Source: an uncultured Roseiflexus sp. (GTDB lineage Bacteria > Chloroflexota > Chloroflexia > Chloroflexales > Roseiflexaceae). From it: 47,417 nt of DNA. The translations under genes and the position numbers were made by a program. The DNA is taken from positions 1-47,417 of the forward strand of contig CALGYB010000089.1 of assembly GCA_937935075.1 (NCBI GenBank), written 5' to 3'. Numbering within the stretch: the first letter of the stretch is position 1; each line of letters opens with the position of its first letter. Under the pieces are notes generated by a model. It searched no databases and was not told where the DNA came from. It saw nothing but the letters and a program-made list of their open reading frames with translations. Below are positions 1 to 47,417 of this stretch, in pieces.

Positions 1-120
1 CCCTATCCAAGCGATGTGAGCGACGAGGAGCGGGCCTTCGTCGCTTCGACCGGCTCAGGCGCCGCGCTCCCTCCCTGACCTTCATGACCGAAGACGCCCC
101 GCAGCGCAACCACGCGCTGC

Positions 121-252
121 GCCCCCCCCTGCCCCCCCGCAGGGGGGAAAGGGGGGGGCACGCGCCTGCGCCGCGCGCGGTGATCGTTGACGCACGCACG
201 ATGCAATCGCCCCCCCTGCCCCCCCCCGCATGCGGGGGGGCAGGGGGGGGCG
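121..252. repeat. C-run/G-run palindromic repeats
   Basis: Two successive near-palindromes of long C runs followed by long G runs. The second is centred on GCATGC at 228-233, with arms of C6-TG-C9 on the left and G7-CA-G8 on the right. Reading frames crossing the block are low-complexity Pro/Gly/Arg and are not genes. On transcription they would form very stable hairpins. The run lengths differ between the arms, which suggests slippage. Confidence 0.8.
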
Positions 253-315
253 GCAAGGTCCACGTGGCTGAAGCGGTTCATTACCTTATATGCTCGAAAG
301 TACATAACAGGCTCT

Positions 316-423
316 AGCCTGTCGCAGCCCACGGCGGCTGAGCCTGTCGCAGCCAACGTCCGCCGCAAGACGGTCAACACCGGCCATTATTGTGCAGCAT
401 CTAATGGTTCGCTCTATGAGGAA
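316..423 (+). repeat. Dispersed leader-type repeat, copy 1
   Basis: Contains CCTGTCGCAGCC twice, then AACGTCCGCCGCAAG, GTCAACACCGG, ATTATTGTGCA and CGCTCTATGAGGA. The same ordered blocks recur at 27467-27602, with a trace at 44784-44815. In both full copies the right end lies within about 100 bases of a plus-strand gene start, so it may carry a leader or promoter. That role is inferred. Confidence 0.7.
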
Positions 424-449
424 TGTGACATCGTTCGTGGTGTTGCAAC

Positions 450-473
450 AGTGCAGGCTAGCATTTTTGCACT
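450..473. promoter_or_regulatory. Inverted repeat upstream of the 487-aa gene
   Basis: AGTGCA (450-455) and TGCACT (468-473) form perfect 6-bp arms around a 12-base spacer, 30 bases before the start codon of the following gene. It could be an operator. No regulator is identifiable, and arms of this length could arise by chance. Confidence 0.25.
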
Positions 474-503
474 AGACGTTGACATGAACCATCGGAGGCA
501 TTT

Positions 504-1967
504 ATGCAAGACAACCAGTCATCGTCGGATCGCACCGGCAAAGTCGTGACAGGGCTTGCTTCAGCAGAGATTGCAAAGGCGCTGGAACGATTGCAGATCG
601 GCAAGTATCATACCAAAGGCGGTCATGGATTTGCGGCTGAAGATGCCAATGCGTTTGGCGATACGCTACGGTTTAGAAATGTTGAGATAACGGGAACAAC
701 CAATGAAATCAATGGTCCAGATCGTATTGTCGATGGAACTACAATTCAAACTAAATATTTTCAGACATCTGATGCGACTATCAATGCCGCATTCGATGAA
801 ACGACGGGTTTGTATCGGTACCAGGGACAGATGTTGGAGGTTCCTGCTGACCAGTATGACGAATGTGTTGAACTTTTTCAGAGGAAAATCGCTCAGGGAA
901 AGGTGCCGGGTGTCAGTGATCCCAATGAAGCGAGGAATATCGTAAGAAAAGGATATGTCACATACAAACAGGCTCGCAACATCGCACGAGCCGGTAATGT
1001 TGACTCTCTCCTGTTTGATGTCCAGACGCAGTCGATCACGTCGACTTACATTTTTGGGGTTTCGTTTACGATTGACTTCGCGTGGCGAATATGGAATGGA
1101 GATAAACCAGAGGAAGCAATCCGGGGTGCGCTTTATAGCGGCATCAGTGCAGGCGGTAGAACGTTTATCGTCGGCGTCATTTCTCGTCAGGTACTACGCA
1201 CTCGCATGGCTGCCGCTGGCGTGGTTACATTGCGCAGCGGAGTAAGAACAGTCGCTTCGACGGATCTCGGCAGAAGCGCTATTCACCGCATTGCATCAGC
1301 ATCGCTTGGAAGACCCGTCTACGGAGCGGCAGCGGTCAATCACGTTGCGAAACTACTTCGCACTAATGCTATCACGTCCACGATCAGTCTGGTCGTGTTG
1401 ACAGCGCCGGATGTGTATCATGCCGCCATTAAGCGCGATATGTCGTGGTCTCAGGTCGCTAAAAACATGGCTGTCAATGGAGCGAGCATAGTTGCTGGCG
1501 CCGGTGGATGGTTCGCTGGAGCAGCGGCAGGAGCAGCAATCGGGAGCGTTGTTCCGGGCATTGGCACGGCGATAGGCGGGATCGTCGGCGGAGTATGCGG
1601 GGGAATTGTGGGTGGTGTCGCTGGAAGCGGTGGCGCAAAAATGGTTCTGGATCAGTTTATCGAAGATGATGCCAGCAAAATGGTACCACTCCTTCAATCC
1701 GCCATAGAGGAATTGGCAAGCGATTATCTCTTATCCGAGCGCGAATTTGCAGAACTGATGACGGAAGTCAGGCAGACTATTTCTGATGCGTGGCTCAAGG
1801 ATATGTACCGGTCAGGATCGTCGGACGACTCGAATCTGACACGCAAGCAGTTTGCATACAACTCCTTCGACAATATATGCCAGCAGATTGCCTTGAGACG
1901 GTCCAGGGTCACGCTGCCGGATCCTGATCAGGTTCTGAATTGTGTTGCGCGTATCGCTGAAGCATGA
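504..1967 (+). CDS. Unknown protein, possible nuclease-like N-terminus with glycine zipper
   Basis: 487 residues; start set by GGAGG at 494-498, five bases before ATG. I do not assign a function. The N-terminal part has H41-G-F, E46, D73 in GPDRIVDG, and Q82-T-K84. This E...D...QxK spacing resembles Mrr-like members of the PD-(D/E)xK nuclease fold, by eye only. A hydrophobic stretch lies near 181-198. Residues about 331-382 form a long Gly/Ala-rich zipper of the kind that inserts in membranes, followed by a charged helical tail. The gene is visibly AT-richer than its neighbours and stands alone between repeats with no operon partner, which suggests horizontal acquisition. A toxin, effector or defence role is possible but unsupported beyond this architecture. 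Confidence 0.75.
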   Translation: MQDNQSSSDRTGKVVTGLASAEIAKALERLQIGKYHTKGGHGFAAEDANAFGDTLRFRNVEITGTTNEINGPDRIVDGTTIQTKYFQTSDATINAAFDETTGLYRYQGQMLEVPADQYDECVELFQRKIAQGKVPGVSDPNEARNIVRKGYVTYKQARNIARAGNVDSLLFDVQTQSITSTYIFGVSFTIDFAWRIWNGDKPEEAIRGALYSGISAGGRTFIVGVISRQVLRTRMAAAGVVTLRSGVRTVASTDLGRSAIHRIASASLGRPVYGAAAVNHVAKLLRTNAITSTISLVVLTAPDVYHAAIKRDMSWSQVAKNMAVNGASIVAGAGGWFAGAAAGAAIGSVVPGIGTAIGGIVGGVCGGIVGGVAGSGGAKMVLDQFIEDDASKMVPLLQSAIEELASDYLLSEREFAELMTEVRQTISDAWLKDMYRSGSSDDSNLTRKQFAYNSFDNICQQIALRRSRVTLPDPDQVLNCVARIAEA

Positions 1968-2425
1968 ACGATCCAGAATGATGGCATCGCTCAAGAACCG
2001 GCAAATGAATGTCTCAATGCGAGGAGGGCAAAGATGCTCAATGAGGTCGCACAAAAACTGGCGTCTCTAAACCACGCGTTGCCGTGATTGCGAGGCGCGC
2101 CAGCGCCGGATGTGCAGACAAGTCCCCTCTGTGGGCTTGCACGTTCTCAGCAGGGGCTTTTGGAGTTTGAGAACATAATCCGGTATCGCCCGGTTCAGCC
2201 CGCGAAGGCGGGCTTCGTACCCGTAGCCCGCGGCTCCAGCCGCCGGGCAGGGAAGCGGATAGCAGAATAATTGTTCAAAGTCCATCAGCCGCCGGACGGG
2301 GAGACTCCGCCATCCGCCAGATTCCCTATTGCCACTGGTTAGGGAGTCGTGCTAAGATGGAACGTGTGCTCGATCTGCTGCGCAGCATACTATACTATGC
2401 ACGCGCAGCGCAGGGGTAGAGGGAT
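1968..2425. other. Gap with repeat fragment and short stem-loop
   Basis: No convincing gene. Bases 2116-2162 are a degraded copy, in reverse orientation, of the repeat core seen at 29048-29100. GCCCGC-GAAG-GCGGGC at 2198-2213 is a perfect 6-bp stem without a T run. The sequence around 2390-2398 (CATACTATACTATGC) offers a TATACT -10 candidate for the operon starting at 2426. Confidence 0.5.
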
Positions 2426-2890
2426 ATGGCGAACGTGAGTCACGACGCCGATCACGAGGAGCGCGTCGTTGAGTTACATTTGCCCAGCCGTCTTGGCTAC
2501 GAAAAAGTCGCAATGGACGCTGCTGCGTCAATTGCACGGCGTATGGGGTTCAGCACGGATCGCATCGAGGGGCTGCGCACGGCTCTGGCTGAAGCGATAA
2601 CCAATGCTATCGAGCACGGAAATGCCCACGACGCCGGTACGCGCGTGCTGGTCATCCTGACGGTGCGGCCATCTGAACTCGTCGTCAGTGTCGCCGATCA
2701 GGGGTGTAAGCCGATTGACCAATCACAACTCGCTCCAGCGCCGCGCATCGAAGACTCGTTTGCCCGCGCCGATAAAGGCGGCTGGGGCATCTGGTTGATC
2801 CGCGAGTTGATGGACAAGGTGGAGTTCACCACAGCGCCAACTGGCGGTAATCAGGTGCGGATGGTCATTTATCTCGAGAAGCAACCATAA
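2426..2890 (+). CDS. RsbW-type anti-sigma serine kinase (first of two)
   Basis: 154 residues, GHKL ATPase fold of the RsbW/SpoIIAB family. Such proteins bind a sigma factor or output protein and phosphorylate a STAS antagonist. Visible motifs are the N-box EAITNAIEHGN near 55-65, the VADQGCKP segment near 92-99 (G1 box), and GGWGIWLIRELMD near 118-130 (G2). Length is normal for a stand-alone switch kinase. AGAGGG sits just before the ATG. The next kinase gene starts three bases after the stop, and a STAS gene follows, so this is a partner-switching operon. No sigma factor gene is in the window, so the target is unknown. Confidence 0.9.
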   Translation: MANVSHDADHEERVVELHLPSRLGYEKVAMDAAASIARRMGFSTDRIEGLRTALAEAITNAIEHGNAHDAGTRVLVILTVRPSELVVSVADQGCKPIDQSQLAPAPRIEDSFARADKGGWGIWLIRELMDKVEFTTAPTGGNQVRMVIYLEKQP

Positions 2891-2893
2891 CCT

Positions 2894-3337
2894 ATGTCTG
2901 ACGTATCTCCCCCTCTCTCTCTTGAGTTGTCGATTCCTAGCGAGTTTGGGTATGAACGAGTCGTTCGCGAGGCAGTGGCTTCATTTGCGCGTCGCATCGG
3001 TTTGAACAGCGAGCGGGTCGAGGATTTGAAAACGGCCGTCAGCGAAGCATGCCTCAATGCGATTGAACACGGCAATGCGCAGATGCCGGAGATGCGCGTC
3101 GGCGTTAATTGTGTCTGGGAGAACGACGGTCTGACCATCAGGGTGTTGGATCACGGCTTGAAACGATATGCCGGTCACGTGGCGCCCTGCATCGTGTGCA
3201 AGGTGCATGGCGAGGCGCCGCCGCGCGGTATGGGGTTGTACCTGATTGCGCAACTGGTCGATACGTGCGGTTTCGAGACTTCGCCCGATGGCGGCAATGT
3301 GCTATGTATGCGTATGCATACCCGTTCGATGGCGTGA
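2894..3337 (+). CDS. RsbW-type anti-sigma serine kinase (second of two)
   Basis: 147 residues, clearly paralogous to the preceding kinase: N-box EACLNAIEHGN, DHGLKRY in place of the usual DxGxG segment, and RGMGLYLIAQLVD as G2. The N-terminus shares the pattern Ser/Glu-phe-Gly-Tyr-Glu with the upstream copy (GYEKV versus GYERV), so tandem duplication is likely. Divergence around the ATP lid (HVAPCIVCKVHGEAPPRG, with two cysteines) suggests different nucleotide handling or a different partner. Only three bases separate it from the upstream gene, so translation is probably coupled. Confidence 0.88.
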   Translation: MSDVSPPLSLELSIPSEFGYERVVREAVASFARRIGLNSERVEDLKTAVSEACLNAIEHGNAQMPEMRVGVNCVWENDGLTIRVLDHGLKRYAGHVAPCIVCKVHGEAPPRGMGLYLIAQLVDTCGFETSPDGGNVLCMRMHTRSMA

Positions 3338-3427
3338 TGGACGTGGTGCGCGCCTGATCATCGTTATCGGGGAGCACTGGCGCGACAGATGCATGATTGC
3401 GTCGATGCCAGGATGAGGAGCACAGGC

Positions 3428-3790
3428 ATGCTGGACGATGAGTTGCATGTACATATTCGTGAGCGTGAAGGGGTGGCGATTATTGATCTGGTCGGTGATG
3501 TGACGACCTTCGCCGAGGAAAAGATTAACGGCGCCTATAATGAGGTTTCGCGCAAAGGCGCACGAAACATTCTGCTCAACTTTCGTCAGAACGATTATAT
3601 CAACAGTGCTGGCATCGCCATCCTGATTGGAGTCGTCACCGAAGTCAATCGAAATAATCAGCGACTGGCTGTCAGCGGATTGTCGCAACACTTTCAGAAA
3701 ATCTTTCGCATGGTCGGTCTGGCGCAATATATCGATATTTATCAGGACGAAGACGAGGCGATTCGCGGCCTGACCGCCGCAATGGCTTGA
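3428..3790 (+). CDS. STAS-domain anti-sigma factor antagonist (RsbV/SpoIIAA type)
   Basis: 120 residues, a single STAS domain. The segment YINSAGIAILIG carries the Ser expected to be phosphorylated by an RsbW-type kinase; when unphosphorylated it would sequester the kinase. I place the start at ATG 3428, preceded by AGGAG at 3414-3418, rather than at the in-frame ATG 39 bases upstream, which lacks a ribosome site and would add 13 atypical residues. It lies 90 bases after the second kinase gene, completing a kinase-kinase-antagonist module. Which of the two kinases it serves cannot be told from sequence. Confidence 0.9.
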   Translation: MLDDELHVHIREREGVAIIDLVGDVTTFAEEKINGAYNEVSRKGARNILLNFRQNDYINSAGIAILIGVVTEVNRNNQRLAVSGLSQHFQKIFRMVGLAQYIDIYQDEDEAIRGLTAAMA

Positions 3791-3804
3791 GTCAGCGGGT
3801 GACG

Positions 3805-4161
3805 ATGGACGGTTTTCTCTTGTTCGTTCTTTTCGCGGCAATTCTGCTGCTCGCTGCATATCTGTTGTGGCGCTATTGGGCTGCTCTGACGGTGGCGACG
3901 CCGGGAGAAGAGCGTTTTGAGGAGCGTATCGCCGCTTTGAACGAACGTCAGGCGCACCGTTACAGCGATGAGGAACTGACGGCGCTGGCCACTGAGGAGG
4001 ATGCCTGGCGCACGATGGTCGAACGCGGACGGCGCGCAACACGCCGTGAACGCTCGACAGGCGATGTGATGCGTCGTCGCGCCAGGAAAAGCCTGACGGA
4101 ACAAACACCTCGCTTGCTGCCTGGCCGCCGCGTCACGACGCCACCTCCCGACGAGCAATGA
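3805..4161 (+). CDS. Small single-pass membrane protein, unknown
   Basis: About 118 residues. One transmembrane helix near the N-terminus (FLLFVLFAAILLLAAYLLW) is followed by a highly charged, Arg/Glu-rich cytoplasmic tail with GEERFEERIAALNERQ-like helical content. An alternative TTG start at 3787 overlaps the stop of the STAS gene by four bases and would add six residues. The position suggests co-transcription with the switch operon. Its 3' end overlaps the convergent exporter gene by 29 bases. No family recognised. Confidence 0.65.
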   Translation: MDGFLLFVLFAAILLLAAYLLWRYWAALTVATPGEERFEERIAALNERQAHRYSDEELTALATEEDAWRTMVERGRRATRRERSTGDVMRRRARKSLTEQTPRLLPGRRVTTPPPDEQ

Positions 4162-5350
4162 TCGCTGGCGGGACGAATATCAGCAACGCCGCACTTCCAA
4201 GCAACGCTCCGATCAGATATGGCGCCGCCGTTCCTGCCCGATCAAAACTGACCCCTGCCACGACCGGACCGGCGATCATCGTCAGGTTGAGCAGTGCTGC
4301 GGTTCCGCCCATCAGTCGCCCCTGATCGGCGGGCGATACCCGCAGCGAGAGCAGGCTGGTCAGCGCCGGGATTGCCAGGCCGCTGCCGAACGCGATCAAC
4401 CCCACCGAGGGGTAGAGCACCCACGCTGCTGGCGCCAGACCGGTTGCGACCAGGGCGCCTGCCATTACGGTCATTCCAATGCGCGCTAGCCGGACATCTC
4501 CCAACCAGCGCTGCATCAGCCCCAGCAAAAATCCCTGTGTGATCACCGCGCATACGCCTACGAATGCAAAGAACAGCGCATTCTCGAACATGCCCCAACC
4601 GAAGCGCGCGGCGGTAAAGAGCGGAAAGTTGCTATACAGCCCCGAGAACCCCAGATTCAGCAACACCACGACGATCAGCAGACGGCGAACCGCCGCAATC
4701 TGCAACAGGGCGATCAGGTTCGCCAGAGGGTTTGCAGTGCGCAGCAATGCGCTCAATCGCCCTTGCTTGGTGTTATCGAGACGAAATGATCGACGGCGTT
4801 CGGGCGGCAGCGACTCGGGGAGTAACGCAAGGGCAAACAACATATTGGCAAGCGCTAGCGCTGAAGCGACCAGCGCCGGGGCGCTCAGATCGGTCAGGCT
4901 CAATACACCGCCCAACACCGGACCAACCATCAGCCCCAGCCCAAACGCTGCGCCGACCAACCCCAGACCGCGCGCCCGGCGATCCGGCGTGGTGCTGTCG
5001 GCGATGTACGCCTGCGCAATGCTCAGATTGCCGCCGGTGACGCCATCGATCAGCAGCGCCAGCGCCAGCAACGCCAGGCTGTCGGCGACTGCCAGGAGCA
5101 AGTACGCCAGCGACGTTCCGCTCAGGCAGGCAATCAGCACCGGACGGCGACCAAACCGATCCGACAGACTTCCCAGCATCGGACCGACGAGAAATTGCGC
5201 TGCGGCATAAAGCCCGCTCAGAATGCCGACCAGGGTGGCGCCAGGGGCGATGCGCTGCACGTAGAATGGCAACAGCGGCACGATCATCCCGTAGCCGACC
5301 AGATCGACAAAGACCGCAAGAAAAAGAATGGCAAGCGTGTTGCGTTTCAT
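4133..5350 (-). CDS. MFS multidrug/tetracycline-type exporter
   Basis: About 405 residues, major facilitator superfamily with roughly 12 hydrophobic helices, TetA/drug:H+ antiporter-like. The loop 2-3 motif is visible as GSLSDRFGRRPVLI, and the motif near helix 4-5 as GLGLVGAAFGLGLMVGPVLGG, typical of the 12-helix exporters. The start chosen is MKRNTLAILFLAVF (ATG at 5350). A longer frame to 5443 would put 31 polar residues ahead of helix 1 and is unlikely. The substrate cannot be read from sequence. It stands alone and converges on the small membrane gene. Confidence 0.88.
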   Translation of the reverse strand: MKRNTLAILFLAVFVDLVGYGMIVPLLPFYVQRIAPGATLVGILSGLYAAAQFLVGPMLGSLSDRFGRRPVLIACLSGTSLAYLLLAVADSLALLALALLIDGVTGGNLSIAQAYIADSTTPDRRARGLGLVGAAFGLGLMVGPVLGGVLSLTDLSAPALVASALALANMLFALALLPESLPPERRRSFRLDNTKQGRLSALLRTANPLANLIALLQIAAVRRLLIVVVLLNLGFSGLYSNFPLFTAARFGWGMFENALFFAFVGVCAVITQGFLLGLMQRWLGDVRLARIGMTVMAGALVATGLAPAAWVLYPSVGLIAFGSGLAIPALTSLLSLRVSPADQGRLMGGTAALLNLTMIAGPVVAGVSFDRAGTAAPYLIGALLGSAALLIFVPPAIIARREVAS

Positions 5351-5451
5351 GAGACGTTCAGCGACATACTGGCAAAGAATCATAGCGCAAAACTGGCGTT
5401 TGACAGATGTGTATAAATGTTCTATGGTGTGTTGACCGGTCAAAAAGGTGA

Positions 5452-5734
5452 GATGCCGCCGTTGGCGCCTTCCGTGCGAATGATGGTGATGAGACGTGGC
5501 AACCGATCACGGGTGACATTGAGTATGACCCGCCGCCGACGAATGAGATGCCACAGAGCGACTTTTCTGTCCTGCGTCGCGCCGTAGCGGTCGATATGCT
5601 TGATTCGAGCGGCGTCTACTTCAGCGCAACCGGCGGGCAGGGGTATGTCTCGCCGGATTCAGGTGATTCCTGGAGGTCATTGTCCGCGATCCGCCGTCGA
5701 TGCTTCTGGTCGTGGTTCAGACAATCCGATGATT
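5452..5734 (+). pseudogene. Remnant of a BNR/sialidase-like repeat protein C-terminus
   Basis: Open frame from 5452 reads VGAFRANDGDETWQPITGD, a BNR (Asp-box) repeat, and later GVYFSATGGQGYVSPDSGDSW, a second Asp-box-like unit. Right after this SW the frame must shift near 5671-5675 to continue as VIVRDPPSMLLVVVQTIR followed by TGA at about 5732, which matches how such beta-propeller proteins end. No start codon, no upstream part and an internal frameshift mark it as decayed. The intact protein would have been a photosynthesis-stability-factor or sialidase-like propeller; its substrate is unknown. Confidence 0.6.
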
Positions 5735-5747
5735 GGAAAGGTGATCT

Positions 5748-6230
5748 ATGGATGCAAACGCTTTTCGCCATCTCTACGAGTACCATTTTGCCGAAAATCG
5801 CAACCTTTGGGATGCCTGTGCCACACTCTCCGATAATCAATTCACGCAAGCGATCGCCTACTCGCACGGGTCGGTGCGCAATCAGATCGTTCATCTGATG
5901 AGCGTCGATGATACGTGGTTCAGCGGGTTGCGCGGGGTTGAGATTCCAGAGCCGCTCAACCCCGCCGGCTTTCCTGATCGGGCGAGCATTCGCGCGTATT
6001 GGAACCGTGTCGAGGGAACGATGCGCGCGTACCTGGCGGAACTGCGTGATGATATGCTCTTCGAGCGACCGCTGGAGGGAGAGGACCGGGATCTGATGGT
6101 GTGGCAGGTCCTGATCCACGTGGTCAACCATGGCACGGATCATCGCGCCCAGATCCTCCGAATACTCCACGATTTCGGATTGAAGACCACCTCGCAGGAT
6201 TATATCTTTTTTGTTTATGACCATCTGTAG
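5748..6230 (+). CDS. DinB/YfiT-like four-helix metalloprotein
   Basis: 160 residues. The pattern NQIVHLMSVDDTWF (His near 49) together with HVVNHGTDHRAQI (His residues near 125-131) gives the His triad of DinB-superfamily helical bundles, which bind a divalent metal. Members include thiol transferases and damage-induced proteins, so the reaction here is unknown. Full length for the family. The gene immediately follows the decayed BNR gene. Confidence 0.85.
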   Translation: MDANAFRHLYEYHFAENRNLWDACATLSDNQFTQAIAYSHGSVRNQIVHLMSVDDTWFSGLRGVEIPEPLNPAGFPDRASIRAYWNRVEGTMRAYLAELRDDMLFERPLEGEDRDLMVWQVLIHVVNHGTDHRAQILRILHDFGLKTTSQDYIFFVYDHL

Positions 6231-6231
6231 A

Positions 6232-6301
6232 AGGGGCAGGTCTGCGACCGACCCTTGCAACGGTGATGACCACGGCAGGGCAGGTCTGCGACCGGGCCCT
6301 T
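6232..6301. repeat. Two direct GGCAGGTCTGCGACC motifs
   Basis: GGGGCAGGTCTGCGACCGACCCTT (6233-6256) is repeated as GGGCAGGTCTGCGACC-GGGCCCTT at 6278-6301. Each copy has an imperfect GGTC/GACC stem and resembles the hairpins at 38616-38692. It is probably an intercistronic repeat that may also act in termination for the DinB-like gene. Confidence 0.5.
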
Positions 6302-6407
6302 CCATGGATTGCGGTCGATTGCAGTAAGGGTTGCGCCTTCTCCAATAAATATCTGGTATCATGTCCCCATTCCGAGAAATCTTTCACTACACTGGCATTC
6401 CCATTCT

Positions 6408-7574
6408 ATGACCATGAACATCGTCTTTCTCTCGCCGCACTTTCCGCCAAACTGGCATCTGTTTTGCGTGCATCTGCGTCGCCTGGGCGCGAATGTCCTT
6501 GGCATCGCTGATGAGCCATATGATCTGCTGCCCCCCGAACTACGCGCGGCGTTGACCGAATACTATCGCGTGTCAGATTTGCACAACTACGACGAGATAC
6601 TGCGCGCTCTTGGCTATTTCACGCACCGCTACGGCAAAATCCAGCGGATCGACTCGCTGAACGAGTACTGGATTGAAACTGAAGCGCGGTTGCGCACCGA
6701 TTTCAATATCGAAGGACCGAAAATTGCCGATCTGCCCGGGATCAAGCGCAAATCGGAGATGAAGCGCCTCTTTACCCGGGCACAGGTGGATGTGGCGCGC
6801 GGGATTCTGGTCACTTCGCCTGCCCAGGTACGCGCCTTTGCCGCCGAGGTCGGCTACCCGGTCGTCGCCAAACCCGACATCGGCGTTGGCGCCAATCATA
6901 CGTTTAAGATTACCAATGAGAACGAACTCGATGCATTCCTGGCGCGCCGACCGGAGGGGTTCTTGATCGAGGAATACATCCACGGCGTTATTCAGACCTT
7001 CGACGGACTGGCGGACCGAAATGGCGAGCCGGTGTTCTTTACCTCGATGCAGTACAGCGACGGCGTGATGGAGATCGTCGTCAACGACGACGACATCTAC
7101 TACCTGACCGAGCGCGACATCCCGCCCGACCTCGAGCATGCAGGGCGCCGCCTCCTCACTACGTTCAATGTGCGCGAACGCTTCTTCCACTTCGAGTTCT
7201 TTCGCACTCCCGAAGGGCGGCTGGTGGCGCTCGAAGTCAACATGCGCCCGCCAGGCGGGTTGAGCCTCGATATGTTCAACTATGCCAGCAATATCGATCT
7301 GTACTATGAGTGGGCGAATGTGCTGATCAACAACCGTTGCAGCGCTCCGCTGGCGCGACCGTACCACGTCTGCTACGCCGGGCGCAAACCGTTTCGCCCC
7401 TATGCCCTGACCCACGAGGAAGTGCTTCTGCGCTTCGGTGACCGCATCATTCACCATCAGCCGATGCCGCCGTTGTTTCACCGGGCAATGGGTGCGTATG
7501 CGTATCTGATTCGTTCGCCGGATCGTGAGGAAGTAATTGCGATTGCGCGGGAGATTCAACGGTTAATACCGTAG
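6408..7574 (+). CDS. ATP-grasp family carboxylate-amine ligase-like protein
   Basis: 388 residues from ATG 6408 (or 6414; the upstream in-frame codons look non-coding). The N-terminus MNIVFLSPHFPPNW begins a Rossmann-like preATP-grasp domain. The ATP-grasp core follows: KRKSEMKRLF, VGYPVVAKPDIGVGANHTFKI (phosphate-binding loop with Lys), GFLIEEYIHG (adenine-binding hinge) and RLVALEVNMRPPGG (metal-binding Glu and Asn). Such enzymes join a carboxylate to an amine through an acyl phosphate. The substrates are unknown. No neighbouring pathway genes help. Confidence 0.82.
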   Translation: MTMNIVFLSPHFPPNWHLFCVHLRRLGANVLGIADEPYDLLPPELRAALTEYYRVSDLHNYDEILRALGYFTHRYGKIQRIDSLNEYWIETEARLRTDFNIEGPKIADLPGIKRKSEMKRLFTRAQVDVARGILVTSPAQVRAFAAEVGYPVVAKPDIGVGANHTFKITNENELDAFLARRPEGFLIEEYIHGVIQTFDGLADRNGEPVFFTSMQYSDGVMEIVVNDDDIYYLTERDIPPDLEHAGRRLLTTFNVRERFFHFEFFRTPEGRLVALEVNMRPPGGLSLDMFNYASNIDLYYEWANVLINNRCSAPLARPYHVCYAGRKPFRPYALTHEEVLLRFGDRIIHHQPMPPLFHRAMGAYAYLIRSPDREEVIAIAREIQRLIP

Positions 7575-7663
7575 CCCAATCCGTCCATATCGGTCTCGAT
7601 CAATCCGCATCCGTGCACATAGCGGAGATTGGTGTCACTGGCAACGCTCTCTGGCAAGGTTCG

Positions 7664-8038
7664 TCATTTCTTCTCGATATAGCGCACCCCTTCGATATTG
7701 GCGAAATGAACGTTTTGAGTCCAGAGTTCAGCGTCATATGCGCGCGCCGTGGCAAGAATGACGCTATCCGCCATCGCCAGTTTGTGAGCGCGTGAGAGGA
7801 GCGCAGCATTCAACGCGATGTCCTTCGTCAGGTCAACGACCAGACCGGCAGACATCCAGGCGATCGCTGCCAGTGCATCTTCTTCGCCGCGCTGTTCAGC
7901 GACCCGTTTATATACCTCGTACAGACAGATGGTCGGCACGATAAGCGCATCCGTTGCCCTGATCACCGGCGCAAAAAAGTTCGCATTCGGTCCGTTGCCG
8001 AAATATTCCAGCCAGCCTGACGAGTCCACGACATTCAA
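7664..8038 (-). CDS. PIN-domain toxin (VapC-like)
   Basis: 124 residues, PIN-domain ribonuclease fold. The acidic cluster expected to bind Mg is seen as D5, E41 and D91. The fourth position, usually Asp in a TQD-type motif, is N109 in WTQNVHF, which occurs in some active PIN proteins. The start overlaps the stop of the upstream antitoxin gene by four bases, the usual type II layout. Target RNA unknown. Confidence 0.88.
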   Translation of the reverse strand: MNVVDSSGWLEYFGNGPNANFFAPVIRATDALIVPTICLYEVYKRVAEQRGEEDALAAIAWMSAGLVVDLTKDIALNAALLSRAHKLAMADSVILATARAYDAELWTQNVHFANIEGVRYIEKK

Positions 8039-8247
8039 CGGAGTTCATCCTCCTCTTCTCGCTGAATGTCGGTGTCAAGACCTTCAAGGAACCCCTGCGC
8101 TTCTTCGATGGGAGGCACAATCACCATGCGAATACTTCGCTTATAGGGAATGAACACGACTTTCTGCCCTGGCTTCAATCCGAACCGTTGCCGCACTTCG
8201 AGCGGAATAACAACCTGATACTTGGTTGAGATTGTTGTGGCGTACAT
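8035..8247 (-). CDS. AbrB/MazE-fold antitoxin (VapB-like)
   Basis: 70 residues. The swapped-hairpin DNA-binding domain reads TTISTKYQVVIPLEVRQRFGLKPGQ, followed by a Glu/Asp-rich tail (REEEDELR) that would wrap the toxin. The start is fixed by AAGGAG 8 bases ahead of ATG 8247; a longer frame to 8346 would run into the promoter of the divergent SbcC gene. Such antitoxins normally autorepress their own promoter, here in the 8248-8395 intergenic stretch. Confidence 0.88.
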   Translation of the reverse strand: MYATTISTKYQVVIPLEVRQRFGLKPGQKVVFIPYKRSIRMVIVPPIEEAQGFLEGLDTDIQREEEDELR

Positions 8248-8395
8248 TCTTACGATCTCCTTATCCAATGAACGATGTAATACATTATATCCGGCTGAAC
8301 TCTTCGGTGCAACGTCAATAGTTCTCCACTCTTGCACAAACCGCAATCCTCGGCTACACTACTGCGCGCATCTGTTCGATGGCAGGGTGCTGGCT

Positions 8396-11300
8396 ATGAT
8401 TCCGCGAACGCTGACGCTGCAAAACTTCATGTGCTACCGCGAAGGGTTGCCGCCGCTCGTGTTCGACGGCATCTCGATCGCGTGTCTGGCAGGCGATAAC
8501 GGCGCCGGCAAATCGGCGCTGCTCGACGCGATCACCTGGGCGCTGTGGGGCGCGTCGCGCCTGAAGAGCGACGATGACCTGGTGGCGCTCGGCGCCACCG
8601 AAATGATGGTGGACCTTGAGTTCACCCTCGATGGGCAGGACTACCGCGTGATCCGCCGCCGCATCCGCGGCAAACGCAGCGGTCAGAGTCAGCTCGATTT
8701 TCAGGTGCGCGACGAGAACGGCTGGCGCTCGCTGACCCCCGGCGGCATCCGTGAAACGCAGCAGTTGATCATCCAGACGCTGCGCATGGATTATGAGATC
8801 TTCGCCAACTCGGCCTACCTCCGCCAGGGACACGCCGATGAGTTCACCCGCAAAGAACCGGCGAAACGCAAGCAGGTGCTGGCGGATATTCTTGGTCTGA
8901 GCGTGTATGAGGACCTTGAGAGCCGGGCGAAAGAGCGCGCCCGCCTCATCGAGGGGCAGATCCGCGGTCTCGAAGGGCAGATCGGCGAACTGCGCCGCCA
9001 GGCGGAACGGTGCGACCTGCTGACGGAAGATGTGCGTGTTGCCGAACAGCGTGTCGCCGATGTCACCGAGCGCGTCGCAGCGGCGCGGCTGGCGCTCGAG
9101 ACAGCGACTGCCAGGGTCCAGGAACTCGAAACGGTGCGCGCCATCCGCAACGACCGCCAGGCGCAGATTCAGCAACGCCGCACCGAACGTGATGCGCAGG
9201 CGCAGAGTCTGGAACAGCAGCTGGCAAGGCAAAAGCGCGCTGAGTCCTTGATTGCGCGCCGCACCGAAATTGAAGCAGGCATCCGCGCCCTGCGCGCCGC
9301 TGAAGCGGAGCGTGACCGCCTCGGCGCCTTGCGCGACGAGTACGACCAACTCCAGGCGCGCCGCGCCACGCTCGTGCAGGCGATTTCCAGCGTTGAACAC
9401 ACCCTCCGCGCCGACGTGCGCGTTGCCGAAACTCAGGTGCAGACACTGCGCGAACGCGCTGCCCGCCGTCCCAGGCTGGTTGCAGACCTGGAGCGCCTGT
9501 CGGCGCACCTGGCGGGTCAGGCGCCGATTGCAGAAGAGTTGTCCGCTTTGCGTACCCGCCGCGCCGACCTGACCGACCGCCTCCGCCGCGTCAACGAACT
9601 GTTGCGCCGCCGCACGACGCTCGAAGGCGACATCAAACTGAAACACGACTCGCTGGTCGCCACCCGCGAAGAGCAGAAGCGTATTTTGCGCACCCTGGCG
9701 GATCAACTGAAACACGAAGCGCAGTGGCATGACGATCTTGCTGCGGCGCTTGCAGAACGTGACCGGCTCGAGGCGACTGCTGCCCGTCTTGAAGCGCTCC
9801 GCAACGATGAGCGCACCCTTGCCGAGCAGATCGGCGCGATGCGCGCCCAATGCGAGACCGTTCAGCGGCAGGGTGAACAGATCAACGACAAACTGCGTTT
9901 GCTCGGTCCTGATGTGACGGTGTGCCCGCTCTGCAAAAGCGAACTTGGGCACGACGGCATTGCCCACATCCAGGCGGAGTATGAGCGTGAACGCCAGGCG
10001 CTGCGCCAGCAGTACGCCATTGCAAAACGTGACGCCGAACAACTCGAAACGCAGCTCAAACGCCTGCGCGACGACATTCGCGCCGCAGAAAAGCGCCTTG
10101 CCGCGCTCCCCGCTCTCCAGGGAAGCATTGCGCGCCTGGAAAACGACCTCGCCAGATGCGACACGCTCCGCCAGCAACAGATCGAGGCGCAGCGCTTGCA
10201 CGACGATGTGGCGATGCGTCTGATGAAGAACGATTACGAAATGGCGGCGCGCGAGGAGTTGAAGCGCATCGATGCCGAGATTACGGCGCTTGGCGCCGTT
10301 GAGTCGCTCGAACGTGAGATTGCCGCAGTTGATCGTCGAGTCAACGGTCTCGAAGACCTCAACCGTGAACAGGTGATGCTCCAGGCGCAGATTGATGCGC
10401 TACGTCGTGAGATCCGGCAGATTGATGATGAAGACCCGGCGTTGCACGAACAAGAGCAGATTGTCGCGGCATTGACCAGGCGCCTGGCGCAGGACGATTT
10501 TGCGCACGACGAGCGCGCGGCGCTTGCCGCGCTCGATGAACAGATTGCCGCATTAGGGTACAGCCGCGAGCGGTACGATCAGGCGCAGGCGGAGGCGCAG
10601 GCGCTGAAGCACTGGGAGGAAGACTGGACCCGCCTGCAACGCGCCGAAGAGTGGCTTGCCGAGCATGAAGGCGACATCGCGCGCGCGGCGGAGCGCCTGC
10701 GGCAGATCGACGCGCAGATCGCCGCTGACGAAGCAGAGGTGCAGCGCCTCAACGAACGGCTGCGCGACCTGGCGCCCGCCGCGCGCGCGCGCGACGAAGC
10801 CGACGCCAGATTTAACGAACTCCACCGCGAACTGCTGGCGCGTCAGAAAGACCTCGGCGAACGTCAGGCGGACCTGCGCCGCGCCCAGGAAGCTGCGCGC
10901 AGCCTCGCCGACGCGGAAGCGCGTCGCCTGGCGCTTCTTGAACGCAAGAGCCTGTTCGATGAACTGACCCTGGCGTTCGGGAAAAAAGGCATCCAGGCGA
11001 TGCTGATCGAAACTGCCCTCCCCGAACTTGAGCGCGAAGCCAACCGCCTGCTCAGTCGAATGACCGACAATCAGATGCATTTGACCTTCGAGACGCAGCG
11101 TGACACCAAGAAGGGCGATGTCGCCGAAACGCTGGATATCAAGATTGCCGACGCGCTTGGCACGCGCGTCTACGATGCCTATAGCGGCGGTGAGGCGTTC
11201 CGCCTCGACTTCGCCATCCGAATCGCGCTCTCGAAACTGCTGGCGCGTCGCGCCGGCGCGCGCCTCGAAACCCTGATCATCGACGAGGGGTTCGGCTCAC

Positions 11301-11464
11301 AGGACGCGCGCGGGCGTGAACGCCTGGTCGAGGCGATCATCTCGGTCCAGCACGACTTCCGCTGCGTGCTGGTGATTACCCATATTCAGGAACTGAAGGA
11401 TATGTTTCCGGTGCAGATCGAAATCGTCAAAACATCCAACGGCAGTATCTGGACGATTGCGTAG
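8396..11464 (+). CDS. sbcC: SbcC/Rad50-type SMC-like nuclease subunit
   Basis: 1022 residues. ATP-binding halves lie at both ends: Walker A GDNGAGKS at 33-40, the signature YSGGEAFR near 929-936 and Walker B LIIDEGFG near 960-967. Between them are two long antiparallel coiled coils, rich in Arg/Glu/Gln/Ala, meeting at the zinc hook CPLC at 510-513. This is the Rad50 plan; the partner is Mre11/SbcD, and the complex trims DNA ends and hairpins. No SbcD gene is adjacent, so it must lie elsewhere. ATG 8396 is chosen because MIPRTLTLQNFMCY is the usual Rad50 beginning. Confidence 0.95.
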   Translation: MIPRTLTLQNFMCYREGLPPLVFDGISIACLAGDNGAGKSALLDAITWALWGASRLKSDDDLVALGATEMMVDLEFTLDGQDYRVIRRRIRGKRSGQSQLDFQVRDENGWRSLTPGGIRETQQLIIQTLRMDYEIFANSAYLRQGHADEFTRKEPAKRKQVLADILGLSVYEDLESRAKERARLIEGQIRGLEGQIGELRRQAERCDLLTEDVRVAEQRVADVTERVAAARLALETATARVQELETVRAIRNDRQAQIQQRRTERDAQAQSLEQQLARQKRAESLIARRTEIEAGIRALRAAEAERDRLGALRDEYDQLQARRATLVQAISSVEHTLRADVRVAETQVQTLRERAARRPRLVADLERLSAHLAGQAPIAEELSALRTRRADLTDRLRRVNELLRRRTTLEGDIKLKHDSLVATREEQKRILRTLADQLKHEAQWHDDLAAALAERDRLEATAARLEALRNDERTLAEQIGAMRAQCETVQRQGEQINDKLRLLGPDVTVCPLCKSELGHDGIAHIQAEYERERQALRQQYAIAKRDAEQLETQLKRLRDDIRAAEKRLAALPALQGSIARLENDLARCDTLRQQQIEAQRLHDDVAMRLMKNDYEMAAREELKRIDAEITALGAVESLEREIAAVDRRVNGLEDLNREQVMLQAQIDALRREIRQIDDEDPALHEQEQIVAALTRRLAQDDFAHDERAALAALDEQIAALGYSRERYDQAQAEAQALKHWEEDWTRLQRAEEWLAEHEGDIARAAERLRQIDAQIAADEAEVQRLNERLRDLAPAARARDEADARFNELHRELLARQKDLGERQADLRRAQEAARSLADAEARRLALLERKSLFDELTLAFGKKGIQAMLIETALPELEREANRLLSRMTDNQMHLTFETQRDTKKGDVAETLDIKIADALGTRVYDAYSGGEAFRLDFAIRIALSKLLARRAGARLETLIIDEGFGSQDARGRERLVEAIISVQHDFRCVLVITHIQELKDMFPVQIEIVKTSNGSIWTIA

Positions 11465-11571
11465 AATCGCATGCGCCGGAACGTGTACGTGGAAGAGTGT
11501 CGATAGCGCCCATGGCAGTGTCAGCTCGTTTGGAACGGAAGAACCTGATTGTCATCGATCAAGAGGGACCG

Positions 11572-12333
11572 ATGAGTCATACTGGCTTTTCCGATCTGTT
11601 GCCGGATTTCGTCTTTGTGCCGTCGCAATCGTTCGTCATGGGCACTCCCGAACATGAACTCGGAACGCTGGCAAAAACCTTTGGCGGCACACGCGAATCG
11701 TACCGCGAGGAGTCGCCACAGCATACGCTGACCCTTCCGCCGTTCGCTATTGCGCGCACACCGGTCACTAACGCACTCTTCGCTGCATATGTCGCCGATA
11801 CAGGCGCCCGCTCGCCACTTATCTGGCGTGGCGCGACTCCTCCTGATGAATTGCGCGATTGTCCGGCGACCGACGTGAGTTGGGAGGAGGCGCAGCGGTT
11901 TTGCCACTGGCTGAGCGCAAAGACAGGAGTGCCGTATCGGCTGCCGACCGAGGCGGAATGGGAATATGCCGCGCGCGGTAGCGATGGACGGCGCTTTCCC
12001 TGGGGCGATGGCTGGGACCCGGCGCGCGCCAATACCCGCGATGGCGGCAGCGGCAGGGTGATGCCGGTTGGAGTGAATCCGTCCGGCGCCAGTCCGTTCG
12101 GTTGCCTCGATATGGCAGGTAACGTCTGGGAATGGACTGCATCGCTCGATGCACCGTACCCCTATCGCCCCGACGATGGACGCGAAGACTCCGATATTCC
12201 CGGCAGACGCATCCTGCGCGGCGGTTCGTTCGCCAATCCGCGCGGTTTTGCCCGCTGCGCCTGTCGCTTTCGCCTTGCGCCGACGGTGTGCAATGAGTTC
12301 CTTGGGTTTCGACTGGCATTTAGCGTGGTCTGA
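11572..12333 (+). CDS. SUMF1/formylglycine-generating-enzyme-like domain protein
   Basis: 253 residues from ATG 11572, which has AGAGGG upstream; GTG 11497 and ATG 11512 are longer options. The fold is recognised from FVMGTPEHE, VTNALFAAYV, DVSWEEAQRFCHWLSAKTG, YRLPTEAEWEYAARG, FPWGDGWDPARANT, DMAGNVWEWTAS, ILRGGSFANPRGFARCACRFRLAP and GFRLAF. The first Cys of the FGE active site (in the canonical GGSYLCH region) is replaced (GGSFANP), so sulfatase activation is doubtful. Relatives include iron-dependent sulfoxide synthases and non-catalytic domains. The stop is one base before the next start, so the two genes are probably co-transcribed. Confidence 0.85.
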   Translation: MSHTGFSDLLPDFVFVPSQSFVMGTPEHELGTLAKTFGGTRESYREESPQHTLTLPPFAIARTPVTNALFAAYVADTGARSPLIWRGATPPDELRDCPATDVSWEEAQRFCHWLSAKTGVPYRLPTEAEWEYAARGSDGRRFPWGDGWDPARANTRDGGSGRVMPVGVNPSGASPFGCLDMAGNVWEWTASLDAPYPYRPDDGREDSDIPGRRILRGGSFANPRGFARCACRFRLAPTVCNEFLGFRLAFSVV

Positions 12334-12334
12334 T

Positions 12335-13051
12335 ATGAAACGCTCGACCATCAACGCCATCCTGCGCGCCGCCGATGCGTTCATCCGTGAACGCGGCTTC
12401 TACCTGCCGCCATTTGCGTCCTGGATGCCGGAAGAGTGGCGCACGCGCGGACCCGAATGCGCCGAGATCGTTGAGAACGGTCTCGGTTGGGATGTCACCG
12501 ATTTCGGAACCGACGACTTCGCGCATACAGGACTGACCCTGTTCACCCTCCGCAATGGCAATCCCCGCAATCCTGCCCGGAAACCGTATGCCGAAAAACT
12601 CCTGATCGTCGAAGATGGACAAATCACCCCGTTCCATTTCCACTGGCGAAAAACCGAAGACATCATCAACCGCGGCGGCGGCGTGCTCGCCGTTCAACTG
12701 TACGCTTCCACCCCCGACGAACAGCTCGATGAGGCGCAGACCATCGACGTTTCCCTCGATGGCGTTCGCTGCACCGTCGCTGCGGGCAGCATTGTGAGGC
12801 TTCGCCCCGGTGAAAGCATCACAATCCCGCCACGACTGTACCATGCCTTCTGGGGAGAAGGAGAGCGCGTTCTGGTTGGCGAAGTGTCTTCGCTCAACGA
12901 CGATGCCGCCGATAATCGCTTTCTCCAACCGATCGGGCGGTTTCCGATCATCGACGAGGATGAGCCGCCGCTCTACTTGCTCTGCACCGACTACAAGCGC
13001 TTCTATGCTGCGTTTGACGAACGCCTGAGAAACCTTGACCATCCCTCATAA
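12335..13051 (+). CDS. D-lyxose isomerase-like cupin
   Basis: 238 residues, YdaE/D-lyxose ketol-isomerase family, which interconverts D-lyxose and D-xylulose with a bound divalent metal in a cupin barrel. Metal ligands are visible as H-x-H in ITPFHFHWRKTEDI with the following Glu, and the later His in RLYHAFWG. Substrate-pocket features such as GWDVTDFG are present. The start ATG 12335 immediately follows the stop of the SUMF1-like gene. A longer frame beginning at 12149 merely overlaps that gene and is rejected. Confidence 0.85.
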   Translation: MKRSTINAILRAADAFIRERGFYLPPFASWMPEEWRTRGPECAEIVENGLGWDVTDFGTDDFAHTGLTLFTLRNGNPRNPARKPYAEKLLIVEDGQITPFHFHWRKTEDIINRGGGVLAVQLYASTPDEQLDEAQTIDVSLDGVRCTVAAGSIVRLRPGESITIPPRLYHAFWGEGERVLVGEVSSLNDDAADNRFLQPIGRFPIIDEDEPPLYLLCTDYKRFYAAFDERLRNLDHPS

Positions 13052-13095
13052 GCGTGTTACAGTAAACTGATACCTATGACAGTGTGTCATACACG

Positions 13096-14286
13096 ATGGC
13101 AACAGTCACATTGCATCCCGGTAAAGAACGACCTGTGGTTCACCATCACCCATGGGTGTTTTCTGGAGCGATTGCACGCATTCAGGGACCGTTCCCTGAG
13201 CGCGGTGAAGTGGTCGATGTGCAGGCCGCCAGCGGCGAGTGGCTGGCACGCGGCTGCTGGAGCGACGGATCGCAGATCCGCATCCGCCTGTTTACGTGGA
13301 ACCCGAACGAACCGCTTGACGATGCGCTGATCCGTCGCCGTATCGAACGAGCCATCGATGGTCGCCGCAGACTCGGCATGCTCACCGAAGACGGTGCGTG
13401 CCGCCTGGTCTACGCCGAGTCCGATGGCATCCCCGGATTGATTGTTGACCACTATGCCGGGTTTCTGGCGGTGCAACTGCTGACGCAGTCCATGGCGCAG
13501 CGCAGCGCAGCGATCACCCGCATTCTGGCGGAGACGCTGGCGCCACGCGGCATCTACGAGCGCAGCGATGCCGAGGTCCGTGACAGGGAAGGTCTTCCGC
13601 CCGCATCGGGCGCGCTGTGGGGCGCAACGCCGCCAGAGCGCGTGCGGGTGCGATTCCCCGGCGATCTCTGGCTTCCGGTCGATCTGTGCAGCGGGCAAAA
13701 AACCGGCGCCTATCTCGACCAGGCGTTCAACCGGTTGCGCGTCGCCGCCTATTGTGCCGGCGCGGAGATGCTGGACTGCTTCTGCTACACCGGCGGCTTT
13801 ACCATTGCTGCAGCGCGCTCCGGCGCCCGCCGCGCAACGGCTGTCGATACGAGCGAGACTGCGCTGAACATGCTGCGCGATGGCCTTACGCTCAACGCCA
13901 TCACCATGCCGGTCGAAACGGTGGCTGCGGATGTGTTCCAACTGCTGCGACGCTACCGTGAGGAGCAGCGGCGCTTCGATGTGATTGTGCTCGACCCGCC
14001 CAAGTTCGCCCATTCGCAAGCGCAGGTCGAGCGGGCAACCCGCGGCTACAAAGATATCAATCTGCTGGCAATCCAATTGCTGCGCCCCGGCGGGATTCTG
14101 GCAACGTTCTCCTGTTCCGGTCTGGTGTCGAGCGATCTGTTCCAGAAGATCGTCTTCGGCGCGGCGCTCGATGCGCGCCGTGAGGTGCAGATTATCGAGC
14201 GCCTGGCGCAAAGCCCCGATCATCCGGTGTTGCTGACATTTCCCGAAGGAGAGTACCTGAAAGGTCTGATCTGTCGTGTGTGGTAG
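13096..14286 (+). CDS. Class I rRNA methyltransferase, RlmI-like (copy 1)
   Basis: 396 residues. An N-terminal PUA-like region (HHHPWVFSGAI...GEVVDVQAASGEWLARGCW) precedes an EEHEE segment (GIPGLIVDHYAGFLAVQLLTQ) and a Rossmann SAM domain: GQKTGAYLDQ, LDCFCYTGGFTIAA, AVDTSETAL and LDPPKFAHSQ. This matches the RlmI/YccW family, which makes 5-methylcytosine in 23S rRNA. A second family member lies at 27647-28855. ATG 13096 is preferred to the GTG four codons upstream. Six bases separate it from argJ. Confidence 0.9.
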   Translation: MATVTLHPGKERPVVHHHPWVFSGAIARIQGPFPERGEVVDVQAASGEWLARGCWSDGSQIRIRLFTWNPNEPLDDALIRRRIERAIDGRRRLGMLTEDGACRLVYAESDGIPGLIVDHYAGFLAVQLLTQSMAQRSAAITRILAETLAPRGIYERSDAEVRDREGLPPASGALWGATPPERVRVRFPGDLWLPVDLCSGQKTGAYLDQAFNRLRVAAYCAGAEMLDCFCYTGGFTIAAARSGARRATAVDTSETALNMLRDGLTLNAITMPVETVAADVFQLLRRYREEQRRFDVIVLDPPKFAHSQAQVERATRGYKDINLLAIQLLRPGGILATFSCSGLVSSDLFQKIVFGAALDARREVQIIERLAQSPDHPVLLTFPEGEYLKGLICRVW

Positions 14287-14292
14287 ATCGCC

Positions 14293-15486
14293 ATGAGTTA
14301 CAATATTATCGAAGACGGTCATATTTCGAGTCCGGCAGGATTCCGCGCCACTGGCGTCTCCTGCGGGCTGAAGGAAATTCGCGCGCGCGATCTGGCCATC
14401 GTCTATTCGCAGTCGCCCTGCCGTGTCGGGGCGCTCTTTACAACCAACCTGATCGTTGCCGCGCCGATCTTTTTCAACCAGGCGATCCTGGCGCGTAGCC
14501 GCGACAACATTCGCGCCATCGTCATCAATGCCGGGCACGCCAATGCCGGCACAGGCCAGCCGGGGCTGGCGACGGTGGTGGAGTGCGCCAAGATTGCTGC
14601 GGATGAACTCGAAGTGCCGCGTGACAGCGTGCTGATGCTTTCGACGGGGCAGATCGGCGTCATGCCGCCGCTCGACCGCATGCGAGAAGGAATCCGACGC
14701 GCCGCGTCTGAACTCGACAGCAATGGGGGACGCCGCGCCGCACTTGCTATTCTGACAAGCGATACGCGCCCGAAAGAACGCGCTTTCCGCGTGTCGCTCC
14801 GTGAAGGGCGAACGGTGACGCTGGCGGGCATGGCGAAAGGCGCACATATGGTCAGCCCGAACCTTGCCACACTGCTCTGCGTGATCACCACCGATGCGCC
14901 GATCGAGTCGCGCTTGCTGATGCGTGCGCTCGACCAGAGCGTGAGCCGTTCGTTCGGAAGACTGCACATCGACGGCGATATGAGCCCGAATGACGCGGTG
15001 TTGGTGCTGGCAAACGGCGCTGCTGGAGGACCTCCCATCGTCGATGGATCGCGCGAACTCGGCGTCTGGCAGCAGGCGCTCGACGCGCTGTGCCACGACC
15101 TGGCGCAGCAGGTGTTGCGCGATGCGGCTTTGGGCGGCAAACATATCTTCATTACGGTGCGCGGCGCTTCCACAGATGCGGCTGCCTCGCAGGTCGCGCG
15201 CGCGGTGGCGCGGTCGATGGCGGTGCGCCACATGTGCGCGCGCAATCTGCCCGATTGGGGCGGGATGCTCGTCGCGGTCGGCGCAAGCGGGGTGGATCTG
15301 CGCCCTGATCTGCTCGAGTTGCGCATTGGCGCCGTGACGGTGATGGATGATGGCGTGCCCGCACGTTTCGATCAAACGGCGCTGGTTCAGGCGTTATCTG
15401 GACCAGAAGTTGAGTTGTTGATTGACCTGCATACAGGCGCCGGTACGGCTACGGTATGGACGTGTACGGCCGGTGTGGAGCCATAA
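14293..15486 (+). CDS. argJ: ArgJ, glutamate N-acetyltransferase
   Basis: 397 residues, ornithine acetyltransferase family. It transfers acetyl from N-acetylornithine to glutamate in the cyclic arginine pathway and often also uses acetyl-CoA. The self-cleavage site is visible in MAKGAHMVSPNLATLLC, with T193 the nucleophile of the beta chain. RASGVSCGLKE-like N-terminus and INAGHANAGTG (oxyanion and substrate loop) fit. Other arginine genes are absent nearby. The stop is 4 bases before the next gene. Confidence 0.95.
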   Translation: MSYNIIEDGHISSPAGFRATGVSCGLKEIRARDLAIVYSQSPCRVGALFTTNLIVAAPIFFNQAILARSRDNIRAIVINAGHANAGTGQPGLATVVECAKIAADELEVPRDSVLMLSTGQIGVMPPLDRMREGIRRAASELDSNGGRRAALAILTSDTRPKERAFRVSLREGRTVTLAGMAKGAHMVSPNLATLLCVITTDAPIESRLLMRALDQSVSRSFGRLHIDGDMSPNDAVLVLANGAAGGPPIVDGSRELGVWQQALDALCHDLAQQVLRDAALGGKHIFITVRGASTDAAASQVARAVARSMAVRHMCARNLPDWGGMLVAVGASGVDLRPDLLELRIGAVTVMDDGVPARFDQTALVQALSGPEVELLIDLHTGAGTATVWTCTAGVEP

Positions 15487-15490
15487 ACCT

Positions 15491-16192
15491 ATGAAATTAC
15501 CCCTCTTCCCGCTGCATACGGTGCTGTTTCCGGGCGCACCGATCTCGCTCCATATTTTCGAGGAACGGTACCGCCTGATGATCGGTCAGTGTCTGGCGCA
15601 GCAACAACCGTTCGGGGTTGTGCTCCTCCGCTCCGGCAGCGAAGTCAGCCCCGACGACCCGTTCATTCGCAGTTTGCGCCGCCAGCTCGATGTGGACGAT
15701 GACGATCCCGTGCGCGAGGCGGTTGTGCCATTCGAGATTGGCACCGTTGCGCGCATTACCGAAAGTCAGCAGTTCGACGATGGGCGCTACCTGCTGATCG
15801 CAGTGGGACAACGCCGCTTCCGCGTGCAGTATATCATTCAACATCAGCCGTACATCATTGCCTCGGTCACACAACTGGCAGAGGACACGTCAACCCTTTC
15901 GAGCGCAGAAATCACTAAAGTGCGCCAGACATATGAACGGTACTGGGCGACGATGACGCGCGTCACCGGGAGAGAGTACGAGTACGAGGAATTGCCCGTC
16001 GATGCCGTCGAACTCTCCTACTGGCTGGCGCATCGCTTACATGTGGACAATCAGCGGAAGCAGCGCTGGCTCGAAAGCGACGTTGCTACGCGCCTGCGCG
16101 AAGCGACCGGCATGCTCAATGTGGAGATTGCCATGCTCCCGCGCACCGGTTATCAACGCGCCAGCGATGTCTGGCCATGGTCGTGGAACTAA
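15491..16192 (+). CDS. LON substrate-binding domain protein
   Basis: 233 residues matching only the N-terminal domain of Lon protease: LPLFPLHTVLFPGAPISLHIFEERYRLM at the start, FGVVLLRSGSEV, then GTVARI and YLLIAVGQRRFRV. There is no ATPase or protease domain, so it is a stand-alone LON-domain protein; the biochemical role of these is unclear. The helical C-terminus (LSYWLAHRLHVDNQRKQRWLE) completes the fold. The start is five bases after argJ, which suggests coupling. Confidence 0.9.
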   Translation: MKLPLFPLHTVLFPGAPISLHIFEERYRLMIGQCLAQQQPFGVVLLRSGSEVSPDDPFIRSLRRQLDVDDDDPVREAVVPFEIGTVARITESQQFDDGRYLLIAVGQRRFRVQYIIQHQPYIIASVTQLAEDTSTLSSAEITKVRQTYERYWATMTRVTGREYEYEELPVDAVELSYWLAHRLHVDNQRKQRWLESDVATRLREATGMLNVEIAMLPRTGYQRASDVWPWSWN

Positions 16193-16210
16193 CCTGCCAG
16201 CATTCGAGCC

Positions 16211-16495
16211 ATGATTGTTGCAGCCTGCATGGTCACTCTGCGTTTGCCCGGCATTCGCTCGTTGAAGGAGAAACGGAGCATCGTGAAATCGTTGCTGAGC
16301 CGGATGCGCAACCGCTTCAACGTTTCGGTCACTGAAGTCGATGCGCACGACAATCATGGGCGCGCCGTCATCGGCATCGCCTGCGTGTCGGGATCGGGCG
16401 ATTATGTCGAAGGGCAGATCCAGGCGGTGCTGCGCTGGATCGAGGAAGAACGTCCTGACCTCGAAATTCTCGCTGCCGACATTGAACTGCTGTGA
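16211..16495 (+). CDS. DUF503/YlxP family protein
   Basis: 94 residues. The conserved beginning VTLRLPGIRSLKEKRSIVKSLLSRMRNRFNVSVTEVD is diagnostic of DUF503 (YlxP), a ferredoxin-like small protein often found near translation factor genes. No enzymatic residues are obvious. Its stop overlaps the GTG start of the next gene. Confidence 0.9.
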   Translation: MIVAACMVTLRLPGIRSLKEKRSIVKSLLSRMRNRFNVSVTEVDAHDNHGRAVIGIACVSGSGDYVEGQIQAVLRWIEEERPDLEILAADIELL

Positions 16496-17595
16496 GTGCT
16501 GGCATGGAAGAGGCGCTCCCCTACCCATTCCTGGCGATTGTCGGTCAGGCGGAGTTGAAGACAGCGCTTGTGCTGGCGTTGATCAACCCGCAGGTCGGCG
16601 GCGTGCTTCTGATTGGTCCCTACGGCGTCGGTAAAACGACCGCTGTGCGTGGGTTGCTCGACGTGATGCCGCTGGTTGAGGTTGAAGAAACCGATGAGGC
16701 GGGCAATCCGGTCAAACGCCGTCGTCCGATGCGCATCATCGAACTGCCGCTCAACGCTCGCATGGAAGACGTGGTTGGCGGCATCAATGAGCGCGTGGCG
16801 CTCGAACAGCAACGGGTGATGCTCGAAGAAGGCGTTCTGGCGCGCGCGCATCGCAATGTGCTCTACATCGACGAAGTCAACCTGCTCGATGCGCGGGTTG
16901 TTGATGCCATTCTCGACGCTGCGGCGCAGGGGCGCACCTTTGTGCGTCGCGGACCGATGACGCGGCTCTATCCATCGCAATTCGTGCTGATCGGTTCGAT
17001 GAATCCGCAAGAAGGGACGCTACGCCCGCAAATCCTTGATCGTTTTGGATTGCGGGTATGGGTGGCGCCGTTGATGGATCGCGATCAGCGACTGGAGATC
17101 TACCGGCGCGCGCGTCGCTTCCGCGAACACCCGGAAGCATTTCGCGCCGGCTATGCTGATGAAACCAGCAAACTCAAGCAAGAGATCGCCGCAGCACGCG
17201 AGATTCTGCCCCAGGTGACGATCGAACCGGCAGCCGAACAGTTCGCCATCGACTGCATCCAGCGCCTCGCCATTCCTTCGCATCGCGCCGAGATCGCGCT
17301 CTTCGAAGCCGCGCGCGCGCGCGCCGCCGCTGATTTTCGCCTGACCGCCACGATTGACGACATCCGGCGCGTGGCCATCCTGGCGCTCCGGCAACGACGC
17401 AGTGTGCAGATCGATGAATATGCCGCTGCAATCGCACTTGAAGATGCCGCTATCGAGCGTGTGATGAACAGCAACGGCGCTGTTTCGTCCCGGCGACGGC
17501 ACTCGCGCAAAAAAACGTCTTCCGACCGCGCCGAAAGCGTCACCCTGCCCACGCCAGCAGATGCTGCCTATCAGGATCGCTTATCAGATACGTGA
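16492..17595 (+). CDS. BchI/ChlI-like AAA+ ATPase
   Basis: 367 residues from GTG 16492 (ATG 16504 also possible). It is close to magnesium chelatase subunit I: YPFLAIVGQAELKTALVLALINPQVGG, Walker A GPYGVGKT, Walker B VLYIDEVNLLDARVVDAILDAAAQG, sensor IGSMNPQEGTLRPQILDRFGLRVWV, and a helical lid. The Walker A (GPYG instead of GDRGTGKST or GEKGTAKST) and a missing or altered insert after helix 2 argue that it is a BchI-like paralogue, not necessarily the chlorophyll enzyme. No BchD or BchH lies alongside. The C-terminal tail is basic and low-complexity. Its last 56 bases overlap the convergent ATPase gene. Confidence 0.82.
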   Translation: MSAGMEEALPYPFLAIVGQAELKTALVLALINPQVGGVLLIGPYGVGKTTAVRGLLDVMPLVEVEETDEAGNPVKRRRPMRIIELPLNARMEDVVGGINERVALEQQRVMLEEGVLARAHRNVLYIDEVNLLDARVVDAILDAAAQGRTFVRRGPMTRLYPSQFVLIGSMNPQEGTLRPQILDRFGLRVWVAPLMDRDQRLEIYRRARRFREHPEAFRAGYADETSKLKQEIAAAREILPQVTIEPAAEQFAIDCIQRLAIPSHRAEIALFEAARARAAADFRLTATIDDIRRVAILALRQRRSVQIDEYAAAIALEDAAIERVMNSNGAVSSRRRHSRKKTSSDRAESVTLPTPADAAYQDRLSDT

Positions 17596-18673
17596 GCATC
17601 TGATCGGGAACGTCGCGCAGACGCCAGATCAAGCGCTGCGCCACCTGATGATCGAAGGCGATCTGCGCATTTCGCAGCACATCCTCCGGGTCGAACAGCC
17701 CGCGTCCTCTGGCATCGAAACTGTTGGCGACGTAGCGCATAACATCCTGGCGTAGACGAGGCGTCAGCGACATGCCTGCGCGCCTGAGCGCGACAGCCAG
17801 CGGCTCAGAACATTCCATGCGGTTCCACTGCGTCGAACCAATGATCTGAAACAGATGCTCACGGGCTGCAGCAGCATCACGCCGGCCAGCGCGCAGCCAC
17901 AGGCGCTGCACTCCGACCGGCGCTGGCGCCGGCGGATGCCGTGCAGAATGGCTGACCTGGCCGGCGCGGAAAGCAATGATGCCAGCGCGACGCAGTACAT
18001 CGCCGCCCAGCACACCCACGCCCTCGGCCGTATTGACGGTCGCTGTAATCGAGACGTTCGAGGGCACAATCGGGCGCTCATCGTCGGGAACGCCAGGGAG
18101 ACTCAGGCGCGTGCGACCTTCCTCATCAACGCTCAGCAGCGTCGTGAAATAGTAGTTTACCTCTGCCGGATGCATGCCATCGAAGCACACGACGAACACT
18201 TTGCCGGCGCTGCCCGGGTCCGCCGCCTCCTGCAACAGTTCGAGGAAGCGCAACGAGGTAAAATGATCGAACAACGAGCGAAACGAGCGCTCATCACCGG
18301 TTGCCTCGAGCCAGGAGGCATTACCGTTGATCAGCGCATACTGCGGGCTGTCATGGCCAAGGAGCGTCTCGGCGAACAATGTCACCAATTCGGTCTTGCC
18401 GGCGCCCTCGATACCGGTCAGCACCACGAACGGATTGGTTTTCAGCGACACGTAGTACGCAACGATCAGCGTGCGGGAGAATGGCAGACCAGCAGTGCGC
18501 GCAAGCGCCACCATGCGCTGGATCAACTCCTGCTCACCAAATGCGGCATCCCAGTTATCGCGGCTGCTCAGACGCAACAACGGCGGTCGCGGACCATACC
18601 GGGTCGCCTTCCGCAGGCCCTCGCCGGCCACTCCCCCGGCAACGGCGCCGGCGGGATTCGGAAAGTGCAGCAT
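17540..18673 (-). CDS. McrB-like AAA+ ATPase
   Basis: 377 residues. P-loop GIEGAGKT at 87-94, then Walker B region KVFVVCFDGMHPAEVNYYFTTLLS and sensor SNVSITATVNTAEGV. This resembles the McrB/MoxR group, where the Walker B is usually LDEMN; here the Glu position reads Gly, so hydrolysis may be impaired unless the downstream Glu substitutes. A helical lid and winged region follow. AAGGTGG precedes the ATG. It faces the BchI-like gene tail to tail with 56 bases of overlap; a functional pairing is possible but unproven. Confidence 0.72.
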   Translation of the reverse strand: MLHFPNPAGAVAGGVAGEGLRKATRYGPRPPLLRLSSRDNWDAAFGEQELIQRMVALARTAGLPFSRTLIVAYYVSLKTNPFVVLTGIEGAGKTELVTLFAETLLGHDSPQYALINGNASWLEATGDERSFRSLFDHFTSLRFLELLQEAADPGSAGKVFVVCFDGMHPAEVNYYFTTLLSVDEEGRTRLSLPGVPDDERPIVPSNVSITATVNTAEGVGVLGGDVLRRAGIIAFRAGQVSHSARHPPAPAPVGVQRLWLRAGRRDAAAAREHLFQIIGSTQWNRMECSEPLAVALRRAGMSLTPRLRQDVMRYVANSFDARGRGLFDPEDVLRNAQIAFDHQVAQRLIWRLRDVPDQMLTYLISDPDRQHLLAWAG

Positions 18674-18692
18674 ACACCACCTTCAGATTTCG

Positions 18693-19688
18693 CTAATGTG
18701 CGGCGCGTCCGTAGCGGATTTCAGAAGAGTCTCCGACATTGAGTTCACGGAAATCACCCAGCACAACCGCGTGATCGCCGATCAGACTCGATTGCAGCGT
18801 GGCGGAGACGATCTGCGCATCGCGATTGATAATAGAGTCGCGAATGATCGAGTCCTTGACGACCGCTCCCGCCGCTATCGAGACATATGGACCGATGATC
18901 GAATTGATCACCTGCGCCGTATCGTCGATATAGACGGGCGGAATAATGATCGAACCATTCAATCGAGCGGGATCGACATGATCTCGCCCGTGATTAAGCA
19001 GGTACCGATTCGTTTGCAACACCGTTTCCGGTTTCCCGCAGTCTTCCCAGACATCGACCGTCGGCGCGGTGAAGCGGGCGCCATTCTCAACCATCAACTG
19101 AAGGGCGTCGGTCAGGAAGTACTCGCCTTTTGTCTGAATGTTGCGAAGCATGAGCACTTCAATCGCGCGCATCAGCCACTGGATATCGCGCAGATAGTAC
19201 AGACCGATCATTGCCAGTTTCGAGTCATCGGTGGCCGGTTTTTCCACGAGCCTGGTAATGAACCCATCCTGGGTGAACGCCACCCCGAAGCGGCGCGGAT
19301 CGTCCACTTCCTTACAGAAGATGGCGCCATCGATATCCTGTTCGGTCAGATGGCTCAAGTCCGCCTCGAAAATCGTATCCACGAACAGGATGAGCGTGGG
19401 ACCATCAACGACTTCGCGCGCCAGGTAGACGGCGTGCGCCTGACCTTTCAGTTCGGTTTGTTCGATGAACCGCGCCGGGATTTTGTAGTGCGACGTGACA
19501 TAGTCGGCGATTTGATTGCCCAGATACCCGGTGATGAAGATCATCTCGTCAATCGAAAAGCGCGTCAACGTATCGAGGATATGTCCGAGGACGGGCTTTC
19601 CGGCGACCGACACCAGTGGCTTGGGTTTGCTGTACGTATGCGGACGCAGGCGTGTGCCAAGCCCGGCGGTGGGAATAATGACTTTCAT
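18693..19688 (-). CDS. Sugar-1-phosphate nucleotidyltransferase
   Basis: 331 residues, N-terminal Rossmann-like nucleotidyltransferase: MKVIIPTAGLGTRLRPHTYSKPKPLVSVAGKPV, with GLGTRLRP and the KPKPL Lys as NTP and sugar-phosphate contacts. Metal Asp is in LILFVDTIFEAD. The C-terminus (SIIIPPVYIDDTAQVINSIIGPYVSI) is a short left-handed beta-helix. Such enzymes activate glucose-1-phosphate for cell-envelope sugars; the sugar and nucleotide (dTTP or UTP) cannot be fixed here. It lies 19 bases downstream of nothing on its strand and is followed by the McrB-like gene. Confidence 0.9.
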   Translation of the reverse strand: MKVIIPTAGLGTRLRPHTYSKPKPLVSVAGKPVLGHILDTLTRFSIDEMIFITGYLGNQIADYVTSHYKIPARFIEQTELKGQAHAVYLAREVVDGPTLILFVDTIFEADLSHLTEQDIDGAIFCKEVDDPRRFGVAFTQDGFITRLVEKPATDDSKLAMIGLYYLRDIQWLMRAIEVLMLRNIQTKGEYFLTDALQLMVENGARFTAPTVDVWEDCGKPETVLQTNRYLLNHGRDHVDPARLNGSIIIPPVYIDDTAQVINSIIGPYVSIAAGAVVKDSIIRDSIINRDAQIVSATLQSSLIGDHAVVLGDFRELNVGDSSEIRYGRAAH

Positions 19689-19715
19689 AGATGTCCTGTT
19701 CCTGGCGCTCTTAAG

Positions 19716-19952
19716 TCAGTTTTGACCGCTGCGCGAGGCGCAACCGCAGCCGCCGCCACAACACGCGCTGGTTGGCGGGTCGCCCGAGCGCCTCGATGCT
19801 GCATCCGTTCTAAGGGCGATAACGGAGATTGTGCGCCGTACCTGAGGACTGCCACACACGGGACAGTCGATGATCTCGTCGGCGCGATGGAATGGTCGCA
19901 GCGCATCGAAGACGTGCGCGCAATCACTGCACTGATACTCGTAGAGCGGCAT
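19716..19952 (-). CDS. FmdB-family putative zinc ribbon protein
   Basis: 78 residues. MPLYEYQCSDCAHVFDALRPFH with two CxxC pairs (C8-x2-C11 and CPVCGSPQ) is the FmdB/CxxC_CxxC_SSSS pattern. The tail has the additional cluster CCGGGCGCASRSG typical of these proteins. Function is not established in general; some affect amidase transcription. The start at 19952 is chosen over a longer frame because MPLYEY is the conserved beginning. Confidence 0.88.
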   Translation of the reverse strand: MPLYEYQCSDCAHVFDALRPFHRADEIIDCPVCGSPQVRRTISVIALRTDAASRRSGDPPTSACCGGGCGCASRSGQN

Positions 19953-20243
19953 AGGACGTGTTGCGTTCAAGCGGAAACCATATACGTTGATTATAGCACG
20001 ATTGTCGAACCATTGGAACAGCGGCAACCCCAAGCGGGGACGGTGGTGTAGCGCAGCGCGCGCAACGGTTCGCGTATCGTCCTGAACCGCAGCCCGAAAC
20101 CTGTGACCTGTGCATGGCGCCGTCGGCGTGGTTGCCAGCCGTTGCGCATCGGGTGAAGGTGAGAAACGTTCAGCGTCAACGAATGGCGTGCGACAGATGA
20201 GCCTGGGGGCACGCCATCCGCGAAAGGCGCATCAGCCGTCTGG
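19953..20243. other. Gap without identifiable feature
   Basis: Two minus-strand genes flank it. I see no tRNA, no strong stem with a T run and no conserved reading frame. It should contain the promoter of the FmdB-like gene, but no clear -35/-10 pair stands out. Confidence 0.4.
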
Positions 20244-21077
20244 TCATGGCAAGAGCGAAGGGTGCATCACTGTGTGCGGGATGGATGAACGAAAGGAAGA
20301 GGAGTCGCGCGCCAGAAAACTCAACAACAGCATATTGAACTGATCCGGCTCGTCGAGAAACGGGAAGTGGCGACTCTTTGGCATCACCACAACCTGCGCC
20401 AGTGGCACGTGATGGAACAGATCCGCCTGATTGGGATTGACGATTTCATCACGCCCGCCGTGGACAATCAATGCCGGAACTTGCAGACGTGACAGTTCCG
20501 GGCGCAGATCGGTGTACAACATCGAAGCAACGGAACGTTGCAGCGTTCCCGCAGAAGATTTCAGACTGTCATCGAGGATCTCGTGCACCGAGGGGTCGTT
20601 GGTTTCGCCCAGAAAATGGCGGAATAGCAGGCGGCGCAGCCAAGGTGTACTGGCAAATACATTGGCGATCGGGCGATGATAGGTCAATTTAAGGAACCAA
20701 GAGAGCGAGTTGCCGACAATCGGCGCTCCTACCGTCACGACTTTGGCAATGCGGGTGGGGTAATCGAGCGCTGTCTTGAGCGCCACCATGCCACCCATCG
20801 AATGGCCTACCAGCAAAACTTTATCGATCCCTAACGCATCGAGGAAGCGGATAACCTGATGGCTATAGTTGTGAATACTTTCCGACGGGCTTTTGTGGCG
20901 CGACTCGCCGAAACCCCAAAAATCGAACGAGTACGCACGGTACTTCTTTTTCACCTCTTCGATCGTCGGGTACCAGTAGCGCCAGCTCCCCATCCAGCCG
21001 TGCAGAAAGAGGACCGGACGACCACGCCCAAACACTTCGTAGTGTACCGTCTGGTTGTCAATGACAATGATGCTCAT
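20244..21077 (-). CDS. Alpha/beta hydrolase
   Basis: 277 residues. Catalytic triad readable as S93 in GHSMGG, D210 in HGGRDEIV and H237 in SRHFPFLDEP; oxyanion motif FLHGWMGS. The cap region (residues about 120-185) is helical. This is a typical soluble esterase, lipase or C-C hydrolase-like protein of unknown substrate. The C-terminal 25 residues after FLARD are Ser-rich and unlike the family core, possibly a read-through extension. Confidence 0.88.
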   Translation of the reverse strand: MSIIVIDNQTVHYEVFGRGRPVLFLHGWMGSWRYWYPTIEEVKKKYRAYSFDFWGFGESRHKSPSESIHNYSHQVIRFLDALGIDKVLLVGHSMGGMVALKTALDYPTRIAKVVTVGAPIVGNSLSWFLKLTYHRPIANVFASTPWLRRLLFRHFLGETNDPSVHEILDDSLKSSAGTLQRSVASMLYTDLRPELSRLQVPALIVHGGRDEIVNPNQADLFHHVPLAQVVVMPKSRHFPFLDEPDQFNMLLLSFLARDSSSFRSSIPHTVMHPSLLP

Positions 21078-21145
21078 AGGTATATCGTACCATCTTCTGA
21101 ACGCCTGATCATCAGGAATCCAGTCCTATATCGAGAGAACATCTG

Positions 21146-21790
21146 TTACGCGCCGCGCATAGTGACGGTATCGGTCAAACGGGTGCGCACCAGCGTCAGA
21201 TGCTGTTCGCGCTCGCTTAACGACCGCCGCAGCCGGTGCTGCAGTGTGGCGATATCTTCTGAGATAGCGCGCAGTTGTTGCATCTCGCGCTCGAGATCAT
21301 CGAGCAACTGGCTGGCTTGCAACGCTGCCATCGCGTTTGCGCGGTCACGCGACAGCGCCCCCAGGCGATCCTGGATTGCCGCCAGCAACCCCATCAGATT
21401 TGCCCAGGCTTCGTTATCCTGGCGATCACGCGCCTGCAAACCGTGCTGTCGCCCATTGAGCCAGGACTGAATCTGCTCCTGGAGGTCGCTCAGCCGCAAC
21501 TCCAGTTGATCGATGGTGGCCAGCAGATCCGGCGACGTTCGGGCAATGCCGCCGTTCTGCGCCAGCGCCTCGAGGCGTCCCTGCAGCGTCGAGAGGGATG
21601 CGCCGAGTTGCGCCTGGCGCATGGCGACTGCTTCCTGTTCGTTGAGCAGGTCGAGCAGCATCTCACGCAGTTGGGCGGTCTCACTGGCGACCCGCGCCGA
21701 TTGCTGATGGAGCAGATGCGGCACGAACCAGAGCAGCAGCGCAAGCAGTGCCAGCACCATAATGCCAAGCGCAACGAAGAGAACAGACAT
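21146..21790 (-). CDS. Membrane-anchored coiled-coil protein
   Basis: 214 residues. One N-terminal helix (MSVLFVALGIMVLALLALLLWFVPHLL) anchors a long coiled coil of heptad-like Leu, Gln and Glu segments (about 35-205). The architecture recalls RmuC or LapA-type anchored coils but no nuclease domain is present. AAGGGGG about 9 bases before ATG 21790 sets the start; a frame beginning 30 bases earlier is weaker. Function unknown. Confidence 0.7.
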   Translation of the reverse strand: MSVLFVALGIMVLALLALLLWFVPHLLHQQSARVASETAQLREMLLDLLNEQEAVAMRQAQLGASLSTLQGRLEALAQNGGIARTSPDLLATIDQLELRLSDLQEQIQSWLNGRQHGLQARDRQDNEAWANLMGLLAAIQDRLGALSRDRANAMAALQASQLLDDLEREMQQLRAISEDIATLQHRLRRSLSEREQHLTLVRTRLTDTVTMRGA

Positions 21791-21978
21791 ACCATACACC
21801 CCCTTGTTCACTCCTGCCATTCATTATACGAGGATGCGATTACCAGGGTCAACGGTTCCTGGCTTCGCAGGATGACATGTGGATTACACCGGCTTTGACA
21901 ACTTCTGTTTCGACTTCTATAATGCCACTCGCCACACGGTTCACAGAACAGCGACAGATAAGAATGCACAGAACAGAC

Positions 21979-22812
21979 ATGAAGATGCTCAGTCGTATTC
22001 AGCGTATCATCCGGCTGATAGCGATCCTCACTGCCAGCGCAGTCCTCGTTGCCTGTAGTGTTGGATCCAATACGTCCCTCTATGTGCCCGATCTTTTGGA
22101 TCGCCCGCAGGAGTTCAACGGCAAAGACATTACCGTATCCGGCGCGTATCTGGATCGCAATGGACGCCAGGTGTTGGCGCTCGGCATCAGCACCCTCGAT
22201 AATGGTCTGGACGCACAACCGCTCGGCGAGACGATCTGGCTCGAAGGATTCCCGCGCGAAGCCACGACCGAACTCCACCGTCCCGGCGATGCCGTCTATG
22301 GGTTTGTGCGCGTGCAGGGGCGGTTTGAAACCGGCGGTCCATTCGGCGTTGACAATGCTTACCGGCATCGAATCATCGTGGCATCCGCCGAACCGATTGA
22401 ACGGGTGCGCCGTCAGGAATATCGGATCGAGAACCGTCCGCTTGGCGAAGGCAAAGTCAGTCTGTTCGATCTCGTCGCCGATCCAGCGCGGTATAACGGT
22501 CAGACTGTTACGACCCAGGGATACTATTTCTGGAACTCGCTGATCTATGTGCTTGCGGAAGGGGTTTCGACAGAAGAAGATGGGAGCAGCCCACAACCGA
22601 TCGGCAACACGATCTGGATGGAAGGATTTCCGCCGAGCGTCTCTGGCGAACTGAACGTGGGACCGAACAATAGTTTTGTCTGGGGGCGCGTTGAAGTGAC
22701 AGGTCTCTTCCAGGGCGGAGGGAATTTCGGTAAAGACGGCGCCTACCCGGCACAGTTGTTGCTCGACCCCAATAACCCGGCAAGCGCGCGTCCGCTCGAT
22801 CCAAAGAAATAA
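21979..22812 (+). CDS. Lipoprotein with two tandem homologous domains
   Basis: 277 residues. The signal sequence RIIRLIAILTASAVLVAC has a lipobox ending at Cys (LVAC), so the product should be lipidated. The mature part is an internal duplication. Repeat 1 has FNGKDITVSGAYL, LALGIST, PLGETIWLEGFP and YGFVRVQGRFETGGPFG. Repeat 2 has YNGQTVTTQGYYF, VLAEGVST, PIGNTIWMEGFP and WGRVEVTGLFQGGGNFG. This beta-rich pattern resembles an OB-like fold; I recognise no named family. The start ATG 21979 is chosen so that the signal has a short basic n-region. The next gene starts 17 bases after the stop. Confidence 0.78.
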   Translation: MKMLSRIQRIIRLIAILTASAVLVACSVGSNTSLYVPDLLDRPQEFNGKDITVSGAYLDRNGRQVLALGISTLDNGLDAQPLGETIWLEGFPREATTELHRPGDAVYGFVRVQGRFETGGPFGVDNAYRHRIIVASAEPIERVRRQEYRIENRPLGEGKVSLFDLVADPARYNGQTVTTQGYYFWNSLIYVLAEGVSTEEDGSSPQPIGNTIWMEGFPPSVSGELNVGPNNSFVWGRVEVTGLFQGGGNFGKDGAYPAQLLLDPNNPASARPLDPKK

Positions 22813-22829
22813 GACGATACGAGACTGCG

Positions 22830-23498
22830 GTGTACTACTTTGTCGAGCGCATGACCGAAGACGATATCGATCAGGTGCAGATGATCGAGCGCGCCAGTTT
22901 CAGCACGCTCTGGTCGGTCAACACCTATCGCCACGAATTGCGTTCGCCTGCAACGAGCCGATATATCGTCGCTCGCGCGTCGCCGACTCCCCCGCCGCCG
23001 CGCACGGAACGTCCCTCTTTTCGACGCGGGCTGCTCGCGCATCTGCTCCCAGGGTTTCTTGGACAACCACCATCTCACACCCATGATTTTCCGATCGTTG
23101 GCTACGGTGGCGTCTGGCTCAGCGTCGATGAAGGGCACATCACGACGATTGCCGTGGCGCCAGCCTATCGTGGGCGTGGAATCGGAGAACTGCTGCTCAA
23201 CGGGTTGATCGATCAGGCGCTCGAACTGAATGCCGACGTGCTGACGCTCGAGGTGCGCATCAGCAATATCGTCGCTCAACAGTTGTACCTGAAGTATGGC
23301 TTTCGCCCTGCCGGAACGCGCCCTCGCTATTATACGGACAATGGCGAGGACGCGCTGATTATGTGGACGGATCCGATCCGCAGCCCTGCGTATCAGGAGA
23401 AGCTACGTCAACTCCGTGAGCGATTGTTTGCCCGGTTACGCGAGGAGGCGAATGAATCAGGACCGCTGCACAACGATCTCCGCCTCGAAATGGAGTAA
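22830..23498 (+). CDS. GNAT acetyltransferase, RimI-like
   Basis: 222 residues from GTG 22830. The N-terminus (VERMTEDDIDQVQMIERASFSTLWSVNTYRHEL) and the acetyl-CoA loop (ITTIAVAPAYRGRGIGELLL) match RimI-type N-alpha-acetyltransferases, as does LTLEVRISNIVAQQLYLKYGF and RPRYYTDNGEDALIMW. An unusual Pro/Arg-rich insertion of about 35 residues (near 51-86) sits between strands 2 and 3. The substrate may be S18 or another protein N-terminus, by family only. Confidence 0.88.
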   Translation: MYYFVERMTEDDIDQVQMIERASFSTLWSVNTYRHELRSPATSRYIVARASPTPPPPRTERPSFRRGLLAHLLPGFLGQPPSHTHDFPIVGYGGVWLSVDEGHITTIAVAPAYRGRGIGELLLNGLIDQALELNADVLTLEVRISNIVAQQLYLKYGFRPAGTRPRYYTDNGEDALIMWTDPIRSPAYQEKLRQLRERLFARLREEANESGPLHNDLRLEME

Positions 23499-23507
23499 TA
23501 CCTCTGT

Positions 23508-25193
23508 CTACACTTCCATCACGACCGGCAGCACCATTGGGCGGCGACGAGTCTGCCCGTAGAGATAGTCGCTCACCACATCCTTGATCTTGCGATTGAC
23601 GAAGGCGCTGTCCATCTCTGTCTTGCCGCCGCCATTGCGCCTGGACAACGCATCCCGCACGATGTTCTTGGTCGACTCGATCAGATCGTCGGACTGACGC
23701 ATATAGACGAACCCGCGCGAGACGACGTCCGGTCCTGCCACCAGTTCGCCTGTTGTCCGGTCGATGCTGACGACCACCATCAGAATGCCGTCGCGCGCCA
23801 GGAGTTGTCGGTCGCGCACGACCACCTGCCCCACATCGCCAACCGTTGTTCCGTCCACATAGACGTATCCCACGGGGACTTTGCCTGTTGTCCGCGCATA
23901 GTTGCGGCTGAATTCCATGACCGCGCCGTTTTCCGGGATGATCACATTTGAGTCGGAGAACAACCCGCCCATGCCAAGCGCAAGTTTCCGGTAGAGCATC
24001 ATATGGCGATAATCGCCGTGAAACGGCACGACAAACTCCGGGCGCAGAATGGCAAGGACCATCTTGAGCTCTTCCTGTGCAGCGTGACCTGAGACGTGCA
24101 CCGCAAGCCCCGACGGGTTGTCGCTATAGATGACCTCCGCCCCCAGGCGAAACAGGTTGTTGATCACCCGATTGACCGACACCTCATTGCCGGGGATGGG
24201 GGTTGCCGACACCACGACCGTATCGCCTTCTTTGATCTTAACGTGCGGATAATCGCGGTTTGCCATGCGCGCCAGCGCCGACATTGGCTCTCCCTGGCTG
24301 CCGGTGCAGATGACCGCCACCTGATCATCGGTGAGACCGGCCGCCTCCTGTGGCCGGATCAGCGTCCCCTGTTGTGCGCGCAGATACCCGAGTTCGAGTG
24401 CGATGCGCGTTGTATTCTCCATGCTGCGTCCGGCGACGACAACTTTGCGCCCATATGCTTCTGCCGAGTCGATCACCTGTTGCACCCGCGATACGTTCGA
24501 GGCGAAGGTTGCAACGATAATTCGCCCGGGTGCAGTTGCGAAGATCGAGTCGAACGCCTCGCCGACGACCTGTTCGCTCGGTGTGTATCCTTTCGACTCG
24601 ACGCGCACGCAGTCGGTGATCAGCAACAACGGCGATCGCCGCCCCAACTCCGAGAGTTTGATCAGATCGGTTGGTCGTCCATCGACCGGCGTATGGTCGA
24701 ACTTCCAGTCGGTCAGGTAAATTGCCAGTCCGACAGGCGTATCGATGGCCAGACCGACCGTATCCGGGATCGAATGCGCCACGCTAAACGGTTCGATAGA
24801 GAAGGAACCGACAGTAAATGGCTCGCCTGCCTGCATTTTTATCAGCCTGGCGTGATCGAGCAGGCGATGTTCCTTGAGTTTGCCCGTCAGCATGCCCAGG
24901 GTCAGCGGCGTACCATAGATCGGCGGAAAATCGAGTTCCGGCGCCAGGTATGGCACTGCGCCCATGTGATCTTCGTGCCCGTGGGTCAGCACAATGGCCT
25001 TGATTTTGTCCTTCTGGTCACGCAAATAGGTGATGTCCGGCAGCACCAGATCGACGCCGAGCATATCGGCTTCCGGGAACATCACCCCACAATCGAGCAC
25101 CAGAATCTCATCGTTTTGTTCCAACACCCACATGTTGCGGCCCACTTCACCGGCGCCGCCGAGCGGAATTGCACGTAATCTGTTTTTTGCCAT
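23508..25193 (-). CDS. rnj: Ribonuclease J
   Basis: 561 residues, metallo-beta-lactamase/beta-CASP RNase. Metal motif H71-G-H73-E-D75-H76, then DWKFDHTPVDG, SAEAYGRKVVVAGRSMENT and the beta-CASP histidines in AVHVSGHAAQEELK and FVVPFHGDYRHM. The GGAGEVGRNMWVLE start is typical. The enzyme has endo- and 5'-exonuclease activity in mRNA decay and rRNA maturation. The C-terminal domain is full length for the family. Confidence 0.96.
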   Translation of the reverse strand: MAKNRLRAIPLGGAGEVGRNMWVLEQNDEILVLDCGVMFPEADMLGVDLVLPDITYLRDQKDKIKAIVLTHGHEDHMGAVPYLAPELDFPPIYGTPLTLGMLTGKLKEHRLLDHARLIKMQAGEPFTVGSFSIEPFSVAHSIPDTVGLAIDTPVGLAIYLTDWKFDHTPVDGRPTDLIKLSELGRRSPLLLITDCVRVESKGYTPSEQVVGEAFDSIFATAPGRIIVATFASNVSRVQQVIDSAEAYGRKVVVAGRSMENTTRIALELGYLRAQQGTLIRPQEAAGLTDDQVAVICTGSQGEPMSALARMANRDYPHVKIKEGDTVVVSATPIPGNEVSVNRVINNLFRLGAEVIYSDNPSGLAVHVSGHAAQEELKMVLAILRPEFVVPFHGDYRHMMLYRKLALGMGGLFSDSNVIIPENGAVMEFSRNYARTTGKVPVGYVYVDGTTVGDVGQVVVRDRQLLARDGILMVVVSIDRTTGELVAGPDVVSRGFVYMRQSDDLIESTKNIVRDALSRRNGGGKTEMDSAFVNRKIKDVVSDYLYGQTRRRPMVLPVVMEV

Positions 25194-25249
25194 AGGTGCA
25201 TATGAGGCGACAACTCTTCGGTTGTTCCCGCCTCGCTCCTTTCCTTTCC

Positions 25250-25268
25250 GGCTGCTCCTGGAGCAGCC
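25250..25268 (-). other. Stem-loop in the leader of the RNase J gene
   Basis: GGCTGCT-CCTGG-AGCAGCC is a perfect 7-bp stem with a five-base loop, 57 bases upstream of the RNase J start. Leader structure is notable because RNase J messages can be self-cleaved; a weak terminator for the upstream gene is an alternative, though there is no T run. Confidence 0.3.
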
Positions 25269-25315
25269 CCACTACAATGCAATCGACTATTGCACAGGCC
25301 GAAGCTCTCAGCCTG

Positions 25316-25891
25316 TTATGCCCCTGATAATGCCGGCTGCGCATCGTTCAAGCCGGCGTGCGCGCGGATTTCGCGCAACAGATCATCACGGTTTTCAACA
25401 CCGGAGTAAATCGGCAAACGCCCGGCGCCGCATGCCTGCCGATGCAGCCAGCGCACTAGCGGATTGCGAATCTGAATCGATGGATCATCACGCAACGTCA
25501 CCTCATCGAGAGGATCATCTGCATCGTCATTGCAGCGCCGAATGCCAACCACACTGCTCCATGGGCAGGTGAGCGCAATACCAAACGACGTAAAGCGCAA
25601 CCCGACGTCGGTCGGCGTATACTGCGCGCCCAACTCCTCGAGGATGCTCCACGCCACCAGTGGCGTTGCTACCAGCAACACGACCATGAGCAATGCGGGA
25701 ATTATCTGACCGAGCGACAGTCCGCGGTCAAGGTTTTCGCGCAACGCCTGAAACAATCCAGTAGAAGGATCACTACTGGTCGCAATCGAGATGCGCAGCG
25801 TCCACAGTGCAAACACCCAGATCAACAGCGCGCCGATCAGCAATGCCATGGCGCTGCGCCGTCCAGACGGAGAGAGACGATACGTCGTCAT
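25316..25891 (-). CDS. Membrane protein, two helices, PH-like C-terminus
   Basis: About 191 residues. Two hydrophobic helices (near 13-33 and 60-82) are followed by a soluble part with YTPTDVGLRFTSFGIALTCPWSSVVGIRRC, which looks like a bacterial PH-type membrane domain (DUF304-like); the assignment is tentative. ATG 25891 lies 7 bases after the stop of the upstream uracil-DNA glycosylase gene, so the genes likely form one transcript. Confidence 0.68.
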   Translation of the reverse strand: MTTYRLSPSGRRSAMALLIGALLIWVFALWTLRISIATSSDPSTGLFQALRENLDRGLSLGQIIPALLMVVLLVATPLVAWSILEELGAQYTPTDVGLRFTSFGIALTCPWSSVVGIRRCNDDADDPLDEVTLRDDPSIQIRNPLVRWLHRQACGAGRLPIYSGVENRDDLLREIRAHAGLNDAQPALSGA

Positions 25892-25897
25892 GGGCAA

Positions 25898-26515
25898 TCA
25901 GAACAATGACAGTTGTTGCACTTCGGGTTCATCCGGCTTGTCAGGAGCGACAGCCGACTGAGCGCTCTGTGCTTCCGCCTGCGCAATGAATTCCGGCAAT
26001 CTCCGAAAATCGGCTTCGATCAACGCCCGGTACTGCGGTTGATGAAGCGCCGCAGCCGGATGCATCATTGGAATGATCATGCGCCCGCCGATCCAGCGCG
26101 GCTGACCGTGAATGCGGGAGATTTTTTCGCCGGGGAACCAGCGCGCCATCGAGAAGCGCCCGAGGGTCACAATGACCAACGGGTTCAATGCTGCAATCTG
26201 CCGATCGAGAAACTGGCTGCATGCGGCGATTTCGTCCGGCTGCGGGTCGCGATTATCCGGTGGCCGATGTTTGATGACATTGGCGATGAAGACTTCACTG
26301 CGCCGTAGACCGGCAAGCCCAAGCAACTCTTCGAGAAACTGCCCGGCAGCGCCAACGAACGGCCGTCCCTGGCGATCTTCGTGGAAGCCGGGCGCTTCGC
26401 CGATGAACATAACTTTTGCGTCTGCTGGTCCTTCGCCTGGAACGGCTCTCATCGCCGACTGATGCAGCCGGCATGCGGTGCATGCGCGCACTTCGTCGGC
26501 AATTTGCTGAAGCAT
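25898..26515 (-). CDS. Family 4 uracil-DNA glycosylase (with one altered Fe-S ligand)
   Basis: 205 residues from ATG 26515; TTG 26530, with GAGGA 8 bases ahead, is a plausible alternative start. Motifs: ACTACRLH (two Cys), GEAPGFHEDRQGRPFVGAAG (active-site loop), NVIKHRPPDNRDPQPDEIAAC and MHPAA. The enzyme removes uracil from DNA. The 4Fe-4S site uses four Cys; here C12 and C15 and the Cys in IAACSQ are present, but the usual KCRPP cysteine is His. The tail PEVQQLSLF resembles a beta-clamp binding peptide (QxxLxxF). Confidence 0.92.
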   Translation of the reverse strand: MLQQIADEVRACTACRLHQSAMRAVPGEGPADAKVMFIGEAPGFHEDRQGRPFVGAAGQFLEELLGLAGLRRSEVFIANVIKHRPPDNRDPQPDEIAACSQFLDRQIAALNPLVIVTLGRFSMARWFPGEKISRIHGQPRWIGGRMIIPMMHPAAALHQPQYRALIEADFRRLPEFIAQAEAQSAQSAVAPDKPDEPEVQQLSLF

Positions 26516-26548
26516 GTTGGCTGCGCTCAACGCTGCATTCCTCGACAA

Positions 26549-26986
26549 TTACGAACTTTCTTCATTTATTATACCATCTTCGTCGGGTAGTGCAGCGTTC
26601 GCCTTCTGCTCTCTTCGTGGAGCGCTATTGTGACTCGCCCTGGCTGCGTTCGACGTTGTCGGGACCGATGAGGGATCACGGCCGTTCCCGGTCACATGAG
26701 CACGTTCCTCTTTTTGTACGTCGTGGTGCTCTTCACTCAGATGGGGATCAAGGCCGCTCCAGGTCGCAGGCGCCGGTTCTTTCGGGGGCTGGCGCCGCCG
26801 GCGCCTGGCGCGCATCGAGTGATGCTTCGATACTGCATGCTGGAGAGCAATGAGAAGGACGCTGGCAACCAGAAACATCCCGAGACCGGCGCCCCACGGC
26901 AGATCGGCAGACAGACGCCGCAGCAAAAGGGTTTCGACTGCAATAGCCGCCCCGACCACCAACGCCGTTTTCAGAACGCTGTTCAT
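26549..26986 (-). CDS. Small membrane protein, unknown
   Basis: 145 residues. An N-terminal helix pair (LKTALVVGAAIAVETLLL and WGAGLGMFLVASVLLIALQHAV) is followed by a long polar, Arg/Pro/Glu/Ser-rich tail that looks disordered. No family recognised. A TATAAT at 26568-26573 on its complement lies within the 3' end, so the following glycosylase gene may have its own promoter there. Gene status is likely but not certain because the tail is low-complexity. Confidence 0.5.
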   Translation of the reverse strand: MNSVLKTALVVGAAIAVETLLLRRLSADLPWGAGLGMFLVASVLLIALQHAVSKHHSMRARRRRRQPPKEPAPATWSGLDPHLSEEHHDVQKEERAHVTGNGRDPSSVPTTSNAARASHNSAPRREQKANAALPDEDGIINEESS

Positions 26987-27024
26987 TCGTACCGGTTCTC
27001 TACGCTACATCATCAGACAGGTTC

Positions 27025-27216
27025 TCAGTCACGACGCCCTTCCTCGGGACGCACTTCGCGCCCCTGGTCGAGCGTGTAGTTCGCGGTATCAAGGTGCGTG
27101 GGTTTGGCAGCCTGTTGCACAATGATGCCCAGCTTCAACGCGACAATAAACCCGCCAACGCCAACGACAGCAAGTATCAGGATCAAGCACAAAATCGTTG
27201 TGAGCATCGCAGTCAT
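27025..27216 (-). CDS. Small single-pass membrane protein, unknown
   Basis: 63 residues. One helix (TTILCLILILAVVGVGGFIVALKLGIIV) is followed by a short polar tail (GREVRPEEGRRD). AAGGAG 8 bases before ATG 27216 supports the call. No family or partner is evident. Confidence 0.65.
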   Translation of the reverse strand: MTAMLTTILCLILILAVVGVGGFIVALKLGIIVQQAAKPTHLDTANYTLDQGREVRPEEGRRD

Positions 27217-27443
27217 CGTCTATTCTCCTTGGGTATCGGACCGCAACCGGCTAATGATATCGTGTTATGCTCAACATACGCATCTGGCGACGCCACGTTT
27301 CACCTTCTGCAAGTAATAATCGTTCCGACGTGCATGGAGATACGGTCTGTGCCATAATACCCAATCGACGCAGTCCTGGCGGACAGGAGTTGCACCGCAT
27401 CATGTGGTAAACTCATAGAACAATCAACCCAAACCTGGACGAA

Positions 27444-27602
27444 CAAGGACGTGGAGCGGCTTGGGCTGCGACAGGCTCAGCCAACGTCAGCCGCAAGGAC
27501 GCGGAGCGGCTTGGGCTGCGACAGGCTCAGCCAACGTCAGCCGCAAGTCGGTCAACACCGGCAATTATTGTGCAACGTCTGATTGATCGCTCTATAAGGA
27601 CC
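27444..27602 (+). repeat. Tandem 50-bp repeat plus dispersed leader repeat, copy 2
   Basis: A 50-bp unit (CAAGGACG...CAGCCG) occurs twice, 27444-27493 and 27494-27543, differing at one base. It is followed by GTCAACACCGG, ATTATTGTGCA and CGCTCTATAAGGA, the same blocks as at 316-423. The right edge is 45 bases before the next gene, which suggests a leader or promoter carried by the repeat; TATAAG at 27593-27598 could be a -10. Confidence 0.75.
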
Positions 27603-27646
27603 ATCGTGGCGCTGGAGCAACGTATGTGTTCGGGTATGCTGGTGAT

Positions 27647-28855
27647 ATGGCTCGTCTTGCAGAAATGACGCTGCCTGCATCACTGCGCGAGCGACTGGCG
27701 CAGGGGCATCCCTGGGTGTATCGTGACCATGTTCCGCCTCATGAGCGCCTGCCATCCGGCGCCTGGGTCATCGTCCGCTGCGGCGCGTGGCGCGGGTATG
27801 CGCTGTGGGATGCGGAAGGTCCGATTGCGCTGCGGATCTTTTCGACGCGACGCCTGCCCGATACTGCCTGGCTGTGCGAACGGCTGACTGCTGCGTGGAA
27901 TCTGCGCGCACCGCTGCGTGCTGCGGGTATTACCGCATATCGTTGGGTCTTCGGCGAAGGGGACGGACTGCCCGGCATTATTGTGGATCGTTACCACGAC
28001 GTGGCCGTGATTCAGGCGTATTCCGCCGGTACGCTGACGCTTGTCGATGACGTGGCAACCATGATCCTCAACGTCGATCCGACGGTGCGTCGTGTGGTGC
28101 TCCGCACAGGAGCAGGGCTGCGCTCGGCAGCGCATGAAGGTGACGAGGAAGATGGCGCTGCGCGACTGCGACCGCTACGCGGCGAGCCGCCACCGCGCGA
28201 GATGGTGGTGGTTGAGCACGGGATGCGTTTTGCTGTTGCGCTCCATACTGCACAAAAAACAGGCTTGTTCCTCGATCAGCGCGAAAATCGACGGTTTATC
28301 GAAGGACTCGCTGCCGGGCGCACGGTACTGAATTGTTTTGCCTATACCGGCGGGTTTTCGCTCTATGCGCTGCGCGGCGGCGCACGGCAGGTCGTCAGCG
28401 TCGATATCGGCAAAGGTCTGGCAGCAGCGACGGCGCGTAACCTGGCGCTCAACCGTCTCGACGATGGACGCCATCGCTTCGAGACGGCCAATTGCTTTGA
28501 GTTGCTGGAACAGTACGCTGCCGCAGGGCAACGCTTCGATCTCGTCATCCTTGATCCGCCCAGTTTTGCGCGGCGAAAAGAAAGCCGATATGCAGCCCAG
28601 CGCGCCTATGCGCGATTGAATGCGCTCGGGATGCAGTGCGTCCATCCTGGCGGTTTGCTGGCGACGGCAAGTTGTACCACGCAGGTAGGACCAGACGCAT
28701 TCCGGGAGGCGCTGGCGGCCGCAGGCGTCCTTGCCGATCGACGCTTGCGGATCATTCACGAAGCCGGGCAGCCGCTCGACCATCCGGTTCCGGCGCACTT
28801 TCCCGAGGGGCGATACCTGAAGTTCGTGGTTGGGCGGGTGGAGGAAGCGGTGTAA
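27647..28855 (+). CDS. Class I rRNA methyltransferase, RlmI-like (copy 2)
   Basis: 402 residues. Same architecture as the protein at 13096-14286: PUA-like HPWVYRDHVPPHERLPSGAWVIVRCG, GDGLPGIIVDRY, AQKTGLFLDQ, LNCFAYTGGFSLYAL, SVDIGKGL and ILDPPSFARRKE. The two are diverged enough to have different target bases. It stands directly after the leader-type repeat. ATG 27647 is used; ATG 27665 is another option. A palindromic hairpin follows 32 bases after the stop. Confidence 0.9.
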   Translation: MARLAEMTLPASLRERLAQGHPWVYRDHVPPHERLPSGAWVIVRCGAWRGYALWDAEGPIALRIFSTRRLPDTAWLCERLTAAWNLRAPLRAAGITAYRWVFGEGDGLPGIIVDRYHDVAVIQAYSAGTLTLVDDVATMILNVDPTVRRVVLRTGAGLRSAAHEGDEEDGAARLRPLRGEPPPREMVVVEHGMRFAVALHTAQKTGLFLDQRENRRFIEGLAAGRTVLNCFAYTGGFSLYALRGGARQVVSVDIGKGLAAATARNLALNRLDDGRHRFETANCFELLEQYAAAGQRFDLVILDPPSFARRKESRYAAQRAYARLNALGMQCVHPGGLLATASCTTQVGPDAFREALAAAGVLADRRLRIIHEAGQPLDHPVPAHFPEGRYLKFVVGRVEEAV

Positions 28856-28885
28856 GTTGCGTGGGGCGCGCCGCTCATGCGCTTG

Positions 28886-28921
<36 letters not shown>

Positions 28922-29047
28922 CGCACTTCGGTCAGCGATTGTTCGGATAGGCTCGGAGTCACTCCCCGGAAGAAGAGAGATCTGAGGGGTCCTGATGCAT
29001 CAAACGGGTGACTCAACAAAGGGCTGGTCGGAACAATCGACCCTTGT

Positions 29048-29100
29048 GAGCAGCCCCGGAGGGGCTTGCACGCTCTCAGCGAGGGCTTCAGCCCGCAGCG
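29048..29100 (-). repeat. Repeat core fragment, reverse orientation
   Basis: Reverse complement of the core seen at 37006, 39491 and 42998: CAGCCCCGGAGGGGCTTGC, TCTCAGC, AGGGCTTCAGCCCGCAGCG. Two internal stems (AGCCCC/GGGGCT and GGGCT/AGCCC) are visible. Confidence 0.6.
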
Positions 29101-29183
29101 ATACCGCGTTTCGTGACGTATGCGCCGACTTATTCAATCATACGTTCTATTGTTTATGTCGACGCATTCGTGCATTCGTCGGC

Positions 29184-29705
29184 ATGACCCTGACTCTTAT
29201 TGCGGCAATGCTGCTCTGTTCCTGCGGTTCAGCAGTTCCTGAAGGAGGCGGAACGATGACCTTCACTCTCACAAGCTCGTCATTTACCGAAGGCGGCGCA
29301 ATCCCGCGCGATCATACGTGTGATGGCGCTGACCGTTCGCCGGCGTTGCGCTGGGAAGGTGCGCCGTCAGCCGCCAGTTATGTGTTGATTATGGACGATC
29401 CAGACGCGCCTGTTGGTACATTTACGCACTGGGTGTTGTACGACATCCCCGGCGATCGCACAGAATTGGCCGAAGGGGAATCAACGGTCGGGCTGGCAGG
29501 CGGCAACGATTTCGGCAGGCGCGGCTATGGCGGACCGTGCCCGCCACGCGGCAGGGGTGCGCATCGCTACTTCTTCCGTCTCGCGGCGCTCGACATTCCA
29601 TCGCTGAGTCTGCCGCCCGGCGCTGCCCGGCGCGACGTCGAAGCCGCCATGCGCGGTCATGTGCTGGCGACCGCCACGCTGATGGGACGGTATGAACGCC
29701 GGTGA
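29184..29705 (+). CDS. YbhB/PEBP-family (Raf kinase inhibitor-like) protein
   Basis: 173 residues from ATG 29184, with a possible lipoprotein start (IAAMLLCSCGSA). A second in-frame ATG at 29256 has a near-perfect AAGGAGG 7 bases ahead and would give the usual 149-residue cytoplasmic protein beginning MTFTLTSSSF. The domain is clear: IPRDHTCDGADRSPALRWEG, YVLIMDDPDAPVGTFTHWVLYDIP, GYGGPCPPRGRGAHRYFFRLAALD, with the anion-binding Asp/His/Arg pocket. The bacterial role of the family is unsettled. Which start is used, or both, is open. Confidence 0.88.
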   Translation: MTLTLIAAMLLCSCGSAVPEGGGTMTFTLTSSSFTEGGAIPRDHTCDGADRSPALRWEGAPSAASYVLIMDDPDAPVGTFTHWVLYDIPGDRTELAEGESTVGLAGGNDFGRRGYGGPCPPRGRGAHRYFFRLAALDIPSLSLPPGAARRDVEAAMRGHVLATATLMGRYERR

Positions 29706-29708
29706 TCA

Positions 29709-30836
29709 TTACTGCGATGAGCGCACTGTCACCTGACGTGCGGCGTATGCGATCAATCCGATGCCGATCAAGATCAACAGTGCGAGACCGATCAGCTTGG
29801 CATCGGGGCTGATGTCGGCGATGCCAAGCAATCCGAAACCTGCGCTCAGCCCCCAGTAGAGCGCCAGAATCTGGCGCAGTGACATGCCGCTGTCGAGCAG
29901 GCGGTGGTGGAGGTGGTCGCGTCCGCCGCGCATCGGTTGTTTGCCGCTGGCAGTGCGCGCGACAATCAGCCAGGCAACGTCGAGGATCGGCACCCCCAGC
30001 ACCAGCAGCACCGTTGCCAGTTTCGCTCCGCCGATGATCGCGCTGACGCCGAGGATGAACCCGAGAAACTCTGCGCCGCTGTCGCCCATGAAAATGCGCG
30101 CGGGAGGAAGATTGAAGATCAGGAACCCGGCGCATGCCCCGGCGAGCGTGAGCGGCAGTAGCGCGATCGTCGTTTGTGGTGGGTCGAGCCGGAGGGCGTG
30201 CAGCGCCAGCATCACCGCTGCGATCAGCGACACGCCGGCCGCCAGGCCGTCGAGGCCGTCTGACCAGTTGATAGTGTTTGCCATCCATCCCAGCCAGAAG
30301 ATTGTCGCCAGGATTGCCAGCCACGGACTGACATCCCATAGACTGACCTGGCCGACAAATGGCGCGTTGAAGGCGGTCAGGAGAATGCCACGCGCCTCGG
30401 TGGGCAACCCCAGCGCATCGGGATAGCGCCGCTGATCCCAGAGGTATGGACCGACTGCAATCAGTGCTGCGCCGATCTGAGCGATGAATTTAGGGAGCCA
30501 CGGGAGTTCGACGACATCATCGAGCCACATCACCAGGAAGATGAGCGTCCCGCCGGCCAGGAGCAACCCGATGCGCAGCACCTCGAACTCCGAGCGACGC
30601 AGCGCCGGATCGAGCGTACTGAAGATGAAGGTGGCAAGCAGCGCAGTCACGAAGCCGGCATAAATGGCGATACCCCCGACATTAGCGGTAGGGCGCGCAT
30701 GGGTGCGGCGCCCGCCGGGGCGCTGCACCCATCCACGTCGTTCACAGAGGCGAATGACCGGGGGAACCGTGAGCGCAGTCGCAACAAAGGCGATCAAAAA
30801 GGCGCTCATCAGCGCCACAATGGTCAAAAGTGACAT
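29709..30836 (-). CDS. WecA/MraY-type undecaprenyl-phosphate sugar-1-P transferase
   Basis: 375 residues, about 10-11 hydrophobic helices. Diagnostic motifs: NVGGIAIYAGF, MWLDDVVELPW (metal Asp pair), NTINWSDGLDGLAAG (catalytic Asp), FMGDSGAEFLGF and RDHLHHRLLDSGMS (sugar-recognition HIR-type motif close to WecA/TagO). It moves a HexNAc-1-phosphate from UDP to undecaprenyl phosphate at the inner membrane. No O-antigen or peptidoglycan genes flank it; the nearest sugar gene is at 18.7 kb. ATG 30836 is used because the upstream TTG adds four residues only. Confidence 0.92.
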   Translation of the reverse strand: MSLLTIVALMSAFLIAFVATALTVPPVIRLCERRGWVQRPGGRRTHARPTANVGGIAIYAGFVTALLATFIFSTLDPALRRSEFEVLRIGLLLAGGTLIFLVMWLDDVVELPWLPKFIAQIGAALIAVGPYLWDQRRYPDALGLPTEARGILLTAFNAPFVGQVSLWDVSPWLAILATIFWLGWMANTINWSDGLDGLAAGVSLIAAVMLALHALRLDPPQTTIALLPLTLAGACAGFLIFNLPPARIFMGDSGAEFLGFILGVSAIIGGAKLATVLLVLGVPILDVAWLIVARTASGKQPMRGGRDHLHHRLLDSGMSLRQILALYWGLSAGFGLLGIADISPDAKLIGLALLILIGIGLIAYAARQVTVRSSQ

Positions 30837-30998
30837 GACGCTTCGCAAATCGGCGGCGCCGATGCATCATCCTGATAGAGCGTGTGAGCGTATGTCCGAA
30901 ACCGCGCCCTATGAGGCGCGGTTGGGCAGGCGACACTGCTTTTGCCTATCCTATTGACTTTTTCAGAAACGCGCTGAGACATCTGGAGCGCTTCCACA

Positions 30999-31625
30999 TC
31001 ACCCTGTGCCGAACAGCCGGTCGCCTGCATCCCCCAGACCGGGAATGATATACCCGCGATCATTCAGATGATCGTCGAGCGCCGCCAGATGGATCGGCAC
31101 GTCGGGATGCGTCTCGTGCAGCGCCCGTACTCCTTCGGGTGCGGCGATCAGCCCGAGGAACTTGATCCGGCTTGCGCCCCATTCCTTCAGTACGGTCACG
31201 GCGGCAACCGCTGAGCCGCCGGTGGCGAGCATGGGATCGAGCACCAGGCAGAGATCGACATCCACCTGCGGCGGCAGTTTGTTGTAGTACGTCACCGGCT
31301 TGAGGGTGGCGTGGTCGCGGTAGAGACCGAGGTGCCAGACATGCGCCGTAGGAATGAGGTCGAGGATGGGATCGACCATCCCCAGACCTGCGCGCAGAAT
31401 CGGCACCAGACCGATGCGCTCGGCAATCTGATGACCGTGGTAGGGCGCGAGCGGCGTCTCGACGCTGTGTTCCTGAAGGGGCAGATCGAGGGTTGCTTCG
31501 TACAGCAGGAATTGCGAGAGTTCGCGCACCAGTTCGCGAAACTTCTTCGGTTCAGTCGTTGCACGGCGCAGCAGCGTCAGTTTGTGATGGACGAGCGGGT
31601 GCTGCGAGATACATACCTGTTTCAT
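30999..31625 (-). CDS. upp: Uracil phosphoribosyltransferase
   Basis: 208 residues. PRPP-binding motif [35 protein letters not shown] and the uracil-binding end [18 protein letters not shown] are all present. It salvages uracil to UMP. GGAGG immediately precedes ATG 31625. Length is normal for the family (about 208). It lies 150 bases after the WecA-type gene's start, with a GCGCGGTT-type inverted repeat between. Confidence 0.97.
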
Positions 31626-31754
31626 AGCGCCTCCGGTTGCGCTGGCATTATACCGCGCTACGTCAAGTGGATGTGCGCTGAATCTTCCCCGGCGCGGCGC
31701 TGCCCGCCGTATAATACCACGTGATTGATGTATTAATATGGAAACGACCGAATC

Positions 31755-33026
31755 ATGAACATTTTACAACGATTATTCCGATTTCGACTGCCCATCTGGC
31801 TGGTCATACCGCTGCTGGCGTTTGTATTGACGCTGGGGGTTGGGGGCGGCTATCTGCTGGCGCTGCGCGTGACCACTCCCTGCCCGCTTCAGGCGGAAGA
31901 GTGCGCTGCGCTGACGAATTTCTGGCGCGTCTGGCAACTGGCGCGCGACAATTTTGTTGACCCGGCCGCCGTCGATCCGCAGCGTATGAGCGATGGCGCC
32001 ATCAACGGCATGCTCGATAGCCTGGGAGACCAGGGGCACACGCGCTACCTGAATGCCGACGAAGCGGGGCGGGAGCGTGAGGCGCTTTCCGGCAGGTTCG
32101 AGGGGATCGGCGCCTACATCGATGTGCGCGATGGTCAGCCGCGGATTGTCGCTCCTATCGAAGGATCGCCAGCCGAACGCGCCGGGTTGCGCCCCGATGA
32201 CCTGATCCTGCGCGTCGATGGAGACGATGTGCGGGGAGTGACGGTTGAAGAATTGCGCAATCGGGTGCGTGGACCGAAGGGCACACAGGTGGTGTTGACG
32301 ATCCAGCGCGCCGGTGTGGCGGCGCCGTTCGATGTGACGATTACGCGCGAGGAGGTGAATGTTCCCAGTGTGACCTGGCGCATGCTGCCCGACCGGGTCG
32401 CTCTCATCAAGATCAACCGCTTTGCCGAGCGCACCGGAGCGGAACTGCAACAGGCGCTGCTGGAAGTGCGGGCGCAGGAAGCGCAGGCGATCATTCTCGA
32501 TCTCCGCAATAACCCCGGCGGGCTGGTCACGCAACTGGTCGCCGTGGCAAGCCAGTTTATGCCGGAAGGAACGACCGTGCTGATCGAACAGGACCGCGAC
32601 GGGGCACAACGTCCATACACCACCGGCGAAGGCGGGCTGGCGCTTGACATTCCGCTGGTCGTGCTGGTGAACAGCAACAGCGCCAGCGCCGCCGAGATTC
32701 TCGCAGGCGCGTTGCAGGAGAACGGACGCGCGCGCGTCATCGGTCAGGCGACGTTTGGCACAGCGACGGTTCTACGTCCGTTCGATCTAGAAGGCGGCGC
32801 CCAGGTGCGTCTGGGCACATCGCAGTGGTTAACGCCAAAGGGGAAGGTCGTGCGTGGCGTCGGCATTCAACCCGATGAACTGATCGCGCTGGCGCCGGGC
32901 GTGGCGCCGCTGACCCCCGCAGAGGCGGCGGCGCTCAGCCCCGAAGAACTCCGGCGCAGCAACGATATTCAGTTGCTGCGCGGGTTGGATATCGTTCGCG
33001 AAGCACTGGTGCAGAAAACGCCATGA
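31755..33026 (+). CDS. S41 C-terminal processing peptidase-like protein
   Basis: 423 residues. One N-terminal helix ([22 protein letters not shown]) puts it outside the membrane. Helical region, then a PDZ domain ([40 protein letters not shown]), then the S41 core ([53 protein letters not shown]). S311 aligns with the CtpA nucleophile. The general-base Lys of TFGKG is replaced: the sequence here is ATFGTATV, with T336. Either a catalytic substitution found in a Chloroflexota subgroup or loss of activity. It is 47 bases ahead of the TolB-like lipoprotein gene. Confidence 0.88.
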
Positions 33027-33072
33027 TGCGCCGTTCTTTTGAGATGAACATTGCAAAGAGAGGAGAGTCTAC

Positions 33073-34350
33073 GTGTCCCGCATCCGAGCACTCAACGTTG
33101 TCTGCCTGTTGCTGGCGTTGCTTGTCATGGTGAGCGCTTGCACCGGACCATCCACTGTTGTCCCCCCAACCGAAGCTGTCCCCCCTACCGAAGCGCCGAC
33201 CGCCGCACCCGTTGCGGGGCCTTCCGCCACTGAGCCGCCGCCTGCTGCGCCTGCGCCGACGCTGGCGGATGCCATCCTGCCTGCGCCGCTGTATGTCCTC
33301 GACACCGGACAGATCGTGCGTCTCGAGCGCGACGGCGTGACGCGCAGACGGATCACGAATGAGGCGCCGCCTGCATCGGATGCGCTGGCGATTGTCCAGT
33401 TCGATGCGTCGCCGGTGGATGGCACGCTCGTGTACATTCTCCAGGGTGTCGGAACGCCGCCTGTCCTGGTGCGCACTGCTGCTGACGGCGGTAATCGCAC
33501 TGTGTTGCTCGATGACCTGCCCGTTGCTGCGCCCCTTATTTCACCGGATGGTGCGACGATAGCGTTGCGTGTCTTCGAAGATTATGAGCGCCCAGGGAAG
33601 TATACGCCAGGTCTCTATCTGATGCCGACCGCCGGTGGCGAACCGCGTCTGCTGCTGGCGGACGAGCCGGCAACCGATCCCACGGTCGAAGGCGGCGATG
33701 GACGCGGCTTTGAGGCGGTTTCCTGGTCGCCGGATGGCACGAAATTGCTGGTGAACGCCTTCTCGCTCTCGGTCGAAATCTGTGAACTGGCCATCGTCGA
33801 TGTCGCCAGCAGCGCCATCGTCTATCTGAAGGCGCCCGAGCCGAATCTGGTCGCGGCATGCACTGCCGCCGCCTGGTCGCTCGATAGCAAAGCGGTCTAC
33901 TTCAGCGTAACCAATCCGGGGAACTGGTTCAACGAGCCGGGCATCTGGCGTGGCGATGCCAGCAGCGGCGCCGCAACCGCCGTGCCCATCGAACCGGCGA
34001 ACACGCTACTGCGTATGCCGTTTTTCGCGATCGACCGGTTGTATGTGTTTGTTGCGACTGCGCCTGGCGACAACCCGGCCTACTCGCCTGCCGCCGATCC
34101 GTCGGAGATGATGGCACTCTCATATACCATGAGCAGCGTGCCGTTGACCGGCGGGACATTTGCAGCACTGCGCAGCGATGCCTATGAAATGTACCAGGGC
34201 TTATGGGCGCCGGACGGCTCAGGTGCGGTCATCTTCGAAAGCAGCGATCCGTCCGCAGTTCGCCTGCTCTGGCTGCCCACCGATGGATCGCCCGGTGTTG
34301 AGCTGGACAAAGGAACAGACCTGTACTCCGTGCGTTGGGGCAAGCCATAG
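33073..34350 (+). CDS. TolB/WD-like beta-propeller lipoprotein
   Basis: 425 residues from GTG 33073, with GAGAGGAGAG ahead. The signal LLLALLVMVSAC ends in a lipobox. A Pro/Thr/Ala-rich linker (about 25-75) leads to repeats such as SPDGATIALRV, SWSPDGTKLLVNAF, AWSLDSKAVYFSV and WAPDGSGAVIFES, the PD40/TolB propeller pattern. Secreted, probably envelope-anchored; ligand unknown. It may share a transcript with the S41 gene upstream. Confidence 0.85.
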   Translation: MSRIRALNVVCLLLALLVMVSACTGPSTVVPPTEAVPPTEAPTAAPVAGPSATEPPPAAPAPTLADAILPAPLYVLDTGQIVRLERDGVTRRRITNEAPPASDALAIVQFDASPVDGTLVYILQGVGTPPVLVRTAADGGNRTVLLDDLPVAAPLISPDGATIALRVFEDYERPGKYTPGLYLMPTAGGEPRLLLADEPATDPTVEGGDGRGFEAVSWSPDGTKLLVNAFSLSVEICELAIVDVASSAIVYLKAPEPNLVAACTAAAWSLDSKAVYFSVTNPGNWFNEPGIWRGDASSGAATAVPIEPANTLLRMPFFAIDRLYVFVATAPGDNPAYSPAADPSEMMALSYTMSSVPLTGGTFAALRSDAYEMYQGLWAPDGSGAVIFESSDPSAVRLLWLPTDGSPGVELDKGTDLYSVRWGKP

Positions 34351-34360
34351 TTGCGAGCGA

Positions 34361-35650
34361 TCAGAGCGCCCCGCGCTGTTCCAGTGCATAGGCGATGCCC
34401 TGCTGCAAACTGCGCAGCGCAACCATTTCACTCATCTCTGCACCGATATGGACGAGCGTCTGCGCTATTTCGGCGCTGATCCCGCTAAGCACAACGCGCG
34501 CGCCGAGCATGCGCGCCGCCTGCGCAGCGCGGACCAGCGCCCCGGCGACCTGTGTATCAACCACCCGAACGCCGGTGATGTCGAGGATGGCGATGTCGGC
34601 GCTATGGGCTGCGATACCCTCCAGCAGCGTTTCCATGATCTGTTGGGCGCGGCGGCTATCAATGGAACCAACAATCGGCATAACGACCACGCCCTCTGCA
34701 ATTGGCATCAGCGGCGTGCTCAGCTCGCGCAGCGCCGCCTGTTGCGCTTCGATCACCTGCTGTTGCAGGGCGCGTTCGCGCAGCGCCTCCTCGGCGCGCC
34801 GCCGCACAGTAATGTCGGTGAACGAAACCATGCCATAGGCTATGCGTCCATCAGCATCACAGATCGGTGCGCCATGGATCTCGATGAGCACCCGGCCATC
34901 AGGGCGCTCGATCTCCATATCATCGACCGATGACGTCTCACCGCTCAGCGCGCGTACCAGCGGCATGCGCTCGGTAGGATAGAGTTGATCGGTCCCGGCG
35001 ACGAAGGCGCGATAGACTTCGGCGAGTTGATCGGTGGTGGCGTCCGGCATGATTCCTTTGCCCAGCAGTTCGATTGCGCTGCGATTGGCGTAGAATGGTC
35101 GTCCGTCAGGCTCGACAACGAACACGCCGACCGACAGTGCATCGAGGAAGCGCAGCAAGCGCTGTTCGCTTTCGCGCAATGTCGCTTCGATCCGCTTGCT
35201 TTCACTGATGTCGCGCAGCACGGTCGAAAAGTGTGTCACCTCACCTGCGGCATTCTTGTGCGCAATAATGACCTGTGCAACCGGCGTTTCCCTGCCCTGT
35301 GCATCGAGCACGGCGGTTTCGCCGCTCCAGTAGCCCTCGCGCGCTGCGTGCGGCAGCGCTTCGTTGAGGATCAGATCCGCCGCCCACGTGGGATGAAACT
35401 GCGGAATACGAGGATCGCCCACTGACAGGTCGGCAGAAAAGCCGAACAGACGTTTCCCCGCCTGATTGACGTACACAATCCGCCCGGCTGCATCCGCAGT
35501 AGCAATAACGTCTGGCGTATTTTCGATAATGGTTCGCAGGCGTGTCACCACTTCATCGTCTTGCCGGCGCTGTTCCAGCAGCGCTTCGAGTTCGGCGACG
35601 CGACGGCGCAGATGTTCGATTTCAGCAGTTGGATCTTCGGTTGATGACAT
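34361..35650 (-). CDS. PAS-PAS-STAS regulator (RsbR-like)
   Basis: 429 residues. An N-terminal coiled coil (EIEHLRRRVAELEALLEQRR) is followed by two PAS domains (about 35-150 and 155-285), a linker helix, and a C-terminal STAS domain with LDITGVRVVDTQVAGALV, where the Thr in VDT corresponds to the phosphorylated site in RsbR-type stressosome proteins. This is a soluble sensor likely linked to the partner-switch proteins coded at 2.4-3.8 kb. The start at 35650 has AGGAG 7 bases ahead; the longer frame runs through the tandem repeat and is rejected. No histidine-kinase or transmembrane part. Confidence 0.9.
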   Translation of the reverse strand: MSSTEDPTAEIEHLRRRVAELEALLEQRRQDDEVVTRLRTIIENTPDVIATADAAGRIVYVNQAGKRLFGFSADLSVGDPRIPQFHPTWAADLILNEALPHAAREGYWSGETAVLDAQGRETPVAQVIIAHKNAAGEVTHFSTVLRDISESKRIEATLRESEQRLLRFLDALSVGVFVVEPDGRPFYANRSAIELLGKGIMPDATTDQLAEVYRAFVAGTDQLYPTERMPLVRALSGETSSVDDMEIERPDGRVLIEIHGAPICDADGRIAYGMVSFTDITVRRRAEEALRERALQQQVIEAQQAALRELSTPLMPIAEGVVVMPIVGSIDSRRAQQIMETLLEGIAAHSADIAILDITGVRVVDTQVAGALVRAAQAARMLGARVVLSGISAEIAQTLVHIGAEMSEMVALRSLQQGIAYALEQRGAL

Positions 35651-35725
35651 GGTGTGACTCCTGATACTTCTGATGTTCCCGGTTCCGGCAGCGCACACAC
35701 GAATGAGTCCACTGCACACAGGCTG

Positions 35726-36013
35726 AACCACCAAGGACCCGAAGCGCACGAAGGGGAATAATGAAGCGCATTTCCTTCGTGTCCCTTCGTGACCTTCGTG
35801 GTTGCTTTTTGCAGTGAAGTAACCACCAAGGACCCGAAGCGCACGAAGGGGAATAATGAAGCGCATTGCCTTTGTGTCCCTTCGTGACCTTCGTGGTTGC
35901 TTTTTGCAGTGAAGTAACCACCAAGGACCCGAAGCGCACAAAGGGGAATAATGAAGCGCATTTCCTTTGTGTCCCTTTGTGCCCTTCGTGGTTACCGCTT
36001 TGTGCCGTGAAGT
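35726..36013. repeat. 95-bp palindromic element in three tandem copies
   Basis: Units begin AACCACCAAGGACCCGAAG at 35726, 35821 and 35916 and end GCAGTGAAGT. Each has an inverted arrangement: CCACCAAGG...CGAAGG against CCTTCGTG...CCTTCGTGG. Units 1 and 2 differ at only a few bases. A single copy with clear terminal repeats lies at 39847-39959. The last unit abuts the stop of the next gene. Confidence 0.85.
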
Positions 36014-36903
36014 CACGAATTCAATATAGACGATTGCGATCCCTCACGACACTTGCGCAGCGCCAGCATGACATAGAGCGGGTCGGAGCGATCAAACCGT
36101 TCTTCGAGCGGATGGATCAGCCATGCCAGCAGCAGGTCTTTCAGCACCAAACGCCGCCAAAACCTGGTCAGGCGAGTCTCGTGGTATCGTCCGTTGAGGA
36201 TGCTGCGCCCGAATGCGCGACGTTCGACGACCTCAGCATTCGCTGGTTCAATGTAGGTCCGGCGAATGTCATCATCGGTGTAGAAGCGGAAGAACGACCC
36301 GGGTTTCCCTTCCTGCACAAAGGCATTGCGCATCACCTGTTTGAAGGGGCGGATTCCGGCGAAGAACGAGGTTCGCTCGCTTGTGGTGAATGGCAGCGTC
36401 AGCGCCACAACCCCGCCTGGCGCCAGCACTCGCCCAATCTCGCGACCGACGGACGCATCATCGGGGATGTGCTCAAGTGACGAGACGGCGCTGATAGACT
36501 GCACCGACTCATCACGGAATGGCAGTCGAGTGGCGTCTGCGACGATCGGTAACAGATCGCCGTCGCCGGGGCGCGCCGTTGCGCGGCGTTTGTCGCGCTG
36601 CCAGCGCACGCGATGCGGTTCGATCTCGACCACCACGACATTCACGCCTTCTTTCGCCAGCATATGCGGAAACGAAGAGGTGCCGGAACCGATGTCAACG
36701 ACAGTGTCGCCCCGCGCGACGCCGAGCGCACGGGTAGCCCAGGGATACTCGATGAGCCGCCAGAGGCTGAAATCGTTGACTGTTTCCCACAGAACGCGCA
36801 GACCGTTCAGCGCAACTTCGTACAGCACACAGCGCCACGCTGGAAGCGAGACCGGCCTGCGCTGCGCCGGCGCCCGTTCAACCGCGGTTTCGGCAGTGAC
36901 CAT
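36013..36903 (-). CDS. Class I SAM-dependent methyltransferase
   Basis: 296 residues. Motif I GDTVVDIGSGTSSFPHMLAKEG, acidic VVVEIEPHRV, motif with DLLPIVADATRLPFRDESVQSISAVSSLEHI and GGVVALTLPFTTSE. This is a generic UbiE/COQ5-like fold; a 5'-basic, aromatic N-terminal extension (residues 1-60) may form a helical region. Substrate unknown. AAGGAAGG is 5 bases ahead of ATG 36903. Its 3' end touches the tandem repeat. Confidence 0.85.
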   Translation of the reverse strand: MVTAETAVERAPAQRRPVSLPAWRCVLYEVALNGLRVLWETVNDFSLWRLIEYPWATRALGVARGDTVVDIGSGTSSFPHMLAKEGVNVVVVEIEPHRVRWQRDKRRATARPGDGDLLPIVADATRLPFRDESVQSISAVSSLEHIPDDASVGREIGRVLAPGGVVALTLPFTTSERTSFFAGIRPFKQVMRNAFVQEGKPGSFFRFYTDDDIRRTYIEPANAEVVERRAFGRSILNGRYHETRLTRFWRRLVLKDLLLAWLIHPLEERFDRSDPLYVMLALRKCREGSQSSILNS

Positions 36904-36948
36904 ACCAGCCTTCCTTTCACAGGGCGCTCAAGTATAGCATATCTGCGG

Positions 36949-36999
36949 GAGAACCAGGAACTGAGAACTGAGAACTGAGAACCAGGAACCAAGAACTGA
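36949..36999. repeat. Short GAGAACT/GAACCAG tandem repeat
   Basis: Successive GAACTGA and GAACCAG heptamers, about seven units, end at GATACT where the larger repeat starts. No coding capacity. It may be a hitch-hiking part of the adjacent element. Confidence 0.6.
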
Positions 37000-37171
37000 T
37001 ACTAAATCGCGGTCATTCGTGCAATACTGCCAGGGCGCTGCGGGCGAAAGCCCTTGTTGAGGACGCGGTTCGACTGCGCTCACCGCACGTGCAAGCCCCG
37101 CTGGGGCTGCTGATGCCAGGGCGCGGTCAGCGTCCACGACTGTCGGTGCGCGTTGACCGTTGCGCCTTGCC
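36997..37171 (+). repeat. ~200-bp dispersed repeat, copy 1
   Basis: GATACTAAATCGCGG, TCATTCGTGCAATACTGCC, GCGCTGCGGGCGAAAGCCC, AAGCCCCGCTGGGGCTGCTGATGCC, CGTCCACGAC and CGGTGCGCGTTG in the same order as at 39491-39699 and 42998-43194. Two internal stems, no open frame shared among copies. Confidence 0.75.
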
Positions 37172-37308
37172 AGCCGCGTCCGTGAGGGGTGGGTCTAAGC
37201 CCCGCCTCCGTCTGATTTGGTGCGGGCGTTCGCATTTGCGTAGGTGTCGTCTGCCAGAGATGCTGTGGTTCCGGTCGCATCGTGCTAGCGCGCCAACACT
37301 CTGGTTCC

Positions 37309-37337
37309 TTGACAGCGCCACGATCATCGTGTACGAT
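37309..37337 (+). promoter_or_regulatory. Sigma70-type promoter of the C-minus ribosomal cluster
   Basis: TTGACA at 37309-37314, 17-base spacer, TACGAT at 37332-37337. Transcription should start near 37344, just before the palindrome at 37347. Confidence 0.7.
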
Positions 37338-37346
37338 CTCAAACCA

Positions 37347-37363
37347 GTGATTGATTCTATCAT
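37347..37363. promoter_or_regulatory. Putative Fur/Zur-type operator, site 1
   Basis: GTGATTGATTCTATCAT matches 14 of 17 bases of the perfect palindrome ATGATAGTTTCTATCAT at 46774-46790. It starts 9 bases after the -10 box and lies 16 bases before the start codon, a classic repressor position. Assignment to the Fur-family protein at 45154 is inferred. Confidence 0.6.
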
Positions 37364-37379
37364 TTGGGAGACAACCGGC

Positions 37380-37613
37380 ATGGCGGAAAAGAAGTCCAAA
37401 ACCGACGTTACTGCCCGTGACAAGACCGGTCGGGCCACCAACCGGCATTGCAACCACTGTGGGCAGCGGATTATGAACGACCGCGAGATGATTGTGATCA
37501 TGGACGGACGGCGTCGCAACAAGACGTACTACCGTCGAGACTGCTTCAACCGTCTGGTTGGCGCAGAGCGGGAACTGGGGCTGGATGGATCGCAGACCTG
37601 CCCGCTGCGCTGA
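37380..37613 (+). CDS. Small Cys protein leading the C-minus ribosomal cluster, unknown
   Basis: 77 residues; ATG 37380 with GGGAG ahead. C24-N-H-C27, then C55 and C74, with YYRRDC and a basic N-terminus. This suggests a small zinc-ribbon-like or nucleic-acid-binding protein, but it is not S14, L31, L33 or L36 as I know them. It is first in the operon with L28 and S18 and has the operator immediately upstream. Its cysteines make it unlike its zinc-free partners. No function assigned. Confidence 0.8.
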   Translation: MAEKKSKTDVTARDKTGRATNRHCNHCGQRIMNDREMIVIMDGRRRNKTYYRRDCFNRLVGAERELGLDGSQTCPLR

Positions 37614-37636
37614 TCCTGTTGAAAAAGGGATGTATT

Positions 37637-37912
37637 ATGGCGAAGTGTGATCTTACTGGCAAGAAAGTCGCCTTTGGGCGCAATATTCGTCACAAGGCGT
37701 CGGGAGGATGGGCGCGCCGCGCGCCGAAGACAAATCGCACCTTTCGTCCCAATGTTCATCGCCACACGATCTACGTGCCAGAGATTGGGAAAAGCGTTAC
37801 TCTCAATCTGTCGACGAAGGCGCTCAGAATTATCAACAAGAAGGGGTTGCTGGCAGCAATACGCGATCAGGGGCTGTCGGTCGAAGCATTTCTCAAGGAG
37901 CACGAACGATGA
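37637..37912 (+). CDS. rpmB: Ribosomal protein bL28, zinc-free (C-minus) form
   Basis: 91 residues, clearly L28: [27 protein letters not shown] and the C-terminal [13 protein letters not shown]. In zinc-binding L28 the start reads CxxC (for example CDVCGK) and a second CxxC precedes the final helix. Here position 7 is Thr, and LSTKAL has Ser and Ala at those second sites, so no zinc knuckle can form. This is the form typical of zinc-starvation paralogues. AAGGGA precedes ATG. It overlaps the S18 start by four bases. Confidence 0.93.
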
Positions 37913-38175
37913 CATCTCAAGATGGAGGACGGCGTATGCGCGGACGTGTCGGGCGCAAGAAAGTCTGTGAGTTTTCGCGTCTTGGTATTCTGCCCGATTA
38001 TAAAGACCCAGAGCGGCTCAAGCGGTTTCTGGGACCGACGGGAAAAATCCTGCCGCGCCGTCGCACCGGTCTGACGGCGAAGATGCAGCGGCGGTTGACG
38101 ATTGCAATCAAACGCGCCCGGCATATGGCGCTGCTGCCGTTTGTGGAACGCTCGATCACCGACCGGCGGCGCTAA
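37909..38175 (+). CDS. rpsR: Ribosomal protein bS18, zinc-free (C-minus) form
   Basis: 88 residues. [46 protein letters not shown] and [13 protein letters not shown] are S18. Zinc-type S18 has CxxC at the first segment and Cys in TGTC; here only C20 remains (C20-E-F-S23) and the later site is Thr (TGLT). The ATGA overlap with rpmB indicates translational coupling. The primary S18 gene is normally beside rpsF and ssb, which are absent here, supporting a second copy. Confidence 0.92.
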
Positions 38176-38197
38176 ATACTGTACCCTCGCAAACCCC

Positions 38198-38225
38198 TTG
38201 AATTACTGGAAATGCCTCGTATAAT
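38198..38225 (+). promoter_or_regulatory. Promoter of the His-rich protein gene
   Basis: TTGAAT at 38198-38203, 16-base spacer, TATAAT at 38220-38225. It lies in the gap after rpsR, so the His-rich gene can be made separately. I see no copy of the palindrome here. Confidence 0.6.
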
Positions 38226-38275
38226 CAGGATATCGGGCGCATGGCGAGCGTTTACCTGGTGAAAGGAGGCTTTCC

Positions 38276-38599
38276 GTGACTCATACCATCCACGATCCGC
38301 ATTCTCATGTTCACAGCGAACATTGCGGACATCTGCGCATTCTGCACGACGGGCATGTTGACTATCTCCACAATGGGCATCTGCATCACCCGCACGAAGG
38401 ACATTACGACGAGCACGTGATCGCTGTGAGCGCCGAGAATCCAGACGGATGCGCACCTGTTGCGTGTCAGTGCGGGCATGACGATTGCGGGCATCCGCTG
38501 GTTCCACACGGCGATCACGTCGATTATCTGGTCAATGGGAGACTGCACCACCGTCATGGTGATCACTGTGATGACCACGGTCTGGTGACGGTGCTGTGA
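38276..38599 (+). CDS. His-rich metal-binding protein with duplicated unit
   Basis: 107 residues from GTG 38276, set by AAAGGAGG 7 bases ahead. About 25 His and 6 Cys. Two related units are visible: HCGHLRILHDGHVDYLHNGHLHH and DCGHPLVPHGDHVDYLVNGRLHH, each followed by H-x-GHYDEH or HGDHCDDH. No signal peptide. It likely stores or carries zinc or another soft metal in the cytoplasm; this fits its place beside zinc-sparing ribosomal genes. Function is inferred from composition. Confidence 0.85.
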   Translation: MTHTIHDPHSHVHSEHCGHLRILHDGHVDYLHNGHLHHPHEGHYDEHVIAVSAENPDGCAPVACQCGHDDCGHPLVPHGDHVDYLVNGRLHHRHGDHCDDHGLVTVL

Positions 38600-38615
38600 G
38601 GATGTTGTTCCTGCA

Positions 38616-38692
38616 GGGCGGGTCTGAGACCCGCCCCTTCGGGCCTGCCCCTCGATATCTGCCCGTGTCCGGGCGGGTCTGAGACCCGCCCC
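38616..38692. terminator. Paired identical hairpins between convergent genes
   Basis: GGGCGGGTCT-GA-GACCCGCCC-type palindrome at 38616-38637 and again at 38671-38692, between a plus-strand stop (38599) and a minus-strand stop (38695). It can act as a bidirectional terminator. The same motif family appears at 6232-6301. Confidence 0.7.
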
Positions 38693-38694
38693 TT

Positions 38695-39264
38695 CTATGC
38701 CAGATCGAACGTCCGCGCCCTGGGGCCGCGATCGCTCGCTTCAACCGTCACCGAAATCTGATCACCTTCCTGGATCGACCGGCGTACCTGGCTGAACAGC
38801 GATCCGTGGACATACACGTCAAACTGCGGATCATCGACCCGGGCAAAGAGAAAGCGCCCGGCGGGATCGATGCGCACAATCGTGGCGCTGACCGGGCCCG
38901 ACGGCAGCGGACCGGTGTACGGTTCACGGTCACGCCGCGATCGATCGCCCGACCAGCCGCGCGATTCGCCGCGCGGACGATCATACGAGCGCGACCAGTC
39001 ATCAGAACGCCGTGGACGCGCCCCGCTGCTAGCTTCATTCGCTTCGTCAGTGATGCGTCCCTGACCGGAAACATCATTTGGACAAATACGTCCGCCAGCG
39101 ATGTCGGTCAGGCTTCTCCCTTCCTTTCGTGCCCGACGCCCTGCCGGACAACGGGTCGGATCGTTGGTGAAACCTTTTTGTGCGTAGAACTCCTGCTCGC
39201 CTGCCGTGAAGATGAACTCGCCACCGCAATCCTTGCACGGAATGCGCCTGTCCTTGAAACTCAT
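38695..39264 (-). CDS. Zinc-ribbon plus cold-shock-like domain protein, incomplete zinc site
   Basis: 189 residues. The N-terminus (IPCKDCGGEFIFTAGEQEFYAQKGF...TRCPAGRRARK) is the 'probable zinc-ribbon' domain. That domain normally has four Cys; here C10, C13 and C39 are kept and the fourth, expected at 42, is Gly. A disordered Arg/Ser/Asp-rich linker (about 75-118) leads to an OB/cold-shock-like domain (GPVSATIVRIDPAGRFLFARVDDPQFDVYVHGSLF). Probable nucleic-acid binder. Promoter and two palindromes lie 140-200 bases upstream. Confidence 0.85.
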   Translation of the reverse strand: MSFKDRRIPCKDCGGEFIFTAGEQEFYAQKGFTNDPTRCPAGRRARKEGRSLTDIAGGRICPNDVSGQGRITDEANEASSGARPRRSDDWSRSYDRPRGESRGWSGDRSRRDREPYTGPLPSGPVSATIVRIDPAGRFLFARVDDPQFDVYVHGSLFSQVRRSIQEGDQISVTVEASDRGPRARTFDLA

Positions 39265-39403
39265 AGCCGGTGTCCTTACTGTCTCCTTGTTGTCCTGATG
39301 CGCCCGGATGCGGTCGTTCCTGTGTGCGACGAGCGAAGGAGAGGTGTTGCGCGCCTGTCGTCAACCTGTCCACAACCAGTGGAGAACCGATGCCGGGATG
39401 GAA

Positions 39404-39420
39404 ATGATCTTGCCTATCAT
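39404..39420. promoter_or_regulatory. Putative Fur/Zur-type operator, site 2
   Basis: On the minus strand ATGATAG-GCA-AGATCAT, matching 12 of 17 bases of the 46774 palindrome; the outer AAATGAT/ATCATTT arms are perfect. It begins 11 bases after the -10 box of the promoter at 39432-39461. Confidence 0.5.
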
Positions 39421-39431
39421 TTGCATGATGT

Positions 39432-39461
39432 ATGATACCGTATCAGGTAAGCGCCTGTCAA
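39432..39461 (-). promoter_or_regulatory. Promoter of the zinc-ribbon/cold-shock-like gene, with second palindrome
   Basis: On the minus strand TTGACA (39461-39456), 18-base spacer, TATCAT (39437-39432). A perfect 13-base palindrome, TGATAC-C-GTATCA at 39433-39445, covers the -10 region and looks like a 1-base-centred Fur-type box. The transcript would have a leader of about 160 bases. Confidence 0.5.
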
Positions 39462-39490
39462 GGATGTTTGTGCAGGCGGGCGCGGGTTCT

Positions 39491-39699
39491 GATACTCATG
39501 AGCGGTCATTCGTACCATACTGCCGGGGCGCGCAGCAGGACGCCCGGGCGCTGCGGGCTAAAGCCCTTGCTGAGGACCTGAAAGCCCCGCTGGGGCTGCT
39601 GATGCCAATGCGCAATATGCGCCTACGACCGCCGGTGCATGTTGTGCATCGTTGCGTCTTGCGAACCGGATGTTCGAACATCGTGTCTGACTGACCGCA
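39491..39699 (+). repeat. ~200-bp dispersed repeat, copy 2
   Basis: Same ordered blocks as at 36997: GATACT, TCATTCGT, CATACTGCCGGGGCG, GCGCTGCGGGCTAAAGCCC, AAGCCCCGCTGGGGCTGCTGATGCC, CCGGTGC, TGCGAACC and the end GTCTGACTG. This copy has an extra GCGCAGCAGGACGCCCG insert near 39526. Confidence 0.75.
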
Positions 39700-39770
39700 C
39701 GTGAGTATGGTTTGCCAGGAAACGCCGTATTGCTGGCAGTGGATCTGCGCCGCTCAGTCGCGCGCCCTCA

Positions 39771-39827
39771 GCCGGCTAAAGATGTGGAAGCCCCCGCAGG
39801 GGCTTCCCGATCTCAGTCAGGGCTTAT
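39771..39827 (+). repeat. Repeat core fragment
   Basis: GGCTAAAGATGTGGAAGCCC-CCGCA-GGGGCTTCC followed by TCTCAGTCAGGGCTTA: a short degenerate copy of the core in the larger repeat, with the AAGCCCC/GGGGCTT stem conserved. Confidence 0.55.
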
Positions 39828-39846
39828 GGAACATTAAGAATGAGTC

Positions 39847-39959
39847 CACTGCAAAAAGGCTTAACCACCAAGGACACGAAGCGCATGAAGGTTGATAAAG
39901 ATGAAGAGCATTTCCTTTGTGTCCCTTTGTGACCTTCGTGTTTACAGCTTTTTGCAGTG
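39847..39959. mobile_element. 113-bp MITE-like element with 12-bp terminal inverted repeats
   Basis: CACTGCAAAAAG at 39847-39858 and CTTTTTGCAGTG at 39948-39959 are perfect inverted repeats. Inside are CCACCAAGGACACGAAG and CTTTGTGACCTTCGTG, as in the tandem units at 35726-36013. No open frame. A non-autonomous palindromic element; no transposase is in the window. Confidence 0.65.
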
Positions 39960-40037
39960 AAGTCAGGAATTAAATCCGCCAGATCCTGCGCAGGCAGGCT
40001 TCGCAACCGTAGCCCGCAGCATCCGGCGATGTTACCG

Positions 40038-41237
40038 CTACTTGAGCATGAACGTCGTATACAGCCCGACCAGAATAAAGAAGGCAAACCAGGCGCCCAG
40101 CATGCCGGTGGCAATCGAACCAAACCGCTCCACTCGCGGTGACACCTCGCTATCGCGTGTTGTTCCACCCGACTGATACAACACCAGCGCCAGATAGGTC
40201 ACCACGGCAACGCCGACCAGCGTCGTTACGCCAAACACCAGGATCGACCCCCAGTCCATAATGTACGGATAGTTCGAGACGCTGTACCCGAAGCGTGCCA
40301 GTGAAACAGCGCGAATACCCTCCCGCACCACGCCGACGGTCAGCAGCGCGACGATCCAGACCAGCAATGTGCGTGGCGCCTGCTGCATCGGTTGCTTCAA
40401 GAAGAAAAAGTAGCCGGTGAGCGCCAATCCGACGGCGGCAAGCGCAATCCCAACCGGCACGCCAATCCCGAACTCGACCCCCTCCGTCGCTGCCCAGAGC
40501 AAACCGGCAACCGCGTACAGCGGACTGATCACCAGCCCCAGCCATCGTCCCCGGTCGGCAACCCAGTTCATGAAGGGTGCGTCTTCCTCGATACGCCGGA
40601 AGTACCAGGCGAACAGCGTCAGCACGACGGACAGGCTCAACCCGGACTGGAGCGGCAGGAGGAATATCAGGCGCGGGATATTCCAGGCGTGGAACGCAAT
40701 GCCGCGAGTGTCAATCACGCCATTCGGGGCGTACCACTCCATCCAGCGCTCCGGGCGGATCGATACGGACGCCAGGACGTGCATCACCCACCCGGCAAAG
40801 AAGAGCAGCACGAACGATGCCACCGCCGACCAGAGCAATTTCCCGTCGGCGCTCCCCTTCAAGTAGAACAGATATGCCAGGCTATAGCCGCCCATCACCA
40901 CGAAGATAAAGCTCACCGACCAGAACCCGCTCAGGGTATTGCTTGCATACCAGATGGGGTCGTAGATCGTCTGCACGAAAAGCAGCGGGGCAATCCCGGT
41001 GACAATGCCAAGCCCGACGGCGTTGGGCGTCAGGCGCGCTGCGACGCGCGCCAGGCGCAGACGATGCTCACTCGGTCGCAGGAAGCCCAGGATCGAGTAC
41101 GCGCTTGATCCGAGCGCCAGGGTGACGAAGAAGATATGGAACACCCACGTGACGACCAGCAAGACCTGCAATGCCGGCGGATAAAACGGCGCACCCAGCG
41201 GATCGCGCATTCGTTCGAGCATATCGCCGATATCCAT
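40038..41237 (-). CDS. Cytochrome bd superfamily second membrane subunit (CydA-like)
   Basis: 399 residues, about nine hydrophobic helices. The start of helix 1, VVTWVFHIFFVTLALGSSAYSILG, resembles the N-terminus of CydA (HFLFVPLTLG), with the His that can ligate a b-type haem. No canonical CydA GRQPW loop and no resemblance to CydB. It follows the haem-c-bearing subunit by three bases, so both are made together. It fits the described arrangement in which both subunits are CydA homologues. Electron donor and activity are unknown. Confidence 0.72.
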   Translation of the reverse strand: MDIGDMLERMRDPLGAPFYPPALQVLLVVTWVFHIFFVTLALGSSAYSILGFLRPSEHRLRLARVAARLTPNAVGLGIVTGIAPLLFVQTIYDPIWYASNTLSGFWSVSFIFVVMGGYSLAYLFYLKGSADGKLLWSAVASFVLLFFAGWVMHVLASVSIRPERWMEWYAPNGVIDTRGIAFHAWNIPRLIFLLPLQSGLSLSVVLTLFAWYFRRIEEDAPFMNWVADRGRWLGLVISPLYAVAGLLWAATEGVEFGIGVPVGIALAAVGLALTGYFFFLKQPMQQAPRTLLVWIVALLTVGVVREGIRAVSLARFGYSVSNYPYIMDWGSILVFGVTTLVGVAVVTYLALVLYQSGGTTRDSEVSPRVERFGSIATGMLGAWFAFFILVGLYTTFMLK

Positions 41238-41240
41238 GGT

Positions 41241-42644
41241 TCACCTCCTGGCCTGCGCCTGTGGCTGTGGCGCATGCTGTTGTTGCACGAAGTACTCCAG
41301 ATACAGCGCCATTGCCGCCCGCTCTTCGGGCGTGCCGATGACGGGATGCATGTAGGGAAACGCGCCAATACCGTTCAGATAGGTCTCGATCTTCGGTGCA
41401 GTCGTCATTTTGCGCCGTTCGAGCAACTGCGCCAGTGAACGCAGTGCCAGGCGTTGATCGAACACAGTGATCGCCGTTTGATTGCTCACGTTATGACAGG
41501 CGGCACACTGTTGAATGACCAGCACCCGTCCCATGGCGACCTGATGACCGGCGCTATTCGTCACGGCAACCGAAATCTGTTCCGGCCGCGGCAGAAACGG
41601 CAGCGAGCCGAGCATGCCGGTCTCGTTCAACTGCTGCTCTTCGCGCAGAACGCCACGCGCAGGAATATCGTTGAACACCAACTGGTTCGACGACATATAG
41701 CCGGCAATGATGTCGGGCTTGCGAATGACCTCGCGCGTGCGCTCGGCGCCGAAGATCGCGGCGAACAGCACCAGCATTGCGCCCAGCGCGATGATCTGAT
41801 GCTGACGGCGCGGCATGACGAGCGCAAACAGCAGCCCGAGGAATGTGGCGATCAGCCCGCCGATGATGACGGTGAACGTGATCGGCGGAATGGCCGGAGA
41901 GCGCAGGATGGTCTTTGCATGCGCCGGCAGCGCGGGGTAGTACCAGAAGAACCAGATGCTTAATGCAACCGCCAGCCCGCCCAGGCCCATCACTGCGGCG
42001 ATGCGAATAATCCGCTCACGCGCGAAATACCCCTTCGGCAGCCCGGTTACGATCAGCAGCGCCCATGCCGCCGTGATGGTGAACATCAGAGCGAACCGCA
42101 TGAACAGTTGGGGCCAGAAGGTTGGGTTGAAGAACCCGTTCAGGCTTTCCCCCGTGGCAAACCATAAGCCAGGCGTCAGTTTGAAGGACAGAATACCGAC
42201 GATGATAGCCAGCGTACCGGTGCCGCCCAGCGCCAGAATCCATGCCAGGCGCAGGTGCGTCTTCGGATTGACGCGCTCGAAGGTGTAGTAGTAGGCGATG
42301 ATCCCCACCACATCGATGAGAAACATGTACCACTCCGACCCCCAATAGAGGACGAAGTTGTGGATGAGGGTGGAGATGCCGCGTGGGTTGGCGGCAGTGG
42401 TCGTTTGCCAGATGCCCACGCCTGCCATAGCGCCGAAGACATACGCAAACACCAGCAAACCCAATGCGCTTCGTTTGAGGTAGACGTACAGCTCCGGGCG
42501 ATTCTCGTATACCGCGCGTCGCTCCAGGTACAGATTGAACCACGCGGCTGCAACCGTCAGGTGCGAGGCAAGCACGTGGAACGCGGACACGACGGCAACG
42601 AACATCGCCGAGTGAATGAAAAGACCTTCCCATACCGGATACAT
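41241..42644 (-). CDS. Cytochrome bd superfamily subunit with fused cytochrome c domain
   Basis: 467 residues. Nine or so helices start with FIHSAMFVAVVSAFHVLASHLTVAAAW, again CydA-like with His residues, and include WQTTTAANPRG and FVLYWGSEWYMFLIDVVG. Residues from about 365 form a cytochrome c domain: C380-A-A-C383-H384 and probable distal Met M432 in FPYMHP, with the usual GTPEERAAMALYLEYF end helix. Together with the next gene this is a quinol- or cytochrome-c-linked oxidase-like complex. AAGGAG precedes ATG 42644. A GTGA-N6-TCAC site is 36 bases upstream. Confidence 0.8.
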   Translation of the reverse strand: MYPVWEGLFIHSAMFVAVVSAFHVLASHLTVAAAWFNLYLERRAVYENRPELYVYLKRSALGLLVFAYVFGAMAGVGIWQTTTAANPRGISTLIHNFVLYWGSEWYMFLIDVVGIIAYYYTFERVNPKTHLRLAWILALGGTGTLAIIVGILSFKLTPGLWFATGESLNGFFNPTFWPQLFMRFALMFTITAAWALLIVTGLPKGYFARERIIRIAAVMGLGGLAVALSIWFFWYYPALPAHAKTILRSPAIPPITFTVIIGGLIATFLGLLFALVMPRRQHQIIALGAMLVLFAAIFGAERTREVIRKPDIIAGYMSSNQLVFNDIPARGVLREEQQLNETGMLGSLPFLPRPEQISVAVTNSAGHQVAMGRVLVIQQCAACHNVSNQTAITVFDQRLALRSLAQLLERRKMTTAPKIETYLNGIGAFPYMHPVIGTPEERAAMALYLEYFVQQQHAPQPQAQARR

Positions 42645-42679
42645 ATGCGCTCCTTGTGGTTGAGTGCTACGACCGCCAC

Positions 42680-42705
42680 AAGATCGTGATGAACTTCACG
42701 ATCTT
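42680..42705. promoter_or_regulatory. Perfect inverted repeat with Crp/Fnr-type core
   Basis: AAGATCGTGA and its exact complement TCACGATCTT flank TGAACT. The core GTGA-N6-TCAC equals the CRP-family consensus. It is 36-61 bases upstream of the cytochrome gene start and 500 bases from a Crp/Fnr-type regulator gene on the same strand. A transcribed hairpin in the leader is the alternative reading. Confidence 0.6.
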
Positions 42706-43215
42706 AGTATTGTAATAATAATCACAAAGTATCCGGCTGTCGTTGCGCTGGCGCAAGTTGACCCAACTGCGAGGTGTTGCAAACAGTTGAGGATCGTTAA
42801 CCGAACAGGAGGTACGCGGTCGACTCACTGGCGAGCCGCGTGATGACTCTTTCTGCCTTCGGCAGAGTGGTACTTGTCTTCTCTGGTGGTGCGGTGCGGC
42901 GGCAACGTCGCCACACCGCACCACCTTGATGGGAGCGCCACACTGCCACAGGCTCTGGTGCAGCCAGAACAGGCGCCGCTGTGCAAGTCCTGTAACTGAT
43001 ACCAATGTCATTCGTGCAATACTGCCGGGGCGCTGCGGGCTAAAGCGGGCTAAAGCCCTCGCTAAGCAAGTGAAAGCCCCTCTGGGGCTGCTGATGTCAC
43101 TGCGCAGTATGCGTCCACGACACGCCTGCCGGTGCGCGTTGTGGGTTGCGCCGTGCGAACCAGGCGCCTGAACATCTTGTCTGACTGGCCGCCACTTGTT
43201 ATGAGAGAGTGCAGA
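42706..43215. other. Gap between regulator and cytochrome operon
   Basis: Apart from the promoter side (AT-rich TTGTAATAATAATCACAAAG near 42710) and the repeat at 42998-43194 I see no gene. GGTGCGGTGCGGC...GCCACACCGCACCACC (42889-42923) is another imperfect long hairpin. Confidence 0.4.
42998..43194 (+). repeat. ~200-bp dispersed repeat, copy 3
   Basis: Blocks GATACCAATGTCATTCGTGC, AATACTGCCGGGGCGCTGCG, a doubled GGGCTAAAGC, AAGCCCCTCTGGGGCTGCTGATG, CGTCCACGAC, GCCGGTGCGCGTTG, GTGCGAACC and CTTGTCTGACTGGCCG follow the order of the other copies. Confidence 0.75.
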
Positions 43216-43899
43216 TTAATCAGGTGCGGTATCCGCAAGCGTCATCAACCGCTGGCGGTCAATGATGACGACTCGCCCCCGCTGCGCCTGCACCAGTCCT
43301 TGCTGCTGCCAGAGGTGCAGCAGGCGGCTGACGGTGTAGTGACTCACTCCAATCAGATCGGCGAGATCGCGCTGCATGAGCGGGAGCGTCACATGTTCCG
43401 GGTCGTCTGCCGGCAAACCGTGGTGATCCGCCAGACGGATCAGCGTATGCGCCAGACGCTGTTCCACATGTTCGGTTGCCAGTTCGAGCAGTTGCTGTTG
43501 TAACGTATCACGATATTCGGCGAGTAACTGAAGACTATTGCGCTGGAGCGCCGGATAGCGCCTCATCAAGTCCTGGAGATCATCGCTCTGCCATACCATC
43601 AACCGGCACACCGAGATCGTTTGCGCCGAGAGGGTGTAGCGCGCATCGGGCAAAACCGCACTGATGCCGACAACGTCGGTGGGACCGGATAAACGTATCA
43701 CGCTCTGTCGTCCATCGACTGCAATCTTGTAGAGACGGATCCAGCCTTTCTGAATGGCGTACAGTCGTGCAGCCGGCGTATCTTCTTCCAGCAGAACGAC
43801 GTCGCGCTGAACATCAAGAAGCCGCGCATACGCGGCAATGTCGTCGAGCGCCGCTTGATCAAGTCCCTCGAAAAGACGGTAGTGGGTGAGATGATCCAT
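43216..43899 (-). CDS. Crp/Fnr-family transcription regulator
   Basis: 227 residues. N-terminal cyclic-nucleotide-type beta barrel (YRLFEGLDQAALDDIAAYARLL...QKGWIRLYKIAVDGRQSVIRL), dimerisation helix, and C-terminal winged helix (LPLMQRDLADLIGVSHYTVSRLLHLWQQQGLV). No Cys cluster for an Fe-S centre (only one Cys, in SVCRLM), so oxygen sensing as in Fnr is unlikely; haem or a small ligand is possible. It lies upstream of the cytochrome operon on the same strand, whose leader carries a GTGA-N6-TCAC site. Confidence 0.9.
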   Translation of the reverse strand: MDHLTHYRLFEGLDQAALDDIAAYARLLDVQRDVVLLEEDTPAARLYAIQKGWIRLYKIAVDGRQSVIRLSGPTDVVGISAVLPDARYTLSAQTISVCRLMVWQSDDLQDLMRRYPALQRNSLQLLAEYRDTLQQQLLELATEHVEQRLAHTLIRLADHHGLPADDPEHVTLPLMQRDLADLIGVSHYTVSRLLHLWQQQGLVQAQRGRVVIIDRQRLMTLADTAPD

Positions 43900-44072
43900 G
43901 GTATATCCTTTGAGCGAGCATGTGTTTGAGTCGCTCGTTGCACAGTAACGAGATGTGGAGTCTTCAACAATACACGGGCGTTGTGCCGGCGCCGACGACC
44001 TGAAGCGACGAGACGCTTCTCTTTACCCTTCGTTCGGCTCCACAACCGCCGCGGGTGAGCGTCTATCCGAAA

Positions 44073-44098
44073 ACCTCACATTGCCATCATTGTGAGGT
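44073..44098. promoter_or_regulatory. Inverted repeat ACCTCACA-N10-TGTGAGGT
   Basis: Perfect 8-bp arms (44073-44080 and 44091-44098). It is 174 bases upstream of the Crp/Fnr-type gene. Could be an operator or a transcribed hairpin. Confidence 0.35.
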
Positions 44099-44163
44099 GC
44101 GCCTGTGTCACAGCCATCTTCTTCTTCCGTGGGACGAGGAGATGGCTTCGCTGTGCTCGCACC

Positions 44164-44184
44164 GACTCCTGTCGGACAGGAGTC
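44164..44184. terminator. GACTCCTGTC palindrome, possible terminator
   Basis: GACTCCTGTC and GACAGGAGTC flank one G. It sits just after the stop of the minus-strand gene at 44232, in the right place for termination, but no T run follows. A related CCTGGCGGACAGGAG occurs near 27375. Confidence 0.35.
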
Positions 44185-44231
44185 TGGATCGGCGCGTATG
44201 ACAGAAGCGACATGTTGATTTGTACTGGCGG

Positions 44232-44672
44232 TCAGCAGGGAAACCCAACGGGAGAAGCGGCGCTACGCGGCGGAGGAGTCAGTGGAGGCGCCGACTGGCG
44301 GAAGGGAACAGTCCATACGGGCACAATGGAACCGGTAACCCGCAGAGAACAAACAGGCGCCAGCAGCGTCGCCAGCAGCACAAGTTGAATGATCTCGGGC
44401 AGGGGCATCTTCGATGGGGTCGGCACATCCTGGCTCGATGCGCGTCCACCGAAATCGCAGACGAACAGCGGCAGTGGCTGCTCAAAGCGTTGCTCAACCC
44501 ACGGCATCACCTGGCAATGCACGATGCAGACAACGGATGCGTGCGCTGCAATGCACCAGAACAGGAAGAACACAAAGATGCGCACAGTCGCGGGTTTTGG
44601 GCTGCGACTCAACAAACGATGCAGACGGTGAATCGTAGACGGTGCTGCCGCTGCTGGCGAGACTTTAGCCAC
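44232..44672 (-). CDS. Hypothetical membrane protein with Cys/His segment
   Basis: 146 residues. Helix VRIFVFFLFWCIAAHASVVCIVHC leads to the motif HCQVMPWVEQRF and a second helix PEIIQLVLLATLLAPVC. The tail is Pro-rich. The C-x-x-x...H-C and HxxM content could bind copper or haem, and it lies next to the regulator and oxidase genes. No family is certain, and a plus-strand open frame overlaps it, so the call is moderate. Confidence 0.5.
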   Translation of the reverse strand: MAKVSPAAAAPSTIHRLHRLLSRSPKPATVRIFVFFLFWCIAAHASVVCIVHCQVMPWVEQRFEQPLPLFVCDFGGRASSQDVPTPSKMPLPEIIQLVLLATLLAPVCSLRVTGSIVPVWTVPFRQSAPPLTPPPRSAASPVGFPC

Positions 44673-45153
44673 AACGCCTCATCAACCTGCGCTTGAACAT
44701 CGCGGATGACCGAGAGCCTGCCCGGCAAGGATCGTGGATCGGGCGAAGGCAGTGCCTTCGTCTACCCAGCCGCATTTCACACGGTTGGCGTTGGCTGAGC
44801 CTGTCGCAGCCGACGCCGATCACGAGATTGTCTGATATCCGGTTGATCTTCCTGTAAGGTCAGAAGTGCAGAACGCTCAGGAAGCGATTCTGCACATGTA
44901 CCAACCGTTTTCATGATAATGGAATGTGAAAGAAGGCGCAAGCAATTGGTGGCTGCGGGGTCCGGTCATCCATTGAGGTGTTCGTGGTCACGGGAGGCGA
45001 GGCTTGCAGCGTTTTGCGGTGCAATCGCTGCACGTACCGCTGTCTGACCATGCATGTCCGAACCCCTGAGGTGTTGCGAGGCGCTATCAACTCGTACTGC
45101 GGCTATGATACAATAGGGACAAGCAATGCTGCCTGGACTGAAGGAGCGCTACG
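44673..45153. other. Gap with repeat traces upstream of the Fur/Zur-type gene
   Basis: GGGCGAAGGCA-GTGCCTTCGTCTACCC at 44741-44767 is a degraded copy of the 28888 palindrome; GGCTGAGCCTGTCGCAGCCGACGCC at 44791-44815 is a trace of the leader-type repeat. ATGATAAT at 44913-44920 is only a half operator. TATGAT/TACAAT near 45104-45114 may be the -10 of the regulator gene. Confidence 0.45.
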
Positions 45154-45618
45154 ATGAGCCGTTTTCTCGAAGAGCGACGACATATGCTGCCGCCAGCAGT
45201 GACGGATCTTGCCGAACAACTGGCAGCCGCCGGATACAAAGTGACCCGTCCGCGCCTGGCGGTGCTCAAGGCGATCACGGCCCTGCCAGGCGCATTCAGC
45301 GTTCAGGAGATCGAGCAGTGGCTGGTCGAGCGCAACGAGTCGCCGGGGATCGCCAGCATCTTCCGCACCATCAGGCTTCTCTGCGATCTCGGCATGCTGC
45401 AGCGCATCCACGGTCTCGACGATTGCCACCGCTACTGCCTAGGAAGCGGGCATGCCCATCATCTGGTGTGCACCCAGTGCGGCGTGATCGAACGGTTCGA
45501 CAACTGCGGGTTGCAGGGGGTGATTTCGACGCTTGAGCAAGCGACGGGCTACCGCATCACCAACCACGTCGTCGAACTCTTCGGCCTCTGCCCGCAGTGC
45601 CTGGCAACGTCGGCATAG
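45154..45618 (+). CDS. Fur/Zur-family metalloregulator
   Basis: 154 residues; AAGGAG 7 bases ahead of ATG. Winged helix (YKVTRPRLAVLKAI...SIFRTIRLLCDLGML), then HRYCLGSGHAHHLVCTQCGVIERF with sensor-site His and C106-x2-C109, and C146-x2-C149: the structural zinc site of Fur-type proteins. Whether it senses zinc or iron cannot be proved by sequence; the C-minus ribosomal genes behind a shared palindrome favour zinc. It converges with the UPF0718 permease gene 11 bases apart. With metal it would act as repressor. Confidence 0.9.
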   Translation: MSRFLEERRHMLPPAVTDLAEQLAAAGYKVTRPRLAVLKAITALPGAFSVQEIEQWLVERNESPGIASIFRTIRLLCDLGMLQRIHGLDDCHRYCLGSGHAHHLVCTQCGVIERFDNCGLQGVISTLEQATGYRITNHVVELFGLCPQCLATSA

Positions 45619-45629
45619 TCTATCGCCGC

Positions 45630-46760
45630 TCAGGCAAACAGCCAGTTGAGCAACAACCCCAGCAGCGCTACGTAGGCAGCGTACCAGAGGACGACCTTAA
45701 CGGCGCTTGCCCGACCAATCAGCCGATTGAGCATGGCCCACTCGGGGATCGAAGAGACGGTTGTTGCCATCATTGCCGCCACCAGCGTTCCGATCGGCAC
45801 AATCTGGTGCAACGCCACCAGAATTGGCGCTGTTGACGCAGCATTGATGTCGAGCGGCAGACCCAGAACCGTTGCGGCGAGCGGTCCCCACCAGGCGGCG
45901 CCTGCCTGCTTCAGACCTTCAACGAGTGTCAGGTTGAAGTTGACCAGGATCCCCGCCAGGAACCCGCTGAACAGGATGACGCCAAACAACCGCTTGAACA
46001 GGGCCCACGCTTCACGGTGTGCACGAACCAGAATGCTTTCCTGTTTCGCCGAGCAGCACGTGTGTTGTGGCACAATCTGCTGAATAAAACGAGCCGGGTC
46101 CAACCCCAAAAGCGGCGCCAGATACGCGGTTGCCAGCGCAGCGGCAAACCCTGCGACTACATAGACCAGCCCGCCGAGCGGTCCGACGATGACAAACATG
46201 AAGATAATAGCAAACTCGTTCAACGCCGGGCTGGCAAACAGAAATGCCGAGGAAGCGCGCTGACTCGCGCCGCCGGCCACGATGCCCGCGTAGATGTTGG
46301 TGACCGTGCAGGAACAGACCGGTGTCGCCATGCCCAGCACTGCGCCGCCCGCTGCTCCGGCCAGGTCATTCCTCCCGATTGAGCGTTCGATCCATGTCGT
46401 GCTGATGCGCAGACGCAGCAGCGTCATTCCATAGGTCGTCAGAAAAAGAATGATCGGTAGTTTGAACCATTCGTAAATGGTGTACGACGCTGTGTATTTC
46501 ACGTCGAGCGGTCCGAACGGGGTAGGGATGATCCAGGCGGGCATCCAGGAGGTGAGCGCAGCGCCGAGCGCCTTGCCGGCATTGGCGATTGGCGCCTCAA
46601 AAACCGGAACCACATGCCTCATCTCGGCGCCCGACACCCAGGCGCTCAGACTCTGGAACATCACCTGAGCCACGATCAGTGCCAGAACGATCAGCGAAAC
46701 GACCGGCATCACGCGCTCGAATGACTCGCGCTTGACGGGGAAAACAGCCCGGCTGGACAT
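45630..46760 (-). CDS. UPF0718/YraQ-type permease
   Basis: 376 residues from ATG 46760 with GGAGGGT ahead. About eight to ten helices with the family motif TPVCSCTVTNIYAGIVAGGASQRASSAFLFASPALNEFA in the middle and a duplicated half near LPLDINAAST. A cytoplasmic or loop segment has HTCCSAKQ. These permeases are thought to move small or metal-related substrates; none is proven. It is preceded by a TTGACA promoter and the perfect palindrome at 46774, so it is likely controlled by the neighbouring Fur/Zur-type protein. Confidence 0.85.
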   Translation of the reverse strand: MSSRAVFPVKRESFERVMPVVSLIVLALIVAQVMFQSLSAWVSGAEMRHVVPVFEAPIANAGKALGAALTSWMPAWIIPTPFGPLDVKYTASYTIYEWFKLPIILFLTTYGMTLLRLRISTTWIERSIGRNDLAGAAGGAVLGMATPVCSCTVTNIYAGIVAGGASQRASSAFLFASPALNEFAIIFMFVIVGPLGGLVYVVAGFAAALATAYLAPLLGLDPARFIQQIVPQHTCCSAKQESILVRAHREAWALFKRLFGVILFSGFLAGILVNFNLTLVEGLKQAGAAWWGPLAATVLGLPLDINAASTAPILVALHQIVPIGTLVAAMMATTVSSIPEWAMLNRLIGRASAVKVVLWYAAYVALLGLLLNWLFA

Positions 46761-46773
46761 ACACCCTCCATAG

Positions 46774-46790
46774 ATGATAGTTTCTATCAT
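46774..46790. promoter_or_regulatory. Putative Fur/Zur-type operator, site 3 (perfect)
   Basis: ATGATAG-TTT-CTATCAT, extended to 23 bases with a TA/TA outer pair. It lies 8 bases after the -10 box and 14 bases before the permease start codon. Best copy of the palindrome; the other two are at 37347 and 39404. Confidence 0.65.
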
Positions 46791-46798
46791 TTATGGTG

Positions 46799-46827
46799 AC
46801 TGTACATCATAACATTCTCCCTGTCAA
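46799..46827 (-). promoter_or_regulatory. Promoter of the UPF0718 permease gene
   Basis: On the minus strand TTGACA (46827-46822), 17-base spacer, TACAGT (46804-46799). The -35 box touches the stop codon of the upstream gene. Confidence 0.6.
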
Positions 46828-47396
46828 GAGAGAAGAGCGCTCTGCTGCACCAATTGTTGCCATTCCTCAACCAGACGTTCCACCGGAATGGAAAAGGTCT
46901 GCTTCGTTGACTCTGAGACGCACTGTTGCCGGTATTCGATGCCGCAGGAGTCGCGCACCCATGTTTCGTACTGTGCAATCCATTCGAGTAACGCAACGAA
47001 CTGCCGGCGCATCCGTTGCTGCACGTCTGTTTCGCGAGGAATGACCGTAACACGCATCTGATCGGGAAGCCACGGTAGACGCCGGGTGTCGATCCGGGGA
47101 ATATATTGTGGAGTAAACTCGTATCGCTTGAGATAGACGCCGCCGTTCGCCGGGCTGCCGCAGAACGCGCCAAACCCCCAGAGCACGATGACCATGTCTG
47201 CATCAGTTGTCTTCATATATGCGCTACTTCCCGCGGCTCCGACTGGCGGACGCTGGCGGCTGAACCCGTATTCCAGCAGCAGGTTCCCTTCAGGACGGCG
47301 AATGTCGCACCCCCAGAGCCAGCACTGGAGATGCAGCAGTTCTGCGCCGCGTTGCCGCAGGCGCGCCGGAAGCGGCAGCCATGAGCGAGTGGTCAT
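46824..47396 (-). CDS. Conserved hypothetical protein
   Basis: 190 residues from ATG 47396, with AGGAG ahead; a TTG one codon upstream is an alternative. Has LLHLQCWLWGCDIRRPEGNLLLEYGFSRQRPP, GFGAFCG and YIPRIDTRRLPWLPDQ, which look like a conserved domain, plus a helical C-terminus with several Cys (C172-type positions). No family or fold recognised. The same strand as the permease but with its own start before the operator. Confidence 0.65.
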   Translation of the reverse strand: MTTRSWLPLPARLRQRGAELLHLQCWLWGCDIRRPEGNLLLEYGFSRQRPPVGAAGSSAYMKTTDADMVIVLWGFGAFCGSPANGGVYLKRYEFTPQYIPRIDTRRLPWLPDQMRVTVIPRETDVQQRMRRQFVALLEWIAQYETWVRDSCGIEYRQQCVSESTKQTFSIPVERLVEEWQQLVQQSALLS

Positions 47397-47417
47397 CAAT
47401 GCGCTCCTGTTGTCGCC

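Follow-up and report, generated by a model that had tools for sequence, protein, structure and literature searches.

The locus at 37380-37613 of an uncultured Roseiflexus sp. raises the question of why a cysteine-bearing protein should stand first in an operon for zinc starvation. An earlier note, made from the sequence alone, had regarded such a product as unexpected and had suggested that it picks up zinc released from ribosomes or binds ribosomes as a hibernation-type factor. Our analysis of the window (the whole stretch of 47,417 nucleotides) and of related genomes favours another reading. The protein, called B here, is probably a Zur-controlled zinc-starvation stand-in, with an altered metal site, for a housekeeping treble-clef zinc finger, called A.

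The operon led by B

The operon contains the following features, given by position and strand.

37309-37337, +: promoter-like TTGACA-17-TACGAT, read directly from the sequence; a similar TTGACA lies at the same place in relatives
37348-37362, +: operator TGATTGATTCTATCA of the 7-1-7 type before B; TGATAGT-N-ACTATCA in relatives
37380-37613, +: gene of B, 77 residues, with a treble-clef-like finger (C24, C27, R52, which is His in A, and C55) and a tail cysteine (C74)
37637-37912, +: bL28 paralogue with its zinc ligands lost, the motif having changed to LSTKA (TIGR00009/PF00830; compared with the C-plus copy of a relative)
37909-38175, +: bS18 paralogue with its zinc ligands lost, CxFC becoming CEFS and GxCA becoming GLTA (TIGR00165/PF01084; compared with the C-plus copy at G000:C197)
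38276-38599, +: His/Cys-rich protein of 107 residues with a GTG start, downstream of bS18 and possibly in the same operon; no Pfam match

The exact reading of 37380-37613 on the forward strand gives the 77-residue frame with C24, C27, C55 and C74 that the earlier note had described. When the gene was compared with those of four related genomes, 21-23 synonymous and 5-7 non-synonymous codon differences were found, and 24-27 of the approximately 30 base changes fall at third positions; the frame is therefore a real coding gene. It directly follows the promoter-like element and TGATTGATTCTATCA and is succeeded by ligand-poor bL28 and bS18, which agrees with the place given to it before, that of the first gene behind the operator of a zinc-starvation operon. 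As an example of the ligand loss, the housekeeping bL28 of the relative G006 reads MATCEICGKK...CTKC as against MATCMLTGKR...LSAKA, and the housekeeping bS18 of the genome itself (G000) reads KVCLFCADQI...GVCARH as against ...GLTAKM.

The 107-residue protein was also observed near the operon in G001, G003, G004 and G005. It carries two repeated segments of the GDHVDYL-NG-LHH type and is a possible metal binder. In G004 the frame of B (G004:C39:1678-1836, L029) breaks off at residue 41 and continues as the C-terminal end of bL28. Either a deletion took the rest of B together with most of bL28 and kept the operator and bS18, or the assembly is in error there.

Two paralogues and their metal sites

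Searches with B gave no NCBIfam match, no Pfam family above the cut-off and nothing over the cut-off in PHROGs. The match to DUF7576 (PF24461) reached 15.7 bits (E 0.014), below the curated cut-off of 27 bits. No ribosomal family was found in Pfam or NCBIfam, which bears out the statement that B is not a known ribosomal paralogue. The search for homologues and their gene context, a check that the earlier note had proposed, thus returned no known family over the cut-off, and it did place the B forms of relatives in zinc-starvation clusters.

The family was found in 20 of the 60 nearest relatives, all of them Roseiflexaceae, and a class-level search found it in 22 of 158 genomes, where the two outside Roseiflexaceae are weak matches. 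Roseiflexus and further Roseiflexaceae carry it, and distantly related proteins are encoded in other Chloroflexota. Two forms can be told apart across the relatives: form A has about 61-66 residues and the pattern C-x2-C...YHHRxC, and form B has 77-82 residues, the pattern C-x2-C...YYRRxC and a tail ending in G-x3-C-P. Form A of the same genome has 61 residues, is encoded apart from the operon (C106:3641-3823) and is 75% identical to B over its length. In a tree of 23 A, B and outgroup sequences, A forms one group and B another, with moderate support (81/85 and 79/77). By these sequence comparisons, B is a paralogue of A in a family largely confined to Roseiflexaceae. Genomes that bear B also have A with the exception of G018, where A was not found, and neither form was found in some Roseiflexaceae (for example G007 and G011); A is therefore not strictly universal.

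In Kouleothrix-like genomes (L055, L015), A lies upstream of bS6, ssb and bS18, which hints that the family has a role connected with translation. As a link of A to the ribosome this context was set aside as too thin, being limited to that one genus with a gap of about 200-260 bases.

A histidine three residues before the last finger cysteine was observed in all A forms and in the distant relatives L083, L084, L210, L211 and L213-L215, and arginine replaces it (H52 to R52) in all seven distinct B forms. The loss is derived because every outgroup sequence in the tree has the histidine. The three finger cysteines are retained and a C-terminal cysteine is gained in every B form, so the cysteines that had drawn attention to the protein are conserved. 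This tail cysteine lies exactly 18 residues after C55 and is followed by proline (C55-x18-C74-P) in 7/7 distinct forms, where the intervening residues vary. C74, at this fixed distance in the new tail, is the likeliest substitute for H52, the lost fourth ligand of the finger.

Structure prediction, which had also been suggested, gave a knuckle, a hairpin and a helix in the AlphaFold2 models of both A and B. Residues 52 and 55 are located at the start of the helix, and on this arrangement the predicted fold is treble-clef-like. Confidence is modest, with a pLDDT of about 76-87 in the finger region, means of 64 and 71 for the two models and values below 50 in the C74 tail; neither this tail nor the N-terminal tail has resolved structure in the models. 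DUF7576 (PF24461), zf-dskA_traR, the PARP zinc finger and eL24/eS26 share the C-x2-C knuckle, the hairpin and a helix with two further ligands, whereas B lies below every family cut-off and its fold matches are weak. The fold search matched eS26, eL24 and PARP fingers without significance (Z about 4, Foldseek E about 1), and we used these matches solely as support for the term treble clef, since they show no function. Searching solved structures by sequence gave chance matches alone, for example to ankyrin repeats.

B keeps three cysteines and adds one, whereas typical zinc-free paralogues lose cysteines, and for this reason it may still need metal. We consider a four-cysteine site that would be filled at low zinc and a fold with little need of metal to be about equally probable, with a slight lean towards the relocated site. 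The cysteines might alternatively hold a metal-free fold by disulfides or form a thiol switch (C24/C27 and C55/C74), and their conserved number is indeed even once the histidine is lost. However, C24-x2-C27 is still a standard zinc knuckle and stable disulfides are unusual in the cytoplasm, which makes this reading highly improbable.

Operators and gene neighbourhoods

The following features lie further downstream in the window.

38695-39264, -: protein with a zf_Tbcl treble clef (PF13451, E 9e-21) and a cold-shock-like domain; the fourth finger cysteine is lost and a new Cys-Pro stands 20-21 residues later
39405-39419, +: weaker site resembling the operator, TGATCTTGCCTATCA, before the zf_Tbcl gene, at the same offset in G000, G001 and G003
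45154-45618, +: Fur-family regulator, likely Zur (PF01475, E 9e-21), located close to the B cluster in several related genomes
45630-46790, -: predicted permease of the ArsP_1 family (PF03773), whose true start is probably downstream of the operator
46775-46789, no strand assigned: operator TGATAGTTTCTATCA before the permease, from the operator pattern search
46824-47399, -: protein of 191 residues (CWLWGCDIRRPEGNLLLEYGF...), no Pfam family

A 7-1-7 palindrome is one reported form of the Zur box (PMC6103462). Allowing up to two mismatches, the operator search of the window gave four matches, at two places, where 0.63 would be expected, and in 100 shuffles the count never reached four. In ten genomes the pattern occurred 7-27 times, compared with 0-3 times for a reversed control. 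The operator reads TGATAGT-N-ACTATCA in G012, G017 and G018, and Roseiflexus and G009 have the variant TGATTnn-N-nCTATCA. An operator was found upstream of all six distinct B forms that lead an operon and of the truncated copy in G004, compared with 0/16 A forms; the seventh distinct B form (G006) lies inside a longer operon. Operator sites also adjoin COG0523 genes (G000 C187, G003 and G018) and, in this window, the permease that neighbours the Fur-family gene. The Fur-family protein encoded at 45154-45618 is likely Zur and would bind the operator of B in a zinc-dependent way. A second Fur-family gene is present in G000, and our literature search found no paper on Zur in Roseiflexus.

Operator-like sites in L203 (G000:C187), at 3681, and in L207, at 4475, are flanked by a glutathione-peroxidase-like gene on one side and a small zinc-ribbon-like gene on the other, in the vicinity of COG0523 genes. 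The ArsP_1-type permease, being placed behind a palindromic operator and next to the Fur-family gene, is a candidate Zur-controlled transporter. A relative of the 191-residue protein recurs in the B operons, which are zinc-starvation clusters, of G009, G012, G017 and G018.

Among the genomes with B, the gene always lies within a zinc-starvation cluster. B is clustered with bL28 and bS18 in G000, G001, G003, G005 and G009, with COG0523 in G012 and G017, and with COG0523 and bL28 in G018. The cluster of G006 runs znuA-znuC-znuB-bL28-bS18-B-COG0523, where the znu genes were named by sequence reading. No second bL28, bS18, bL31 or bL33 was found in G012 and G017 despite the presence of B; these genomes have a single bL28, bS18 and bL31 and one or no detected bL33. 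B is therefore not tied to the swapped ribosomal proteins.

This last observation bears on both suggestions of the earlier note. For a ribosome-bound or hibernation factor made under zinc starvation, one may cite the position of B at the head of the operon, ahead of bL28 and bS18, in Roseiflexus, its basic N-terminal tail, a faint resemblance in fold to treble clefs of ribosomal proteins (eS26 and eL24, for example), and the bS6-ssb-bS18 context of A in one genus. The fold matches are not significant, however, the family searches match no known hibernation family, and B occurs in G012 and G017 with none of the swapped proteins. The A/B family may act at the ribosome, and we found no positive support for a hibernation-type factor, which we consider very unlikely. 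That B is a scavenger of zinc released by ribosomes would fit conserved cysteines within a zinc-starvation operon, and we give this almost no weight. A twin with the complete ligand set sits outside the operon and has no operator, and B, which has lost a finger ligand, is present in G012 and G017, where no second bL28, bS18, bL31 or bL33 was found; nothing positive was found for such a pick-up of zinc.

The neighbouring zf_Tbcl gene has a similar change of ligands. Four-cysteine relatives (CRDC...RCPSC) were found in all or nearly all of the 14 genomes searched, where the type at 38695-39264 reads CKDC...RCPAG or RCPLR and has its new Cys-Pro 20-21 residues on. In G012, G017 and G018 the altered gene is part of the operon that contains B. 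B and the altered zf_Tbcl protein have in common the pattern C-x2-C-x25-27-C-x18-21-C-P, in which the helix ligand is lost and a Cys-Pro stands 18-21 residues downstream. At the level of sequence we regard this as a suggestive parallel, because the C-terminal half of the altered protein is a different, cold-shock-like one and G013 has a copy of it although a search for B gave no match there. It is a possible, rather doubtful generalization that the zinc-starvation copies in this clade shift their fourth ligand and keep the zinc site, by which a low-zinc or exchangeable site would arise convergently, perhaps to be filled by a COG0523 chaperone.

Alternatively, B could have a new job as a zinc-holding or relay protein with an exchangeable four-cysteine site, for example one that works with the COG0523 GTPase as its client or partner. 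All four cysteines are conserved at fixed spacing, B directly precedes COG0523 in G006, G012, G017 and G018, and the ligand shift in the neighbouring zf_Tbcl protein is similar. In Roseiflexus and G009, however, B accompanies bL28 and bS18 and not COG0523, and its finger and N-terminal tail are closely similar to those of A, which fits an unchanged binding partner. We therefore consider such a new function unlikely.

B as a probable stand-in for A

A cysteine-bearing product in a zinc-starvation operon is more readily understood if it is an alternative paralogue and not a scavenger, since B duplicates A and occurs in a Zur-type operon in G012 and G017, genomes that yielded no second bL28, bS18, bL31 or bL33. 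Alternative paralogues of zinc proteins are known members of Zur regulons, in which they adjoin COG0523 genes (PMC2770081). When zinc is plentiful, Zur on the TGATnnn-N-nnTATCA operator would repress B, bL28 and bS18. When zinc is low, B would be made and would assume the job of A, as the ligand-poor bL28 and bS18 would replace their zinc-bound twins. In the altered metal site, arginine takes the place of H52 and C74 in the new tail would substitute for it.

The closest comparison is with DksA2 of Pseudomonas aeruginosa, a Zur-repressed paralogue of the zinc-finger protein DksA1, which has two cysteines against four in DksA1 (PMC9213440). In both cases a housekeeping zinc finger has a paralogue with an incomplete ligand set for zinc starvation, and Zur repression would be common to them if our reading of the B operator is right. 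The proteins belong to different families, and DksA2 with its two cysteines holds no zinc (PMC9213440), whereas B keeps three cysteines and has a fourth in the new tail. Like the C-minus bL28 and bS18 of Zur regulons, with which it shares operon and operator, B differs in its ligands from a housekeeping twin, and it has a C-terminal extension as bL28 does here; unlike them, it belongs to no known ribosomal protein family and has lost one ligand only. MRF (MSMEG_6069), a CobW/COG0523 protein in a mycobacterial cluster of alternative ribosomal proteins (PMC7174638), is a non-ribosomal member of such a zinc-starvation cluster as B is. The difference is one of protein type, B being a 77-residue zinc-finger-like protein that COG0523 follows in some relatives.

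Our literature search found almost nothing on zinc starvation in Chloroflexota. The repeated loss of one ligand with the gain of a downstream Cys-Pro poses the question of whether low-zinc paralogues are zinc-free or have a site rebuilt for low zinc. If B is the stand-in for A, it would be a new, non-ribosomal zinc-finger member of the small set of proteins exchanged by bacteria under zinc shortage.
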